Below are positions 1 through 64,000 of a DNA stretch of 64,000 nucleotides, one piece after another. This stretch comes from Thermophagus xiamenensis (GTDB lineage: Bacteria > Bacteroidota > Bacteroidia > Bacteroidales > Marinilabiliaceae): contig NZ_FONA01000017.1 in assembly GCF_900112795.1 (NCBI RefSeq), forward strand, positions 1 through 64,000, read 5' to 3'. The translations under genes were made by a program, and so were the position numbers. The notes below the pieces were generated by a model. The model saw nothing but the letters and a program-made list of their open reading frames with translations. It did no database searches and had not been told where the DNA came from. Positions within the stretch are counted from its first letter, which is position 1. Every line of letters starts with the position of its first letter.

Positions 1-109
1 GAATGAAATACTCTGGATATTTTTTGGCATACATACGGGCAACGCATTGGAGATAGGAAGGCGGATGTACCAGGCCGGGCAAGAGGTCACAAAGGTTGCT
101 TAAAATCAT
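1..109 (-). CDS. Partial CDS, N-terminus of an unidentified protein
   Basis: An open frame begins with ATG at 109 and runs leftward off the window edge, giving 36 residues that start MILSNLCDLLPGL. The part seen has no recognisable catalytic motif. It lies downstream of two glycosyltransferase genes on the same strand and so may belong to the same surface-polysaccharide locus, but a terminator at 221-250 separates it from them. The frame could also be spurious. I cannot assign a function. Confidence 0.35.
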   Translation of the reverse strand, partial: MILSNLCDLLPGLVHPPSYLQCVARMYAKKYPEYFI

Positions 110-220
110 TTTAGCAATACTATTAATTCTAACGGGCTTCCCGATGGGGATGGTATGCTCTTAAAGCACCTATAATAACAATTTTAATTAACATATAACT
201 GTCTTGAATAACTTATGTAA

Positions 221-250
221 ATAAAAAAGCCGGAATTTAAATCCCGGCTT
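221..250 (-). terminator. Rho-independent terminator of the glycosyltransferase pair
   Basis: Read on the minus strand, the arms AAGCCGG (244-250) and CCGGCTT (227-233) form a stem followed directly by a run of six T. It lies about 150 bases past the stop of the glycosyltransferase at 399. The rest of 110-398 shows no gene. Confidence 0.75.
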
Positions 251-398
251 CTGTGTTTTATTCTAATTTTTTCTTACTTCTGAAATTGCCTACTCTAAAG
301 AGTATCATAAAGAAAAGAAATCCTGAAATTGACTATTCAAAAATTTTATAAACCTAAAACACATTTTTAAAAGCTTGATAGGCCAAAATGTCTAAAAT

Positions 399-1463
399 TT
401 AATGGTCAGTACTAAATAAGAAATCACAATACAATTTCTTATCCATTTCAAAATCGGGGGGTTGAATTCTTCCTTTGAAATCATAAGATTTTATATTATT
501 TACGATATCCAAAAAATCCTTTTCTGATAGGTAAAACAAAGAAGGAAAATTAAAATAGGGCTCATTAAACACTTCATGGCAAATCATTGGAATAGAATAA
601 CTAACCGATTGAATAAAGGTGCCGGAAGCTTTATATTTTAAATAATCTTTAACAGAAGGTGTTGTGGGATGAATAAGAGGAAGAAGATAATCCGAATTCA
701 ACATGTAATTAAAAAATACCTTTTCCGGCACAAATTCCTCAAACCATATAAATTTATCCCCTAAGTTATTCTTTCGTATTTCCTCAATAAATTTTGGTCC
801 TTCAAATCTTGAAGAATTACCAAGTAAAACAAAACGAATGAAATCAGGGAAATCAGGACATTTTGCCACTCTCAAAAGAAAATCATAATCTCTTCTTTTC
901 TTTTCAACCGATCCCGGAATGGTTATCCATATCTCATTATTTGGTTTTTGCAAGTCAATTTTGTCGAAAGTCGGCGAATAGCAACAACTCATGAATCCTT
1001 TTTTTATCCCTTTTTTTTTCGGAAAGAATTCATACATATACTTTGTTAAGACAAAATAATTCTTAACCTTCCTGCTTATTATTTTTTGACCAAGACTAGT
1101 TTCGATTTTTTTTGTATTATGCAATATACCAACCATTTTAATTCGCCTAGGAAGACAAAAGAGAGAAAATTTAAGCATCCTATTCCCTTGAGCAGTATTA
1201 AAGACCACAAAATTTACCTTTGATTTTAAAAGGTAAAGCCAAAGTTTAACTAGAGAACTAAACTTTTTAAAATTATAAGTCTTTAACGTTGCGAACTCTT
1301 CTAAATTTTCCAATTTTCGGGCGTTCTGTACATCGCAAAACAGGATAGTTTTACAGTGATTTCTTTTCAAAAAAAGCAGATGTGAATAAATAAGTTCAGA
1401 ATGATAGGGATAGAACTCTATTAAAGCAACAGAAATATTTTTATGGGTACTTATATAGTCCAT
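399..1463 (-). CDS. Glycosyltransferase, GT-B fold (GT4-like)
   Basis: Probably transfers a sugar from a nucleotide-sugar donor onto a cell-surface glycan. The two-domain GT-B pattern is visible: an N-terminal Rossmann-like half (VALIEFYPYHSELIY, later MVGILHNTKK) and a C-terminal half with IPGSVEKKRRDY, the strand RFVLLGNSS and a donor-side region ending in SYSIPMICHE. There is no signal peptide or membrane segment. An upstream in-frame TTG at 1469 is possible, but ATG at 1463 is the likelier start. The gene follows a GT2 gene by about 27 bases on the same strand, so the two are probably co-transcribed. Donor and acceptor cannot be told from sequence. Family is fairly sure, specificity unknown. 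Confidence 0.75.
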   Translation of the reverse strand: MDYISTHKNISVALIEFYPYHSELIYSHLLFLKRNHCKTILFCDVQNARKLENLEEFATLKTYNFKKFSSLVKLWLYLLKSKVNFVVFNTAQGNRMLKFSLFCLPRRIKMVGILHNTKKIETSLGQKIISRKVKNYFVLTKYMYEFFPKKKGIKKGFMSCCYSPTFDKIDLQKPNNEIWITIPGSVEKKRRDYDFLLRVAKCPDFPDFIRFVLLGNSSRFEGPKFIEEIRKNNLGDKFIWFEEFVPEKVFFNYMLNSDYLLPLIHPTTPSVKDYLKYKASGTFIQSVSYSIPMICHEVFNEPYFNFPSLFYLSEKDFLDIVNNIKSYDFKGRIQPPDFEMDKKLYCDFLFSTDH

Positions 1464-1490
1464 ATTCAATTAGCTAAAAACCATACTTCT

Positions 1491-2315
1491 TTATTTCAAG
1501 TGTCGAGAAATGCCATCATCCATCCAAAATCGATTTTTTCTTCTCACCTCCGCCCTAATCGCCTTGTTACGTTGAATCGACTCTTTAGTCTTATACGGTC
1601 TACCATGCTCCAAATGAACACAAACAGCGGAATAACGAATCTGTTTTGATTTTATGCCATAGTTAATAAGGCGTTCGCCCAATTCACGGTCCTGACCTCC
1701 ATAAAGCATTGTTTCGTTAAAACCATTAATAGCCACAATATCGGCTTTCCATCCGGAAGAGTTATGGCCATTCCAGGAAGCTTTCGTGGGCGTAAACCGG
1801 TTCAATAGACTAGAATACCATGATATATTAAAAAGTTTGGTGCTCTTAAAAGTTCGGGGCAATCCGTGGGTATATAACCATTTCAGGTTAAAGACGCGTT
1901 CTTCAATTACATCTTGGCGAGTTATTTTTTTACTTAAAGAAAGGGGTAAACGCAAAGTACCGCCGGAGAGAAAATACCCTGATTCAGCATATTTCAGATG
2001 AACCTCAACAAAATCCTTTCTAGGGATACAATCACCATCGGTAAAAATCAGGTATTCACTTTGAGAAGCAATAATGGCTTTATTTAAAATAGTGCACTTC
2101 TGATAGCCATCATCGGGATGCCAGACATGTTGGATGTTAAGAAGACTATTTGATTTAAAATGGTCAATAACCTTTTGGGTTTCTTCTCCCGAACCATCAT
2201 CAGCAATAACAATTTCGAAATTTTTTTCAGTCTGGCATTCATAACCCCATAAAACTTTTCTGAGCCATTCAGGCTGATTGTAGGTGGTAAAAATAACAGT
2301 TGCTTTAATTGCCAT
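1491..2315 (-). CDS. Glycosyltransferase family 2 (GT-A fold)
   Basis: An inverting GT-A glycosyltransferase for polysaccharide or lipopolysaccharide sugar addition. The N-terminus ATVIFTTYNQPEWLRK leads to the nucleotide-binding acidic pair in ADDGSG (residues 39-40). The metal-binding DxD-type motif is TDGD (92-95). A later segment, NGFNETMLYGGQDRELGERL (about 197-216), resembles the acceptor-side galactosyltransferase region seen in many Bacteroidota GT2 enzymes. At 274 residues it is a normal length for a soluble GT2 enzyme. It is first in a two-gene unit with the GT-B gene downstream. Acceptor and sugar are unknown. Confidence 0.88.
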   Translation of the reverse strand: MAIKATVIFTTYNQPEWLRKVLWGYECQTEKNFEIVIADDGSGEETQKVIDHFKSNSLLNIQHVWHPDDGYQKCTILNKAIIASQSEYLIFTDGDCIPRKDFVEVHLKYAESGYFLSGGTLRLPLSLSKKITRQDVIEERVFNLKWLYTHGLPRTFKSTKLFNISWYSSLLNRFTPTKASWNGHNSSGWKADIVAINGFNETMLYGGQDRELGERLINYGIKSKQIRYSAVCVHLEHGRPYKTKESIQRNKAIRAEVRRKNRFWMDDGISRHLK

Positions 2316-2563
2316 AAATGAATGCTATATTCTAAAGGTATTACGTCACTATTTCTAATTTATGCAAATATAGTTATTTAGTTTTAGTAAGGTCCATATT
2401 TAAATTCGTTGTTTATGTGGTTCCTGCATTAAGTCCCGAGGAAATCATTTAGCTCAATTTACTATTAGAACGTAATGGCAGACAAAAAGCTACTATAAAT
2501 TCCAAACCAATTTGAAAAATCATGCTCATCAAAGGTGAAAAACATAGGCATGGAATTTTCCAA

Positions 2564-2949
2564 TCATTCCTTTTCAAATTTCACGTTTTTAAGAGCCTCC
2601 TAAATTCTTAGTCCGGTGGTAAAAATAACCCTAACACGTTTAATGGCATCAGAGGTTACATCTTCATCCTTTTCTTTACTTTCTGAACTGAAATTGATAC
2701 GTAAAGACCCCAGAACGGCAAGCTCTGCACTTCGTCCGGCCAACAAGCCCTCACAATCGATACATCGACAGCCCCATAGATGGAACCATGAACATCAGCA
2801 CCTCTAACGGTACTAATCTTTTCAATTCTACTAATCATTTCGGAGGTGGTAAATTTCCCTTTTCTAACAGGGATAGCATAATGTTTCTTTTCACCTCCAC
2901 CAGGCACTCCGGGTTGACCCCGTTGAATAACCTAAAATTTTACAGCCAT
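2564..2949 (-). pseudogene. Broken HU-family DNA-binding protein gene
   Basis: Conceptual translation from ATG 2949 reads MAVKF-stop-VIQRGQPGVPGGGEKK, continues through ISRIEKISTVRGADVHG and IYGAVDVSIV, then must change frame to continue as LAVLGSLRINFSSES and DAIKRVRVIFTTGLRI-stop-EALKNVKFEKE-stop. This order matches the Bacteroidota HU-like family of about 125-130 residues. The lesions are two in-frame TAG codons, both where the family often has Lys, and one frameshift, so the gene is dead rather than misread. The protein would have bound DNA as a nucleoid component. Both glycosyltransferases lie downstream on the same strand. Confidence 0.85.
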
Positions 2950-3231
2950 ATTACAACATTTTAAGGTTAATAATATGATTAAAATAAATATAAGGTCATT
3001 AACCTTAAAAAACAGTAGAGAGACCAATAAAATTGCAAAAAATTAAGACTCCAAGCTTCTATAGTTTCACACCTTCTCTTAAAATACTTTCCCGAACAAA
3101 AATTAGGGAAACTCCGTTAAAGATTTGAAAGTTATATTTCTTTGCTTAAGTCCCGAGTAAATAAAGAATTTTGAATGATTAATTAAACTAAATTTGCATA
3201 CATTGCCATCTTAATTGATGGCTATTTATTT

Positions 3232-3335
3232 CATAAGTATATAATTTACCTAATTCATTGGCCTGATGGAACTCGCATGGCTTAGTCAAATTTATACATG
3301 CTCTTTGGTAGTAAAAGCTGCCATGCTCGTTTCAT
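3232..3335 (-). repeat. Intergenic modular repeat, copy A (short form)
   Basis: A 104-bp copy of the dispersed element described in the findings. On the plus strand it starts with CAT, contains CATTGGCCTGATGGAACTCG and ends with GCCATGCTCGTTTCAT. The second stem pairs GGAAC-TC-GCATGGC with GCCATGC-TC-GTTTC; the first stem is imperfect here (CATAAG against CTGATG). It lies between the dead HU gene and osmC. The rest of the 2950-3390 gap shows no gene. Confidence 0.8.
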
Positions 3336-3390
3336 TCTTCAGACTATTAAATTTTTTAATTTCATCCAGAAAACCATAAATTTTTAAAAT

Positions 3391-3807
3391 ATGAAATCTA
3401 CATTAGACCTTAATTGGACAGGAAAAATGTCTTTTGAGGCCGATATGAGCGGCCACAAAATTGTACTTGATGCCGATCCTTCGGTAGGTGGAGAAGATAA
3501 AGGAGTGCGTCCTAAACCACTGATGCTTCTTGCCTTGGCCGGCTGTACTGCCATGGACGTTGTTTCCATTCTAAAAAAAATGCGCGTAGAAATTGAAGAC
3601 TTTAAAGTACGAGTGGAGGCAGATATGACCGAAGAACATCCCAAACATTACAGCAAAATGCATGTAATTTATATTTTTAAGGGGAAGGATTTGCCTAAAG
3701 AAAAAATTGAAAAGGCTGTTAATTTATCGGATGAAAAATATTGCGGCGTATCGGCGGTTTATAAAAAAGCAATGGAATTAACCCATGAAATAAGGATAGA
3801 GGAATGA
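3391..3807 (+). CDS. OsmC/Ohr-family protein
   Basis: A small cytoplasmic protein of the OsmC superfamily, whose studied members reduce organic or lipid hydroperoxides with a cysteine pair. The two family cysteines are present: C52 in LALAGCTAMDV and C118 in DEKYCGVSAV. The length of 138 residues is normal. The N-terminus (MKSTLDLNWTGKMSFEAD) and the GVRPKPLMLLALAGC stretch fit the YhfA-like branch rather than classical OsmC or Ohr, so the substrate is uncertain. It is monocistronic, with a shared terminator between it and the convergent clpX. Confidence 0.85.
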   Translation: MKSTLDLNWTGKMSFEADMSGHKIVLDADPSVGGEDKGVRPKPLMLLALAGCTAMDVVSILKKMRVEIEDFKVRVEADMTEEHPKHYSKMHVIYIFKGKDLPKEKIEKAVNLSDEKYCGVSAVYKKAMELTHEIRIEE

Positions 3808-3882
3808 TATTGCAGCCGGTTGAGTTTTAATTACCCAAAATTTGATTGGCTTGACAAATCAATTGGAAGCAAAGAGAAAACT

Positions 3883-3914
3883 AAAGGGCGACCAATAAAA
3901 TGAGTCGCCCTTAA
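3883..3914. terminator. Bidirectional terminator between osmC-like gene and clpX
   Basis: The arms AAAGGGCGAC and GTCGCCCTT form a strong stem with a 10-base loop midway between two convergent genes. The flanks are A-rich on one side and T-containing on the other, so it can act in both directions. Confidence 0.8.
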
Positions 3915-3938
3915 TATTTTGAAATTTCACCATTAAAA

Positions 3939-5153
3939 TCAACTTGCTTTAAGTCTCCTTAAATTAGTATGTTCAACTTTTTCTATGGCAAAATCAAGTG
4001 TAATAGTAAGTTTTTTTGAGTTTTTGGAGGGTGTATGAAACATGTGGTCAATCATAATAGTTTCACAAATTGACCGTAATCCACGTGCTCCAAGCTTAAA
4101 TTCTATTGCTTTGTCAACAATGTAATCCAATACTTCCTTCGAAAACTCCAATTCAATCCCATCAATGGCGAATAGTTTCTTGTATTGCTTTATAATTGAG
4201 TTTTTAGGCTCAACAAGAATCCTTCGCAAAGCCTTTCTGTCCAACGGATTTAGATAGGTTAATATGGGCAAACGACCTATAATTTCAGGGATTAATCCGT
4301 ACGCTTTCAAATCTTGAGGTGAAATATACTGTAGCAGGTTCTTCTCATCGATGCGTTCTTTATCCTTATTGGCAGAGTAGCCTACTACATTGGTATTGAG
4401 ACGACGGGCAATTTTTTGCTCAATACCGTCGAAAGCACCTCCACAAATAAACAGGATGTTTTTGGTATTAACCGGAATCATCTTTTGGTCAGGATGTTTT
4501 CGTCCACCTTGAGGCGGAACATTCACCACAGAACCTTCAAGAAGTTTCAGCAGCCCTTGCTGAACACCCTCTCCCGAAACATCCCGTGTAATGGACGGAT
4601 TGTCACTCTTTCTGGCAATTTTATCTATTTCGTCGATAAAAACAATTCCTTTTTCGGCTGCTTCAACATTGTAATCAGCCGCCTGAAGAAGACGGCTCAA
4701 AATACTTTCAATATCTTCGCCCACATATCCGGCTTCGGTCAAAACCGTAGCATCAACAATTGTAAATGGGACATGAAGCATCCGGGCAATGGTGCGAGCA
4801 AGCAGGGTTTTACCGGTTCCTGTCTCACCTACAAGAATGATGTTTGATTTTTCTATTTCTACCTCATCATCATCGTCTTTTTGCATTAATCTTTTATAAT
4901 GATTATAGACGGCAACCGACAAGTATTTTTTAGCCTCTTCCTGACCAATAACATATTGGTCTAAAAAGGCTTTAATCTCTGCTGGTTTTAAGATTTGTAT
5001 TTCATCAACATTAAAGGCACTCTTTTTTTTAACTTCTTCTTCAAGAATAGAATAGGCCTGTTCAATACAGCTATCACATATATGACCTGAAATTCCAGCC
5101 ACCAATAGGTTAGTATCTTTCCTGGGGCGTCCGCAAAATGAACATTTATCCAT
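3939..5153 (-). CDS. clpX: ATP-dependent Clp protease ATP-binding subunit ClpX
   Basis: The hexameric AAA+ unfoldase that feeds substrates to ClpP. The N-terminal zinc domain has four cysteines (C4, C7, C26, C29). Walker A is GETGTGKT (109-116), the pore loop GYVGED lies at 142-147, and Walker B is VFIDEID (171-177). The C-terminal sensor region includes [10 protein letters not shown]. The length of 404 residues is normal. It sits 54 bases downstream of clpP on the same strand, with tig further upstream, the usual tig-clpP-clpX order for chaperone and protease production. It ends at the bidirectional hairpin at 3883-3914. Confidence 0.98.
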
Positions 5154-5207
5154 ACATTAATTTCCTTTCTGTTTAATTCCTTTAGAGGTCACATTCGGCC
5201 TGTTTTA

Positions 5208-5900
5208 TTATTTTTCTTCCTTTTCTTTCTTCGTCCGCACAAGTACCTCATCGATCATGCCATATTTTTTAGCTTCTTCAGCCGTCATCCAATAGTCGCG
5301 ATCAGCGTCTTTTTCAACTTTTTTATATGAATTACCTGTATGCTCAGCAAGAATTTCATAAAGTTCCTTTTTCAGCTTAAGAATTTCTCTTGCTGTAATT
5401 TCAATGTCGGTTGCCTGTCCCTGAGCCCCCCCCATAGGCTGATGGATCATTACTCTGGAGTGTTTAAGGGCAGAACGTTTTCCTTTTGTCCCGGCAGTCA
5501 AAAGAACAGCACCCATAGAGGCAGCCATCCCGGTACAGATAGTCTGTATGTCGGAAGAAATAAATTGCATTGTATCATATATTCCCAGACCGGAATGAAC
5601 AGACCCACCGGGAGTATTAAAATAGATGCTGATATCTTTCGTGGAATCAACTGAATCCAGATAAAGCAACTGGGCTTGTATTATATTAGCCACATAATCA
5701 TCGATGGGAACCCCCAAAAAGATGATGCGGTCCATCATTAAACGTGAAAATACATCCATGCTGGCAACATTTAATTGCCTTTCTTCTATAATCGTGGGAG
5801 AAATATAACTATTTGTAATGGAAGTATATTTATCCAACACTAAGCTGTTAATGCCACGATGTTTGGTTGCATATTTTTGAAAATCTTTTGGATCAATCAT
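5208..5900 (-). CDS. clpP: ATP-dependent Clp protease proteolytic subunit ClpP
   Basis: The serine peptidase of the Clp system, forming the double heptamer that docks ClpX. The catalytic triad is visible: S128 in [10 protein letters not shown]153 in MIHQPMGG and D202 in [13 protein letters not shown]. The 230 residues include an N-terminal extension of roughly 30 residues compared with enterobacterial mature ClpP, common in Bacteroidota. It lies between tig and clpX. The long hairpin at 5974-6041 lies just upstream and may set its expression relative to tig. Confidence 0.97.
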
Positions 5901-5973
5901 AGTTTACCTGTTATTTGTGTTTTACAAGGTTGCTAAGTTAGAAATATTTTTATTAATAACGTCTACTAACATT

Positions 5974-6041
5974 TTAACCTGAAAACATAACCATTGAGGC
6001 AATGAAATGTTTGTCCTCAAATGGAAATATTTTCAGGTTAA
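5974..6041. repeat. Long imperfect hairpin in the tig-clpP gap
   Basis: The outer arms TTAACCTGAAAA (5974-5985) and TTTTCAGGTTAA (6030-6041) are perfectly complementary over 12 bases. An inner stem pairs CCATTGAGG (5991-5999) with CCTCAAATGG (6015-6024), with one bulged base. No T-run follows on either strand, so it is not a classic terminator. It could be an RNA processing or stability structure between tig and clpP. Confidence 0.7.
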
Positions 6042-6153
6042 TATTAGAAACTCTTTATTTATTCAATCCTTGCCAAACGAAGTCTGACAACAACTTCAAT
6101 TGACTTACCGGCAAATGATATATTCCGGCCTACTCACACGGGATATCCCGTTC

Positions 6154-7533
6154 CTATTTTTTATTTTTTTTGGATTCCAAAAGTTCATTGAACTCTTCCC
6201 GCGAAACCTCTTTTGTATCTATCTTGATAGCTTCCTTAACAAATTCCATAACCTTATCATGCATGGCTCCTTCCGCCATATTGCGGCGCTGCTCTTCATT
6301 ATTAAGCATATCCATTGCATAATTTTCAAGATATTCTTCGGGTATATTATTCAATCCATATTGCATAAACTGAAGCCTCGCTGACTTCTTGGCAAAATCA
6401 ATAATATCTTGTTGTTCAACCTTCAGATTATTGTCTTTTACCAGTTGGTTCCGGATAATTTGCCATTTTAAATCTTCAAGGAAACGTGGCATTTCCTCAT
6501 CAATCTGCTCATCAGAAAGGGGGTTACCATCCTTATCCTTGGAATTTGCTTTTAACCATCGTTTTAAAAACTCTTCAGGGAATTTAACATCTACTTTCCC
6601 CATGAGTTTTTCTTTTGCATCAAGAGAAAATTTGTATTCAGACTCCAGCTTCAATGAATCTTCTAAATCCTTCTTAACCTGAGTAGTAAACTCTTCTTCA
6701 TTTGAAACTTTATCGGGACCAAAGATCTTATCAAATAATTCCTGATTTAATTCAGGATCAACATATTTGGTAATCTCTTTTACTTTGAATTTAAATTCAC
6801 CCTTTACATTTTTAGCCTCTTCTTTAGAGATTTTCAGAAGATAAGACAGCTCAGTCTCATTTGGAAGCGCTTTATTAAGTTCAAATACAACATCATCACC
6901 TACTTTTGCTTCCAACAATTTGGTCTTGGCATCTTCTGATTTTATAATATTAACAGCCAAAATAGCATCTTCAACCTTAATACCTTCATCTAATTCAGCA
7001 CCATTTTGATCGAGCTGAGCCAAATCACCCTTAAGCATGCTGCTTTCATCTGCCTTTTCACATTTTTCAATGGTGGCAAAACGGCTAATTATGTTTTTTT
7101 TCTGACCGTCTACCATATCATCGGTAACTTCAATGACATAGTAGGGCAATTTTTCCCGTTTGGAAAGTTTCACCTCCACTTCGGGGCTTAACCCCATATC
7201 AAAAGAAAACTTAAACTGCTCGTCCTGATCAAAATCAATAGTTTGTTGTTTTTCGGAAGGGAGGGGTTCACCCAGAATATCTAAATTGTTTTCAACAATA
7301 TATTTCGATAAATTTTCTGATACCAGTTTATTGATTTCATCAGCCAAGACAGCTTTCCCATACATTTTTTTAACGAGGCTAGCCGGCACATGCCCGGGAC
7401 GGAAACCCGGCATGTTTATTTTTTTTCGATAGTCCTTCAGGACTTTCTCAACGCGTGGTTCATAATCATCTTTCTGGACAGTGATGTGTACCACAGCATT
7501 CAAATCATCAATTTGCTCTTTCTCAATGTTCAT
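6154..7533 (-). CDS. tig: Trigger factor, ribosome-associated chaperone
   Basis: Binds the ribosome exit tunnel and shields nascent chains. The ribosome-binding signature GFRPGHVP is present at about residues 42-49 of the N-terminal domain (PGFRPGHVPASLVKKMYG). The middle part lacks an obvious intact FKBP-type active site, as in many Bacteroidota trigger factors. The C-terminal part is helical and charge-rich (FLKRWLKANSKD, YLENYAMDML). The 459 residues are normal. It is first in a tig-clpP-clpX series on the minus strand, separated from clpP by 253 bases with a hairpin. Confidence 0.93.
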   Translation of the reverse strand: MNIEKEQIDDLNAVVHITVQKDDYEPRVEKVLKDYRKKINMPGFRPGHVPASLVKKMYGKAVLADEINKLVSENLSKYIVENNLDILGEPLPSEKQQTIDFDQDEQFKFSFDMGLSPEVEVKLSKREKLPYYVIEVTDDMVDGQKKNIISRFATIEKCEKADESSMLKGDLAQLDQNGAELDEGIKVEDAILAVNIIKSEDAKTKLLEAKVGDDVVFELNKALPNETELSYLLKISKEEAKNVKGEFKFKVKEITKYVDPELNQELFDKIFGPDKVSNEEEFTTQVKKDLEDSLKLESEYKFSLDAKEKLMGKVDVKFPEEFLKRWLKANSKDKDGNPLSDEQIDEEMPRFLEDLKWQIIRNQLVKDNNLKVEQQDIIDFAKKSARLQFMQYGLNNIPEEYLENYAMDMLNNEEQRRNMAEGAMHDKVMEFVKEAIKIDTKEVSREEFNELLESKKNKK

Positions 7534-7786
7534 GTGAATTTTTTTTGTTTGTTAAGACCTTTCATGGACCTTTAATACCCGGAAGATTTCGCATCGGAAA
7601 TCAATCCAACATTTACTGCATAACACCATTCAGTAATTATATCCCAAAGGTGTTATAAGGTGATGAAATATTAAAAGCACAAAAACGATTGCAAAGATAA
7701 TGAAGCATTTACAAGTTGCCAAAAAGTTATATAGTGCTACATCGGTTTTTGAGAAAATTAACGTCTTTTTTACTGCTTAATGATAT

Positions 7787-7825
7787 AAAAAACCGCCCAA
7801 AGGTAAAATTACCCGAGGCGGCTTT
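7787..7825 (-). terminator. Terminator after tRNA-Leu
   Basis: On the minus strand CCGCC (7817-7821) pairs with GGCGG (7793-7797), and the loop contains a second pairing, GGTAA with TTACC. A run of six T follows. It starts a few bases past the tRNA 3' end. Confidence 0.8.
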
Positions 7826-7829
7826 TGAG

Positions 7830-7911
7830 TGCGGACGGAGGGACTCGAACCCACACGCCTTTCGGCACTAGATCCTAAATCTAGCGCGGCTACCAATTAC
7901 GCCACGTCCGC
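7830..7911 (-). tRNA. tRNA-Leu (anticodon UAG)
   Basis: Minus-strand cloverleaf: acceptor arms GCGGACG and CGTCCGC with discriminator A. The anticodon stem CTAGA/TCTAG encloses loop TTTAGGA, giving anticodon TAG. A long variable arm (TGCCGAAAGGCG) is typical of leucine tRNAs, and the T arm contains GTTCGAGTC. The CCA end is not encoded. Confidence 0.96.
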
Positions 7912-7922
7912 AAATTGCGGTG

Positions 7923-7954
7923 CAAATTTCGTTATTTTTTTGACCTTTTCCAAA
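7923..7954 (-). promoter_or_regulatory. Candidate promoter of tRNA-Leu
   Basis: On the minus strand TTTG (7951-7954) is followed after 20 bases by GAAATTTG (7923-7930), one base off the Bacteroidota -7 consensus TAnnTTTG. It lies just upstream of the tRNA 5' end at 7911. Confidence 0.45.
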
Positions 7955-7973
7955 ATTCTTTATAAAAAAGTGC

Positions 7974-8741
7974 CTATAAACTTTCTGATGATTGAAAATT
8001 TCTACGGCGTAACTCAAAATCATCACCTAAATAAACGCGTCTGACATCCGGGTCTTCCGCCAATTCTTCAGCTGTTCCGGCCTTTAAAATTTTACCTTCA
8101 AACAAAAGGTAAGCACGGTCGGTAATCGAAAGCGTTTCATGTACATTGTGGTCGGTAATCAATATCCCAATATTTTTATACTTTAATTTCGCAACAATTT
8201 CCTGGATATCTCTAACGGCAATAGGGTCGACTCCTGCAAAAGGTTCATCAAGCAGAATAAATTTAGGGTTTATAGCCAATGCTCTGGCGATTTCGGTTCG
8301 TCTACGTTCACCGCCCGAAAGTTGAATCCCTAAACTTTTTCTAATATGTCCTAACCCAAATTCATTAATCAATTCTTCCAATCGTTGCTTTTGATAATCT
8401 TTGGGATAGTTGGTCATTTCGAGTACCGATCGGATATTATCCTCTACACTAAGTTTTCTAAAAACGCTGGCCTCCTGCGCCAAATACCCAATACCTTTTT
8501 GAGCTCTTCTATAAACCGGTTCATTGGTAATAACATCCTGATCAAGATAAATTTCACCACCATTGGGCTTAATCAAACCAACAATCATATAAAAGGTAGT
8601 GGTTTTCCCTGCACCGTTAGGTCCTAACAGCCCTACAATTTCGCCTTGCTTAACTTCGACCGAAACTCCTTTAACAACTGTACGGTTCCGATATTTTTTA
8701 ACTAAGTTATTAGTATATAATCGCATCTTATGTTCTTCCAT
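7974..8741 (-). CDS. lptB: LPS export ABC transporter ATP-binding protein LptB
   Basis: The cytoplasmic ATPase of the Lpt machine that moves lipopolysaccharide to the outer membrane. Walker A is GPNGAGKT (40-47), the signature is LSGGERRR (141-148), and Walker B ends in LLDEP with D165 and E166. The switch His lies in [11 protein letters not shown]. The sequence is the LptB type, with the Q-loop in [21 protein letters not shown] at 8741 is used; an internal ATG five codons later (MRLYTNN) is equally possible. The gene is 19 bases downstream of tatC on the same strand, so the two are probably co-transcribed. Confidence 0.95.
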
Positions 8742-8760
8742 ACATTACCTAACTTTAAAA

Positions 8761-9582
8761 TTATTTTTGAGGTGCTAAAGTTTTTTCTCGCTTACTCTCA
8801 ACACCTCTTGCAATAATAATGCCCGCTTCATACAATAATATAAGAGGTAAACAAACCATAATTTGGCTTATGACATCAGGCGGAGTAATAATTGCGGCTA
8901 AAGCCAATGTAACCACAACAGAGTGACGGCGATATTTTTTTAATGTCTCTGATGTCACCAACCCTACCTTACTCATAAAGTAAATAAACATCGGCAATTC
9001 AAATAAAATGCCGCTGGCCAGAATAATGGATGAAACGGTATTAATATATGATCCAAGATTTACGATATTATCAACTTGCTCACTCACTTTGTAATTACTC
9101 AAAAAATGAACGGATAAAGGGCATATCAAATAATACGCAAACAAAATACCTAATGAAAAAAGAATGGATGCAAAAAAAATGGCACCTCTACTTTGTTCAA
9201 TTTCTTCTTTATAGAGAGCAGGTTTAACAAAGCGCCAAAATTCCCAAAAAATAAGAGGAAATGCAGCAATAATACCAGCCAAAAAAGAAATCCATAAATG
9301 GATTGTGAATTGTCCGGTCATATTAATATTTTGAAGTGATATGGCTTTCTGGTTAATGCATAGGGAAGGCATACCTAAATCATTGCCCAAGTCACAAAGA
9401 ATTCTATTGGTAAAAAAATCGGGTTTACTGGGACCCAGCAATATAACATCAAAAACAATCCGCTTAAATACAAAGGCTAATACGGCAAAAATAAAAATGT
9501 AAATTAATGATCTAACCAAATGCCAGCGCAATTCTTCAAGATGTTCAAGAAATGACATTTCGGCTTGGCTCTTTTCACTCAT
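8761..9582 (-). CDS. tatC: Sec-independent protein translocase TatC
   Basis: The multi-spanning twin-arginine signal receptor of the Tat pathway in the inner membrane. The N-terminal motif SFLEHLEELRWHL is diagnostic, and the hydrophobic pattern fits six transmembrane helices. The family loop FWEFWRFVKPALYKEE follows, and LALAAIITPPDVISQ lies in the later part. The 273 residues are normal for Bacteroidota; the periplasmic loop with ICDLGNDLGMPSLC carries a few cysteines. It is upstream of lptB and divergent from recQ. No tatA gene is in the window. Confidence 0.97.
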   Translation of the reverse strand: MSEKSQAEMSFLEHLEELRWHLVRSLIYIFIFAVLAFVFKRIVFDVILLGPSKPDFFTNRILCDLGNDLGMPSLCINQKAISLQNINMTGQFTIHLWISFLAGIIAAFPLIFWEFWRFVKPALYKEEIEQSRGAIFFASILFSLGILFAYYLICPLSVHFLSNYKVSEQVDNIVNLGSYINTVSSIILASGILFELPMFIYFMSKVGLVTSETLKKYRRHSVVVTLALAAIITPPDVISQIMVCLPLILLYEAGIIIARGVESKREKTLAPQK

Positions 9583-9830
9583 ACCCCAATAACAAGATTT
9601 TAAAGTTAATGAACCTCTTTAAATTGAAATTTATCGTACGAAGATAAAAACACTTTCTAAATTATTTGTTTTTGCTTTAGCTATTTTATACCTTCAGTAT
9701 ATTTTAACTCCCATAACCTAAAAAAGGGTTATTAGTGGTCAAAAAAGATTGCCAACAACTCTCTATTATTTACATCAAGCATAAAAACAGCTGATCTAAA
9801 ACAAATTTTAGGGACATAAAATATCAGATT

Positions 9831-9864
9831 TTTGTTCGGTATTTATAAATAACTATTAATTTTG
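9831..9864 (+). promoter_or_regulatory. Candidate recQ promoter
   Basis: TTTG at 9831-9834 and TAATTTTG at 9857-9864 match the Bacteroidota -33 and -7 elements with a 22-base spacer, slightly long. The recQ start codon is 82 bases downstream. The divergent tatC-recQ gap (9583-9945) shows no other feature. Confidence 0.5.
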
Positions 9865-9945
9865 TTGGTTTTGGAGGTTCCGCAAAAAAATAAATTTCAT
9901 CAATCTGATATTGTGAAGGATATTGTGAAATAGTTAGATTTTGTT

Positions 9946-12126
9946 ATGACAAAGCAGGTTGACCTAAAAAGGTATTTAAAAAAGCATTTTGGTTTCGATA
10001 CGTTCAAAGGAAACCAGGAAGAAATTATTAAAAATGTTCTCGCCGGGAATGACACATTCGTATTAATGCCCACCGGAGGGGGAAAGTCTCTTTGCTATCA
10101 ACTTCCTGCATTAATATTAGAGGGAACTGCAATCGTTATCTCACCCCTCATCGCCTTAATGAAAAACCAGGTCGATGCCATGCGTAGTTTTAGTGAAGAT
10201 GACGGCATCGCCCATTTTTTAAACTCCTCATTAACAAAATCAGCCATTCAAAAAGTTAAAGAGGATGTAATAGCAGGAAGGACCCGGCTATTGTATGTTG
10301 CGCCTGAGTCACTAACGAAGGAAGAGAATATTCAGTTTCTGAAGCAAGTTAAAATCTCTTTTTATGCGGTGGATGAAGCTCACTGTATTTCGGAATGGGG
10401 CCACGATTTCAGACCGGAATACAGGCGAATTCGCCCCATAATAAATGAGATTGGGGAAGCACCTGTTATTGCCCTTACCGCTACTGCTACGCCTAAAGTT
10501 CAACATGATATTCAGAAAAATCTTGGCATGTTGAATGCCCGCGTTTTTAAGTCTTCCTTTAATCGTCCCAACTTATATTATGAAGTACGTCCAAAAGTTA
10601 ATGCCACAAGGGAAATCATTAAGATATTAAAGGATAATCCCGGAAAATCTGCCATCATATATTGTTTAAGCAGAAAAAAGGTAGAAGAACTAGCCGAAAC
10701 GCTCGTTGTGAATGGCATTAAAGCCCTTGCTTATCATGCCGGGATGGATGCTGCCACCCGAAGCAAGAATCAGGATAAATTCCTGATGGAAGAAATTGAT
10801 GTCATCGTGGCTACCATAGCTTTCGGAATGGGAATAGATAAACCCGACGTCAGAATGGTAATCCACTATGACATTCCTAAAAGCCTTGAAGGCTATTACC
10901 AGGAAACCGGAAGAGCCGGGAGAGACGGTGGCGAAGGAAAATGTATTGCCTTTTACAGCTATAAAGACATTCAAAAGCTGGAAAAGTTCATGCAGGGCAA
11001 ACCCCTGGCCGAGCAGGAAATCGGGAAACAACTCCTTCTCGAAACCGTGGCCTATGCCGAATCTTCTTTATGTAGAAGAAAAACACTTCTCCATTATTTT
11101 GGTGAATCCTATACTGAAGAAAATTGCGGTGCCTGTGATAATTGTCTGAATCCAAAAGAACAATTTGACGGAGAAGAGTACATTTTAAAAGTACTGAATG
11201 TTGTTAAAGAAGTTAAGGAGCGCTTTAAAACAGAGCATATTGTAGACATTTTAACAGGTAAAGTTACAAGCGTTATAAAATCATATCACCATCATGAATT
11301 AGATATTTTCGGATGTGGAGATGATGAAGATGAAAAGTTCTGGCTAGCCGTTATTCGTCAAGCTCTTGTAGCCGGCTTATTATCTAAGGACATTGAAAAC
11401 TATGGCCTGCTTAAATTAACCGATAAAGGTCATCAATATCTTGAAAAGCCATATCAGATTCGGCTTACCCGCGATCACGATTTTGATGAGATGGAACAGG
11501 AATCCCTCTCAGCTGGCGGAACAGCAGCTCTTGACAATACTCTTTTTTCTATGCTGAAAGATTTGAGAAAAAAGATTTCCAAAGAGAAAAAGCTTCCTCC
11601 TTTTGTAATCTTTCAGGATACTTCTCTAGAGGCTATGGCTACCTATTATCCCATAACTCTTGAAGAGTTGCAAAATATGCCGGGTGTTGGAGCAGGAAAA
11701 GCCAAAAGATATGGTAGTGAATTCGTTAAGCTCATTAAACGCCACGTCGAAGAAAACGAGATAGAAAGACCGATGGACATGGTGGTCAAAACCGTGGCCA
11801 ATAAAAGTAAGTTTAAGGTATCTATTATTCAAAGTATTGACCGCCAGATATCACTTGATGACATTGCTGAGTCAAAAGGTATTGACCTACTTGAACTTCT
11901 TAAGGAAATTGAATCTATTGTCTATTCCGGAACAAAAGTAAACATCGATTATTACATCAATCAGGTGATGGATGAAGAACACCGCGATGATATCTTTTAT
12001 TATTTTAAGGAAGATGCCGAAACCGACGATATCAATGTAGCGTTAGAAGAGTTAGGTGAGGATGAGTATTCGGAAGAAGATATCAGAATGGTTAGGATAA
12101 AATTTATTTCTGAAGTAGGCAATTAA
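9946..12126 (+). CDS. recQ: ATP-dependent DNA helicase RecQ
   Basis: A 3'-5' DNA helicase for recombination and fork repair. Walker A is in MPTGGGKSLCYQ (about 41-51) and the DEAH box with the RecQ-specific aromatic loop is VDEAHCISEWGHDFRP (142-157). The second helicase lobe has QETGRAGRDG. A zinc site follows (CRRKTLLHYFGE, then CGACDNC), then the RQC winged helix. An HRDC domain lies near residue 530-600 (FVIFQDTSLEAMATYYP, LQNMPGVGAGKAKRYG). The 726 residues include an acidic C-terminal tail. It is monocistronic and convergent with the next gene, 26 bases away. Confidence 0.97.
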   Translation: MTKQVDLKRYLKKHFGFDTFKGNQEEIIKNVLAGNDTFVLMPTGGGKSLCYQLPALILEGTAIVISPLIALMKNQVDAMRSFSEDDGIAHFLNSSLTKSAIQKVKEDVIAGRTRLLYVAPESLTKEENIQFLKQVKISFYAVDEAHCISEWGHDFRPEYRRIRPIINEIGEAPVIALTATATPKVQHDIQKNLGMLNARVFKSSFNRPNLYYEVRPKVNATREIIKILKDNPGKSAIIYCLSRKKVEELAETLVVNGIKALAYHAGMDAATRSKNQDKFLMEEIDVIVATIAFGMGIDKPDVRMVIHYDIPKSLEGYYQETGRAGRDGGEGKCIAFYSYKDIQKLEKFMQGKPLAEQEIGKQLLLETVAYAESSLCRRKTLLHYFGESYTEENCGACDNCLNPKEQFDGEEYILKVLNVVKEVKERFKTEHIVDILTGKVTSVIKSYHHHELDIFGCGDDEDEKFWLAVIRQALVAGLLSKDIENYGLLKLTDKGHQYLEKPYQIRLTRDHDFDEMEQESLSAGGTAALDNTLFSMLKDLRKKISKEKKLPPFVIFQDTSLEAMATYYPITLEELQNMPGVGAGKAKRYGSEFVKLIKRHVEENEIERPMDMVVKTVANKSKFKVSIIQSIDRQISLDDIAESKGIDLLELLKEIESIVYSGTKVNIDYYINQVMDEEHRDDIFYYFKEDAETDDINVALEELGEDEYSEEDIRMVRIKFISEVGN

Positions 12127-12152
12127 AATTTATGAGGCGAGGACAGATTCTG

Positions 12153-14177
12153 TCAAAACTTTATTCTTAATTGTAAGGTAATATTTGTCTTTTTATTGGA
12201 ACGAATCAATTGGTTTCCACTTCCAATTTCTTCTTTGTCGAAATAATGCCACCTGGCCCACCGAAACCATAGGTGGACTTTTTTGGTGGCTTTGTAATTT
12301 AGTAACATGAGGTAGCGGCAACCTTTACCGTAATAGGCAGGAACCGAAAGAGAATATAATACATCTGGTTCGTAAACATACAATCGGGAAAGATAATCGG
12401 TTGTATTAAATAGTGCCCACTTCGCTGTAATGGTTAGGTTTTCTTTTTGATTCCACCATTTAAGATCCTGCGATATAAGATTTCCTTTTTCATTTAAAGT
12501 ATCCCCTCTAACCAGTTGCCATTGGAGGAGGGTAGTAAATTGCCAATAAGCAGCAATATTTTGGCGATATTGACATTTTATCAGATTTATTTGTTGTTTA
12601 AAAACGGTATTTTCATTGGTATTAAACTGAGTATTTTGCGGTTTTTCTTTATACCGAAATTTTATATGCCAGTTTCTTTCACTATTACCCGATTGAATAT
12701 TAGTCATCCAATCAAAACCCGAAGAAGGGGCATCAATACCATACTTAACCCAATTAAACTTAAAATAATCGAAATAAGATGACACGGTAAAAAAGGGGAA
12801 CTCCCATGTTATTCCGGTATAGAAGCCGGTTTCTCCGGAAAAACTACTACTCTCTGTCATTGGCCCTGCTAATGGCGCCTGGTAACGAACCGGAATTCTT
12901 CTATAATTCAGCGCCAATGTGAAACCCGAAGCAGCATTCCAACTCATTCCCTGGTATAAGGCAAGATGAGAAAAATCATCAAAAGCAACCTCCCCATATA
13001 AAATACATTTTTGAAATCCTGAAACATAAGATATCCAACTGTTTTGGTTATCTGTTCCACTAAAGTAAAACTTATTGTAAGGTTCAAGGTTGGGGCAAAG
13101 CGCTTTATTAAGGTGATAATTTAGATGCCCCACATCCAGATTTAATTGTTTACCATAGTAGGAGATTCTCCCGCCTGTAATAAATTCTTGAATATTATGA
13201 CGTTGTTCCAGTTCAGTTTTGGTACGATGTAAACCATCCTCTTTGAAACCAGAAAAACAACTATCTGAATTATTTCTTCCATCTCTTCTATTCATCGAAA
13301 AGAAGGGGGATATAAATAGATTATTTCGCCCCATTGTAAGATAAGCCCCATTTAAACCTGAAGACTCAGCCGCCGACAGAGAACAACGAAATCCAGGTCG
13401 CCGATTTCTATTGGTCACGGCGAAGGAACTTTTAAGCTGCGGGAACCCTGTTTGGACAGCCAATCCTTGTCCTGCACTCATCTGATAACGTCCAATACCC
13501 ACCTCTTTTATCCAACAATTTTGAAATTTATAATGCACATATCCAGAAAATAAGTCAAATGTATTTATCCCTTTCGAGAACATTGGTTCTCCTGCATCTT
13601 TTTTTGCTACCATTCCTGCTTCAATACCACGATTACTCTTTATATTCAATCTTTGATAAAAATCCAGGGGACTTCCCAAATAGGGAATATTACCCTCTTC
13701 ATCAGGCTTATAGCCCTCGGCCTTCTCAAGAGTGTAAAAGCCTCTTAAAAAAAGATCACCCCAAATTTTTAAAGATGAGAGCTTTGGTTCAGCAGATCCA
13801 AAATAAATAAGAGGTTCAAGGTTTTTAATGATTTCAATATCTAGTCCTTCAACAGCCTGTAGCTCATAAATGGATAAATAGGGCCCATTTACATATCTTT
13901 TAAATAAAATATTCTCAATTTGCCAATCACTCAAAAAAAAGATCCGCTCCAAATCTTCACGCTCTGCTGTATTAATATTTATAGGATTATTAAATAAATC
14001 AAGAATATCTTCAATCAGTAATATTAAATCATCCTCATCGGCGTCGGCAGCATATTCAACGACTAAATCCTCGGCCCACCGTTGTATTTCTGTAACATTT
14101 TGCGAATAAACCGATGGGTTAAACAGAACAACTAAAAATACCAATGAAATTTCTACAATTGTTAAACTCAATTTCAT
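12153..14177 (-). CDS. Helix-hairpin-helix protein with predicted outer-membrane barrel
   Basis: A secreted protein starting with a signal peptide (MKLSLTIVEISLVFLVVLFN, cleavage near SVYSQ). Residues about 70-125 carry ComEA-like helix-hairpin-helix segments (NPININTAEREDLERIF, ISIYELQAVEGLDIEIIKNL-like). The remaining roughly 500 residues alternate aromatic and polar residues, as expected of beta strands, and end in a strand finishing with F (ITLQLRIKF), typical of outer-membrane barrels. Family members occur in Bacteroidota without a settled function. Upstream is a PorQ-like barrel gene, now separated by two repeat elements whose CAT end is this gene's start codon. A role in surface secretion or envelope assembly is only a guess. 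Confidence 0.7.
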   Translation of the reverse strand: MKLSLTIVEISLVFLVVLFNPSVYSQNVTEIQRWAEDLVVEYAADADEDDLILLIEDILDLFNNPININTAEREDLERIFFLSDWQIENILFKRYVNGPYLSIYELQAVEGLDIEIIKNLEPLIYFGSAEPKLSSLKIWGDLFLRGFYTLEKAEGYKPDEEGNIPYLGSPLDFYQRLNIKSNRGIEAGMVAKKDAGEPMFSKGINTFDLFSGYVHYKFQNCWIKEVGIGRYQMSAGQGLAVQTGFPQLKSSFAVTNRNRRPGFRCSLSAAESSGLNGAYLTMGRNNLFISPFFSMNRRDGRNNSDSCFSGFKEDGLHRTKTELEQRHNIQEFITGGRISYYGKQLNLDVGHLNYHLNKALCPNLEPYNKFYFSGTDNQNSWISYVSGFQKCILYGEVAFDDFSHLALYQGMSWNAASGFTLALNYRRIPVRYQAPLAGPMTESSSFSGETGFYTGITWEFPFFTVSSYFDYFKFNWVKYGIDAPSSGFDWMTNIQSGNSERNWHIKFRYKEKPQNTQFNTNENTVFKQQINLIKCQYRQNIAAYWQFTTLLQWQLVRGDTLNEKGNLISQDLKWWNQKENLTITAKWALFNTTDYLSRLYVYEPDVLYSLSVPAYYGKGCRYLMLLNYKATKKVHLWFRWARWHYFDKEEIGSGNQLIRSNKKTNITLQLRIKF

Positions 14178-14278
14178 TCGTATATAATTTATTTAACTCA
14201 TTGGCCGAATGGAACTCACATGGCTTAATAAAGTTTATACATGTCCTTTTGTGGCAACAGCCGCCATGCTCGTTTCAT
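14175..14278 (-). repeat. Intergenic modular repeat, copy B (short form)
   Basis: Plus-strand CATTCG pairs with CGAATG in the first stem, a compensated version of CATCAG/CTGATG in other copies. The second stem ends in GCCATGCTCGTTTCAT. The first CAT (14175-14177) is the start codon of the downstream minus-strand gene, so the start codon lies inside the stem. The last CAT is shared with copy C. Confidence 0.88.
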
Positions 14279-14531
14279 CCGTATATAATTTACTTACTTC
14301 ATTGATATATTGGTTATTAAAAGTAGTCATTAGTGGTTAGTCGTTAGTTTTTAGTGATTAGTCTATTTATCACGCCAATCTCACCAATCTCTTCAATCCA
14401 TTCAATCTCCTTATCTAACGACCTATTGGGCCTATTAACCTATTGGCCTATTGGCCTTTCCAGCATGCGCACTTCTGCCACTATTATTTTTATACATGTT
14501 CCTGTGGCAAAAGGCGACATGCTCAATTCAT
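14276..14531 (-). repeat. Intergenic modular repeat, copy C (long form)
   Basis: A head-to-tail neighbour of copy B. The left module (CATCCGTATATAATTTAC, then ATTGATATATTG) and the right module (TTTATACATG through GACATGCTCAATTCAT) are separated by a direct-repeat-rich insert made of GTCATTAGTGGTTAGTC-like and CCTATTGGCC-like units. It ends two bases from the stop codon of the next gene. Copies B and C together fill the whole gap 14178-14533. Confidence 0.8.
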
Positions 14532-14533
14532 GC

Positions 14534-15367
14534 CTATTTACCTTTACTGCCACCAAAGCAATAGGTAATCCCAACATTAGTACTTAATCCTAAAGTATCA
14601 TGGTGATTCCCGGCAATCTTAACTTCAATATTATTCCAGCTAATATTTGTTCCAATAGCCAACCGCAGAGGTTTTGCAGAAATGGCACCACAAAATTCAA
14701 CCATTCGGTGAACCTGTGCATTCAGCCCAAAAGCGTAAACCATAGTTGAATAATCTGAGCGTTGTAGAATATCCAACGTCAAGTAGAATTCATCTGACAA
14801 TTTGGAAATACAAGCAACGGCTATTGAGGTTGGTAAAATCTGTTCGTTATATTCATCGGCAAAGCCTTGCCTGGCTGGATTGTTTACGGACACCGCCACA
14901 TCAACATTATGATAAGCTTTATATCGAAAACCCGCATCTACAATCAACGCCCCTACTTTTGAATGATTTTGAATTCGTCTTAGGAAATACTCGAATCTAA
15001 AGCCAAATTGCAGGTCGGGTGAAAGGGCCCGGGCAAACGTTGCACTCAAATTTTGAATGTTATAAAGATTTTCCCCGTATTTTGAATACGCTAATCCTAA
15101 TTTAATTAAGGAAGAGGGGATAATACAAAAAGCCGATTGAGCACTTAATGCTTTCAATTGATAAGCATTATGATATCCAATCCCTGTTACAACCTTATTA
15201 AAATGATAAATACCAGCAGGATTGGAAAATAATGCCCAGGCAGTGGAGTCACTGGCACCGGAAAGTCCCAGAGCCTTGGTGGATGGTGAAGGAAATTCAT
15301 AAGCCTGAGTAAAAGAAGAAACAGTAAGGTTGACCAGAAGTCCAAAAACGTAAAACTTCCTGAACAT
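14534..15367 (-). CDS. PorV/PorQ-like outer-membrane beta-barrel protein
   Basis: A 277-residue exported protein with signal peptide MFRKFYVFGLLVNLTVSSFTQA. The mature N-terminus has the family feature of a short conserved entry (STKALGLSGASDSTAWALFSNPAGI), in which NPAG is the hallmark of the PorV/PorQ/UPF0164 barrels. Later strands end with GLSTNVGITYCFG. Members take part in type IX secretion or act as related outer-membrane barrels, but nothing here proves a T9SS role. It is transcribed toward the HhH/barrel gene. Without the two repeat elements between them, the stop would lie two bases from the next start, which suggests an ancestral operon. Confidence 0.75.
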   Translation of the reverse strand: MFRKFYVFGLLVNLTVSSFTQAYEFPSPSTKALGLSGASDSTAWALFSNPAGIYHFNKVVTGIGYHNAYQLKALSAQSAFCIIPSSLIKLGLAYSKYGENLYNIQNLSATFARALSPDLQFGFRFEYFLRRIQNHSKVGALIVDAGFRYKAYHNVDVAVSVNNPARQGFADEYNEQILPTSIAVACISKLSDEFYLTLDILQRSDYSTMVYAFGLNAQVHRMVEFCGAISAKPLRLAIGTNISWNNIEVKIAGNHHDTLGLSTNVGITYCFGGSKGK

Positions 15368-15507
15368 CTCGGGTCTTAGTATTAATTACCAATTTTAATA
15401 AAATTCGGGTTTTAAACCCAGTTCATTTAAAAACTGCTTTTTAGGCAGAGATTATCAAAACGGTTCAAAATACTGCTACCAATTTAAAAATATCAACAAT
15501 AAAAGAA

Positions 15508-16116
15508 TTAAAAAACGTATAAAAGACTCAGCAAAACTACCCCTAAACCAACAAGATACCCAATAAAAACCTGCAATGGGGTATGAGCCTTTAAATAAAG
15601 ACGAGCAGTGGCTACTATTCCGGATATCAGGACCATTATGGAAAGTAAAAGTAAAAGGTCTATTCCATAACGGAATATTAAGGCCAAAATCAAACCGGTT
15701 ACTCCACCTATGGCAAGAGCATGCAAACTAATCTTCCAGTAGATAGAAATCACTGATGAAAGTATTACTGCAAAAAAGGAAGCCAACAAAAATGATTCGA
15801 TCAAAGATGAAATATTAAGCCGAAAAAGAAGAAAATACCCCAAAAAGAAGAAAATCGCCGAAGACAAAGCAGGGGCTATACGCTCCCGGGAAGTCTCCAT
15901 TTCGAAGCTCTTAATAACTTTGGTTTGTAAAAATAATGGAAGAAGGGATAATGGCAATAAACATGTTGATGCAAAAACTACAATATATACAATTCGCTTT
16001 ATAGAAAAAGGTAACAATGAATGATGAGGTACAACATTCAGAATAAAAAATGTCCCCAAAGAGGGCATTAACATTGGGTGAAATAAGTAGGAGAGTATTT
16101 TACTTAAACGCCTCAT
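15508..16116 (-). CDS. PAP2-like integral membrane protein
   Basis: A 202-residue membrane protein with about six hydrophobic segments. The segments KISLHALAIGGVTG and ATARLYLKAHTPLQVFIGYLVG resemble the histidine motifs of PAP2 phosphatases, which dephosphorylate lipid carriers or phospholipids. The N-terminal KxxxxxxRP motif is not evident, so activity is uncertain. It follows rpoN on the same strand after 487 bases of repeat elements. Four bases separate its start codon from copy D. Confidence 0.6.
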   Translation of the reverse strand: MRRLSKILSYLFHPMLMPSLGTFFILNVVPHHSLLPFSIKRIVYIVVFASTCLLPLSLLPLFLQTKVIKSFEMETSRERIAPALSSAIFFFLGYFLLFRLNISSLIESFLLASFFAVILSSVISIYWKISLHALAIGGVTGLILALIFRYGIDLLLLLSIMVLISGIVATARLYLKAHTPLQVFIGYLVGLGVVLLSLLYVF

Positions 16117-16117
16117 T

Positions 16118-16154
16118 CATTCGTATATAATTTATTTAACTCATTGGCCGAATG
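16118..16154 (-). repeat. Intergenic modular repeat, copy D (left module only)
   Basis: Only the first stem-loop remains (CATTCG pairing with CGAATG, 37 bases). It is followed by unrelated or decayed sequence up to about 16310. It lies directly upstream of the PAP2-like start codon, in the same orientation as the other copies. Confidence 0.7.
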
Positions 16155-16310
16155 GAATTTGCGCGAAATTTAATGGAAAACCATTCATATTGTCGGAACT
16201 CCACTCCATATTGGATTCGTAAAAATAATATAGCCTAATAAAAGAATACTTTTTGACAAATATAACACAGTAAAAAGAGAGACTCAACTACCAAACTAAT
16301 TTCTCACTTT

Positions 16311-16505
16311 CATCAGTATAAATTTTGCTTACCTCATTGATATATTGCTTCTTAAAGGTTGTCATTAGTGGTTAGTCATTAGTTATTTAACACTAACCAC
16401 TTGTTGACTAATGACTAATCACTAAAAACTTATGCTGCCTGTGCACTTCTGCCTTTGTCATTTATACATGTTCTTTTGTGGCAAAAGTCGCCATGCTCGT
16501 TTCAT
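16311..16505 (-). repeat. Intergenic modular repeat, copy E (long form)
   Basis: Begins CATCAGTATAAATTTTGC and continues ATTGATATATTG. Its insert contains the 10-base inverted repeat AGTGGTTAGT and ACTAACCACT plus further GACTAATGACTAATC units and CTGCC-rich text. The right module ends GCCATGCTCGTTTCAT, whose CAT is shared with copy F. Confidence 0.85.
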
Positions 16506-16607
16506 CCGTATAAAATTTATCTAAGTTATTGGCCGGATGGAACTCGCATGACTTAAATTTATACATGTTCTTATTGTGACAAATCTTCTTGGTCATGCTC
16601 GTTTCAT
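16503..16607 (-). repeat. Intergenic modular repeat, copy F (short form)
   Basis: The first stem is CATCCG/CGGATG and the second GCATGAC/GTCATGC; both are compensated relative to other copies. The right end overlaps the rpoN stop codon: the TGA at 16604-16606 is formed by the element terminus (ATGAAACGAG in the rpoN sense). Confidence 0.88.
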
Positions 16608-18055
16608 TGCAATTCTTTTCTGAGGCGAGCCACAGGAATGTTCAATTGTTCCCGGTATTTAGCGACCGTGCGACGTGCAATGTTGTAAGATTTTTCTTGC
16701 AATATTTTAGCCAGCTTGTCGTCAGTAAGGGGTTTTCTTTTGTCCTCATTTTCTATACAATCCTGAAGAATTCGTTTAATTTCACGGGTAGATACCTCCT
16801 CACCGGAATCAGTTTGCAGGCCTTCAGAAAAGAAAAATTTAAGCGGGAAAATACCAAAATGTGTTTGAATATATTTACTGTTCGAAACCCTGGATACTGT
16901 TGAGATATCAAGATTGGTTCTGTCAGCAATATCTTTCAGTATCATTGGTTTTAGTTTTGTTTCATCCCCTTCAAGGAAATATTCATATTGATAATCCACA
17001 ATGGCCTGCATAACGGTCATTAATGTTTGCTGACGCTGTTTTATGGCATCGATAAACCATTTAGCAGAATCCAGCTTTTGTTTGACAAACATCAATGCCT
17101 CTTTTTGTTCCTTGCTTTGATTCTTTTTATTGGCCTGATAATCCTCAAACATTTCGGAATAAGTATGGCTTATTCTGAGCTCAGGAACATTCCGATTGTT
17201 AAGAGAAAGCTTTGGTTTCCCATCTTCAATATCAAGAATAAAATCGGGGATTATGTGTTGTATAGTTTTGGTAACCGGATTACTATATGAACTCCCGGGT
17301 TTTGGGTTAAGCTTCAAAATTTCATCAAGAATAGCCTTTAGTTCACCCGTTTCCAGGTGCATTCTTTTTTCAATCTTATCATAATGCTTCCGGGTAAACT
17401 CCTCAAAATGGTGCTTTATCAGATGAAACGCTTTTTGTATAAGCGGATCATTCAAATCTTTTCTCTTAAGCTGAAGCATTAAACACTCTCGTAAATCACG
17501 GGCACCTACTCCAGGGGGGTCAAAATCCTGTACTATTTCGAGAACTTCTAGTGCCTCTACCTCCTCAATTTCAACGTTCTGAGAAAAGGCAATATCATCA
17601 ATGATTTCATCGATTTCTCTTCGTAAATATCCGTCCTCATCAATGTTGCCAATGATGTATTCAGCAATCAAAGCCTGGCGCTCACTTAGAATACGTAAAC
17701 CCATTTGAGAGATGAGGTGCTCATGAAAGGTCGTTCCCGAAGAAAAAGGAACATCCTCTTGCTTATCATCTTTTGAAAAGTTACGGGCACTTAATTTATA
17801 GGCGGGAATGTCTTCATTTTGAATATACTCATCAATAGACATTTCATCTTTTTCATTGTCGTTTTCAGCAACCGGTTCCTCTTCTTCTTCAGAATCACGA
17901 GATTCCCCTTCCAATTCGAGCACGGGATTTTTTTCCAACTCTTCCTTTATGCGTTGCTCAAGTTGGGTAGTAGGAATCTCCAAAAGCTTAATAACCTGTA
18001 TCTGAAGAGGAGATAATTTCTGTAATAGTTTTTGCTGTAAACTCTGTTTTAACAT
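16604..18055 (-). CDS. rpoN: RNA polymerase sigma-54 factor RpoN
   Basis: The alternative sigma factor that recognises -24/-12 promoters and needs an AAA+ activator. Region I is Gln/Leu-rich (MLKQSLQQKLLQKLSPLQIQ) and is followed by ELEKNPVLE and an acidic linker. The core-binding domain contains LREIDEIIDDIAF-like text, and a helix-turn-helix region precedes the C-terminal RpoN box ARRTVAKYRE, 15 residues from the end. The 483 residues are normal. Its stop codon falls in repeat copy F. No activator gene is in the window. Confidence 0.97.
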   Translation of the reverse strand: MLKQSLQQKLLQKLSPLQIQVIKLLEIPTTQLEQRIKEELEKNPVLELEGESRDSEEEEEPVAENDNEKDEMSIDEYIQNEDIPAYKLSARNFSKDDKQEDVPFSSGTTFHEHLISQMGLRILSERQALIAEYIIGNIDEDGYLRREIDEIIDDIAFSQNVEIEEVEALEVLEIVQDFDPPGVGARDLRECLMLQLKRKDLNDPLIQKAFHLIKHHFEEFTRKHYDKIEKRMHLETGELKAILDEILKLNPKPGSSYSNPVTKTIQHIIPDFILDIEDGKPKLSLNNRNVPELRISHTYSEMFEDYQANKKNQSKEQKEALMFVKQKLDSAKWFIDAIKQRQQTLMTVMQAIVDYQYEYFLEGDETKLKPMILKDIADRTNLDISTVSRVSNSKYIQTHFGIFPLKFFFSEGLQTDSGEEVSTREIKRILQDCIENEDKRKPLTDDKLAKILQEKSYNIARRTVAKYREQLNIPVARLRKELQ

Positions 18056-18219
18056 TCCCTTTTCCCGTTTTTAACCTGTTGGTCTATTACAAAAATACAG
18101 TAATTTGGACAATTCAGAAAACATCATAGACATTTTAAAGAACTGAATCATAATCTCTCCAAAAACACTTAAATATTCTCAGGTATTCCACAAACTTTCC
18201 TTTTACAAAATAATAAAGA

Positions 18220-19659
18220 TTAAAATTCAGCATTTTTAGGTGTACGCGGGAAAGGAATTACATCCCTTATATTGGTCATTCCTGTCACAAATAACATTAA
18301 CCGCTCAAAACCAAGACCAAACCCACTATGCGGGACAGAACCAAATCTTCGGGTATCTAAAAACCACCACATCTCTTCTTCCGGAATATTCATTTCCCTC
18401 ATTCGTTGAACCAATTTTCCATAGTCTTCTTCTCTCTGAGAACCGCCAATAATTTCACCTATTTGAGGAAACAAAACATCCATAGCCCGCACCGTCTTGT
18501 TATCTTCATTTAGCTTCATATAAAAAGCCTTAATTTCTTTAGGATAGTCAGTCAAAATCACTGGCTTTTTAAAATGTTTCTCCACCAAATACCGCTCATG
18601 CTCCGATTGAAGATCTGTTCCAAACCCCTGAATGGGATATTGAAATTTACCTTTCTTATTGGGCTTAGAATTTTCTAATATATTGATGGCCTCTGTATAT
18701 GTTAGCCTTACAAATTGATTCTCCAGAACGAATTTTAGCTTTTCGATAAGTTCCATTGAGCGCTCAGAGGCTTTTTTGTTTTTTTCTTCCTCCTGTAGGC
18801 GTTTGCTCAGAAACTGAAGATCTTCCATGCAATGATCCAAGGCATATTGAATAAGGTATTTAAGGAATTCCTCAGCCAGGTCCATATTATCATTTAAATC
18901 ATAAAAAGCCATTTCGGGCTCAATCATCCAGAACTCTGCCAGATGTCGCGAAGTATTAGAATTTTCTGCTCTAAAAGTTGGCCCAAAAGTATAAATCTCC
19001 GACATTGCCAACGCCGCCAGTTCGCCTTCCAATTGACCGGAAACAGTTAAATTAGTAGGCTTTCCAAAAAAATCTTTAGAATAATCTATTTTATTTTCTT
19101 CATTACGTGGCGGATTCTCCAGGTCTAAGGTCGTAACCTGAAACATTTCTCCCGCACCTTCTGCATCTGAAGCAGTAATAATAGGTGTATGAATATTATA
19201 AAAGCCTTTTTGATTGAAGAACTGATGCACCGCAAAAATCATGGCATGTCTTATCCTTGTAATAGCACCAAAGGTATTGGTACGGAATCGAAGGTGAGCT
19301 ATCTCCCTCAAAAATTCAAGGGAATGTTTTTTGGGTTGCAAGGGATATTTCTCCGGGTCACAATCACCTAATACCTCTATCTTTCGGGCATGTAATTCCA
19401 CCTTTTGTGCGGACCCCAACGATTCCTTCAATTCACCTTCAACCGATAAGGCAGCACCGGTTGTAATCCGGCGAATTAAAGCCTCATCAAATTGGTCCAT
19501 ATCAACAACTATTTGAAGGTTGTTAATTCCTGAACCATCATTCAGAGCTACAAAATTTACTTTTTTATTTCCTCTACGGGTTCTCACCCAACCTTTTACC
19601 GTAAATGTTTTTCCAATTTCGTTCGACCTTAACAGATCGGCTACCTTAGTTCTCTGCAT
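18220..19659 (-). CDS. asnS: Asparagine--tRNA ligase
   Basis: Charges tRNA-Asn. The N-terminal OB-fold anticodon-binding domain has [22 protein letters not shown], and the class II core shows motif 2 around [21 protein letters not shown] and motif 3 [15 protein letters not shown] near the C-terminus. In-frame TTG at 19692 would add 11 residues, but ATG at 19659 ([10 protein letters not shown]) fits the family N-terminus and is preferred, giving 479 residues. It is the only aminoacyl-tRNA synthetase in the window. No T-box-like leader is seen in the 160-base upstream gap. Confidence 0.96.
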
Positions 19660-19815
19660 CAGCTTATATATTTTTAGTCCTGAAGTCCACAAAATTAATG
19701 AATAGTTTTAATCAGACCATTTCTTTTACTTTATTTATACCAAATTCAATACAATAAAAAATAAAATTTTTGTAGCTATTTTAATGTAGATAAACAGATT
19801 CAATATTAAACCACC

Positions 19816-20376
19816 CTATCTATTTCTATTCCTCCAACCTTTACCTTTTCCATTTCCACGTCCTTCGCCTCGTCCCTGACCACGACGATATTGACCTATT
19901 TCTGAAATCACCTCCATAAAGCGTTCCTGTTGTTTCGGGGTACATAAATTTTTAATTTGAATGAAATGTTCATAGGTAGCTTTTTTTAGAGCATATTGAA
20001 TTTTACCGGATTGATAAGCCAATGAATCCAATTGATTTTTATCCGGTTTTTCCTTTTGTATTTCCCGGATGATAGCTAAATCTATACTGTCGAGCCGATT
20101 TATATATTCGGTCATTTTTTGACGATACTGCCCCTCTGTCTGCAAAAAATTAACAGACTGTTCCTTCGAAAATCCTAATAGATTTATCATTCTGTAATAC
20201 CCGGTTCCGGCCGATATATTATTAGAACCCGATGTATCTTCATTCAACGAAGATATGGACCCGGAAGCTTCCCCCGAAGGTATGTTATTTGGCTTCCAGC
20301 ATTGATAAATAAACCATCCTGACAAAAAGGCGCCTAATAAGATGAGAATGGTTACTATAATCGTCTTTTTATTCAT
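19816..20376 (-). CDS. Spy/CpxP-like periplasmic protein
   Basis: A 186-residue protein with one N-terminal membrane anchor (IIVTILILLGAFLSGWFIY) and a helical periplasmic part. The motif pattern LGFSKEQSVNFLQTEGQYRQKM and LCTPKQQERFMEVI resembles Spy/CpxP-family proteins that buffer metal or misfolding stress. The C-terminus is a basic Gly/Arg-rich tail (RRGQGRGEGRGNGKGKG). Its start overlaps the anti-sigma stop by eight bases, so it belongs to the ECF sigma operon. It may sense the stress that frees the sigma factor, which is inference. Confidence 0.7.
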   Translation of the reverse strand: MNKKTIIVTILILLGAFLSGWFIYQCWKPNNIPSGEASGSISSLNEDTSGSNNISAGTGYYRMINLLGFSKEQSVNFLQTEGQYRQKMTEYINRLDSIDLAIIREIQKEKPDKNQLDSLAYQSGKIQYALKKATYEHFIQIKNLCTPKQQERFMEVISEIGQYRRGQGRGEGRGNGKGKGWRNRNR

Positions 20377-20791
20377 TTTGATAGGTATTTAGCCATGTTT
20401 CTTCTAATAACGTTCCCGGATTATCTGATAAATAATATTCCGAAGCAATAATTTCAACGGATTCTTCAGAAATAGTATCTAAGCTGATAAATATTTGGGC
20501 TGAAAAAAAACCTAACAGCAAAAAAATAAACGACAACACAGGTATAAGTACCCTTTTCATTTGCCTTTCTCTATTGGTTCTACGCTCAATTTTCGCTATT
20601 ACACGAGTGGTAATGAAAGGGGAAATTTTTTCGGATTTCTCTTCAGATATATATTGAAATAATTTTAGAAATTGTTCATATGCAGCATGGCACGAAGGGC
20701 ATTCTTCCATATGTTTTTGCATATCCTTCGTAATGTTTTTCTGCTCTCTTTCCGGTAAAGCCAACAGTTTATTAAATTCTTTACAATTCAT
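20369..20791 (-). CDS. Anti-sigma factor with zinc-finger domain
   Basis: A 140-residue single-pass membrane protein. The cytosolic N-terminus has the zinc anti-sigma arrangement H27-x3-C31-x2-C34 (HMEECPSCH) plus C3. A hydrophobic segment follows at about residues 85-106 (VLIPVLSFIFLLLGFFSAQI), then a short periplasmic tail. It should hold the ECF sigma encoded 31 bases upstream inactive. It overlaps the Spy-like gene by eight bases. Family placement is strong from the motif and operon position. Confidence 0.85.
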   Translation of the reverse strand: MNCKEFNKLLALPEREQKNITKDMQKHMEECPSCHAAYEQFLKLFQYISEEKSEKISPFITTRVIAKIERRTNRERQMKRVLIPVLSFIFLLLGFFSAQIFISLDTISEESVEIIASEYYLSDNPGTLLEETWLNTYQNE

Positions 20792-20822
20792 GAAGAATGA
20801 TATTATAAGATTGAATTAAAAG

Positions 20823-21377
20823 TCAATTTGTTTTTTGTGACAACATTTTCTGTAAGTTCTTTCTGGCTCTGAAAAGTAAACTTTCAGCTGCCTTTGGTGA
20901 AATTTTCATTACAGAAGCAACTTCTTTGATGCTTAATTCCTGGTAATAAACCAAAATAAAAGCTTTTCTTTGATTAATTTTTAAACGGCCTATTGCTTCT
21001 TTAATTTCCTGTTTAACCTCTGTCCTCATTAAACGATGATCTGCATTTTCTGAGGGGTTAGAGAAATCATTCACCGCTTTACTTAACCCAACAAATGACC
21101 TTAATTTATTTTTTCTAACCTGATTAATGGCACTATTAACAGCGATACGGTAAAGCCATGTACTAAAAGTTGAGCGCTCGTCAAAGGATTTTAGTGAATT
21201 CCATACTTTAATAAAAATATCCTGGGTCAGGTCCTCTGCATCATCCCTACTATGTAAAAATCCCATACAAGTTTGAAATACTTTTTGTCGGTATAAGTCA
21301 ATCAACTTAGAAAAAGCTTCTATATTGCCTTCCTTTGACAGTTTAACCAGTTCATATTCGGATGGAGATGACTGCAT
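20823..21377 (-). CDS. ECF-type RNA polymerase sigma factor (RpoE-like)
   Basis: A 184-residue group IV sigma factor. Region 2 includes FSKLIDLYRQKVFQTCMGFL, DAEDLTQDIFIKVW and FSTWLYRIAVNSAINQVRK. Region 4 has RLKINQRKAFILVYYQELSIKEVASVMKISPKAAESLLFRARKNLQ, a clear helix-turn-helix. It is first in a three-gene unit with an anti-sigma factor and a Spy-like protein, so it probably responds to envelope or metal stress. Its own promoter was not identified. Confidence 0.92.
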   Translation of the reverse strand: MQSSPSEYELVKLSKEGNIEAFSKLIDLYRQKVFQTCMGFLHSRDDAEDLTQDIFIKVWNSLKSFDERSTFSTWLYRIAVNSAINQVRKNKLRSFVGLSKAVNDFSNPSENADHRLMRTEVKQEIKEAIGRLKINQRKAFILVYYQELSIKEVASVMKISPKAAESLLFRARKNLQKMLSQKTN

Positions 21378-21427
21378 GCAATATAATTAGGGTATAGCTA
21401 AATTAAACGTTAACAGATATGATAAGT

Positions 21428-21460
21428 GATGCAGAAGATTCATAATAAACCTCCTGCATC
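21428..21460. repeat. Hairpin upstream of the ECF sigma operon
   Basis: GATGCAG at 21428-21434 pairs with CTGCATC at 21454-21460, extended by AG/CT across one mismatch, with a loop of about 13 bases. No T-run follows directly, so it may be a weak terminator of the gene at 21511 or a regulatory structure in the 133-base gap. Confidence 0.45.
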
Positions 21461-21510
21461 AACTCTTTTCAAATTATTTTTTCTTTAAAGTTACATTAAA
21501 TACCAATAGT

Positions 21511-21942
21511 TTAGTTACCTTCTTTATTTGTATTTCCGGCAGGTTGAAGTATTGCTCCGTTTTCAATCCTGTCACAAATACCGTTATTGTTGGCATCTAC
21601 ATAATTGGCCAAACCAAATCGCCGACCATAGTTTCCTTTTCCTGAACCATTCCGAATGCCATTGCCATTTCCATTGAAAGACCTGTTTCCGGAATTTCGG
21701 TTTAACCCTTTTCCGTTATTCCTGCCCTGACCTAATCCATTGCCGGGACCCAGGCCTTGTCCCGGACGTTTTCCATCATAATGGTCACAAATACCATCAC
21801 CATTGTTATCGATAAAGCCCGGTCGGTTAGTCTGGATAACCTGACTTGATTCTTCACTCTGGTTGTTTTCCTGAGCCTGAAGGTTTTGGTAGCTAAAGAT
21901 AAACCCTAAAACCATTAACAACGTAAATCCTAACTTTTTCAT
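21511..21942 (-). CDS. Secreted Gly/Asn-rich protein with EF-hand-like loops
   Basis: A 143-residue exported protein (signal peptide MKKLGFTLLMVLGFIFSYQN, cleavage near LQAQ). Two calcium-loop-like motifs flank a low-complexity centre: DNNGDGICDHYD (45-56) and DANNNGICDRIEN (116-128). The centre is rich in G, N and R (for example GNGNGIRNGSGKGNYGRR). It lies upstream of the ECF sigma on the same strand, and similar low-complexity proteins accompany such operons in related genomes (family knowledge), so it may be a target or part of the stress response. Function unknown. Confidence 0.65.
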   Translation of the reverse strand: MKKLGFTLLMVLGFIFSYQNLQAQENNQSEESSQVIQTNRPGFIDNNGDGICDHYDGKRPGQGLGPGNGLGQGRNNGKGLNRNSGNRSFNGNGNGIRNGSGKGNYGRRFGLANYVDANNNGICDRIENGAILQPAGNTNKEGN

Positions 21943-22028
21943 AATGCTATAATTTTTTATTGTTTGTATCTTTTTGACACCTTTCTGAGAAAAATCATTC
22001 GTTTTTTTTAAAAAAAATCATCAAACTG

Positions 22029-22059
22029 TTTGCATTTTGGATAAAGTTATCCATATTTG
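22029..22059 (+). promoter_or_regulatory. Promoter of the metY attenuator, inside an inverted repeat
   Basis: TTTG at 22029-22032, a 19-base spacer, then CATATTTG at 22052-22059 match the Bacteroidota -33/-7 pattern with one mismatch in the -7 box. The leader ATG is 20 bases further on. The promoter sits in an inverted repeat, GTTTGCA (22028-22034) with TGCAAAC (22058-22064), with inner arms GGATAA and TTATCC, which could be a repressor operator. Confidence 0.6.
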
Positions 22060-22078
22060 CAAACGAATAATACATTGA

Positions 22079-22189
22079 ATGAAGAATACAACCACAAATA
22101 TTAATTCACTGGTTGCCGCAATAAGTACCCGCGGAACTTCCTTCACTACCTCTACAGGTATGATGATGGGACGAATGTCTATGGCATAA
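22079..22189 (+). CDS. Met-rich leader peptide for metY attenuation
   Basis: A 36-codon frame, ATG 22079 to TAA 22189, too short for ordinary gene calling. It reads MKNTTTNINSLVAAISTRGT then SFTTSTGMMMGRMSMA. Five of the last nine residues are Met and eight codons in all are Thr, so a ribosome would pause here when charged tRNA-Met is scarce. The stop is four bases upstream of one arm of an antiterminator and about 140 bases upstream of metY. The match between peptide composition and downstream methionine genes is the main support. No SAM riboswitch-like core was recognised. Confidence 0.75.
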   Translation: MKNTTTNINSLVAAISTRGTSFTTSTGMMMGRMSMA

Positions 22190-22193
22190 GTCT

Positions 22194-22299
22194 CGTTGAC
22201 GCATCATATCTGTACATCTTATCAAATTCCACAAAGCTTAAAATTCAGAATTAAATCAGATACCGGTGCGTCAACGCAGCGGAATAGGATGATTTTTTT
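22194..22299 (+). promoter_or_regulatory. Transcription attenuator: antiterminator and terminator before metY
   Basis: CGTTGACGCA (22194-22203) pairs perfectly with TGCGTCAACG (22267-22276). The second arm is also part of a hairpin: AAATCA (22253-22258), TA, CCG, TGCG, loop TCAA, CGCA, CGG, TA and TGATTT (22290-22295), ending in a T-run to 22299. The two structures cannot coexist. A ribosome finishing the leader would cover 22194-22203 and let the terminator form; one stalled at the Met codons would allow the antiterminator. Confidence 0.75.
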
Positions 22300-22315
22300 A
22301 TTTATTAACCTATAA

Positions 22316-23632
<1,317 letters not shown>

Positions 23633-23653
23633 TTTGCTTTTCCCTATTTTTGG

Positions 23654-23691
23654 AGCCCCTTATTTCCCCTTTAAAAATGGAGTAAGGGGCT
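23654..23691 (+). terminator. Hairpin between metY and homoserine dehydrogenase
   Basis: AGCCCCTTA and TAAGGGGCT pair perfectly over nine bases with a 20-base loop, just after the metY stop. The following TAGCTTTT is a poor T-tract, so read-through into the next gene is likely. Confidence 0.5.
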
Positions 23692-23734
23692 TAGCTTTTC
23701 ACTTCCTTTGAATTCAAAATATAAATTTAAGTCC

Positions 23735-24934
23735 ATGACTCGTCAAAAACTAACGTTAGGATTATTTGGCTTTGGTGTTGTAGGGCAAGGCCTTTATGAT
23801 GTATTAAAGAAGAGTCCCGCACTGGATGTTAAAGTGGAAAAAATATGCGTTAAACGGAAAATTAAACGCTCGTTGCCCGAACATTTTTTTTGTTATAATC
23901 CGGATGATATTCTGGAAAATGACCGTATAAATACAATTGTGGAATTAATAGATAATGCCGATGAAGCATACTTTATTGTAAAAAAAGCACTGCTTAAAGG
24001 GAAAAATGTGGTTTCGGCCAACAAAAAAATGCTAGCCGAAAATCTTGCAGAACTAGTGTCGCTGGCTAAAGAAAAAAATGTATCTCTTCTGTACGAAGCA
24101 TCGGCTTGTGGAAGCATCCCTGTTATTCGAAACCTGGAAGAGTATTACGATAACGATTTATTGCTTTCCGTTACCGGTATTCTCAATGGGTCTTCAAATT
24201 ATATCCTTTCTAAAATTTTTGATAATAATCAAAGTTACGAAGAAGCTCTAAAGGAAGCACAAAATTTGGGGTTTGCCGAATCCAATCCGTCCTTTGACGT
24301 GGATGGCTTTGATTCTTTATATAAGCTGATTATATTAACAATGCACAGCTTTGGAGTCATTGTACCACCCAACGATGTGCTCAATTACGGAATTTCCAAT
24401 ATATCGGATTTTGATATTAATTTCGCAAAAGAAAAAGGTTACAAAATAAAATTGGTAGGGCAGGTAGAACGTCTTCATGATAAAAAAATTACCCTCTTTG
24501 TATTACCACGGTTCGTATCAAAAGATAAATACATTTATAGTGTAGAGGATGAATTCAATGGTGTGGTTATCAAAGGACTGGCATACGACAAACAATTTAT
24601 GTTCGGAAAAGGCGCAGGCGGTCATCCAACAGGTTCGGCAGTATTATCGGATATAACTGCTTTAGGCCATTCTTATCGTTATGAATATAAGAAGGCTACT
24701 TATTTCGGCGGGTTCGAATACTATAAAGAAGGGGCCATTGAAGTATATCTACGGTACAGTAATCCGGAAATTCTAAAATATTTTGAGTTCAATTCCATTT
24801 CAGAAGAATATCATGGACCGAAATATCACTATAAAATTGGATTCATTCGGCTGGATAAACTTATCGACATCAAAGACAAATTAAGAACCATGGACATTTT
24901 TTTGGCTGCTACCGGCAAAACATTGAATTATTAA
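23735..24934 (+). CDS. hom: Homoserine dehydrogenase
   Basis: Reduces aspartate semialdehyde to homoserine, the branch point to Thr and Met. The NAD(P)-binding fold is at the N-terminus (LGLFGFGVVGQGLYDVL). The catalytic region has VSANKKMLAENLAEL, ASACGSIPVIRNLEEYYDN, GILNGSSNYILSK and SNPSFDVDGFDSLYKL. The GAGGHPTGSAVLSDI motif near the C-terminus is diagnostic. It lacks a fused aspartate kinase; the last 60-70 residues may be a small regulatory tail. ATG at 23735 is preferred over in-frame TTG at 23708. It follows metY by 102 bases. Confidence 0.93.
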   Translation: MTRQKLTLGLFGFGVVGQGLYDVLKKSPALDVKVEKICVKRKIKRSLPEHFFCYNPDDILENDRINTIVELIDNADEAYFIVKKALLKGKNVVSANKKMLAENLAELVSLAKEKNVSLLYEASACGSIPVIRNLEEYYDNDLLLSVTGILNGSSNYILSKIFDNNQSYEEALKEAQNLGFAESNPSFDVDGFDSLYKLIILTMHSFGVIVPPNDVLNYGISNISDFDINFAKEKGYKIKLVGQVERLHDKKITLFVLPRFVSKDKYIYSVEDEFNGVVIKGLAYDKQFMFGKGAGGHPTGSAVLSDITALGHSYRYEYKKATYFGGFEYYKEGAIEVYLRYSNPEILKYFEFNSISEEYHGPKYHYKIGFIRLDKLIDIKDKLRTMDIFLAATGKTLNY

Positions 24935-24936
24935 TA

Positions 24937-25650
24937 TTACCTGTCGGCATAGCCTATGGTTAATGCTGAAAGCTTAATGCCCGGAACATCCCTTAGCGAT
25001 TGACAAAATGATTCTATAGTTGAACCGGTGGTAACCACATCGTCCAAAACTAAAATATGTTTGTTTATGAGAGGGACTTGGTCAATGACCCTAAAAATAT
25101 CTTTTACATTTTGCCACCTCTCATATCGTCCACGCCGGGTTTGGCTTTCATTATATTCCGGTCGGACTACAGCTTTATTAATTACAGGGATTGATGTAAT
25201 TTCGTTAATGCCATAAGCAAGCAACTCGGATTGGTTATAGCCTCTTATTCTTTGTTTTCGGTAATGAAGTGGTATGGGTACAATGGCATCGAATTGCCCG
25301 GCCATTTCCGTTTGTTTCAACATTTTTCCGGCCAACCGGCCTAAATAAATACCGGTTTCTTTACCTCCATGATACTTTAAATGATGAATTAGCTTTTGAA
25401 GAAGCTCTGCCTTCCGGTAGTAAAACAGTGAGGCTGCATATTCCAATTTTACCCGTCCCCAAAACATTTGAGCAACCGGATTATCTTTTTTCTTTAGAAA
25501 GTTGGTTCTGGGCAACTCCATTTCACAGCGCCCACAAATGACTGTACGTGAACTTTTCAGTATCTTTCCACACCCCTTACATATAACAGGAAAAAATAGT
25601 GATGTTAAACCGGATAAATACCTGGCTAATGGTGCTAAATCCATCATCAT
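24937..25650 (-). CDS. ComF family phosphoribosyltransferase-like protein
   Basis: A protein of the ComF/GntX family, linked in other bacteria to DNA uptake or phosphoribosyl transfer; its reaction here is unknown. Two zinc CxxC pairs lie at the N-terminus (CKGCGKIL and CGRCEMEL). The PRPP-binding loop ILVLDDVVTTGSTIESF is near the C-terminus. The frame is open to 25737, but this extension overlaps the pit gene and is basic, so the first of three ATG at 25650 (MMMDLAPLARYLSGL) is the likely start. It is convergent with homoserine dehydrogenase, two bases apart. Confidence 0.85.
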   Translation of the reverse strand: MMMDLAPLARYLSGLTSLFFPVICKGCGKILKSSRTVICGRCEMELPRTNFLKKKDNPVAQMFWGRVKLEYAASLFYYRKAELLQKLIHHLKYHGGKETGIYLGRLAGKMLKQTEMAGQFDAIVPIPLHYRKQRIRGYNQSELLAYGINEITSIPVINKAVVRPEYNESQTRRGRYERWQNVKDIFRVIDQVPLINKHILVLDDVVTTGSTIESFCQSLRDVPGIKLSALTIGYADR

Positions 25651-25702
25651 TTCATTTATCAGATTTCTATAATTTCCTTTACAGGTTGTAATGTACAGAC
25701 CT

Positions 25703-27973
25703 TTAATTGTCAAAGAAATTCTTAAGCGACTTAACAAGATTTACCGAATATAAAATCAAATTTCGCGATTCCGAAAGCAGTTCAAGGTATAGAATATTAA
25801 TGCGTGTTTTCCCCGAACCCGACCTTATCTTTTTTAAATGACGAAAACGTAAAAGTTCTATAAGATTAAAGATAGCTTCCTGCCGCTGAATAAGTTCCGG
25901 AAACATAAAATATTTTTTATCTTTTTCCAAATAAACCATAAAGTTAAAAAAGGCGGTGGTTTCTTCTGCCAAAGTCGTCAAATCCTCCTTTTGATAATCG
26001 GTAAGACCTCTATGTTGATTCTTGAAATGCGCATATGCTGGTTCTACCATCAACGACAATGTGTTGCCTAATTCCGTTAAATAATCGAGGGCCTGAACAA
26101 AATATTGCCCAGAATCCTGTGTTTCTTCTGGTATTCGGGTTAAGGTTGAAAAAAATTCCGTTTTGGAATGTTTGATATGCCTTTTAAGTTGTTTGGTTTT
26201 CTCGGATACTTCGAACAATTCATTTTTGTTTTCTTCCAAAAGCCCTTTTATCAATAGCATATATATTTTGGACGATTCCAGAATCATTTTTCGGATTGTG
26301 TCACTGCCCGAATTTTGAAGCCAATCAATATTTTGTGCTACTTCTTCATAAATTTCCCGTTTAAATAATTCCCGCTCTTCAATCCTTTTTTTATGAAACT
26401 GAGTGGTTTTTATTAAAAATAATGTCATTAATAATAATGAAATAAGTATGGCAATCCATCCTCCCCACCATAACAGAAGAGTCAGGAAAAAAGCACCCAA
26501 AAACCCCAGGCAGGCGGTTATAAACCATCCGCCAAGTATTGTTAATACCCCTGATATACGATAAACAGCACTCTCCCGACTCCAGGCCTGGTCGGCCATG
26601 GATGTTCCCATGGCTACCATAAATACGACGAAAGTGGTGGATAAAGGAAAAGCCCAGGCCGTGCCAAGACTGATTAATAGACTTGCAACAATCAAATTTA
26701 CCGTAGCACGTATAGTATCAAAATAGATTACCCCATCCAAGGCTTCAGAAGTTTTAATATCATCCATCTTTTGATACCTATTGGCCACATATTGGTGAAT
26801 TGGTTTGGGTATTAACTGAACTACCTTATTATATAATCCTAAAAAACTCCTTACCACAACTCTGGAAAGTTGCGATGGTTCAAAATGTTCATGACCTGCC
26901 CGTTGCCGACCCAGATATACTTCGGTCTCTGTAACACTTCGTAATTTCTTCGAATAAAATAACGTAATTACCATTACCACTCCGGAAAGGAGAAAAAACA
27001 ACGCATTAGCATTACCACCTATCCCATGATTTCTTAGCCATTCTTTACTTAAAAAAGACAAACTAAATTGTTCCGGCATTACGCCCGGGTCTTTAGTAAG
27101 ATAGGCTTTAAAACTTTCTATGCCTGCCAACGGGATACCTATAAAATTCACTAAATCATTTGCTGCAAACGAAAGGGCCAAAGCAAAAGTACCGATTACA
27201 ACTACTACCCGCGAAGTATTGACTTGAAACAGAAAACGTAAAACAAATAGGACAAAAAACGTGATTGAAAAAAACAATACGAAAAAAATTACGGGGTGAT
27301 GATTTAACCACTCATTGGCATTGATATTTATAACTTCCGAAACCTTAATTCCTTTGTGCAATATCAAGTAAAGTATAATGGTTATGGAAATAGTTCCATA
27401 CAACAATCGTATCCAACCTGACCGACTTTGAAAGTTAAAACCCAATAATAATCTGGTAATAAACTGAATGATTGCTCCCAGGACAAAAGAGATGATGATC
27501 GATACCAAAATCCCTGAAAAGAGTATAAATACTCGTCCGGTATTTATGTAATCGGTAAGCAGAGCATCGCCTGTTATCGAATGATTGCTTTTTATCAAGG
27601 CCATTGCCAGTGCTGCACCGGTAAGCTCAAATACTACTGCCATGGTTGTTGAAGTGGGAAAACCTAAAGTATTAAAGGTGTCTATTAAAATTATATCCAC
27701 TATCATTACACCCAAAAAGAGAACCAAAAGTTCTGTTAAATAAAAATTTTGAGGATAGATTACACCTTCCCGTGCCACCTCCATCATCCCCACCGAATAA
27801 AGTGTACCTATTATCAAACCAAAACCGGCAATCCAATATATGGTGCGGCTTTTTGCTACTCTGCTACCTATAGCCGAATTGAGAAAGTTAACGGCATCAT
27901 TGGATACCCCAACAATTAAATCTATTATACCCAGTATGGCGAGTAATATGGCAATAACCCAAACGAATGTCAT
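25703..27973 (-). CDS. pit: PiT-family inorganic phosphate transporter with PhoU-like C-terminal domain
   Basis: A multi-spanning inner-membrane phosphate permease. Both family repeats are visible: GVSNDAVNFLNSAIGS near residue 22 and SFAANDLVNFIGIPLAG near 268, with the serine/threonine-rich GFPTSTTMAVVFELTG and FPLSTTFVVFMVAMGTS. The last roughly 220 residues (from IKTTQFHKKR) are soluble, helical and PhoU/DUF47-like, here fused to the permease. At 756 residues it is much longer than a bare PiT. It is divergent from a PhoR/PhoB-like pair, so phosphate control is likely. Confidence 0.88.
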   Translation of the reverse strand: MTFVWVIAILLAILGIIDLIVGVSNDAVNFLNSAIGSRVAKSRTIYWIAGFGLIIGTLYSVGMMEVAREGVIYPQNFYLTELLVLFLGVMIVDIILIDTFNTLGFPTSTTMAVVFELTGAALAMALIKSNHSITGDALLTDYINTGRVFILFSGILVSIIISFVLGAIIQFITRLLLGFNFQSRSGWIRLLYGTISITIILYLILHKGIKVSEVININANEWLNHHPVIFFVLFFSITFFVLFVLRFLFQVNTSRVVVVIGTFALALSFAANDLVNFIGIPLAGIESFKAYLTKDPGVMPEQFSLSFLSKEWLRNHGIGGNANALFFLLSGVVMVITLFYSKKLRSVTETEVYLGRQRAGHEHFEPSQLSRVVVRSFLGLYNKVVQLIPKPIHQYVANRYQKMDDIKTSEALDGVIYFDTIRATVNLIVASLLISLGTAWAFPLSTTFVVFMVAMGTSMADQAWSRESAVYRISGVLTILGGWFITACLGFLGAFFLTLLLWWGGWIAILISLLLMTLFLIKTTQFHKKRIEERELFKREIYEEVAQNIDWLQNSGSDTIRKMILESSKIYMLLIKGLLEENKNELFEVSEKTKQLKRHIKHSKTEFFSTLTRIPEETQDSGQYFVQALDYLTELGNTLSLMVEPAYAHFKNQHRGLTDYQKEDLTTLAEETTAFFNFMVYLEKDKKYFMFPELIQRQEAIFNLIELLRFRHLKKIRSGSGKTRINILYLELLSESRNLILYSVNLVKSLKNFFDN

Positions 27974-28152
27974 TATGCTTTTTTTATTTGATGAACAACA
28001 AAAATAGTGTCATATTAGCTGACTAAGCAGACCCCTATGTTAAATTATTGTTAGCTTTATTCCTTTTTTTTATTCAAATTTACTTTTAAAAAATTTAGTT
28101 TCAGGCTCATTGTCGTCTTAACATTAATTTAAAATAGCTACCGAAACATCTA

Positions 28153-28186
28153 TTGACTTACTTCATGGTATTTTCATTTATATTTG
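28153..28186 (+). promoter_or_regulatory. Candidate promoter of the PhoR/PhoB-like pair
   Basis: TATATTTG at 28179-28186 matches TAnnTTTG exactly. A TTG at 28153-28155 lies 23 bases upstream, a long spacing. The start codon is at 28223. The divergent gap 27974-28222 probably also holds the pit promoter, which I could not place. No Pho-box model for this phylum was applied. Confidence 0.45.
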
Positions 28187-28222
28187 TGTACCATGCTGTT
28201 GGGAAATGTATAATAAAATAGT

Positions 28223-29251
28223 ATGAAGACTGTTGCTCCTCAAAAAATTGCAGGTTACCTGGCAGTTACCTTTTTAGGTCTGTCTATAATTTTTTTTCTA
28301 ATCAATTATTTTAGTCCCAACCTTGTTATTTCTCTTATTATTACTATTCCTCTATTTACCGGTATCGCTTTCTCTGCAATAAATTATTTCATCAATTCTT
28401 TTATATATGCTAAAATTAAACCCATCTACAAAACCATATATAGCTTTAAACCAGGCGTTAAAGATTTAAACGAAACAGATACGGACATTTTTTCCCGGGT
28501 CAATAAGGAAGTTGTTGAGTGGATGAAAGGCAAAACCATGGAAATTCAACATCTTAAACAACTCGAAAAATATAGAAAAGAATTTTTAGGTAATGTTTCT
28601 CACGAACTGAAAACCCCAATATTTAACATTCAAGGATATATACTTACTCTGTTAGAGGGGGGGATTGATGATCCGGAAATTAACATGTTGTATTTGAAGA
28701 GAACAGAACGAAGTATTGACCGTATGATTTCTATTATAGAGGACCTCGAGTCCATTTCCAAACTAGAATCCGGTGAAATGGTTTTGAATCCATCTCGTTT
28801 CAATATATTTCAATTAACAGAAGAGGTTTTTGACCTACAAGAGGTTAGAGCTGATAAACGGAATATAAAACTTAAATTTGGACGTAATATTGATCGTAAC
28901 ATTTTTGTTATGGCTGATAAACCTCGAATTTTTCAGGTTTTAAGCAATTTAGTAGTAAACTCTATAAATTACGGAAAAGAAGGGGGTACCACCACCGTTA
29001 ACTTTTATGATATGGATAACCTGGTATTAATCGAAGTAAAGGACAACGGAATTGGTATTGCTTCAAAAGATTTACCGCGAATCTTCGAACGCTTTTACCG
29101 AGTTGATAAAAGCAGGTCAAGGGAACAGGGGGGGACAGGCCTGGGTCTTGCTATTGTTAAACATATCATTGAAGCTCACAACCAAACCATCAATGTGAAT
29201 AGTAAACCGGGGGAAGGTACTTCTTTTACTTTTACTTTGAAAAAAGCCTGA
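28223..29251 (+). CDS. Membrane sensor histidine kinase (PhoR-like)
   Basis: A two-component sensor of 342 residues. Two adjacent membrane helices (about 10-30 and 34-57) leave only a tiny external loop, then a linker leads to the DHp domain with phospho-accepting H127 in FLGNVSHELKTP. The catalytic domain has N-box VVNSINYG, DNGIGI and the G-box GGTGLGLAIVKH. With no sensory domain outside the membrane, it resembles PhoR-type kinases that read the transporter state. It is followed by its response regulator and lies divergent from the phosphate transporter. Confidence 0.88.
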   Translation: MKTVAPQKIAGYLAVTFLGLSIIFFLINYFSPNLVISLIITIPLFTGIAFSAINYFINSFIYAKIKPIYKTIYSFKPGVKDLNETDTDIFSRVNKEVVEWMKGKTMEIQHLKQLEKYRKEFLGNVSHELKTPIFNIQGYILTLLEGGIDDPEINMLYLKRTERSIDRMISIIEDLESISKLESGEMVLNPSRFNIFQLTEEVFDLQEVRADKRNIKLKFGRNIDRNIFVMADKPRIFQVLSNLVVNSINYGKEGGTTTVNFYDMDNLVLIEVKDNGIGIASKDLPRIFERFYRVDKSRSREQGGTGLGLAIVKHIIEAHNQTINVNSKPGEGTSFTFTLKKA

Positions 29252-29321
29252 ATCTCTGGTGAAACCAAAAATTTTACTTCCTTCTTTCATATTAATTAAA
29301 ATGTTTATCAACCAATAAGCC

Positions 29322-30023
29322 ATGAATGAGACAAACAATTACAAAATTCTTTTAGTGGATGACGAACCGGATATTCTGGAATTTATCGGCTATAATCTTA
29401 AAAAAGAAGGTTTTCAGGTAAAAACCGCCGCCAATGGTTCCGAAGCACTTAAAGTGGCTCAAACATACTGTCCACATCTGATTATTTTAGATGTAATGAT
29501 GCCGGGTATGGATGGCATCGAAACCTGCGAAGAGATGCGTCAGATACCTGTACTCAAGGATTCGCTGGTGGTTTTTCTAACCGCTCGCGGAGAAGATTAT
29601 TCGCAGATAGCAGGATTTGAAGCCGGGGCCGATGACTATATTACCAAACCCATTAAACCTAAAGTACTAATTTCGCGAGTAAAGGCCTTACTTAAACGTT
29701 ATAAAAGTGGTTCAACCAACGAACAACCGTCTGATGAAACCCGTATTGCTGTAGGTGATTTAACTATTGATCGTGAAAAATATATAGTTCTTATCCAAAA
29801 TAAAGAGCTGGTTTTACCCAAAAAAGAGTTTGAATTACTTCTTCTTTTGGCTTCCAAACCTAATCGTGTTTTTACCCGGGACGAAATTTATTCGGCTGTC
29901 TGGGGCGACAACATTATTGTGGGCGACCGTACCATTGATGTCCATATTCGAAAGCTCAGAGAAAAAATCGGACAAAATCATATAAAAACTATTAAAGGTG
30001 TAGGCTACAAGTTCATTGGTTGA
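29322..30023 (+). CDS. OmpR/PhoB-family response regulator
   Basis: A DNA-binding response regulator of 233 residues. The receiver domain has the acidic pocket LVDDEPD, phosphorylation site D57 in LIILDVMMPGMDG, and the conserved Lys in DDYITKPIKPK. The C-terminal winged helix includes RVFTRDEIYSAVWGDNIIVGDRTIDVHIRKLREKIG, the PhoB/OmpR signature. It is 70 bases after the kinase gene and near a PiT transporter, so a phosphate regulator is the best guess; targets are unknown. Confidence 0.9.
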   Translation: MNETNNYKILLVDDEPDILEFIGYNLKKEGFQVKTAANGSEALKVAQTYCPHLIILDVMMPGMDGIETCEEMRQIPVLKDSLVVFLTARGEDYSQIAGFEAGADDYITKPIKPKVLISRVKALLKRYKSGSTNEQPSDETRIAVGDLTIDREKYIVLIQNKELVLPKKEFELLLLLASKPNRVFTRDEIYSAVWGDNIIVGDRTIDVHIRKLREKIGQNHIKTIKGVGYKFIG

Positions 30024-30126
30024 TTTTTAAGGGATTCTAAATTTTTCTCTTTAATTTGTAATTTTGTTTCGTAAATTGCATCACTAAAAGAGAATTTTTG
30101 AATGTAGTCACTCTAAAAGTCCCTTT

Positions 30127-30549
30127 ATGAAGAAAATAATTTTTGTATCTGTAACGTTGTTATTGTTTGTAGCTGCCTGTAAAAATAACCCCAAAAAAGC
30201 AAAAGTAGAACCTGTAAAACAGGAAACACCAGCTCCTGCCATAGCCGATACTACTGTTCAAAACAATACTGAAACCGAAATATCTGAACCAGAACCCGCA
30301 CCTGAGCCCGACAAATATTTCCTTATTGCAGGAAGTTTTGCTAATCTTTCCAATGCAGAAGCTTTACAAAAAAAGTTGACCGACCAAGGGTTCAATTCTC
30401 AGGTTATTGTGCGCAACACTGGCATTAACAGTGAATTCTACAAGGTTTCCTATATGGGCTTTAGAAACAAAAAAGAAGCCATTGCCAAAATGAAAGAGGA
30501 ACGTCTGGTACCTGGCAAAGAAGATGTGTGGGTTTTAGTGAAAAAATAA
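30127..30549 (+). CDS. SPOR-domain lipoprotein
   Basis: A 140-residue lipoprotein. The lipobox is FVAAC with lipidated C18. A linker of Pro/Glu/Thr repeats (EPEPAPEPD) leads to a C-terminal SPOR domain (YFLIAGSFANLSNAEALQKK, YKVSYMGFRNKKEAIAKM), a fold that binds denuded septal peptidoglycan. It probably acts at the cell envelope or division site. It has its own 103-base upstream gap and ends four bases from the convergent HAD gene. Confidence 0.85.
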   Translation: MKKIIFVSVTLLLFVAACKNNPKKAKVEPVKQETPAPAIADTTVQNNTETEISEPEPAPEPDKYFLIAGSFANLSNAEALQKKLTDQGFNSQVIVRNTGINSEFYKVSYMGFRNKKEAIAKMKEERLVPGKEDVWVLVKK

Positions 30550-30553
30550 ACCC

Positions 30554-31183
30554 TTAAAAAGCTTCAAAACATTTTTCCAGGTTAATATCGGGAGTCACCT
30601 GTAAGGTTTGTATACCTAATTCGCTGGCCGATTCAATGTTTTCTCGCAAATCATCGGCAAAAAGTGTTTCCGATGGCTTAAGACGATTTTGGTCCAATAC
30701 CCGTTGATAAATCTCTTTCTGGGGTTTTCGAAATCCTTCTAAATGCGAGTAGTATACTTTTTTAAATACCTGATGAATATTTAAAATGCCATCTATCTTA
30801 TATTCGAAGTGATTGGCATGTAATTCATTTGTGTTACTCAATAAAAATAACTGGTAACGATTGCTTAGGCGTTTTAACAATCTGGCATGAGCATCCGGCA
30901 AATCACCTATAATCATATTCCAGGCAATTTCAAAATCACTTATGGAAACTTCTTCCTTAAAATAAGGCTTTAAACTCTGAAAAAAATCTTTCGTAGATAT
31001 TTTGCCGGTTTCGTAGAGGGTAAAACTTTCCAGATAGCTTAACTCCATAGGATCTTTTATACCGCTTTGGTCTGAAATAAGCTTTCTGAATTCCAAGCCG
31101 GCCTGTTCCATTTGTAACGGAATAAGTACATTCCCTAAATCAAAAATAATATTTTTTATCCCGTCAGGTTTAATCATATACAT
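30554..31183 (-). CDS. HAD-superfamily hydrolase, subfamily IA
   Basis: A cytosolic phosphatase-like enzyme of 209 residues. Motif I is IFDLGNVLI with nucleophile D15; motif II is LLSNTNE; motif III Lys lies in GFRKPQKEIY; motif IV is FADDLRENIESA. The DLGNV form of motif I matches YihX-like sugar-phosphate phosphatases, but the substrate cannot be told. An internal start two codons on (MIKPDG) is possible. The upstream region holds repeat copy G, 68 bases away. Confidence 0.82.
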   Translation of the reverse strand: MYMIKPDGIKNIIFDLGNVLIPLQMEQAGLEFRKLISDQSGIKDPMELSYLESFTLYETGKISTKDFFQSLKPYFKEEVSISDFEIAWNMIIGDLPDAHARLLKRLSNRYQLFLLSNTNELHANHFEYKIDGILNIHQVFKKVYYSHLEGFRKPQKEIYQRVLDQNRLKPSETLFADDLRENIESASELGIQTLQVTPDINLEKCFEAF

Positions 31184-31250
31184 AATCCAATTTTCCTTGT
31201 TTTTCTTAAATCATTGAACAAATTAAAACCTACCTCACAATCTAATTTTT

Positions 31251-31356
31251 TCATCAGTATAAAATTTATCTAATTCATTGGTCTGATGGAACTCGCATGA
31301 CTTAAAGTTTATACATGTTCTTATTGTGACAAGCCATTTTAGCCATGCTCGTTTCA
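31251..31356 (-). repeat. Intergenic modular repeat, copy G (short form)
   Basis: The first stem is CATCAG/CTGATG and the second GGAAC-TC-GCATG with CATGC-TC-GTTTC. It lies between the leftward HAD gene and the rightward tRNA-Ile2. In 31184-31719 I see only this element and the tRNA promoter. Confidence 0.88.
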
Positions 31357-31653
31357 TTAAAAAACTAGATTATCCTGCCCCAATATTCCTGAATTGGTTT
31401 ACATCAGAGTATGCAAATGTAAAGAATTATTCGTTTTAAAATTTTATTCACCCATTCCCTGAACGATAATTTTATGTTATTAATTAGATTTAACCCAATG
31501 ATTTAGGTAAGGTTCGTTTATATTTAGCTCTATTGTAAAAGTTTTAATTCTTTTTAAAAACATAAAATATCTATAACCACCCAAAATACAACATGATAAG
31601 ATATCAGAGATAAATTTATTCATAATTTAATACCAACTAATGGTAAAATGAAG

Positions 31654-31684
31654 TTTGAAAATTACCTTCCTTTTTGTAATTTTG
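31654..31684 (+). promoter_or_regulatory. Promoter of tRNA-Ile2
   Basis: TTTG (31654-31657), a 19-base spacer and TAATTTTG (31677-31684) match the Bacteroidota primary sigma consensus exactly. The tRNA starts 35 bases downstream of the -7 box. Confidence 0.75.
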
Positions 31685-31719
31685 CATCCGCTCGACGAAA
31701 ACAATAGTTGTTTGGAACC

Positions 31720-31793
31720 GGGCCCATAGCTCAGTTGGTTAGAGCACCTGACTCATAATCAGGGAGTCGCAGGTTCAAGCCCTGCTGGGCCCA
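31720..31793 (+). tRNA. tRNA-Ile2 (CAU anticodon, lysidine-modified)
   Basis: Acceptor arms GGGCCCA and TGGGCCC with discriminator A; the D arm has GCTCAGTTGG. The anticodon stem CCTGA/TCAGG encloses loop CTCATAA, anticodon CAT. The GACTCATAATC core is characteristic of the tRNA-Ile that TilS converts to read AUA rather than of a Met tRNA. CCA is not encoded. This identity is by family resemblance; an elongator Met tRNA is the alternative. Confidence 0.85.
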
Positions 31794-31797
31794 CAAA

Positions 31798-31841
31798 AAC
31801 GTCACTTACATTTTTATAGTTGTAAGTGGCGTTTTTTTTTT
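31798..31841 (+). terminator. Terminator after tRNA-Ile2
   Basis: ACGTCACTTAC pairs with GTAAGTGGCGT (one wobble) and is followed by a run of ten T. It starts five bases after the tRNA. Confidence 0.9.
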
Positions 31842-31916
31842 CAACTTAAGCGAAAAATTAATAACATAACAGGCGAATTACTCAATGAAGTCTCTTATTT
31901 ACCCTTCATTTGGACC

Positions 31917-32346
31917 ATATCCTCTAGAGGATTAAGTTTGTCTAAACAGAATAACAAACATTATATCCTCTAGAGGATTAAGTCTGTCTAAACAGAATAA
32001 TAAACTTCATATCCTCTAGAGGATTAAGTCTGCCTAAACAGAATAATAAACTTCATATCCTCTAGAGGATTAAGTCTGTCTAAACAGAATAACAAACTTC
32101 ATATCCTCTAGAGGATTAAGTCTGTCTAAACAGAATAATAAACTTCATATCCTCTAGAGGATTAAGTCTGTCTAAACAGAATAATAAACTTCATATCCTC
32201 TAGAGGATTAAGTCTGCCTAAACAGAATAACAAACTTCATATCCTCTAGAGGATTAAGTCTGTCTAAACAGAATAATAAACTTCATATCCTCTAGAGGAT
32301 TAAGTCTGTCTAAACAGAATAATGAACGTCATATTCTCTAGAGAAT
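31917..32346. repeat. 46-bp tandem repeat array, nine units plus a partial tenth
   Basis: The palindrome CCTCTAGAGG recurs at exact 46-base steps from 31921 to 32289, then TTCTCTAGAGAA at 32335. Each unit also has the hairpin TCTGT-CTAA-ACAGA, weakened to TCTGC or TTTGT in three units. Units 2, 5, 6 and 8 are identical and the rest differ by one to a few bases. The last palindrome carries a matched pair of changes that keeps it self-complementary. The unit length is not a multiple of three, so it is non-coding. Around it, 31842-31916 and 32347-32607 show no gene. Confidence 0.95.
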
Positions 32347-32607
32347 TAAAATTTAATATCGATTTAAACTACTAATATTCATCAATATATGCAGAGCACA
32401 TATATTTATTTCGTAATGTAGCCTTCTCAGGAAACCGGACCGGTTAAAATTAAATAAGATATTAATTTTAAGCAGTCAAAAATCAGTTCTGAAAAAGTCA
32501 ATATTTACAGTGAGTCAAATTGTAAAGAGGAAAAGGGTGTAATTCTGCATTTTATTTACATTAAGAACTTTAAAATTATCACTTAAATTTTCTTTCACAT
32601 AATAAAT

Positions 32608-32643
32608 TTGAGTCAGCCTGTTACAAGACCAGACTGACTCAAA
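32608..32643 (-). terminator. Terminator-like hairpin after the double-cysteine gene
   Basis: TTGAGTCAG and CTGACTCAA pair perfectly, with an inner CTG/CAG pair, just past the stop at 32649. On the minus strand the trailing AAATTTATT is a modest T-tract. Confidence 0.65.
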
Positions 32644-32648
32644 AAACT

Positions 32649-32819
32649 TTAGCCACAACATGGCTTATCCTTACTTTCTTCTTTTGAAGCTTCTTTTTTT
32701 GTGTTATTATTGCTTTCACAACACTTCGGTTCATCATTTTTTTGAGGTGTTTCTTTTACCTCTTCAATCTGAATGTTACAACAGCCCGACGCCTTTTTGG
32801 ACTTTTTAAATAGTCTCAT
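32649..32819 (-). CDS. Small protein with three double-cysteine motifs
   Basis: A 56-residue frame, ATG 32819 to TAA 32649. It starts MRLFKKSKKASGCCNIQIEE, has PKCCESNNN in the middle and ends KDKPCCG. It is strongly charged between the three Cys-Cys pairs and has no signal peptide or membrane segment. Adjacent cysteines of this sort bind soft metals or metalloids (inference). It begins 29 bases after the stop of the DUF318/ArsP-like permease on the same strand and is followed by a hairpin, so the two form an operon. I know no named family for it; it might deliver or buffer the permease substrate. Confidence 0.75.
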   Translation of the reverse strand: MRLFKKSKKASGCCNIQIEEVKETPQKNDEPKCCESNNNTKKEASKEESKDKPCCG

Positions 32820-32848
32820 AGCATTAATTTTTAAGGTTAAAAATTGAT

Positions 32849-33829
32849 TTATAAAATAATATTGAACGTATAACCGGAAATTACTGCCACCAGAAAAATG
32901 ACGGTAATAAACGACACCAATAATGGTCTTCTAAATATTTTGGCGAGCATAGTCATTTCGGGGATAGCCATTCCGGCACCACCGATGATAAGAGATATGG
33001 CCGTTCCCATACCAACGCCCTTAGATATTAATGACATAGCTATAGGTATAGCTGTTTCAGCCCTAACATAAAGTGGTATTCCGATAATAGAGGCTATAGG
33101 TACGGCAAAAAGATTATTTTTACCGGCAAAGCGTGTAAAAGAATCGCCCCCCGGCAGGTATCCGTATATGGCTGCTCCTATACCTACCCCTATAAAAAGA
33201 TATGGCAAAATAGGCGTTAAAGAATCCCTCCCGGCTTTTAAGGATATAGTTATTTTTTTCTTAAAGGAATATTTACTTCTTGCGTCTTGTCCATCCTCAT
33301 CTACATGTTTGCCGCCACTCACTCTAACAGATTTAACATACCGTGCATAACCTAACTTTTCCAGCACATAACCAAACAGCGTTGAAAGCGCAAAAGCAAG
33401 GATAAAATATATTATTGCATTTCGAACACCTACAGTTCCTGCGAGCATGGCAACAATGACAGGATTTAACAGGGGAGAAGATATTAAAAAAGACATTACT
33501 GACCCGAAAGGCATTCGGGCATTCAAAAAACCTACTGTCATAGGTATGGTAGAACACGCACAAAAGGGCGTTATGGCCCCAAAAAGTGAACCCGCAACGT
33601 TTCCCAGAAGCCCGTTTCCGCGAAATAATTGTTCAAGCCTGTTACGATTTACATGCATCATGATGTACTCAATGAGGGCCGTTATGGCTATGAACAAAAT
33701 GAGTAATTCCAATGTAATAAAAACAAAATTTCCTAACGTTTTGCTTAAATTATCTACAAAATGGGAAGGAGATACTCCCAAAAGGTTGTAAAATAAATTT
33801 CGAATGGCCGTTATTAATACTTCCTGCAT
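32849..33829 (-). CDS. DUF318/ArsP-like permease
   Basis: A 326-residue membrane protein with eight or more hydrophobic segments in two halves, joined by a charged cytosolic linker (GGKHVDEDGQDARSKYSFKKK). The first half has the family motif ITPFCACSTIPM with C90 and C92, followed by FLISSPLLNP; the second half has GIPLYVRAETAIPIAMSLI. ArsP members export organoarsenicals, but others of the family have no proven substrate. The neighbours, a Cys-rich small protein and a Cys-tailed sigma factor, fit a metalloid or soft-metal role. Confidence 0.82.
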   Translation of the reverse strand: MQEVLITAIRNLFYNLLGVSPSHFVDNLSKTLGNFVFITLELLILFIAITALIEYIMMHVNRNRLEQLFRGNGLLGNVAGSLFGAITPFCACSTIPMTVGFLNARMPFGSVMSFLISSPLLNPVIVAMLAGTVGVRNAIIYFILAFALSTLFGYVLEKLGYARYVKSVRVSGGKHVDEDGQDARSKYSFKKKITISLKAGRDSLTPILPYLFIGVGIGAAIYGYLPGGDSFTRFAGKNNLFAVPIASIIGIPLYVRAETAIPIAMSLISKGVGMGTAISLIIGGAGMAIPEMTMLAKIFRRPLLVSFITVIFLVAVISGYTFNIIL

Positions 33830-33912
33830 GATTTATAATTTTTATTAATTGCTTCTTTTCCTGTAGTCGTTTTAACCTTAAAAAAGTCACATTTTTGACC
33901 CGAAAAAACAGC

Positions 33913-33949
33913 AAAAAAAATCCCTGTGCTATGAATAAACACAGAGATT
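33913..33949 (-). terminator. Terminator after the SigZ-like sigma gene
   Basis: On the minus strand AATC-T-CTGTG pairs with CACAG-G-GATT around an 11-base loop and is followed by eight T. It separates the sigma gene from the permease operon, which therefore needs its own promoter between 33830 and 33912. Confidence 0.85.
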
Positions 33950-34002
33950 TATGCAAATTCCATTAAGTCTTTATTTATAAAAAAGACTAGAACAGCAGTA
34001 AA

Positions 34003-34614
34003 TTAACTTTGACCAATCATTTTTTCCTGTTCTTTTAATAAAACATCACATGACGCTTTTAAAGTGCAGTGCGAAAAAGCACCATCTTTAGTGTATTCAA
34101 TATCGCAACATTCCTCAAAAAGTTGATGTAATTTCATTCTGCCCCGTTGGCATCGCATTTTAACTGCTGATAACGATAGATTTAACTTTTGCGCTATCTC
34201 CGCTTGTTTTAAATTTTCTATATCACTCATATAAAGCGGAATGCGATATTTTTCCGGCAACAAGTTTAGCATGGGGATAATAAAATCTTCGGCTGATAAT
34301 TCGAAATTTCCCTTTTCTGCAGGAAGGTCCACATTTTTTTCATCATAAAGAACTAAGTTATTCTTACGATAATAATCGGAAATAACATTATTAGTTACCC
34401 GGAACAACCAACCGCTTACATTTTTTATGAGAATATTTTTGTTATAAGCATTAATAATACACACCATCACTTCCTGAGTAATGTCGGAAGCAATGGTTTC
34501 ATTATGAACCTTTTTAATAACATATTTCCAAATTTTACCGTAAAATTCAGAAGCTATTTTTTCCAAATTACAACAAGCCGAATTTTTCTCATTTTCTTGC
34601 ATAATAATTCCCAT
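34003..34614 (-). CDS. SigZ-like ECF sigma factor with cysteine-rich tail
   Basis: A 203-residue sigma-70 family protein. Region 2 covers KIWKYVIKKVHNETIASDITQEVMV and SGWLFRVTNNVISDYYRK. Region 4 has LLPEKYRIPLYMSDIENLKQ and AEIAQKLNLSLSAVKMRCQRGRMKLHQL. The C-terminal extension after region 4 holds C169, C170, H182, C183 and C189, and the N-terminus has C14 and C15. This tail resembles SigZ-type factors and could bind a metal directly, since no anti-sigma gene is adjacent. Start at 34614, or at the fifth codon (34602). The gene is monocistronic. Confidence 0.85.
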   Translation of the reverse strand: MGIIMQENEKNSACCNLEKIASEFYGKIWKYVIKKVHNETIASDITQEVMVCIINAYNKNILIKNVSGWLFRVTNNVISDYYRKNNLVLYDEKNVDLPAEKGNFELSAEDFIIPMLNLLPEKYRIPLYMSDIENLKQAEIAQKLNLSLSAVKMRCQRGRMKLHQLFEECCDIEYTKDGAFSHCTLKASCDVLLKEQEKMIGQS

Positions 34615-34685
34615 CAGAAATAAAATTTGTCAAACACATAAGCCGAAAGAAACTTGCATAACCTTAATTGTTTTGATGTTACTTT

Positions 34686-34791
34686 CATCAGTATAAAATT
34701 TATCTAACTCATTGGCCTGATGGAACTCGCATGACAAAGAGTTTTATACATTCTCTTTTGTGAAAATCTCTCATTGTCATGCTCGTTTCAT
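34686..34791 (-). repeat. Intergenic modular repeat, copy H (short form)
   Basis: The first stem is CATCAG/CTGATG. The second extends to GCATGACA/TGTCATGC, compensated relative to the GCATGGC/GCCATGC copies. It ends one base before the stop codon (34793-34795) of the CDF transporter gene. Confidence 0.9.
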
Positions 34792-34792
34792 T

Positions 34793-35650
34793 CTATTCCA
34801 CCGGTTCAATATGAATGGTAACCTCTAAGCTGTATTTATCTTCAATAAGGGCTTCATATTCGCTGGCAATGGCATGGGCTTTAGCCAGACTGTAATCGCC
34901 GGGTAATCGGATATGAAACACCAGTTCAGAATGATTTCCATAGTGATGGATTTTGAAATCATGTGGGTCTAAGAACAAGTTATTTCTAATATTTAGTCCA
35001 ATAGATTCAATTTCATCTTTCATTTCCTTTTCAATATTCTCACCCAGCAAAACACTTATAGTATCTTTCATAATTCCATAGGTGGTATAAAAAATCATGA
35101 AAGAGACAAAAATACCCAACACACTGTCCATCCACCAGATTTTCGAACCAATGAAAATGCCAATTAAAATAACCAAACTGGAAATAGCATCCGAACGATG
35201 ATGCCATCCGTCGGCTTTCAATGAATTGGAATGAATATTTTTTCCCACATAAATGGAATACCTGGCCATTGCTTCCTTAACAACAATTGATATAACGGTA
35301 ACCCATATAGCCAATGGCTTAAAATTAAAAGCAGCCTGTTCCTTAAATTTGATAATTGAATCAGCCAGGAAATTAAAACCTACTACGGCTAATAAAATCC
35401 CCACAATTAAGGAAGCAATTAATTCGGCACGCCCGTGTCCATAAGGATGCCGCTGGTCGGCAGGCATATTGGAAAATTTAAGTCCTAGTAACACAGCTAA
35501 AGATGAGACCGAATCAGAAAGGGTATGCCATGCATCGGCAACTAAAGCAACAGAATGAGACACTATTCCTGCCCAGTATTTTATTGCAAATAATCCAATA
35601 TTTAAAACAATAGAGACCCAAGTGACAATAATGCCTTTTTTAAAATTCAT
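34793..35650 (-). CDS. Cation diffusion facilitator family metal transporter
   Basis: Exports divalent metals (Zn, Fe, Cd, Mn or Co) in exchange for protons across the inner membrane. Six membrane segments are predicted. The metal site has D39, H42 and D46 in VADAWHTLSDS and the second pair in DGWHHRSDAISS, and QRHPYGHGRAE is the family loop after the second segment. The C-terminal cytosolic domain ends with LEVTIHIEPVE. The 285 residues are normal. The substrate metal is not predicted. The start codon coincides with the end of repeat copy I. Confidence 0.92.
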   Translation of the reverse strand: MNFKKGIIVTWVSIVLNIGLFAIKYWAGIVSHSVALVADAWHTLSDSVSSLAVLLGLKFSNMPADQRHPYGHGRAELIASLIVGILLAVVGFNFLADSIIKFKEQAAFNFKPLAIWVTVISIVVKEAMARYSIYVGKNIHSNSLKADGWHHRSDAISSLVILIGIFIGSKIWWMDSVLGIFVSFMIFYTTYGIMKDTISVLLGENIEKEMKDEIESIGLNIRNNLFLDPHDFKIHHYGNHSELVFHIRLPGDYSLAKAHAIASEYEALIEDKYSLEVTIHIEPVE

Positions 35651-35842
35651 TAGTATATAATTTATTTAACTCATTGGTATAATGGAAACTAAAATTAGTC
35701 ATTAGTGGTTAGTTCCTTAGTCGTTAGTTAATCAACACTTGTCACTAATGACTATTGACTAATGACTAATGACTTGTTCTTCCTTCTGCCTTTGTCGTTT
35801 ATACATGTCCTATTGTGGCAAAAGCCGCCATGCTCGTTTTAT
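35648..35842 (-). repeat. Intergenic modular repeat, copy I (long form)
   Basis: The first stem is CATTA/TAATG, another compensated version. The long insert has CATTAGTGGTTAGT, ACTAATGACT units and CTTCTGCC, then the right module TTTATACATG to GCCATGCTCGTTTTAT. The left CAT is the start codon of the CDF gene. Confidence 0.85.
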
Positions 35843-35955
35843 ACGGGTATAATTTACATGCCGTCTTATTGGCCAAGTAAAACTTGCCAGCTTAATTTTA
35901 GATAACTTCATCGTTTAATAATATTTTATTGGCCATGGGCATTTTATTCGTTCAA
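35840..35955 (-). repeat. Intergenic modular repeat, copy J (degenerate)
   Basis: A decayed second copy in tandem with I: TATAATTTACATGCC, TTATTGGCCAAGTAAAACTTG and a right end TTGGCCATGGGCATTTTAT are recognisable but heavily altered. Together I and J take up almost the whole gap 35651-36001. Confidence 0.5.
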
Positions 35956-36001
35956 TAATTACAGATGGTATAACTAAAAAATAACCTAATTGGCTATCTT
36001 C

Positions 36002-36376
36002 TCAATTTTGAACTATTGGATAACCTTTTCTTCTCCATTCAACAAAACCTTTCTTTAACTGGTAAATATTTTTGAATCCCTTATTTTTGAGTAATTCTAA
36101 AGCGCTTTTGGACCTATTACCCATATTACAATAAACCAAAATAGGTTGTTGTTTATCAATAGTATCAGTCACCTGAAACAGGGCATCCTTATTTTCACAA
36201 CTTATAGCTCCGGGTATTCTTTCTTCTAAAAATTCTTCTTTATTTCTGACGTCTATAACAACAACATTTTTACAGGTATCCATAAATAAAGAAAACTGCT
36301 TAGCCGTAAGGTTGCCCTGAGCATACAAAGTAAGGCAAGGAAAAATTAAAAACAGCAACAACAAATAGTTTCTCAT
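36002..36376 (-). CDS. Exported single-domain rhodanese
   Basis: A 124-residue protein with signal peptide MRNYLLLLFLIFPCLTLYA and one rhodanese domain. VVIDVRNKEEFLEERIPGAI is the entry motif, and the active-site loop is CNMGNRS with C83. It could transfer sulfane sulfur or bind cyanide or thiosulfate in the periplasm; the partner is unknown. It lies downstream of hemW on the same strand, with repeat copy K between. Confidence 0.87.
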   Translation of the reverse strand: MRNYLLLLFLIFPCLTLYAQGNLTAKQFSLFMDTCKNVVVIDVRNKEEFLEERIPGAISCENKDALFQVTDTIDKQQPILVYCNMGNRSKSALELLKNKGFKNIYQLKKGFVEWRRKGYPIVQN

Positions 36377-36463
36377 TAAAAAACAGATGTTATATTAAAT
36401 TCTATTTTAAGCATTCAAAACAAAGCTATTTCAACCAATTTTGGTATTAAAGAAATACTATTT

Positions 36464-36664
36464 CATCCTTATAAAATTTACTTACTTTATTGATATATTT
36501 TTTCTTAAAGGTAGTCATTAGTGGTTAGTCGTTAGTCATTAGTTATTTAACACTAACCACTTGTTGACTTATGACTAATCACTTCTTCTGCCTTCTGCCT
36601 GTGCACTTCTGCCTCAGTTTTATACATGTTCTTTTGTGGCAAAAAGTCGCCATGCTCGTTTCAT
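36464..36664 (-). repeat. Intergenic modular repeat, copy K (long form)
   Basis: The left module is CATCCTTATAAAATTTAC. The insert closely matches copy E (GTCATTAGTGGTTAGTC, AACACTAACCACTTGTTGAC, CTTCTGCC repeated). The right module ends GCCATGCTCGTTTCAT, 14 bases from the hemW stop codon. It fills most of the 36377-36678 gap. Confidence 0.88.
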
Positions 36665-36678
36665 GCTTTGGATGTTAC

Positions 36679-37806
36679 CTAATCAACAAGAAAAAGGTCT
36701 TTAATAACTCCATCAATCACAAACCAACCTTTTCGAGTACCTCTAATGTATCCATCTTCACATTCCAAAAAATCACTATCTAACCACTTCTGTACTTTGG
36801 GCTGTATATTAATCCAAAACTCTTCAAAATTTTCCATCATTCTTTTAATATCAATTCCTTTTTGAGTTCTCAAACCAAGCATTAAATATTCATTAAAACG
36901 GTCAGTTGTAGTCAGTGATTCGCAACTAAGTCCTTCTGAATAACCTTTAGTTACATATTGATGAAGGTCAGGTTTTATCCAGTATCTATGATTCCCGTCG
37001 TAAGAATGAGAACCGGGACCAACCCCCAGATAAGGTTCGTTATTCCAGTAGGAAGAATTATGACGGGAAAAATAATCTTCTTTACAAAAATTGGAAATTT
37101 CATAATGTTCAAAGCCTAATTGTTCGACTTTATCATGAAGGTTCCAAAAAAGTTTTTCACTCTTAGAATCTTCTATCTCAAAAAGTTTTTTTTGCAACTT
37201 TAATTTCCCGAATTGAGTATTGGGCTCAATGGTAAGGTGATAAGCAGACAAATGTACTATTGGATATTCTTGCAGAACATCAAGATTTGACAGAAAGAGA
37301 TTAGAATCGGACCAGGGAAGACCATAAATAAGGTCGATACCAACATTTTGGAATCCTGCTTTAAATGCCCACTCCAATGCGGACCGACTTTGAAGGGCAT
37401 TATGCCTGCGTCCCATTCTTTTTAAATCTTCATCAAAAAAACTCTGAACCCCAATACTAAGTCTGTTGATTCCAATATTTTTTATTGCTTTAAGGTATTC
37501 GAAATTCAAGTCATCAGGATTAGCTTCCAAGGTAATTTCCACATTATCGATAACCCGAAAATTTGTCTGTATGGATTCCAATATTTTTTCAATCCACTCA
37601 ACTTTCAGAAGGCTAGGTGTTCCTCCACCAAAATATATTGTTTGAACAGGTGTATTATTTTTTTCAAAAAAATCACTTCTTTCCCTTATTTCTTCTAAAA
37701 GCTTTTCAAGATATTGTTTTCTAAAAGCAAGGTTAGTACTTTTAAAAAAATCACAATAATGACAACGCGTTTTACAAAAAGGGACATGAATATATATACC
37801 GGCCAT
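36679..37806 (-). CDS. hemW: HemW, radical-SAM heme chaperone
   Basis: A radical-SAM protein of 375 residues from the oxygen-independent coproporphyrinogen oxidase-like group. The cluster motif is CKTRCHYCDF with C11, C15 and C18. VQTIYFGGGTPSLL and NRLSIGVQSFFDEDLKRMGRRH are typical of HemW/HemN. The N-terminus lacks the extra residues of true HemN, which supports HemW, a protein that binds heme rather than oxidising porphyrinogen. It is transcribed toward the rhodanese gene. Confidence 0.9.
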   Translation of the reverse strand: MAGIYIHVPFCKTRCHYCDFFKSTNLAFRKQYLEKLLEEIRERSDFFEKNNTPVQTIYFGGGTPSLLKVEWIEKILESIQTNFRVIDNVEITLEANPDDLNFEYLKAIKNIGINRLSIGVQSFFDEDLKRMGRRHNALQSRSALEWAFKAGFQNVGIDLIYGLPWSDSNLFLSNLDVLQEYPIVHLSAYHLTIEPNTQFGKLKLQKKLFEIEDSKSEKLFWNLHDKVEQLGFEHYEISNFCKEDYFSRHNSSYWNNEPYLGVGPGSHSYDGNHRYWIKPDLHQYVTKGYSEGLSCESLTTTDRFNEYLMLGLRTQKGIDIKRMMENFEEFWINIQPKVQKWLDSDFLECEDGYIRGTRKGWFVIDGVIKDLFLVD

Positions 37807-38053
37807 CCAGATTTCACTTTAATTATTTTAACTTTCCCAAATCTAAGTCCAACACAAAAATAATCTGTCCAATAAGAATATGCAAACAGCTTTAATTAAA
37901 AAAATTATAAACCAATAAACCTTTTGAACCACTTTTGCCGCATAAAGAATTTATATATTTTAGCAACTCATTATAGTTGGATTCGAGCTAAAGTTTCAGT
38001 GAACAAAAATGGATTATTTTTTTATGATTCATATAACACTTCAAGTAATAAAT

Positions 38054-38069
38054 TGTTCCACGTGAAACA
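38054..38069. promoter_or_regulatory. parS-type site 1
   Basis: TGTTCCACGTGAAACA matches the ParB consensus TGTTNCACGTGAAACA at all 16 positions. It lies in the 318-base gap between hemW and the VanZ-like gene, which shows no gene. ParB binds such sites to load partition complexes near the origin. The other parS-type sites are at 52312 and 52640. Confidence 0.9.
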
Positions 38070-38084
38070 CTCAAAAACAATAAG

Positions 38085-38114
38085 TTATCAACAGATTTTA
38101 ATAAGTTATCAACA
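38085..38114 (+). promoter_or_regulatory. Two DnaA-box-like 9-mers next to parS site 1
   Basis: TTATCAACA occurs twice, at 38085-38093 and 38106-38114, 21 bases apart (two helical turns) and in the same orientation. It differs from the general consensus TTATNCACA at one position but is the same word as in the 40800-41226 cluster. It lies just upstream of the VanZ-like gene, so it could also be a regulatory site. Confidence 0.55.
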
Positions 38115-38124
38115 ATAACCGGTA

Positions 38125-38550
38125 ATGAAGAAAATATTTCAACGCATTAATAATTATAAATTTACATTAATAACAGTTGGTGTAATATTGTTTCTAAGTT
38201 TATCATCGAGTGAAGATATCAACAAGCCCGATTTTTTTGATTTTAAAAATTCGGATAAAGTTATTCACTTTTTAATGTATGCATTTCTGACGTTAATTTA
38301 CCTAATGGAAAGGACGCACTTTTTAAAATTCAGAACACAAACAAAAAAAACGCGGTGGTATTTTGTGTTATGGATTTTTCTTGCCGGTGGAATTATAGAG
38401 ATATTACAGCCCATCCTTTCTGACCGGAATCAAGACATCTGGGATTTTGTCGCTAACACATCCGGTATAATTACCGCCTATCTATTTTTCATTATTTTAA
38501 AAACTACAACTTCAATAAAATTCTTTCGTCGTGACCCATCCGCTCAATAA
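38125..38550 (+). CDS. VanZ-like membrane protein
   Basis: A 141-residue protein with about four membrane segments. The family pattern DKVIHFLMYAFLTLIYL and GGIIEILQPILSDRNQDIWDFVANTSG matches VanZ-like proteins; VanZ itself gives low-level teicoplanin resistance, but most members have no known job. It is a lone rightward gene among leftward ones. Its last 47 bases overlap the convergent Rrf2 gene. Confidence 0.8.
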   Translation: MKKIFQRINNYKFTLITVGVILFLSLSSSEDINKPDFFDFKNSDKVIHFLMYAFLTLIYLMERTHFLKFRTQTKKTRWYFVLWIFLAGGIIEILQPILSDRNQDIWDFVANTSGIITAYLFFIILKTTTSIKFFRRDPSAQ

Positions 38551-38950
38551 TACCTTTAATATTTTCACTTTTAAAGTAATTAACCACTTGTTCCCGTACT
38601 GCGCTAAAGCGGTCATGAACAGGGCACCGTTCAATTTTATTGGTAGAACTTTGACATAACCCTGTACCAATAAGACACGTTTCAAAAAATCCCGGTCCAT
38701 CAATAATTTTTACAATATCATACAGAGTAATCTCCTCGGGTTTCCTGGCCAAAAAAAATCCACCGGTGGGACCTTTTACACTTTTAAGTAATCCTTTTCG
38801 AACAAAAATCTGCAAAATTTTACTCAAAAATTGCATTGGTATTCCTAACTCATTGGCAATAATTCGGGCATTAGCACGATTTTCCTCACTTCCTTTCATA
38901 CCTATATAAATCAGGGCCCTAACAGCATATTTACAAGTAGTAGATAACAT
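38504..38950 (-). CDS. Rrf2-family transcriptional regulator
   Basis: A winged-helix regulator of 148 residues. The helix-turn-helix region is ARIIANELGIPMQFLSKILQIFVRKGLL with the beta wing SVKGPTGGFFLARKP. Three cysteines, C92, C99 and C109, are spaced as in Fe-S-binding Rrf2 proteins such as NsrR and IscR, suggesting sensing of NO, iron or redox. It is 11 bases downstream of lutB. Its 3' end overlaps the convergent VanZ-like gene. Confidence 0.87.
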   Translation of the reverse strand: MLSTTCKYAVRALIYIGMKGSEENRANARIIANELGIPMQFLSKILQIFVRKGLLKSVKGPTGGFFLARKPEEITLYDIVKIIDGPGFFETCLIGTGLCQSSTNKIERCPVHDRFSAVREQVVNYFKSENIKGIIERMGHDERILLKL

Positions 38951-38961
38951 AATTCAAAAAT

Positions 38962-40350
38962 TTAGTGCTTAGATTTTCTTTTTTTCCATTGTTTGCTAAA
39001 CGATGAATCGGCAAATTCAGGGAAAGCCCTCTTATCCCCAACAACAGTTCCAATACCACCTTGTTTAACGAGGAAATTTTTTACGGAACCGTCAGCCATA
39101 TCCATCAAAGAACGAGAACTTAAACCCATCTTCATACCTTTCATGATTACCGATTCCAATAAAGGTCTATAACCTTTTTCAACGGCGAGACGACGATTTT
39201 CCAACAATAACTCGGGTAAAGGAATTTTAACCGGACAAACCTCACCGCATTTACCGCACAAAGAACTGGCAAAACTTAAATGTTGGTATTCTTTTAGCCC
39301 CTTAAGATGTGGCGTAATAACAGAACCTATAGGACCACTGTATACTGAGTTATAGGTATATCCCCCCACATTTTTATAAATAGGGCAAGCATTCAAACAG
39401 GCACCGCAGCGAATACAACTCAATGCTTCAGACTGCTCAGGTGTATTATACAAATTACTCCTGCCATTGTCTAACAAAATAACAATCATTCTTTCTGGAC
39501 CATCCTTTTCATCACTCTTTGCAGGACCAAAAACCACTGAGTTATATACTGTTACTTTTTGTCCGGTTCCATGAACTGCTAATAATGGCCACATCAAATC
39601 CAAATCTTTATATGAGGGCAATAGTTTTTCTATTCCCACCAAAACAATGTGTACCTTAGGTAAAGAAAAAGATAACATACCATTACCTTCATTTTCGGTA
39701 AGGGCAATACCACCTTCTTCGGCCAATAAAAAATTTGCACCGGTAATACCCACTAAAGCATTTTTAAATTTTTCACGTAACTTTTGTCGGACAAAAGCAG
39801 TCATCTGCTCAGGGGTAGATTCTTCTGAAATATTGAATTTTTCATGAAAAAGCGCAGCGATGTCCTTTTTTGACTTATGCATTGCAGGCGTAACAATGTG
39901 ATAGGGTTTTTCACCGGCAACTTGTACGATAAATTCACCAAGGTCAGTTTCAATAGATTGAACCCCAATTTTTTGCAGATGTGAATTTAATTCGACTTCT
40001 TCCGAAGTCATCGACTTACTTTTGACAATGAATTGAGCATTTGATTCTTTAACAATTTTAGAAATGATATCAATTGCTTCGTTAGCGTCTACGGCCCATT
40101 TTACTTCACACCCGTTAGCGATGGCATTTTTTTCAAATTTTTCGAGATAAAAGGGAAGATTTTTTAAAACCTTACGCTTTAATATTGCTGCCTTTTCTTT
40201 TGCCAACTCTAAATTTTTATAACGACTTTTACCTTTTTCAACGGCAGCATCATATTTCGAAATATTAAATCTGATTGTTGCCCTGTGCTTATAGTCAAAA
40301 GCAACATTTTCTGATTCTTTTAAAAATTGTCGACTCTTTTCACTCGCCAT
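38962..40350 (-). CDS. lutB: LutB-like iron-sulfur lactate utilisation protein
   Basis: A 462-residue Fe-S protein of the LutB family, in which LutA, LutB and LutC oxidise L-lactate in other bacteria. Two ferredoxin-like clusters are seen: CIRCGACLNACPIYKNVGG and CGKCGEVCPVKIPL. The LUD domain has GVSITGANFLLAEEGG-like text (VGITGANFLLAEEGGIALTENEGN). LutA and LutC partners were not found in the window, so its operon is incomplete here. It lies between rpiB and the Rrf2 regulator on the same strand and may be regulated by the latter. Confidence 0.88.
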   Translation of the reverse strand: MASEKSRQFLKESENVAFDYKHRATIRFNISKYDAAVEKGKSRYKNLELAKEKAAILKRKVLKNLPFYLEKFEKNAIANGCEVKWAVDANEAIDIISKIVKESNAQFIVKSKSMTSEEVELNSHLQKIGVQSIETDLGEFIVQVAGEKPYHIVTPAMHKSKKDIAALFHEKFNISEESTPEQMTAFVRQKLREKFKNALVGITGANFLLAEEGGIALTENEGNGMLSFSLPKVHIVLVGIEKLLPSYKDLDLMWPLLAVHGTGQKVTVYNSVVFGPAKSDEKDGPERMIVILLDNGRSNLYNTPEQSEALSCIRCGACLNACPIYKNVGGYTYNSVYSGPIGSVITPHLKGLKEYQHLSFASSLCGKCGEVCPVKIPLPELLLENRRLAVEKGYRPLLESVIMKGMKMGLSSRSLMDMADGSVKNFLVKQGGIGTVVGDKRAFPEFADSSFSKQWKKRKSKH

Positions 40351-40355
40351 ACAAA

Positions 40356-40799
40356 CTATTTTTTACACTGAATCTTTTTTATTCTACGCTCATGTCGTCC
40401 ACCTTCAAAGCCGGTTGTTAGAAAGGCATTCACAATTTTCCATGCTTCCTGTTGTTTTAAAAACCTGCCGGGTAAGGAACAAATGTTGGCATCGTTATGA
40501 AGCCGGGCCAAATAAGCAATTTCAGTGTTCCAACACACAGCCGACCGAATGCCCTGATGTTTATTAACAGTCATGTTAATACCATTACCGCTTCCGCAAA
40601 TGGCAATACCAATTTCGCATTCACCGTTTTCAACAGCTTCGGCTAATGGATGAGCGTAATCAGGATAATCTGTACTATCTTCTGAATTTGTTCCAAAGTC
40701 AACTACTTCAATACCTTTCTTAATTAATTCACCCTTTAAAAATGTCTTAAGGGCAAAGCCTGCATGGTCACAACCTAAACCTATCTTTTTGAAACGCAT
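40356..40799 (-). CDS. rpiB: Ribose-5-phosphate isomerase B
   Basis: Interconverts ribose-5-phosphate and ribulose-5-phosphate in the pentose phosphate pathway. The signature GCDHAGFALK (D11, H12) and the active-site ICGSGNGINMTVNK with C68 are present. The 147 residues are normal for RpiB. It lies five bases upstream of lutB on the same strand, so the two may be co-transcribed. Its start borders the candidate origin region. Confidence 0.95.
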   Translation of the reverse strand: MRFKKIGLGCDHAGFALKTFLKGELIKKGIEVVDFGTNSEDSTDYPDYAHPLAEAVENGECEIGIAICGSGNGINMTVNKHQGIRSAVCWNTEIAYLARLHNDANICSLPGRFLKQQEAWKIVNAFLTTGFEGGRHERRIKKIQCKK

Positions 40800-41226
40800 G
40801 ATTTTTTATTTCAAATATAGTAAATAATCGGTCTTTTTTATCCTTTTTCAACACTGTTGATAACTTGTTATATCTTTGTGTCTATTGTGTGAAAAATATT
40901 TCTTGACACTTAAAGAAATTTGTATATAACGAATTAAACCCTAAAATTCATTTAAAGAAAGCATCAATTATCAATTAGTTATTCACCGATTTAAATCGTT
41001 TCATCAACAAGATGCCATTAATTATTTTTTAAATTTGTGTGATATTAACCGTTGTTGATAAAGTAATAGAAAAGGATGAATTTTATACATTTAGGTATAT
41101 TCATAAAGGGTTGATAAATGAAAATGGAATGTTTATTAAAGAAGAAATCAATAGCAAATAAGATTTTTTTTAAACATTATTGACAAGCTAATACCATCAT
41201 CATATATTTTTTTAAAACTTTATAAT
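40800..41226. other. Candidate replication origin (oriC) between rpiB and nadA
   Basis: A 427-base AT-rich gap at the switch from mostly leftward to rightward genes. DnaA-box-like 9-mers: TTTTCAACA (40845-40853), TGTTGATAA (40855-40863 and 41053-41061), TCATCAACA (41001-41009) and GGTTGATAA (41109-41117); TGTTGATAA is the complement of TTATCAACA. AT-rich tracts at 41029-41040 and 41162-41174 could unwind. parS-type sites lie 2.8 kb to the left and 11.5 kb to the right. dnaA is not in the window. A divergent promoter region is the alternative. Confidence 0.5.
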
Positions 41227-42219
41227 ATGAATAGTAATTGGTTGAAAAAAGGGTTTGTGGACGAAAATATTCCAACGGATATCGATTTGGTTAACGAGAT
41301 AAACAAGTTAAAGAAGGAAAAGAATGCCCTTTTAATGGCGCATTATTATCAACAAAACGATATTCAGGATATTGCCGATTTTGTGGGGGATAGTCTGGCT
41401 TTAGCATGGGAAGCTTCAAAAACCGATGCAAGTATTATTTTATTGGCAGGTGTTTATTTTATGGGTGAAACTGCCAAGATTTTATCTCCTGAAAAAAAGG
41501 TTTTAGTACCTGATTTAAATGCGGGCTGCTCGCTTGCCGATAGTTGTCCCGCCGATGCTTTTGAGGCCTTTATAGCAGAACATCCCGACCATATCGTTGT
41601 TACATACGTTAATACCACTGCCGAAGTTAAGGCGCTTTCTGATATAGTAGTTACTTCTACAAATGCTGTTAAAATTATTAATAGCATTCCCGAGGAACAA
41701 AAAATTATATTTGGACCCGACCGTAATTTGGGAAATTATTTACAAAGTATTTCCGGCAGAGAAATGGTTTTGTGGGATGGTGCCTGCCATGTGCATGAAA
41801 AATTCTCTGTTGAAAAAATTGTTGAGCTTAAAAAAGAAAATCCCGATGCTTTAATATTAGCTCATCCTGAGTGTAAAAAGCCCGTTTTAACTCTTGCAGA
41901 TTTTATTGGAAGTACTGCCAGTTTATTGAAATTTACTCAAAATTCAGATTCCGGTAAATTTATTGTAGCCACCGAATCGGGTATTTTGCATCAAATGCAA
42001 AATTCTTCGCCTAACAAAACTTTTATTCCGGCACCCCCCTCTGACTCTACTTGCGGATGTAATGATTGTGAATTTATGAAACTTAATACCTTGCAAAAAA
42101 TTTATTTAACTTTAAAATATGAATATCCGGAAGTGTTTGTTAAAGAAGATATTCGACAAAAAGCTATTAAGCCTATTCAGAAGATGTTTGAATTATCAGG
42201 TGAACTTATTAAAAAGTGA
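41227..42219 (+). CDS. nadA: Quinolinate synthase NadA
   Basis: Condenses iminoaspartate with dihydroxyacetone phosphate to make quinolinate for NAD synthesis, using a [4Fe-4S] cluster. The three ligand cysteines lie in NAGCSLADSC (C101), AHPECKKP and SDSTCGCNDCEFM. The N-terminal ALLMAHYYQQNDIQDIADFVGDS is the family signature. The 330 residues are normal. It is the first rightward gene after the candidate origin. nadB and nadC are not in the window. Confidence 0.96.
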   Translation: MNSNWLKKGFVDENIPTDIDLVNEINKLKKEKNALLMAHYYQQNDIQDIADFVGDSLALAWEASKTDASIILLAGVYFMGETAKILSPEKKVLVPDLNAGCSLADSCPADAFEAFIAEHPDHIVVTYVNTTAEVKALSDIVVTSTNAVKIINSIPEEQKIIFGPDRNLGNYLQSISGREMVLWDGACHVHEKFSVEKIVELKKENPDALILAHPECKKPVLTLADFIGSTASLLKFTQNSDSGKFIVATESGILHQMQNSSPNKTFIPAPPSDSTCGCNDCEFMKLNTLQKIYLTLKYEYPEVFVKEDIRQKAIKPIQKMFELSGELIKK

Positions 42220-42370
42220 AGAATGATTTAATTTTATATAATTCTTTCATTGTTTGATTCATTAACTTAGGATTGATTGTTTTTTTGAAGTTAGTTTCTA
42301 TTTAATTTTTTACCTTTAAATTTTTAATTGGTTTTATGTTAAAATTAGTTTCCAGAAACGGTATATTTTC

Positions 42371-42760
42371 ATGAGTTATATAAAGTTATTATTAGTTGAA
42401 GATAACGTATTGAATCAAAAGCTTATTAATTTAACCCTTTCCAAATATGGTTTTGAGATAGAGGTGGCAAATAATGGTAAGGAAGCTTTGGATAAGCTCA
42501 AGGATAATCATTATGATATTATTTTAATGGATTTAATGATGCCCGTTATGGATGGGTTAGAAACAACCAGGCTTATAAGAGAGCAAGAAAAAGAAACAGG
42601 GTCAAGAAATATTATTATCGGGTTAACAGCCAACACTTATGATGCCGATAGAGACAAGTGTTTAAAAGGGGGGATGGATGAATATATGACTAAACCTTTT
42701 GATATTAAACAATTCGGGCAAATAGTCAGTAGTTTTGGTTTCGAAATGAGTAAGGTTTAA
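42371..42760 (+). CDS. Single-domain response regulator (CheY-like)
   Basis: A 129-residue receiver domain alone. The acidic pocket is VEDN near residue 9-12, the phosphorylation site is D54 in DIILMDLMMPVMDG, and the switch region has GLTANTYDADR and YMTKPFD. The sequence resembles receivers attached to hybrid kinases. No kinase is adjacent; ruvB starts ten bases after its stop, so it may share the ruvB transcript. Confidence 0.88.
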   Translation: MSYIKLLLVEDNVLNQKLINLTLSKYGFEIEVANNGKEALDKLKDNHYDIILMDLMMPVMDGLETTRLIREQEKETGSRNIIIGLTANTYDADRDKCLKGGMDEYMTKPFDIKQFGQIVSSFGFEMSKV

Positions 42761-42769
42761 TTTTGAGAG

Positions 42770-43789
42770 ATGGATTTTGATATTAGAAATACGGAATTGG
42801 AAGAAACCAAGGACTTTGATTTTGAGCAAAAACTTCGTCCTTTATCTTTTTCGGAGTTTCGGGGTCAACATAAAGTAGTTGAAAATTTAGAAATATTCGT
42901 TAAGTCAGCCTTAATGCGTGGCGAAGCACTTGATCATGTATTATTGCATGGCCCTCCCGGTCTTGGTAAAACTACTCTTTCCAATATTATATCTCATGAG
43001 TTAGGTGTAGGTTTTAAGCTTACCAGTGGTCCGGTTTTAGATAAACCAGGTGATTTGGCTGGTATTCTTACTTCTCTTCAGCCCAGAGATGTTTTATTTA
43101 TTGATGAAATTCATCGGTTGAGCCCGGTTGTAGAGGAATATCTTTACTCAGCCATGGAGGACTTTAGAATAGATATTGTTATCGATAAAGGGCCAGGGGC
43201 TAAGAGTATTCAAATAGAATTAAATCCTTTTACTTTAATAGGCGCAACCACCCGAAGTGGATTACTAACCAGTCCTTTAAGAGCCAGGTTTGGAATTAAT
43301 TGCCATTTAGAGTATTATGATTCCGAAGTCTTAAAAGGAATTGTTAAACGTTCTGCCAAAATTTTGAAAGTGGGAATAGAAGATGATGCGGCAGGAGAGA
43401 TTTCCCGAAGGAGTAGGGGGACACCCCGAATTGCTAATGCATTGTTGCGTAGAGTACGAGATTTTGCCTTGGTTAAGGGGAATGGTGTTATTGATATGGC
43501 TATTACTAAAATGAGCCTTAAAGCTTTAAATATCGATAAATATGGGCTTGATCAAATGGACCATAAAATATTACTAACTCTTATTGACAAATTCAATGGT
43601 GGTCCTGTTGGTATTTCTACCATTGCTACAGCTATAGGGGAAGATTCCGGTACCTTGGAAGAGGTCTATGAGCCTTTTCTTATTAAAGAGGGATTTTTAA
43701 AACGTACTCCCAGAGGTCGGGTAGTTACCCCATTAGCTTATAAACATTTTGGTCGTGAAAAAAATGGTCCTCAGCCTTCTCTATTTTAA
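42770..43789 (+). CDS. ruvB: Holliday junction branch-migration helicase RuvB
   Basis: The hexameric motor that, with RuvA, drives branch migration. [19 protein letters not shown] is the start, Walker A is GPPGLGKT (61-68) and Walker B is [10 protein letters not shown]. Sensor and arginine-finger regions include [19 protein letters not shown]. The C-terminal winged helix has [28 protein letters not shown]. The 339 residues are normal. It is followed nine bases later by a flippase and then dut, a common Bacteroidota order. Confidence 0.98.
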
Positions 43790-43798
43790 TTTTCATTC

Positions 43799-45253
43799 AT
43801 GTCTTTAAGTTTAAAAAAATTAGCCGGCGAAACAGTTATTTATGGGGCGTCCACAATGATAGGGCGCCTTTTAAATTGGTTATTGATGCCCTTTTATATT
43901 CGTACGTTATCTACTTATGAATATGGGGTTGTTGTTAATTTTTATGGTGTAATATCGGTTCTTTTAGTTATTTTGACTTATGGACTTGAAACGGGTTTTT
44001 TTCGTTTTGCCGGTAAAGCTAAATCTTATAAATCGGTTTATGAAACTTTATTGTGTTTATTAAGTTTTACCAGTTTTATTTTTCTATCTTTTGGTATATT
44101 TTTTTTCAGAAATGTAAGCGTTAGCTTTTATGGTGGTCAGCATCAATATGCTATTCTTTTGGTTTTCTTTATTCTTGCGATAGATTCTTTTGTTTCATTA
44201 CCCTTCGCAAAGCTTAGGTTAGAAAATAAATCCTTAAAATTTGGTATTATTAAATTGATTAGTATAGGTGCCAATATTTTCTTTAATCTATTTTTTCTGG
44301 TTGGTGTTCCTTATTTCATAAATAAAGGACTTTTTCAGGGCTTTCTGTCATTTATACACTTCGAGGAATTAGGTAAGGTATTTTTTGTTTTTCTAAGTAA
44401 CGGTATTAGTAGTTTAATTACTTTGTTTCTTTTGATGTCTGAAATCAAATGGCATCGAAATTATTTGGATTTTAGGCTTATAAAACCCGTACTCATTTAT
44501 TCTTTACCAATACTTTTTGTTGGTATTTGCGGTATGGTCACCCAAAATATAGATAAAATATTGCTACCTTCTCTTTTAGGAAGTAATGGTTTTGAACAGC
44601 TTGCTATATATGGTGCCAACTTTAAAATAGGGGTTTTAATGAGTTTATTTGCGCAATCCTTTAGGTTTGCCTTTGAACCTTATTTTTTTAAAAACCGTGA
44701 ACACGGTAAAGAACAATATGCCAAAATAATGGATTATTTCATTTTTTTTGGTTTAACTATATTTCTTGGAGTAAATATCTTTCTCGATTGGATTAATATT
44801 TTATTAACTGATATCTATACAGAGGGGAATTATATAATTCCTATTATTCTTTTAGCACTATTATTTTATGGGATCTATTATAATTTATCCCTATGGTATA
44901 AACTTACCGATAAAACGTGGATTGGCGCTCTTTTAGGGGGTGTAGGGGCTTTAATTTCTGTTACGTTAAATTTTGTGCTTGTTCCGATATATGGCATCAT
45001 AGGTTCGGCTATTGCCTTGTTTTTTGGGTATTTTTCTATTACTTTATTATCCTGGTTGCTTGGTAAAAAATTTTACCCCGTTCCTTATAAACCTTTAAGG
45101 TATTTATTCTATTTTGTTCTTGCAGGTATTTTCTTTTTACTAGATCATTATACTGTCTTTGAAATACTTTTTTTTCAGTATCTGTATAAAGGAACTATAT
45201 TTGTTGTTTTCATTGGTTCGTTTTTTGTAATTCAAAAGTATGGTCAAAATTAA
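43799..45253 (+). CDS. Polysaccharide flippase (MATE/MOP superfamily)
   Basis: A 484-residue inner-membrane protein with about 12-14 hydrophobic segments. The start [27 protein letters not shown] fits polysaccharide exporters of the PST/MurJ-like MOP superfamily, which flip lipid-linked sugars. No substrate is evident, and no glycan cluster is next to it. The gene lies between ruvB and dut and overlaps dut by 14 bases, indicating one transcript. Confidence 0.87.
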
Positions 45254-45674
45254 GCTAGTTAATAAAAGTAGTAATAAAGTTCCTGAATTTGCTACAGAAG
45301 GTTCAGCGGGTGTTGATTTATGTGCCAATTTGAGTGAACCGTTAATTTTAAAGCCTTTGGAAAGGGCTTTGGTACCAACAGGCTTATTTATTGAACTTCC
45401 GGAAGGAATGGAAGCGCAAATTAGGCCGCGTAGTGGGTTAGCCCTTAAATACGGTATTACTGTTTTGAATTCACCGGGAACTATTGATAGTGATTATCGG
45501 GGCGAAATTAAGGTTATTTTAATTAATTTGTCGGATAAGGAATTTGTTATTAATCATGGTGATCGTATTTGCCAAATGGTAATCAATAAATATGAAAAGT
45601 TCGAGTGGGATATTAATGAAAATTTAAGTATTACTTCCAGAGGAGAAGGGGGATTTGGTCATACAGGCATTTAA
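45240..45674 (+). CDS. dut: Deoxyuridine 5'-triphosphate nucleotidohydrolase
   Basis: Splits dUTP to dUMP and PPi, keeping uracil out of DNA. The five family motifs are visible: [38 protein letters not shown] and the C-terminal [10 protein letters not shown]. The 144 residues are the normal trimeric enzyme length. It overlaps the flippase end and is followed by a TPR lipoprotein. Confidence 0.97.
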
Positions 45675-45714
45675 TTAGCATTTTGGTTTTGTGTCGATTT
45701 TAAATTTACCACTA

Positions 45715-47493
45715 ATGAGGTATTTGAGTATTATTTCTTTAGTTATTATTTTTTTTACCTCTTGTTCTGTTTTAAGTAAATATCAGGCAGGTGAAAACAA
45801 ATATTCTAAATTATCCGATTCTTTAAATGTTCGATCCATCAGTTTGGATGAAAGCGAGCAAAGAAAATTTGATTATTATTTCTATGAAGGTATTCGGTAC
45901 AAAGCCTTGAATGAAGTTAATAAAAGTTTTATGTATTTCGCCGAAGCCTTTAAAATTGATTCTACCTGTTCTGCTTGTGCTTATGAGCTTTCCAGAATAT
46001 TGTTAGCCAACAATAGTGTTGAAGACGCTCAAAAGTTGATGGTGAAGGCGGTCCAATATGATCCTTATAATCGTTATTACATATTATTACTTTCCAGAAT
46101 ATACCAAAATTTAGGAAATGGTGAGGCAGCCGTTGATATTGCTCGTAGACTATTAAATAACAATGGAAATTCTTCTGTTGAAGATATTTATTATGTTGCC
46201 GAATTAGAAGTTCAAAATGGTTTTATTGATGCAGCTATTGATAATTTAAAGATTATAGAAAATCGTCTTGGCATCTCTGAACCCATTAATTTAAGAATTT
46301 ATCAGCTTTATCTTCAAAAGGAGGATTTTAATAATGCTGAAAAAGAGCTTTACAAATTGATAAAAAATAATCCATATAATTCCAATTACAGAATTCTGTT
46401 GGGTGATTTTTACCTTGAGAATGGAAATTTTAAGAAAGCTTTTTCAGAATATAATGAAGTATTAAAAATAGAACCTGTTAATGGAAATGTATATTTTTCA
46501 TTGGGTAATTATTATCTTGAAAAAGGGGATACTCTTTCCTTTAAGAAAAATTTCTTTAAAGGTTTTGAATCTAAAAATGTTGATTTCACCAATAAATTCA
46601 GAAAGCTTCTTTCCTTAGTTGGAAACAATGATAATAGTAAAGAACTTTTTGAAAAAGAAGAGATTAAAACACTTTATAGAATTTTAATTAGGGTTCATCC
46701 CTATGAAGTTGATGTATATCATAGTTTTGGTAATTATTTAATGAGTCTTGGAGAGAAAGATTTAGCAAGGGATATTTTTCAACAAGGCTTGGAGATAGAT
46801 GCTTCTCAACCATTATTATGGCAAGATTATTTGATTTTATTATCAGAATTTCAGGATTATAATACTTTATCAAATAAGGCATCGCAAGCCATAAAATTTT
46901 ATCCTGAAGAACCTGTTTTTAGGTTATTATATGGAGTTGCTCTTTTCCAGCTTAAAGATTATCGGGCTGCTGCTAATGTTCTTTTAAATGGATTAGAACT
47001 TGAAAAGGTTAAATCAAATCTGCCTTTAAAAGGGCAATTTCACGCCTATTTAGGGGATATTTTTTATTCAATGAAAAATGTTGATAGTTGTTTTTATCAT
47101 TATGAAGAAGCCCTTAAAATAGATGAGAATAATATAATAGTATTAAATAACTATAGTTACTATTTGGCATTGGAAGGCCTTAACCTGGAAAAAGCCGAAC
47201 ATATGAGTGCCAAAACAATTCAATTAGAGCCCGGAAATCCTACCTATTTGGATACTTATGCCTGGGTTTTATTTAAACGTAAAAGATTTAATGAAGCAAA
47301 ATTTATTATAGAACGAGCTGTTGAAAATTTGGATGAACCCAATGGTGTTATTTTAGAACATTATGGGGATATTTTGTATAAAACCGGTGATTTAGAAGGT
47401 GCCCTTATTCAATGGCAAAAAGCTCTTGAATTAGGTGAACACTCCAAAACTTTGGAAAAGAAAATAGAATTGAAAAAGTTTGTTGATGAATAG
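45715..47493 (+). CDS. TPR-repeat lipoprotein
   Basis: A repeat protein of about 592 residues. From ATG at 45715 it starts MRYLSIISLVIIFFTSC, a lipoprotein signal with the Cys at the end of TSC. An upstream GTG at 45691 would add eight residues and is less likely. Several tetratricopeptide units are seen, for example YYFYEGIRYKALNEVNKSFM, NYRILLGDFYLENGNFKKAF and ILEHYGDILYKTGDLEGALI. TPR arrays bind other proteins. It overlaps the next gene by eight bases; function unknown. Confidence 0.8.
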   Translation: MRYLSIISLVIIFFTSCSVLSKYQAGENKYSKLSDSLNVRSISLDESEQRKFDYYFYEGIRYKALNEVNKSFMYFAEAFKIDSTCSACAYELSRILLANNSVEDAQKLMVKAVQYDPYNRYYILLLSRIYQNLGNGEAAVDIARRLLNNNGNSSVEDIYYVAELEVQNGFIDAAIDNLKIIENRLGISEPINLRIYQLYLQKEDFNNAEKELYKLIKNNPYNSNYRILLGDFYLENGNFKKAFSEYNEVLKIEPVNGNVYFSLGNYYLEKGDTLSFKKNFFKGFESKNVDFTNKFRKLLSLVGNNDNSKELFEKEEIKTLYRILIRVHPYEVDVYHSFGNYLMSLGEKDLARDIFQQGLEIDASQPLLWQDYLILLSEFQDYNTLSNKASQAIKFYPEEPVFRLLYGVALFQLKDYRAAANVLLNGLELEKVKSNLPLKGQFHAYLGDIFYSMKNVDSCFYHYEEALKIDENNIIVLNNYSYYLALEGLNLEKAEHMSAKTIQLEPGNPTYLDTYAWVLFKRKRFNEAKFIIERAVENLDEPNGVILEHYGDILYKTGDLEGALIQWQKALELGEHSKTLEKKIELKKFVDE

Positions 47494-48328
47494 GCGAGTT
47501 TATTGGGTTATTTTTTTGTTAGTTTTTTTTGTTAGTTGTAAATCTCTTGATATAGTTTCAAGTGAATATGATATTCCTTTATTGGAAAAAAAGGAAATTT
47601 TTAAACAGTTATCTGTAAATTCAGAAAAGGAAAGTTTAAACAATGTTCTTTTTAAAAGAGCATCTATAGTTATTAATTCAGAAACCTTCAAACAAAATTT
47701 TAAGTGTAATATTGCATTAAAAAGGGATAGTTTTTTAAGAGTTAGTGTTTTAGGTCCTATAGGAATTGAAGTTTTGAGAATATCTTTTGAACCCGATTTG
47801 GTTAAAATTATTGACCGAATTAATAGGGAAGTTATTTTTTCTCATTATTCAGAATTATATACCAGTATTGGTCTTTCATTAGATTTTCAGTTTTTACAAA
47901 AAATTATTTTAAACGAACCATATTCTTATTTTACTTCTGATGTTTTAGGTTTATTTGATTTTGAATATTGTGGTGTTGAAAATTCTTTTTACAAATTTTC
48001 CTCTGTTAAGGAGAAGAAACTTAATAGGAAGTTAAATTACCATAATTTAGAAGATTTAGCGTATCAGCAGTTTTGGATCAATCCCAATGACTTTTATATG
48101 GTTCGTAATTTTATTGAACTTTCTGATTCTCAACTTAAGCTGGATATTAGATATAAAGATTTTAAAAAGCGGAATAATGATTTTTATTTTCCTTTTGCCT
48201 TTGAGATTGAAGGTAGTATGGAAAATAAAATCTATCATTTACAACTAAGTTTTACCGATATTCAATTTAATGCTTCAAATTTGATTGGTTTCAGTATACC
48301 TAAGAAATATGTTAAGGTTTATCGTTAA
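47486..48328 (+). CDS. DUF4292 lipoprotein
   Basis: A protein of 280 residues from ATG 47486 with a lipobox (VFFVSC). The body matches the Bacteroidota DUF4292 family, which has a LolB/LppM-like lipid-binding fold (FKCNIALKRDSFLRVSVLGPIGIEV, FWINPNDFYMVRNFIE). It sits between a TPR lipoprotein and an EnvC-like protein, overlapping both, so the three form an envelope operon. Precise role unknown. Confidence 0.75.
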   Translation: MNRRVYWVIFLLVFFVSCKSLDIVSSEYDIPLLEKKEIFKQLSVNSEKESLNNVLFKRASIVINSETFKQNFKCNIALKRDSFLRVSVLGPIGIEVLRISFEPDLVKIIDRINREVIFSHYSELYTSIGLSLDFQFLQKIILNEPYSYFTSDVLGLFDFEYCGVENSFYKFSSVKEKKLNRKLNYHNLEDLAYQQFWINPNDFYMVRNFIELSDSQLKLDIRYKDFKKRNNDFYFPFAFEIEGSMENKIYHLQLSFTDIQFNASNLIGFSIPKKYVKVYR

Positions 48329-49463
48329 TGCCATTTTTATTTTGATCTCCTGTGTTAATCTTTACGGACAATCTGTTGAAAGTCTTCGTAAAGAAAGGGA
48401 AAATATTATAGAAGAAATAATTAAGCTTCAAAAGTTACTGAACGAAAAGATTGAGACCAAAGATGCCTTTATGCAAAAATTATCTCTTTTAGATAGAGAA
48501 ATTTTTAGTCGTAGGAAACTTATAAATAATTTCGAAAGAGAAATTAATAAACTTGACGAACAAATTGAAGTTAATGAGCTATTAATTAATGATTTGGAAA
48601 AGGATATTCAGTCTTTAAAAGAAGAATATGCCCAACTTATAAGGTACACCTATAGGCAAAGAGGAGAATTAAATCAATTGATGTTTCTTTTTAGCGCTGA
48701 ATCTTTTAGTAATTTATATACAAGGTTTAGATTGTTTAAGGAGTATAGTAATTACCGAAAAACTCAGGGTGAAAAGCTTGTTAAATCCCAAAATCAGGTT
48801 AAGGGTTTACTTAAAGAAATTCAAGTACAAAAAAATGAAAAACAGGCTGTACTAAATGAAATAGAAAGCGAATTAGCTCGTTTGGAAGAAAACAGGAAAA
48901 ATAGGGCTTTATTGATTAAAAAACTTCAAGAGGAACAAAAGTGGTTACAACAAAACTTAAAACAGAAAGAAGTGGCAGCTCAACAGCTTGAAAAGAAAAT
49001 TAAGGAGCTTATCGCTGCTGAAAAAGCTTCAAGTATTAACAAAGATGAATCTATTACTTTTGAAGATATGAAAGGTCAGTTGGTTTGGCCGGTCGAAAAC
49101 GGTGTGATAGTTAATCCTTTTGGTGAACATGCTCATCCTATTTTAAAAAATGTATCTATTAAAAATAATGGTATTGATATTCAGACTTTAGAAAGTAGTG
49201 ATGTTAGATGTGTTCATTCCGGGGTTGTTTCTATGGTTGTGGCCATACCTGGTTTAAATAAAACAGTAATTGTTCGTCACGGTAAATATTTAACAGTTTA
49301 TGGAAATTTAATTGAAGTTGTAGTGAAAAAGGGAGATATTGTAGAGGCTGGAGAAATTTTAGGAAAAATTTATCATGGCAATACCAATATGAATAAAGTT
49401 CTTCATTTCGAAGTTTGGGAAGAAAATAATAAGTTAGATCCTGCACTGTGGCTTAAACCATAG
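48309..49463 (+). CDS. EnvC-like murein hydrolase activator (degenerate M23 domain)
   Basis: A protein of about 384 residues. From ATG 48309 it starts with signal peptide MLRFIVNAIFILISCVNLYG, followed by a long coiled coil (SLRKERENIIEEIIKLQKLL and onward to about residue 240) and a C-terminal LytM/M23 domain (WPVENGVIVNPFGEHAHPIL, VLHFEVWEENNKLDPALWL). The zinc His of the HxxxD motif is replaced in NNGID, and the HxH motif is reduced to VLH. The peptidase is therefore probably inactive and it should activate amidases, as EnvC does. Confidence 0.85.
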   Translation: MLRFIVNAIFILISCVNLYGQSVESLRKERENIIEEIIKLQKLLNEKIETKDAFMQKLSLLDREIFSRRKLINNFEREINKLDEQIEVNELLINDLEKDIQSLKEEYAQLIRYTYRQRGELNQLMFLFSAESFSNLYTRFRLFKEYSNYRKTQGEKLVKSQNQVKGLLKEIQVQKNEKQAVLNEIESELARLEENRKNRALLIKKLQEEQKWLQQNLKQKEVAAQQLEKKIKELIAAEKASSINKDESITFEDMKGQLVWPVENGVIVNPFGEHAHPILKNVSIKNNGIDIQTLESSDVRCVHSGVVSMVVAIPGLNKTVIVRHGKYLTVYGNLIEVVVKKGDIVEAGEILGKIYHGNTNMNKVLHFEVWEENNKLDPALWLKP

Positions 49464-49567
49464 TTTTTTATCAAAAATCGATACATTTTAGAAACTCTTT
49501 TTTTGTATAAGAGTATAAGTTGATGTAATTTAAATAGATTAAGACAGCTAACGTTAAAACCTATGTT

Positions 49568-49963
49568 GTGAATAAAGTTGTTTTCAAGTCTGAAATTAAA
49601 AACATTAGTTTAGTTGAAAGATTAATTGACGATATTTCAGTTAAATATAATTTGCATTCCGACATTTATGGTAAGTTGTTACTTGCCGTTGTTGAGGGTG
49701 TTAATAATGCTATTGTTCATGGAAATAAACTTGAAAAAGAAAAAATAGTTATTTTAAAATATATAATTACTGACGAAAAGATTGAATTTATTATCAGAGA
49801 TAGTGGTGAAGGTTTTGATTATAGAAATCTTCCTGATCCGACTAAACCTGAAAATATTGAAAAAACCCATGGAAGAGGCATTTTTTTGATGAAACATTTA
49901 TCGGATGAATTGGAATTTAATGAAAAGGGTAATGAAGTTAGGATTGTATTTAATTTAACATAA
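49568..49963 (+). CDS. HATPase anti-sigma-like protein (RsbW/SpoIIAB type)
   Basis: A 131-residue ATP-binding domain protein. The GHKL fold shows AVVEGVNNAIVHGNK as N-box, FIIRDSGEGFDY and GRGIFLMKHLSDEL. RsbW-type kinases phosphorylate anti-anti-sigma proteins and hold a sigma factor. No STAS antagonist is adjacent. The start is GTG at 49568; the nearest ATG (49563) is out of frame and stops at once. The next gene, ybeY, begins six bases after its stop. Confidence 0.85.
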   Translation: MNKVVFKSEIKNISLVERLIDDISVKYNLHSDIYGKLLLAVVEGVNNAIVHGNKLEKEKIVILKYIITDEKIEFIIRDSGEGFDYRNLPDPTKPENIEKTHGRGIFLMKHLSDELEFNEKGNEVRIVFNLT

Positions 49964-49968
49964 GTAAC

Positions 49969-50397
49969 GTGTCTATTTTTTTCGATTCAATAGATATTGA
50001 ATATATCCTCGAGAATGAAAGCATTATTCGTCGTTGGATTATAGAAGTTATTGAAAATAAGCAATTTAGGGTAGGTGAAATTAATTATATTTTTTGTTCC
50101 GACGAATATATTTACAAAATTAATAAAAAATTTCTTGGACACGATTATACTACCGATGTTATAACTTTTGATTACTCCAAAAAGAATATTATTTCAGGGG
50201 ATATTTTGATTAGTATACCTACAGTTAGTTTGAATGCCGAGTTTTATAAAGTTCCTTTTTTTCATGAACTTCTTCGGGTTATTATTCATGGTGTTCTGCA
50301 TTTAATGGGTTATAAAGATAGTACAGAAGAGGAAAAATCCTTAATGCGGTCTGCTGAGGATTTGGCTCTACTATTCTTCGAAACAAATTTCCGTTAG
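49969..50397 (+). CDS. ybeY: Endoribonuclease YbeY
   Basis: The metal-dependent endoribonuclease involved in 16S rRNA maturation and ribosome quality control. The metal motif is HGVLHLMGYKD; the usual HGxLHLxGYDH is altered at its end to KD, as in other Bacteroidota (family knowledge). The pattern YTTDVITFDYS is the second signature. It starts with GTG at 49969. The 142 residues are normal. It lies before mnmG in a rightward run. Confidence 0.93.
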   Translation: MSIFFDSIDIEYILENESIIRRWIIEVIENKQFRVGEINYIFCSDEYIYKINKKFLGHDYTTDVITFDYSKKNIISGDILISIPTVSLNAEFYKVPFFHELLRVIIHGVLHLMGYKDSTEEEKSLMRSAEDLALLFFETNFR

Positions 50398-50433
50398 TGC
50401 TGTTTATTTACTATTATTTAAGGGTTTAAAAGT

Positions 50434-52311
50434 ATGGATTTTAATTACGATATAATTGTAATTGGTGGAGGTCATGCCGGTTGTGAAGCTAGTGTAGCTG
50501 CAGCTAAATTGGGGGCTAAAACACTTCTTATTTCTATGGACTTAACTAAATTAGCCCAGATGAGTTGTAATCCTGCTGTAGGTGGTATTGCCAAAGGTCA
50601 AATAGTTAGGGAGATAGATGCACTTGGAGGTCAAATGGGAATTGTAACCGATTTGTCATCTATTCAATTTAGGATGCTTAACAGATCTAAAGGTCCTGCT
50701 ATGTGGAGTCCTAGATCCCAATGTGATAGGATGGTATTTTCCAAAGAATGGAGGCATATTATTGAAAATACTGAAAATTTATATTTATGGCAGGATTTGG
50801 TTGTAGATATTGATTTTTCTAATTCTGATTTTTTTGCGGTATTTACCTCTCAGAATGTAAAATTTTATTCTAAAAAGGTTATTTTAACTACAGGAACTTT
50901 TTTAAATGGACTTATTCATATCGGTAAGGTTCAAATTGAAGGTGGAAGGATTTCTGAAAAATCAAGTAAGGGATTAAGCGATAAATTTTTTAAACGTGGT
51001 TTTAAAACAGGCAGGATGAAAACCGGTACGCCTGTACGTGTTGATGGTAGAACTGTAGATTTTACCAGATTACAGGAACAACCCGGAGATGAAGATTTCT
51101 ATAAATTTTCGTTTCTTCCTGTTTCTAATAAAAAGTTAAAACAACGTAGTTGTTATCTAACTTATACCAATCCGATCGTTCATAATACCATACGAGAACG
51201 TTTAGATGAAAGTCCTATGTATAACGGGACTATTAAGAGTATAGGTCCGCGATACTGTCCTAGTATTGAAACTAAAATTGTAACTTTCTCTGATAAGGAT
51301 AGTCATCAATTACATTTAGAACCAGAAGGCGAAGATACTATTGAATATTATTTAAATGGTTTCAGTAGTTCCTTACCCTTGGAGACACAATTGGAGGCTT
51401 TAAAATCGATTCCTGGCCTTGAAAATGCTTTTATTTTTCGTCCTGGTTATGCTATTGAATATGATTTTTTTGATCCTACTCAATTATATCATACACTTGA
51501 AACCAAATTAATTAACGGTTTATATTTTGCAGGTCAAATTAATGGTACTACCGGTTATGAAGAAGCCGCTGCACAGGGTTTAATGGCAGGGATTAACGCA
51601 GCCTTAAGTTTAAAAGGGAAGGACCCTTTTGTGTTAAATAGAGATGAAGCCTATATTGGAGTATTAATAGATGATTTGGTTACCAAAGGTGTGGATGAGC
51701 CTTATAGAATGTTTACCTCACGTGCTGAATATCGTTTATTATTACGTCAAGATGATGCCGATTTAAGATTGACACCCAAAGGCCGAAATATTGGATTGGT
51801 AGATGACTATAGGTATAATTTCTATAAGGAAAAAATTCTTTGGCGTGAAAAAATTTTTCAATTTATTGAAGATTATAGCGTAAAACCTGAAGAAGTTAAT
51901 AACTATTTATTAGAAAAAGGTACTTCTATTTTGAAACAAAAAATTAAAATTAAAGAGTTAATTACGCGTCCCCAAGTTAATATTATTGAGTTGGTTAATA
52001 TTATTGGTTCTTTTAGGGAATTTTGTAAGGACATTCCTAATGACAGAAAATTTGAAATTTTAGATAGTGTAGAAATTGCGATTAAATATCAAGGATATAT
52101 TGCACGAGAAAGGCAATTGGCAGATAAACTTAAAAGATTAGAAAAGTTAAAGATTAGAGGTAAATTCGATTACGAATCGATCCATAACTTGTCTATTGAA
52201 GCCCGGCAAAAATTGAAGAAAGTGGATCCCGAAACATTAGGTCAGGCCTCACGAATTAGTGGTGTTTCACCCAGTGATATTAATGTATTATTGGTTCTTA
52301 TGGGAAGATAA
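50434..52311 (+). CDS. mnmG: tRNA uridine-34 carboxymethylaminomethyl modification protein MnmG (GidA)
   Basis: With MnmE it makes cmnm5U34 in tRNAs. The FAD-binding motif is [11 protein letters not shown] (10-20) and the GidA signature is [19 protein letters not shown]. FITxP-like [19 protein letters not shown] and [15 protein letters not shown] are also typical. The 625 residues are normal. Its stop codon falls inside a 30-base perfect palindrome that contains a parS site. mnmG is often close to the origin in other bacteria, which agrees with the region. Confidence 0.98.
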
Positions 52312-52334
52312 TGTTCCACGTGGAACATTATCTT
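52305..52334. promoter_or_regulatory. parS-type site 2 inside a 30-bp perfect palindrome
   Basis: TGTTCCACGTGGAACA (52312-52327) is a fully symmetric parS variant. It is flanked on each side by AAGATAA and its complement, so the perfect palindrome covers 52305-52334. The mnmG stop codon TAA (52309-52311) is part of it. As RNA it would form a hairpin at the end of mnmG, but the real terminator is downstream. Confidence 0.85.
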
Positions 52335-52350
52335 TTGACTGTTTTTTTAA

Positions 52351-52396
52351 AAAAAAGACTCATATATTTTGTGGGTCTTTTTTGTTTTTTTTTTTT
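52351..52396 (+). terminator. Terminator after mnmG
   Basis: AAAAAAGAC (52351-52359) pairs with GTCTTTTTT (52375-52383) and a long T-tract continues to 52395. It ends mnmG transcription before the adenine deaminase start at 52440. Confidence 0.75.
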
Positions 52397-52439
52397 GAAT
52401 TTATTTAGATTTTATGTTAGTGTATTAATTTTTAAGATT

Positions 52440-54071
52440 ATGAAAGTAATTAAAGGTAATATTGTAGATATTCATAATAGAGAAATTTTTCCAGGGAAAG
52501 TTTATTTTAAAAGGGGTTTTATTGAAAGAATAGAACGATGTGGTGATAATTTTGGGCAATACATTTTACCCGGATTTATCGATTCTCATGTTCATATCGA
52601 GAGTAGTATGGTTGTGCCTTCTCTGTTTTCCCGGTTGGTTGTTCCACGTGGAACAATTGGGGTGTTAACCGATCCACATGAGATAGGTAATGTGTTGGGA
52701 GTGGAGGGTGTAGAGTATATGATTGATGATGCAAAAAATACGCCGTTAAAGATATTTTTTGGTGCACCATCCTGTGTGCCGGCAACCAATTTAGAATCGT
52801 CAGGTGCCATTATTGATTGTACGGGAGTAGATTATCTTTTAAATAGAAAAGAAGTATGTTTTTTGAGTGAAATGATGAATTATGTAGGGGTTATTAATAA
52901 TGACAAGGAAGTTTGGAAGAAAATTCGGTTGGCTCAGAAAAGAAGAATTCCTATCGATGGTCATGCTCCGGGAATTGGCGGTGAAGAGTTAAACAAATAT
53001 GCCTCGGCGGGAATTTCTACCGATCATGAGTGTTTTACGTTAAAAGAAGCGCTTGACAAAATTAAATGTGGTATGAAAATTCAAATTAGAGAAGGAAGTG
53101 CCGCTAAAAATTTTGAAGCTTTAGTTCCCCTCTTTAATTCTCATCCTGATTCTTTGATGTTGTGTACTGACGATTCTCATCCACATGAATTGATTAAAGA
53201 TGGACATATCGATAAATTAATTAAATTGGGTCTGAAAAAAGGTGTTGATTTGTATGATTTGCTTAGGGCTGCTTCTTTGAATCCCGTTGAACATTACAAT
53301 CTTCCTGTAGGGTTATTGAGAGAAGGTGATAAAGCCGATTTTATTGTTATTGATAATCTAGATGAATTTAATGTCAAAGAAAGCTATATTGATGGAGAAA
53401 AAGTCTTTGATCATCGTTATGGCGTTCTTTTTGATAAGAAAGAAGTCAAAATTGTTAATCAATTTAAAGCCCATGAAATTTCTTTAGAGGATATTAAAGT
53501 AATGGTTCCTCAAAATGCAAGCAAAGTAAATGTTATACAATGTTTTGATGGATCTCTTGTTACCGATGCTTTAACTTTGGATATATGGGATGATAAAGTT
53601 TTAGAGTCCTGCGCAGATAAGGATATTCTTAAAATTGTTGTTGTGGATCGGTATAAAAATAAACCTGCTTCTGTTGGTTTTATAAAAGGTTTTGGATTTA
53701 AAAAAGGTGCCATAGCTTCGTCTGTTGCGCATGATAGTCATAATGTAGTCGCTGTAGGTGTGGAAGATGAACATATAGTTAATGCCCTTAATTTGATAAT
53801 GGAAAATAAAGGAGGACTTTCTGTTTCCTCTAAAAATAATCAAAGTGTTTTGCCGTTGCCTATTGGGGGAATTATGAGTAATCAAGATGGCATAGAAGTA
53901 GGGAAAAAATATGCCAATATTGAGAAAATGGCTGTTGATATGGGGTGTAATCTTAAAAGTCCGTTTATGACTTTATCTTTCATGTCTTTATTGGTTATTC
54001 CCAAATTGAAGATTGGTGATAAAGGACTATTTGATGGAGAAAAGTTCGAGTTTATATCACTTTTCAATTAA
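52440..54071 (+). CDS. ade: Adenine deaminase
   Basis: Deaminates adenine to hypoxanthine with metal ions, in purine salvage. The amidohydrolase entry is LPGFIDSHVHIESS, and IDGHAPGIGGEELNKYASAGISTDHECFT and LMLCTDDSHPHELIKDGHID are family motifs. The frame is open to 52311, but those first 43 codons are hydrophobic and overlap the parS palindrome and terminator; ATG 52440 (MKVIKGNIVDI) is the real start, giving 543 residues. A second parS site lies inside the coding sequence at 52640. Confidence 0.93.
   Translation: MKVIKGNIVDIHNREIFPGKVYFKRGFIERIERCGDNFGQYILPGFIDSHVHIESSMVVPSLFSRLVVPRGTIGVLTDPHEIGNVLGVEGVEYMIDDAKNTPLKIFFGAPSCVPATNLESSGAIIDCTGVDYLLNRKEVCFLSEMMNYVGVINNDKEVWKKIRLAQKRRIPIDGHAPGIGGEELNKYASAGISTDHECFTLKEALDKIKCGMKIQIREGSAAKNFEALVPLFNSHPDSLMLCTDDSHPHELIKDGHIDKLIKLGLKKGVDLYDLLRAASLNPVEHYNLPVGLLREGDKADFIVIDNLDEFNVKESYIDGEKVFDHRYGVLFDKKEVKIVNQFKAHEISLEDIKVMVPQNASKVNVIQCFDGSLVTDALTLDIWDDKVLESCADKDILKIVVVDRYKNKPASVGFIKGFGFKKGAIASSVAHDSHNVVAVGVEDEHIVNALNLIMENKGGLSVSSKNNQSVLPLPIGGIMSNQDGIEVGKKYANIEKMAVDMGCNLKSPFMTLSFMSLLVIPKLKIGDKGLFDGEKFEFISLFN
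52640..52655. promoter_or_regulatory. parS-type site 3 inside the adenine deaminase gene
   Basis: TGTTCCACGTGGAACA, identical to site 2 and 328 bases from it. It encodes part of LVVPRGTIG, so the site is held within a coding frame. Confidence 0.85.
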
Positions 54072-54077
54072 AAAAAT

Positions 54078-55898
54078 ATGAATGAAATATATCAGGGTCG
54101 ATTAAGTTATCTTAAAGAATTAATAAAGGTATTACCAGAAGGTCCTGGTGTTTATCAGTATTTAGATAGTGCAGGAAATATTATATATGTTGGTAAAGCT
54201 AAAAATTTAAAGAAAAGGGTCTCTTCATATTTTTATCGTACACCCGATAATGCTAAAACTAGAATTTTGGTGAGAAAAATTTATGATATTCGCCATATTG
54301 TAGTAAATAGTGAAGAAGATGCTCTTCTTTTAGAAAATAATTTAATAAAGAAATATCAACCACGATATAATGTCCTACTAAAAGATGATAAAAGTTTTCC
54401 CTGGATAGTAGTAAAGAATGAGCCATTCCCGCGGGTATTTTCCACGCGTCGAATCATAAAAGATGGCAGTTATTATTTTGGACCTTATACCAGCAGTGGT
54501 ATGGTTAGAACTTTGATCGATCTTTTTCGGCAATTATATTTTTTAAGAACATGTCGACATGCACTCACCCCTGAAAATATTGCAAAAGGTAAGTTTAAAG
54601 TTTGTTTAGAGTATCATATTGGCAATTGTAAAGGTCCATGTGAAGGCCTCCAAAAAGAGGAGGATTATAATCTCCAGATTGAAGAAATTAAAAATATATT
54701 GAAAGGGAATATTTCTTCGGTTATAAAGTATATGAAAGAAACCATGATGAAGTTGGCTAAGGATTTTAAATTTGAAGAAGCCGAGGAAATTAAACAAAAA
54801 TTATTAACTCTTGAGGGCTTTCAAAGTAAATCAACCATTGTTAATCCCAAAATTAATGATGTTGATGTCTTTTCTATTATTGAGGATAAAAAGTCTGCTT
54901 ATGTGAATTTTCTTAAAATCGTTAATGGGGCCATTATTCAAGCTCATACTATTGAGTACAAAAAGAAAATGGATGAAGATATTAAATCCTTACTTGCATT
55001 AGCTATTGTCGATATTCGAGAACGATTGCATAGCAATTCCCCTGAAATTATTGTTCCATTTAATCCTGGTATTGAATTTAGCGGCGTTAAATTCTTAATA
55101 CCCAAGAAAGGTGATAAAAAGAAGTTGCTCGAACTATCTGAGCGAAATGTAAAATATTATCGTTTTGAAAAGCTCAAACAACAAGCTAATAGGACTAAAT
55201 CTAGCAGAGAAAATTCTATTTTGGAATGGGTAAAACGAGATCTGCATTTGAATGTACTCCCAATACATATTGAATGTTTTGATAATTCAAATATTCAAGG
55301 TCATCACCCGGTAGCAGCTTGTGTTGTTTTTAAGAATGGGAAACCTGCTAAAAATGAATACCGACATTTCAATATTAAAACAGTTGAGGGCCCCAATGAT
55401 TTTGCCTCCATGGAAGAAGTTGTTTATAGACGATATAGTCGATTAAAAAATGAAGGTCAGCCTCTTCCTCAACTTGTCGTTATTGATGGAGGGAAAGGTC
55501 AATTAGGGTCGGCAGTTAAAGCTCTGAGAGAGTTAGACTTAATTGATCAAATTAATATTATTGGAATAGCTAAACGTTTAGAAGAGATATATTTTCCAGG
55601 CGACCCGGTTCCTTTATATATTGATAAAAATTCGCCTTCCTTAAAATTAATTCAACATCTTCGAAATGAAGCTCACAGATTTGGTATAACTTTTCATCGT
55701 CAAAAACGAAGTAAAGCTTTTATAAATTCTAAACTAGAAGATATTCCCGGCATTGGGCCTCAATCTGTAAAGAAGTTATTGACCCACTTTAAATCGGTAA
55801 ATGGAGTCAAAAACGCCTCCCTTAACCAGTTAAAAGAAGTTGTGGGAGAGGCCAGGGCTAAGAAAATTGTCCGATTTTTTACTGAGAATGTTGAATAA
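54078..55898 (+). CDS. uvrC: UvrABC system protein C
   Basis: The dual-incision nuclease of nucleotide excision repair. The GIY-YIG domain is at the N-terminus (PGVYQYLDSAGNIIYVGKAKNLKKR), the Cys motif is near residue 155-190 (LRTCRHALTP, CLEYHIGNCKGPCEGLQ), and a UvrB-binding UVR segment follows (MMKLAKDFKFEEAEEIKQKL). The RNase H-like half has IECFDNSNIQGHHPVA and VVIDGGKGQL. Terminal helix-hairpin-helix motifs include LEDIPGIGPQSVKKLL. The 606 residues are normal. It ends the rightward run. Confidence 0.98.
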   Translation: MNEIYQGRLSYLKELIKVLPEGPGVYQYLDSAGNIIYVGKAKNLKKRVSSYFYRTPDNAKTRILVRKIYDIRHIVVNSEEDALLLENNLIKKYQPRYNVLLKDDKSFPWIVVKNEPFPRVFSTRRIIKDGSYYFGPYTSSGMVRTLIDLFRQLYFLRTCRHALTPENIAKGKFKVCLEYHIGNCKGPCEGLQKEEDYNLQIEEIKNILKGNISSVIKYMKETMMKLAKDFKFEEAEEIKQKLLTLEGFQSKSTIVNPKINDVDVFSIIEDKKSAYVNFLKIVNGAIIQAHTIEYKKKMDEDIKSLLALAIVDIRERLHSNSPEIIVPFNPGIEFSGVKFLIPKKGDKKKLLELSERNVKYYRFEKLKQQANRTKSSRENSILEWVKRDLHLNVLPIHIECFDNSNIQGHHPVAACVVFKNGKPAKNEYRHFNIKTVEGPNDFASMEEVVYRRYSRLKNEGQPLPQLVVIDGGKGQLGSAVKALRELDLIDQINIIGIAKRLEEIYFPGDPVPLYIDKNSPSLKLIQHLRNEAHRFGITFHRQKRSKAFINSKLEDIPGIGPQSVKKLLTHFKSVNGVKNASLNQLKEVVGEARAKKIVRFFTENVE

Positions 55899-56016
55899 TG
55901 CTTTTTTTTTTTATGTGAGAAATGAGTTTGAATTCAAATCATAACGATTAAATATTATATGGTGCAAGAGGAAATAATTCCTACAACCAATAGGTAAAAA
56001 TGGCATTGAAATGATA

Positions 56017-56991
56017 CTAAAATAATGAATTTATAATACCTTCCTGAATTTCGGAAGGAAGGTCGGACAAACAATTTTGAATGTATTCTTTTTCATGGTA
56101 TGCCATATGGATGACTTTCTCGGCTTTTTTAATGAAGTTTGCGTTTGGATAGTTGCTTTTAATTTCAATGTGTTGAATAATGCCCTTTTCTACTTTAAGT
56201 TGAGATAAGAAGGTATAATTTCCTGTTTTATATGCCTTTTTAAATTCATACATAGGGCTATATCCATAATTCCATTGCCAGGTTTCATATTTGTTTTTAA
56301 TTAATTCGTCTATTTTTTCAATATCTTTTGTCGTTAGATTCCATGGTTGAGCGTTGTATTTTTTCTTTAAATACTCTCCTATTTCTAATAGGAATTCAGT
56401 GGTTTGCTTTTTTGATTTAATTATTCTGGAAATATTTTCCACTTCACTACGAACCGATTTTACTGCTCGGTCTTTAAAATGTATATTTTTTGTTTTGAGG
56501 CTTTCAGTAAGGTAGGAGAGATTTGAATTATAAAGAAGGGTTCCATGGTGCATGGAACGAGATTTATAAACATGACAAGCATTTCCTGAAATTTTTTTAT
56601 ATCCGCAAAGTAAATCATTTCTTTTGCCATGGCGAGCATTAATACCTAAATGTTTTAATACTTCAACAACGGGTGTGGTGGCTCTAACAAAATCCACCAA
56701 TTTGCCTGCTTCTCCATTTTCTATTAAACAATAATTAATATTGCCTAAATCATGATAAACTGTTCCACCTCCAGAAAGACGGCGATATACAGGTATATTG
56801 TGCGATTTTAAGAAAGACAAATTGATTTCTGATAATGTATTTTGATGTTTTCCTACAATGACCGATGGCTTATTTATGTATAAAAAAACTATATTTTCTT
56901 CATAATTTCTTAATAATACCTCTTCTGTGGCTAAATTATAAGCGGGATCGTTTGATTTACTTATGACATAAAGTGTTTTCTTGTGCTCCAT
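56017..56991 (-). CDS. lplA: Lipoate--protein ligase
   Basis: Attaches exogenous lipoate to E2 and H proteins. RRLSGGGTVYHDLGNINYCLI is the lipoyl-binding signature, with the catalytic lysine in KISGNACHVYKSRSMHHGTLLYN. The C-terminal accessory domain (YSPMYEFKKAYKTGNYTFLS) is present, so it is a full LplA of 324 residues. It is monocistronic on the minus strand, between uvrC and a long AT-rich gap. Confidence 0.93.
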   Translation of the reverse strand: MEHKKTLYVISKSNDPAYNLATEEVLLRNYEENIVFLYINKPSVIVGKHQNTLSEINLSFLKSHNIPVYRRLSGGGTVYHDLGNINYCLIENGEAGKLVDFVRATTPVVEVLKHLGINARHGKRNDLLCGYKKISGNACHVYKSRSMHHGTLLYNSNLSYLTESLKTKNIHFKDRAVKSVRSEVENISRIIKSKKQTTEFLLEIGEYLKKKYNAQPWNLTTKDIEKIDELIKNKYETWQWNYGYSPMYEFKKAYKTGNYTFLSQLKVEKGIIQHIEIKSNYPNANFIKKAEKVIHMAYHEKEYIQNCLSDLPSEIQEGIINSLF

Positions 56992-57632
56992 TTGTTTTAA
57001 TTTTTACGGATATCACCTATAAAAGCTAATTTTATTTTATAAAATCATTCAAAAATATAAAAATTGGTTAGTTTAAATTTTACAGGAGACTATTTGGTTG
57101 CTACATATATAATTGAATTTCAATTGGGTTAAGAGATAAACTTCTTGTTGAGATATAATTTTTATTCTACATGTTTATTTTAATTTTTAAGTGATAGTGA
57201 TTTATGGTTTTCAAATTTAGTTTTTAAATAATATAAGAAATTAAAAATCAGTTGTATAATGTGTAATTAGAGTTAGTCATTTTATATTTGCGTAATTTTA
57301 TTTAATCGTTAACCTAACCATTTCTCAGGTAAAAGGTTTTTAATATTTAATTTTAGTTGTTCCCTATTGATTAGTTTTTTTTCAAGAATAGCTGTAAACC
57401 GGACTAATTAGGTGATAGCAAATAAATATTATTGGCGTACATTTTTTGTTTAAAATTGATTTAACTTATTATTGTTGAATTACTACGGATTGTCTTTAAT
57501 GGTTTCCAATTTAAGTTAGCTCGCTAACTACCTAAAGAAAATTTTCTCTGATTTTTCCTGAAAAATTTTTTTCTGATTGGGAAATTTCATTATTTCGAAA
57601 AGTTTGGATAGAAGTTAACGGATAAAATTAAA
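56992..57632. other. Long AT-rich gap between lplA and dtd
   Basis: A 641-base stretch with no convincing gene. TATATTTG at 57283-57290 looks like a Bacteroidota -7 box but lacks a -33 element at the right distance. AGTTAGC (57514-57520) and GCTAACT (57523-57529) form a perfect palindrome with a two-base centre, about 105 bases upstream of dtd, which may be an operator. Nothing else was seen. Confidence 0.5.
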
Positions 57633-58085
57633 ATGAGAGCAGTAATACAAAGAGTTTTAAAGGCTTCTGTTACCATCAATGGGCAAGAAACTCGCTCTAT
57701 TGGACAAGGATTAATGGTTCTTGTTGGTATTGAAGCGCAGGATGGAGAAGAAGATATCTCTTGGCTTTCCAAAAAGATTGTAAATCTACGTATTTTTGAT
57801 AATCAGGAAGGTGTAATGGATCTGTCGGTCAAAGACATAAATGGGGAAATTTTAGTAGTTAGCCAATTTACTTTACATGCCCGTACAAAAAAAGGAAACC
57901 GACCTTCATATGTAGAGGCTGCACCCCCTAATATTTCGGTTCCTATTTATGAAAAATTTAAGAAGCAACTTTCATGCTCTTTAGGAAAAGAAATTGTTTG
58001 TGGTGAATTTGGTGCCTCTATGGACGTTGAGCTTATTAATAATGGCCCGGTTACTATTATTATTGATACTAAAAATAAACAGTGA
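57633..58085 (+). CDS. dtd: D-aminoacyl-tRNA deacylase
   Basis: Removes D-amino acids mischarged onto tRNA. MRAVIQRVLKASVTINGQ is the start, SQFTLHARTKKGNRPSY contains the catalytic SQFTL motif, and NNGPVTIIIDT carries the cross-subunit GPVT motif. The 150 residues are normal. It is followed by repeat copy L and then a MazG-like gene on the same strand. Confidence 0.96.
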   Translation: MRAVIQRVLKASVTINGQETRSIGQGLMVLVGIEAQDGEEDISWLSKKIVNLRIFDNQEGVMDLSVKDINGEILVVSQFTLHARTKKGNRPSYVEAAPPNISVPIYEKFKKQLSCSLGKEIVCGEFGASMDVELINNGPVTIIIDTKNKQ

Positions 58086-58149
58086 ACCATGTATGGGAAA
58101 ATGGTAACCAGTAGAAGGGAAGGGATTATCCCAAAAAACAGAGGTAGAA

Positions 58150-58306
58150 GCCGAGGGGCAGACGTGCCCAGGCTGAAGGCAGAAGAAGTGATTAGTTATT
58201 AGTAATCAGGTGGTTGGTGTTAAATAACTAATGACTAATGACTTACTACTAATTATTAATTTTAGGAGACAATAGTTCAATGAGTTAAGTAAACTTTATG
58301 CGAATG
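58150..58306 (+). repeat. Intergenic modular repeat, copy L (long form, opposite strand)
   Basis: Read on the minus strand it begins CATTCGCATAAAGTTTAC and CTCATTGAACTATTG, then GTCATTAGTCATTAGTTATT, ACACCAACCACCTG and CTTCTGCC. The right module is missing. It is the only copy in this orientation, and it precedes rightward genes, so it keeps the same relation to transcription as the others. Confidence 0.7.
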
Positions 58307-58335
58307 ATATTGTTTTTCAATTGATTAAAATTGAT

Positions 58336-58662
58336 ATGGAACTAAAAGAAGCTCAGAAGATTGTTGACCATTGGATTAAAGAACATGGAGTCAGATATTT
58401 CAGTGAGTTAACTAATATGGCGATATTGACCGAGGAAGTCGGTGAATTGGCCCGTGTAATAGCCCGTCAATATGGCGATCAATCGGTAAAGGAAGGCGAA
58501 AAGATGAATCTGGCAGAAGAGATGGCCGATGTATTATGGGTGCTTATCTGTTTGGCCAATCAGACAGGAGTTGATCTTACCACTGCTTTCCAACAATCAT
58601 TAATGAAAAAAACAAATCGTGATAAATACCGTCATAAAAATAATCCAAAACTAAAAAGATAA
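58336..58662 (+). CDS. MazG-like nucleotide pyrophosphohydrolase
   Basis: A 108-residue all-alpha NTP pyrophosphohydrolase. The magnesium-binding motifs TEEVGELARV and EEMADVLWVLI are the MazG EExxE and ExxD pair. It probably cleans non-canonical nucleotides; the exact substrate is unknown. ATG at 58336 (MELKEAQ) is preferred over in-frame TTG 58321. The stop overlaps the deoC start (ATAATG), so the two are translationally coupled. Confidence 0.9.
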   Translation: MELKEAQKIVDHWIKEHGVRYFSELTNMAILTEEVGELARVIARQYGDQSVKEGEKMNLAEEMADVLWVLICLANQTGVDLTTAFQQSLMKKTNRDKYRHKNNPKLKR

Positions 58663-59531
58663 TGGAACTATTGCTTGAAAAATTTAAAGATCAATTTCAT
58701 CAATTGCCTGAATATAATGGTAATTTCGAAATTACCGAATACAGAAGCCCTGAAGTTTTAAAAAAGATTTTTTCTTGTATTGATCTCACTTCATTAAATT
58801 CTACCGACAGTACAGCATCTATTGAGGATTTTTGTAATCGTTTGAATGCTTTTCATCATAAAAATCCGGAAATGCCTTTAGTTAGTGCCATATGTGTTTA
58901 TCCTGTTTTCGCCGGTGTGTTAAAGTCGAGGTTAAATAAGCTCGATGTAAAAAGGGCAGTGGTGGCTGGAGGATTCCCCTCTTCACAAACCTTTCTTGAT
59001 TTGAAAGTCCAGGAAATTAAAAAAGCTTTGGAGTTGGGTGCGAATGAAGTTGATATTGTTTTGTCGGTTGGAGAATTCTTGGAGGGTAACTATTCATTTG
59101 TAGCTGAGGAAATTAAAACCATTAAATCCGTTTTGGAGGGACATCATTTAAAAGTTATATTAGAAACAGGAGCATTAAAAAATAATCAAAATATATGGGA
59201 TGCAGCTATTTTATCTATGGCATCAGGAGCTGATTTTATAAAGACCTCTACAGGGAAACTTAGTCCTGCGGCAACCCCTGAAGCTGTTTGGGTAATGAGT
59301 CATGCAATTAAGATATGGCATAAAGAAACGGGTAAAAAAGTAGGGTTAAAGGCGGCAGGAGGTATTTCTACTACCGAAGATTCATTGCTTTACTATTCCA
59401 TCGTGAAGAATGTGTTGGGCGATGATTGGCTATGTCCCGAACTTTTTAGGATTGGTGCCAGTCGTTTAGCCAATAATCTATTAAGTGATTTGGCTGTATT
59501 GGAAGGGAAGGATTTTCATCAGCCTTTTTAG
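58662..59531 (+). CDS. deoC: Deoxyribose-phosphate aldolase
   Basis: Cleaves 2-deoxyribose-5-phosphate to glyceraldehyde-3-phosphate and acetaldehyde. The Schiff-base lysine lies in GADFIKTSTGKLSPAATPEA, and a second lysine lies in KVGLKAAGGIS. VDIVLSVGEFLEGNY and AVVAGGFPSSQTF are family motifs. The 289 residues are longer than E. coli DeoC, as in other Bacteroidota. It overlaps the convergent polyprenyl synthase gene by four bases. Confidence 0.95.
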   Translation: MELLLEKFKDQFHQLPEYNGNFEITEYRSPEVLKKIFSCIDLTSLNSTDSTASIEDFCNRLNAFHHKNPEMPLVSAICVYPVFAGVLKSRLNKLDVKRAVVAGGFPSSQTFLDLKVQEIKKALELGANEVDIVLSVGEFLEGNYSFVAEEIKTIKSVLEGHHLKVILETGALKNNQNIWDAAILSMASGADFIKTSTGKLSPAATPEAVWVMSHAIKIWHKETGKKVGLKAAGGISTTEDSLLYYSIVKNVLGDDWLCPELFRIGASRLANNLLSDLAVLEGKDFHQPF

Positions 59532-60502
59532 CCTTTCCTGGTTGTTGTAAAAATGACCAGTTCCTTTAATCCTTCGCGTGCGTCACTTTCAGGATAAGTA
59601 TTTAAAATATCGAGGGCTTTATTTCTGTATTCTATCATTTTTTTCCTTGCGTATTCTATGCCTCCTTGCTGTTTTACGAATTCAACAATGGGGGCAATTT
59701 TTTTTTCATTTTTATGATGTCTTTTTATCGTTCTCAAAATTTCCCGCCGTTTCCAATTTGACTGCTTTGATAACACATAAATGAGCGGAAGGGTCATTTT
59801 TTTCTCTTTAAGATCGTTACCGGTCGGTTTTCCGGCAAAATTGGTTTGTTCGTAATCCAACAGGTCATCTCTGATTTGGAACGCTATTCCCAAATTTAAT
59901 CCGAAATCATGCATTTTAGTTGTATTTTCCTTAGGCGCACCTACCGAATGAGCACCGGCGGCCGTGCATGCTGCTATCAGTGTCGCCGTCTTTTTACGTA
60001 TGATTTCGTAGTATATATCTTCAGTAATACTAAGATTTCTTGACTTTTCAATTTGTAATAGCTCGCCTTCACTCATCTCTTTTACTGCGGTAGAGATGAT
60101 CCGTAATATCTCTGTTTGGTTCTCTTCCAATGACTTAATGAGACCCATTGCTAAAAAATAATCGCCAACCAGAACTGCTATCTTGGAACGCCATAAGGCA
60201 TTGATCGAAAAAAAACCTCGTCGCTGATAGGTCTCGTCTACTACATCATCATGAATTAATGTAGCATTATGTAGAAGTTCTATTAATCCTGCTGCGTTAT
60301 AGGTGCCTTTATTTACTGATCCGTTTAATTTTGCGGACAAGAAAACCAACATAGGCCGCATTTGTTTCCCTTTTCGACGGATTAAATAGTTCGTAATAAT
60401 ATTTAGCAACGGAAAATTTGTATCAAAGTTTTTTTTGTAATAGATGCCAAATTCCTTCATTTCCTCCTTTATGGGAGATAATATTTTGGTTGATATTTTC
60501 AT
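59528..60502 (-). CDS. Polyprenyl diphosphate synthase (IspB-like)
   Basis: A trans-prenyl transferase of 324 residues making a long isoprenoid diphosphate, probably for menaquinone. The first aspartate-rich motif is LIHDDVVDETYQRRG and the second is FQIRDDLLDYEQTNFAGKPTGNDLKEKKMTLPLIY. GKQMRPMLVFLSAKLNG near the N-terminus binds substrate. Chain length is not predictable. The start codon is the terminal CAT of repeat copy M. Confidence 0.93.
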   Translation of the reverse strand: MKISTKILSPIKEEMKEFGIYYKKNFDTNFPLLNIITNYLIRRKGKQMRPMLVFLSAKLNGSVNKGTYNAAGLIELLHNATLIHDDVVDETYQRRGFFSINALWRSKIAVLVGDYFLAMGLIKSLEENQTEILRIISTAVKEMSEGELLQIEKSRNLSITEDIYYEIIRKKTATLIAACTAAGAHSVGAPKENTTKMHDFGLNLGIAFQIRDDLLDYEQTNFAGKPTGNDLKEKKMTLPLIYVLSKQSNWKRREILRTIKRHHKNEKKIAPIVEFVKQQGGIEYARKKMIEYRNKALDILNTYPESDAREGLKELVIFTTTRKG

Positions 60503-60602
60503 CGTAAGTAATTTATATAATTCATTGGTTTAATGGAACTCGTATGGCTTAACCAATTTTATACATGCCCTTTTGTTGCATTAGCCGCCATCCTCGCTTT
60601 TT
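60500..60602 (-). repeat. Intergenic modular repeat, copy M (short form, diverged)
   Basis: CATCGTAAGTAATTTAT, TTCATTGGTTTAATGGAACTCG, TTTTATACATGCCCTTTTG and GCCGCCATCCTCGCTTT identify a diverged copy; both stems have mismatches. Its left CAT is the start codon of the prenyl synthase. The rest of the 553-base gap to 61055 shows only a TATCTTTG -7-like box at 60847-60854 without a matching -33 element. Confidence 0.75.
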
Positions 60603-61055
60603 TAGGTTTATTAATATGCATTTTATATATCATCATTCTATGCTCTATTTGATAATTCCTGCAAATCTCGGCAAAGAAATGTTCTTACACGAGGTTGCCC
60701 AAACAAAACCTATTTGCGCATTCAAATGTTCAAAAATAACAAATCGGATTATTATATCGTTGCTACATCTACTCATTATATCATATAGTATATAAATATT
60801 TGCATGTTTTTAAATGTCAAATATCTAACAATCAAAATATCTTCATTATCTTTGTGCATTCTCAATTAGGTTTCGAATAGGATACCAAAAAGCGGTATGG
60901 ATATATGAATTTAGAATTTAATTTATATTAATTGTTGTTTTGATTGTGTTTAAGAATTTGATATTTGGTGTTTTATAAATTTGTTTCGATTGCTGTTATT
61001 TCCTACTTTAAAGTAAGGTAATTTATTTCAAAAAAGTTTTTGGAAAATAAAAAAT

Positions 61056-61370
61056 ATGGAAGAACAAACCATAAAAATCAAGGATTTGGATGCCAATCAG
61101 CTGGAACGGGCAGTAGGAATGCTTAAAGCCATTGCACATCCTATGCGTATTGCTATCTTGAGTCATTTGGAAGATGGGAAAAAATTAACCGTTACCCAAA
61201 TTCATAAATTGTTGAATATCGAACAAAGCACTACCTCGCATCATTTAGGCATTCTTAAAGATAAAGGGGTATTGGGTTCACAAAGAGAAGGGAAAAATAC
61301 ATATTATTTCCTGAAGCATGAAAGTCTAAGTCATATAGTGGAATGCGTTAGTCGTTGTACTATTGAATAA
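61056..61370 (+). CDS. ArsR-family transcriptional regulator
   Basis: A winged-helix regulator of 104 residues. AVGMLKAIAHPMRIAILSHLE is the start of the family fold and LTVTQIHKLLNIEQSTTSHHLGILKDKGVL is the helix-turn-helix. It lacks the metal-binding ELCVCDL motif of ArsR; two cysteines near the end (VECVSRC) might bind a ligand. It lies before queD without an obvious target operon, so it may regulate itself or unlinked genes. Confidence 0.87.
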   Translation: MEEQTIKIKDLDANQLERAVGMLKAIAHPMRIAILSHLEDGKKLTVTQIHKLLNIEQSTTSHHLGILKDKGVLGSQREGKNTYYFLKHESLSHIVECVSRCTIE

Positions 61371-61475
61371 ACCACTATTGACGGGTCATTCTATGAATTT
61401 GCCGTTTGGTCTTCAGTAAGATATGCATTTAAGTTGTTTATTTGGTGGGAATTTTATTTTAAGGGGTGGAAAATA

Positions 61476-61925
61476 ATGTCTAAAATAAGGTTAACTAAAG
61501 AATTTCGTTTCGAGATGGCCCATGCCTTGTGGAATTATGATGGGCTGTGTAAACATATTCACGGACATTCATATATTCTTCAGGTTACTGTTATTGGCCA
61601 ACCTAATGATAACGAAAAGGACCCCAAGTGCGGAATGGTTATGGATTTTGGGGACTTAAAGAAGATTGTTAAGGAAGAGATTGTGGAAAAATTGGACCAC
61701 GCTATAGTGCTTAACCAAAAAGCCAGAAATCAACATCTATTTGAAATACCGCAAATGTTTGATAAGATACATTTTGTCCCTTATCAACCTACTTGCGAAA
61801 ATCTTCTTTTGGATTTTGCACAAAAAATACAGGCTCGCCTCCCCGAAAATATCGCTCTTCATAAATTAAAACTTAACGAAACCGCCAATTCTTTTGCCGA
61901 ATGGTATGCTTCCGATAATTTATAG
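61476..61925 (+). CDS. queD: 6-carboxy-5,6,7,8-tetrahydropterin synthase (QueD-like)
   Basis: Makes 6-carboxytetrahydropterin for queuosine and related 7-deazaguanines. FRFEMAHALWNYDGLCKHIHGHSY carries the zinc histidines and catalytic Cys, and GMVMDFGDLKKIVKE and EKLDHAIVL follow. ATG at 61476 (MSKIRLTKEF) is chosen over an upstream in-frame ATG at 61434 because GGGGTGG lies just upstream and the family starts there. From this start it has 149 residues. Confidence 0.92.
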   Translation: MSKIRLTKEFRFEMAHALWNYDGLCKHIHGHSYILQVTVIGQPNDNEKDPKCGMVMDFGDLKKIVKEEIVEKLDHAIVLNQKARNQHLFEIPQMFDKIHFVPYQPTCENLLLDFAQKIQARLPENIALHKLKLNETANSFAEWYASDNL

Positions 61926-62007
61926 CGGTTTACCTGTTGTCTTTTGCACCTCTCTTGGACATTAATGGGGTTTTTTTCTTATTTTTCGGAATTAAACCTC
62001 AATCAAT

Positions 62008-64000
62008 ATGTCTGCTAATATCAGAAAACTTTGTCTTGTAGATGCTTATGCTTTAATTTTTCGGGCATATTATGCTTTTTTGCGCAATCCGAGAATTAAT
62101 TCCAAAGGGTTAAACACTTCTGCAATTTTTGGATTTACCAATTCACTGCTCGAAGTTATTAATAGAGAAAATCCGTCTCATTTAGCCGTGGCTTTCGACC
62201 CCTCAGGGCCTACTTTTAGAAATTACCTATTCCCCGATTATAAAGCCAATAGAGAAGATACACCAGAAGACATCAAAAAAGCGGTCCCATACATCAAGAA
62301 AATCCTCGATGCATTTAATATTAAAATTGTGCAGGTTGATGGTTATGAAGCTGATGATGTAGTGGGAACGTTGTCTCGCATGGCCTCTAATGCCGGATTT
62401 AAAACTTTTATGGTTACCCCCGATAAAGATTATGCACAACTTGTTACAGATGATATTGTGATGTATAAACCCAAAACTGCTGGTAACGATATTGAAAAAT
62501 GGGGCGTGGAAGAAATTAAAAAGAAATTTTCTGTTGAAAAGCCGGAACAGGTTATAGACCTTCTTGCTTTATGGGGCGATAGTGCTGACAATATTCCGGG
62601 TTGTCCGGGCATTGGCGAAAAAAGAGCTAAAATCATTATCGGTAAATATGGGTCCATTGAAAATGTTTATGCTCACATTGATGAATTTTCAGGCAAACAA
62701 AAAGAAAATCTTATCAAGTTTAAAGAACAGGTTGAATTGTCAAAAAAACTGGCAACCATTAAAACAGATGTGCCCATTCAATTTGATGAAAAGTTATTGT
62801 TGAGGGGAAATCCGGACCTGGATAAATTACAACCTGTATTTGAAGAGCTTGAATTTAAATCTTTATGGGAAAAAATAACCAATAATGTATCCGGTCATAT
62901 TCAGACATCTCTTTTTGATGACAATAATTTACCATCCGATATCCCGGCGCGTTCATCTAAAGCAACAATTAATGAAACAGACCATCGCTATTTTGTGGTT
63001 GATACAACTCAGGCACTTGATTCTTTAGCGGCCGATTTAAGTGTTCAAAAAGAGTTTTGTATAGACACTGAAACTTCCAGCCTTGATGTGTGGAACAATG
63101 AATTGGTAGGCCTTTCCTTTAGTTTTAAAAAGGGCGAAGCCTATTATGTTCCGGTTCCGGAAGATAGAGCTCAGGCAGAAAAAATTGTAAAGCGTTTTGC
63201 AGCTGTGCTGACCGATAGTAATATTTTGAAGATAGGTCAGAACGTAAAATTTGATTACCTGATGCTTAAACGGTATGGGGTAGAAATGCAAGGGCCTTTT
63301 TTTGACACAATGATTGCTCATCATTTGGTTCAGCCCGGGCTTAAACATAACATGGATTTTCTTGCCGAAACTTATCTTAACTATACGCCTGTCTCTATAG
63401 AAAAGCTAATCGGATCAAAGGGCAAGAATCAGAAAAGTATGCGGCAGGTGGATATAAATGTCGTTGCAGAATACGCCGGAGAAGATGCTGATATTACATT
63501 CCAACTAAAAAAAACATTACTGGAAGAACTTAAAAAGTATCATTTAACATCTCTTTTTTGGGACATTGAAATGCCCTTAATTAAGGTGCTTGCCGAAATG
63601 GAATTTGCCGGGGTCTGCCTCGATACCGATGCATTAAAAAAATATGCCTTAGAACTTCAGGATAGAATAGATAAGTTGGAAACAACTATTAAAAATGAGG
63701 CAGGAACCGAATTTAACGTTTCCAGTCCCAAGCAGGTTGGAGAGGTTTTATTCGATAAATTAAACCTCGACCCTAAAGCAAAAAAAACAAAATCGGGGCA
63801 GTACAGTACTAACGAAGAAATATTACAAAAAATTCGTGACAGGCATCCTATTATTGGGCATATTCTTGAATATCGTGGACTTAAAAAGTTGTTAAATACC
63901 TATGTAGAGGCTTTACCTAAATTAATAAATAAAGAAACGGGTCGTTTGCATACTTCTTTCAATCAGGCGGTGGTGGTTACGGGAAGGCTTAGTAGTTCAA
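62008..64000 (+). CDS. polA: DNA polymerase I (partial, runs off the window)
   Basis: Repair and Okazaki-fragment polymerase, here the first 664 codons. From ATG 62008: a 5' nuclease domain (KLCLVDAYALIFRAYYAF, GYEADDVVGTLSR, TPDKDYAQLV, GDSADNIPGCPGIGEKRA) and a 3'-5' exonuclease-like domain with FCIDTETSSLD, IGQNVKFDYLML and AGEDADITFQL, whose acidic residues look intact, so proofreading is likely. The polymerase domain begins, and the window ends at about GRLHTSFNQAVVVTGRLSSS. Its 3' end is missing. Confidence 0.97.
   Translation, partial: MSANIRKLCLVDAYALIFRAYYAFLRNPRINSKGLNTSAIFGFTNSLLEVINRENPSHLAVAFDPSGPTFRNYLFPDYKANREDTPEDIKKAVPYIKKILDAFNIKIVQVDGYEADDVVGTLSRMASNAGFKTFMVTPDKDYAQLVTDDIVMYKPKTAGNDIEKWGVEEIKKKFSVEKPEQVIDLLALWGDSADNIPGCPGIGEKRAKIIIGKYGSIENVYAHIDEFSGKQKENLIKFKEQVELSKKLATIKTDVPIQFDEKLLLRGNPDLDKLQPVFEELEFKSLWEKITNNVSGHIQTSLFDDNNLPSDIPARSSKATINETDHRYFVVDTTQALDSLAADLSVQKEFCIDTETSSLDVWNNELVGLSFSFKKGEAYYVPVPEDRAQAEKIVKRFAAVLTDSNILKIGQNVKFDYLMLKRYGVEMQGPFFDTMIAHHLVQPGLKHNMDFLAETYLNYTPVSIEKLIGSKGKNQKSMRQVDINVVAEYAGEDADITFQLKKTLLEELKKYHLTSLFWDIEMPLIKVLAEMEFAGVCLDTDALKKYALELQDRIDKLETTIKNEAGTEFNVSSPKQVGEVLFDKLNLDPKAKKTKSGQYSTNEEILQKIRDRHPIIGHILEYRGLKKLLNTYVEALPKLINKETGRLHTSFNQAVVVTGRLSSS

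Follow-up and report, generated by a model that had tools for sequence, protein, structure and literature searches.

An ATGA-bordered, two-hairpin repeat of Thermophagus xiamenensis and other Bacteroidia is a mobile element often found at start codons

Palindrome-associated transposable elements (PATEs) are non-autonomous derivatives of IS200/IS605. They have subterminal hairpins, a fixed short target and no terminal inverted repeats, and the repeat family described here resembles them in all these traits. A further likeness would be complementarity between guide and cleavage site, the rule given for IS200/IS605 in passages of PMC6006769 and PMC8266576. However, IS200/IS605 carry one guide 5' of each hairpin, whereas our element has a single guide between two hairpins, common to both. 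It also differs from PATEs in having ATGA at both borders and a strong presence at start codons, and in that no parent IS sharing its ends was found.

Repeats mobilized by RAYTs (TnpA-REP), i.e., REPs and REPINs, are likewise short, folded, high-copy and mostly intergenic, as stated in parts of PMC8266576 and PMC3733652. Our element is longer (~100 bp), has two hairpins and bears no GTAG/CGTC tag, and the RAYT of the home genome is bordered by other hairpins. Passages of PMC6006769 describe two subclasses of Bacteroidetes TnpA, the Y1 enzymes of the element's phylum: genes of subclass 1.2, generally devoid of IS200 terminal structures, and genes of subclass 2.6, bordered by unusual structures that recur elsewhere in the genome; in these passages neither is shown to act on the element. 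Finally, the target-adjacent motif of IsrB is NTGA according to a part of PMC9581776, so that some ISC/IscB-IsrB (HEARO) elements live beside the same tetranucleotide, but our element carries no nuclease or omega RNA. We found no description of the family in the titles and abstract openings of the open literature.

The window, i.e., the whole analysed stretch of 64,000 nucleotides from T. xiamenensis, contains units which on the minus strand read ATGA-AACGAGCATGRC...GYCATGCGAGTTCCATNNG...CNNATGA, with the general layout ATGA-AAC-GA-GCATGRC-(~38-40 nt)-GYCATGC-GA-GTT-C-CATNNG-(~25 nt, AT-rich)-CNNATGA. Their length, both ATGAs included, is mostly 105-107 nt (range 102-107, n = 65 copies). Nearly all copies read have ATGA at the left and at the right border, and in tandem units, whose period is mostly 101-103, a single ATGA is common to both neighbours. 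The initial annotation had described a left and a right module and a CAT shared by tandem copies. Both modules are present, corresponding to hairpins 2 and 1 of the minus-strand unit, respectively, and the CAT is indeed common, as part of TCAT, the complement of the ATGA that bounds every unit. Its orientations need specifying: the element is read along the minus strand of the window, and along the plus strand only in the copy at 58157-58318.

Eight window matches were obtained with the covariance model, six of them full (67-114 bits) and two weak or partial (50 and 36 bits). The long forms at 14276, 16311, 35648, 36464 and 58150 were recognised from direct repeats D5/D8 and the inverted pair I1, not by the covariance model; they keep unit-like ends, while TTAGTCA-type repeats fill their middle. 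These copies are listed in Table 1. Of a further copy at 35840, annotated as decayed, only the first bases were seen, as the tail of repeat D3.

Table 1. Copies of the repeat in the 64-kb window, with adjoining genes
Feature	Position	Strand	Sequence traits and recognition	Relation to neighbouring ORFs
Full unit	3231-3335	minus	Guide CATCAG with CTTATG, one mismatch; model match	
Full unit	14174-14278	minus	Type CATTCG/CGAATG; model match	Last ATG (ending 14177) is start codon of 674-aa ORF 12153-14177
Long form	14275-14531	minus	Ends read from sequence; TTAGTCA-type repeats in middle; tandem to 14174-14278, one ATGA common to both	Left end 2 bp from stop codon of ORF 14534-15367
Weak match, mainly right module	16117-16216	minus	Model, 50.1 bits	Directly upstream of PAP2-like ORF 15508-16116 (Pfam score below curated cut-off)
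Long form	16310-16505	minus	Direct repeats D5, D8; tandem to 16502-16607, one ATGA common	
Full unit	16502-16607	minus	Type CATCCG/CGGATG; model match	Left ATGA provides TGA stop of rpoN (ORF 16604-18055)
Full unit	31251-31357	minus	Type CATCAG/CTGATG; model match	
Full unit	34685-34791	minus	Type CATCAG/CTGATG; model match	
Long form	35647-35838 (upper end approximate)	minus	Direct repeats D3, D5; model covers only 35647-35702 (35.6 bits)	Last ATG is start codon of cation-efflux ORF 34793-35650
Long form	36461-36613 (ends approximate)	minus	Direct repeats D5, D8, inverted pair I1	
Long form	58157-58318 (ends approximate)	plus	Inverted pair I1, 81%	
Diverged unit	60499-60602	minus	Model, 67.1 bits	Last ATG is start codon of polyprenyl synthetase ORF 59528-60502

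A peptide-coding role was considered and rejected. The frame opened by the left ATG is open in some copies (MKRAWRLLPQKNMYKFY) and stopped after four codons in others, and copy lengths are not all multiples of three.

The family is real: the places listed in the initial annotation carry repeat sequence, as judged from direct and inverted repeats and from the covariance model. Its count of 13 copies is far too low. Scoring 150 of 3666 first-look candidates with the model (R1, built from alignment A2 of 48 sequences) yielded at least 150 full-length matches from the home genome; these are not all, the window copy at 60499-60602 (67 bits) being missing although the last of them score 62. The best E-values are near 1e-18, excluding chance. 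BLAST with one unit found at least 77 matches (40 of 285 candidate places scored). We placed 122 of the 150 matches on DNA and left the other 28 out of the gene, control and pairing counts given below. The 122 copies represent 108 distinct sequences; five home-genome copies, located at separate loci, are identical.

The model search proposed in the initial annotation also revealed further copies in other genomes of the class. Matches were found by BLAST in 18 of 100 genomes, the home genome counted, in a set without another member of its genus. The covariance model detected the element (E <= 0.001) in 48 of 395 genomes of the class Bacteroidia, belonging to 28 of 197 genera, home included, under strict filters and with ten candidates scored per genome. 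Each genome compared possesses the same fold in its own species-specific sequence version. A known Rfam family had been named as another possible explanation; neither the window nor 20 loci of other genomes gave a credible match in Rfam 15, and a match to HEARO was not found in this comparison. Searches of plasmids (two queries), phages (one query) and viral contigs (one pattern) returned no match to the element at the sensitivities used.

Direct evidence of mobility comes from one locus of the genome G364. Thirty genomes of its genus were drawn, and 17 of them match the 2.2-kb locus; 15 of the 17 show element matches among the matches listed, and two (G495 and G496) match by the flanking genes only. 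The locus holds two tandem copies in G364, one decayed copy in G505 (L185) and an exact empty site in five genomes: G500, G494, G496, G495 and G491 (L183, L184, L186, L187 and L198). The empty sites read ...AAATAGACCC-ATGAAAAACGC... or close variants thereof, L198 having ACCCT before ATGA. In the filled site a left flank of the same kind leads to ATGA, the left and right ATGA span 186 bp (2 x 93), and the gene follows. At this locus, insertion is precise and lies next to a fixed short target, ATGA. The repeat is a mobile element. This is the comparison of filled and empty sites that the initial annotation had called for, and the mobile half of its alternative, a MITE- or REP-like element, is upheld by the exact sites, by identical copies at unlinked loci and by species-specific versions.

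The junction between rpoN and the PAP2-like gene of the window offers a second comparison. The element is absent from five Marinilabilia loci (L061, L062, L063, L065 and L073), a 37-nt remnant is present in Anaerophaga (L060), and the contig of L059 ends 66 nt past the start of a copy. Anaerophaga and Marinilabilia records contain full-length matches to the RpoN protein encoded in the window, with 87-92% identity in the best segment.

The element is neither a MITE, since it has no inverted ends, nor a REP, since it has no GTAG/CGTC tag and no RAYT flanked by it was seen; in this strict sense the two names used in the initial annotation do not hold. In an alignment of 56 copies, terminal inverted repeats are absent: the left end (AACGAGCATGGC..., AACGAGCATG...) is not an inverted copy of the right end, ...TATACNN(ATGA), and the consensus contains no GTAG/CGTC foot, with ATGA at both borders. 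A DDE transposase generating a 4-bp target duplication would nevertheless account for an ATGA that flanks the insert on both sides and occurs once in the empty site, an arrangement which target duplication and element-borne ATGA fit equally well. We consider such a classical MITE very unlikely: terminal inverted repeats are absent, ATGA stands at both borders in almost all copies read, and the right end covaries with an internal guide.

Integron cassette arrays, too, contain sites folded from a single strand, tandem runs and short cores, and recombination of an attC-like folded strand by a tyrosine recombinase would fit the tandem arrangement. The R'/R'' core (RYYYAAC/GTTRRRY) is, however, not present at the consensus ends in the alignment, nor are the copies tied to gene cassettes. 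Of all readings weighed here, this one has the smallest chance of being right.

Next, we examined the fold. Each unit forms two hairpins, and in hairpin 2 the internal CATNNG is paired with the terminal CNNATG. The NN positions covary through nearly all Watson-Crick combinations. Among 65 copies, the combinations of guide and terminus are TCG/CGA (35), CAG/CTG (12) and CCA/CGG (7), and more rarely CCG/CGG (6), TAG/CTA (4) and CAG/CTT (1). Over 74 matches, in an alignment that was fitted to the covariance model and leans towards the structure, the first NN pair occurs as CG, TA, GC and AT and the second as TA, CG and AT. In alignment A2, standard pairs make up 94.6% of 762 pair cells, double-sided changes occur at 8 of 16 base pairs of the fold, and 0 of 500 shuffles reach any of five measures. 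When the partner is slid by 1-3 columns, pairing falls to 18-29%, a comparison in which the true register is favoured because the structure was drawn from the same sequences. In some other genomes (L104, L214 and L219) Watson-Crick pairs take the place of the GA/GA mismatches of hairpin 1, and so these mismatches are not essential. The left ATG is able to pair with the same CAT, columns 1-3 against 80-82 pairing in 46-48 of the 48 sequences; this alternative pairing is nearly invariant and hence not proven by covariation.

The covariation of CATNNG with CNNATG is what complementarity between a guide and a cleavage site requires, and we infer that the CAT guides cleavage. Because of the end hairpins, the missing terminal inverted repeats, the fixed orientation and tetranucleotide, the precise joins and the covarying guide, the element is most like the products of IS200/IS605 single-stranded DNA chemistry. 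With confidence only slightly above even, we therefore favour a non-autonomous, ATGA-specific hairpin element of ~90-120 bp, probably moved in trans as folded single-stranded DNA, most likely by an HUH (Y1) transposase. The strand moved would be the one given here as the element's orientation. It would insert precisely at ATGA, in one orientation, leaving ATGA on both sides, and the putative guide CAT would pair either with the left ATG, at the foot of hairpin 1 (ATG-A-AAC/GTT-C-CAT), or with the right ATG in hairpin 2, thereby fixing both cut sites.

Two further ideas were tried and abandoned. Recognition of the target beyond ATG(A) was not borne out: the two bases before the left ATGA match the guide in 3 of 30 cases (3.3 expected), so guiding would depend on ATG(A) alone. 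A guide CAC facing a G that opens the end codon occurs in 3 of the 74 rows of the model-fitted alignment, twice as CAC/GTG (L212 and L218, two genomes), a change on both sides that speaks for the pairing; the third row, L110, ends in GTAA. A propagating subfamily of GTG-ended copies was dismissed, as these are single copies in each of 2 out of 7 genomes and in-place compensation is equally likely.

A single guide able to pair with both flanks would also suit spread through RNA, by reverse splicing or target-primed reverse transcription at AUGA, with the CAT as internal guide for both. Start codons lie in transcribed DNA, and the enrichment there points the same way; G-T wobble cells (32) outnumber A-C cells (24) on the element strand of the 74-match alignment. 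This excess is small, and therefore RNA is not singled out by the data. Catalytic introns of ~100 nt would, moreover, be very short. We regard this route as unlikely.

The transposase itself was sought in several ways. The initial annotation had noticed no transposase nearby, and this is true of the ten neighbouring proteins tested. No autonomous version and no dedicated transposase was found in the loci and genomes examined, and none of the units read was of transposase length. Between three neighbouring same-strand pairs in the home genome (one of them covered partly), ORF lists inspected by eye contained no transposase-like ORF. In G364, the left-end pattern gave 35 matches and the right-end pattern 22 (up to 3 mismatches). 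We read 23 loci, chosen because no right-end match lay near their left end or because they held the best copies; 22 of the 23 have a left end. No autonomous parent was found there: at the 22 loci the right end lies within ~125 bp of the left end, with the exceptions of L179, where the distance is 174 bp and the sequence is interrupted by N, and L177, whose right end falls outside the pattern and is visible by eye. Some G364 copies contain a CCCGA hairpin in the middle.

Loci of Y1 transposases were compared with the element as well. BLAST of the element against Y1 loci of 18 genomes yielded nothing longer than 27 nt except in G028, a high-copy genome with 552 candidate places (BLAST). In 30 Y1_Tnp loci, a part of the Y1 matches existing, the covariance model found two clear copies, only in L132 of the same genome, and weak matches in L087 (E 0.098) and L127 (E 1). 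The single Y1_Tnp match of the home genome is the RAYT bordered by different hairpins.

PF01797 matches are present in 19 of 21 element-bearing genomes (absent from G170 and G314) and in 28 of 31 genomes of a second set having two in common with the first (absent from G491, G504 and G314). As an argument for Y1 ownership this co-occurrence had to be dropped, for the family is too common in the class to discriminate. The profile A4, made from 19 sequences of the 150-aa kind of Y1, is found in 30 of 48 element-positive versus 164 of 347 element-negative genomes (Fisher p 0.064). Genomes lacking any Y1 match also contain copies. In G504, which has no Y1 match, only diverged copies were seen among those read, the best pair from different loci being 88.7% identical, and this is consistent with loss of the mover. 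G314, 100% complete and also without a Y1 match, has four copies that are 88-94% alike, which fits such a loss less well. The home genome, with its identical copies, gave no gene of the A4 kind (1.2-like) and is hard to accommodate unless that gene was recently lost or lies in an assembly gap.

By its traits the element appears to work most like a PATE, yet it cannot be filed as one because no parent IS was found. The mover might turn out to be of a new kind. A more far-reaching reading can be offered only tentatively: the repeats may be self-guided mini-elements distributed class-wide, in which one CAT pairs with each ATG in turn, the 100-nt folded strand picking start codons as sites of insertion and then supplying the start codon of the invaded gene. 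Their mover would be neither a known IS200/IS605 TnpA nor a RAYT, and its substrate might be RNA, or the coding strand where transcription has opened it.

The relation to genes was evaluated on the 122 placed copies. Only one lies inside an ORF (counting ORFs complete within the examined stretch). Another element follows in 42 of the 122, leaving 80 run-terminal copies; of these 80, 35 have a terminal ATG with which an ORF of 80 aa or more begins. For control, gene-start or non-coding ATGAs were collected from 84 kb of the home genome (the window plus L088) with elements masked, starts being those of ORFs and not of curated genes; 36 of 228 such sites are starts (binomial p 3e-9). This excess may reflect either target preference or survival. 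The former could arise from a single-stranded coding strand at transcribed 5' ends; as to the latter, a gene hit at its start codon would keep an intact ATGA-initiated frame, and such insertions would survive for this reason. The same start-codon arrangement recurs in other genomes, where 21 of 29 loci have an ORF of 60 aa or more beginning at the last ATG, these being top-scoring matches and not a random sample.

Frequent start codons and a conserved fold are what a host cis-regulatory RNA would also display, i.e., a leader in which hairpin 2 masks the AUG and governs how many genes are translated. Here the structured-RNA half of the initial annotation divides: the fold stands, the host function is disfavoured. 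More than half of the terminal copies in the home genome open no long ORF. Hairpin 2 is fully paired in 27 of 36 start copies (including one ending in ATAA), 39 of 44 non-start copies and 32 of 42 tandem copies, i.e., it is at least equally intact away from gene starts, and because of this we favour selection on mobility over gene control. The ORFs that start at copies begin with sequences unrelated to one another, tandem runs are common, and empty sites exist. Regulation by such a leader is thus quite improbable, and we retain the trans-mobilized hairpin element as the preferred reading.

By extrapolation, a mobile element may separate the leader from the coding frame in many genes of the class and enclose their start codon in a hairpin. 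This would bear on how start sites are annotated, how expression is studied and how genomes are assembled. If the guide model is true, the element is a small natural system in which sequence guides insertion to ATGA, and its missing enzyme becomes a concrete target. Among the home genes that start in copies of the element are those for adenylosuccinate synthetase and a SpoU-type rRNA methylase.

The home genome holds a single match to Y1_Tnp (RAYT), at about 1030-2160 of locus L087 (G000:C53, near 226377). Hairpins of the GTTGTGGATTTGTAATCCACAAC kind border this gene, and they are a REP-like family separate from the element.

Among the matches listed for a query from locus L153 against 30 genomes in the genus of the element-bearing genome G364, which differ in completeness, the element was matched in 14 of the 17 genomes of at least 4.0 Mb and in none of the 11 genomes of at most 2.8 Mb.

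Many G364 copies carry a CCCGA...TCGGG hairpin module between their two halves, an arrangement that resembles the insertion of another small element between hairpins 1 and 2. At two places in G202 (L218, L225), element copies appear to lie nested in the middle of a longer palindrome, CCGTTAACYT-ATGA...-AAGCTTAACG. In L058, the full unit at 1491-1596 is preceded upstream by a shorter related structure with one hairpin (ATGAAACGACCATGATATAAAAATTATGGTCGTT), the first bases of which lie outside the sequence seen.

The middle of the long forms consists of TTAGTCA-type heptamer repeats, found at five places in the window; an isolated element copy in L014 is also flanked by such heptamers.

Modules and repeats associated with element copies
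Feature	Location	Context
TTAGTCA-type heptamers	window 14324-14362	in long form 14275-14531
TTAGTCA-type heptamers	window 16365-16423	in long form 16310-16505
TTAGTCA-type heptamers	window 35717-35781	in long form 35647-35838
TTAGTCA-type heptamers	window 36525-36583	in long form 36461-36613
TTAGTCA-type heptamers	window 58192-58250	in long form 58157-58318
CCCGA...TCGGG module between halves	L168, L169, L170, L172, L173, L175, L176	G364

The window also contains a tandem array of about 9-10 copies of a 46-bp unit (31824-32441; 95% matches across 31916-32349), directly preceded by a tRNA-Met gene (31720-31794).
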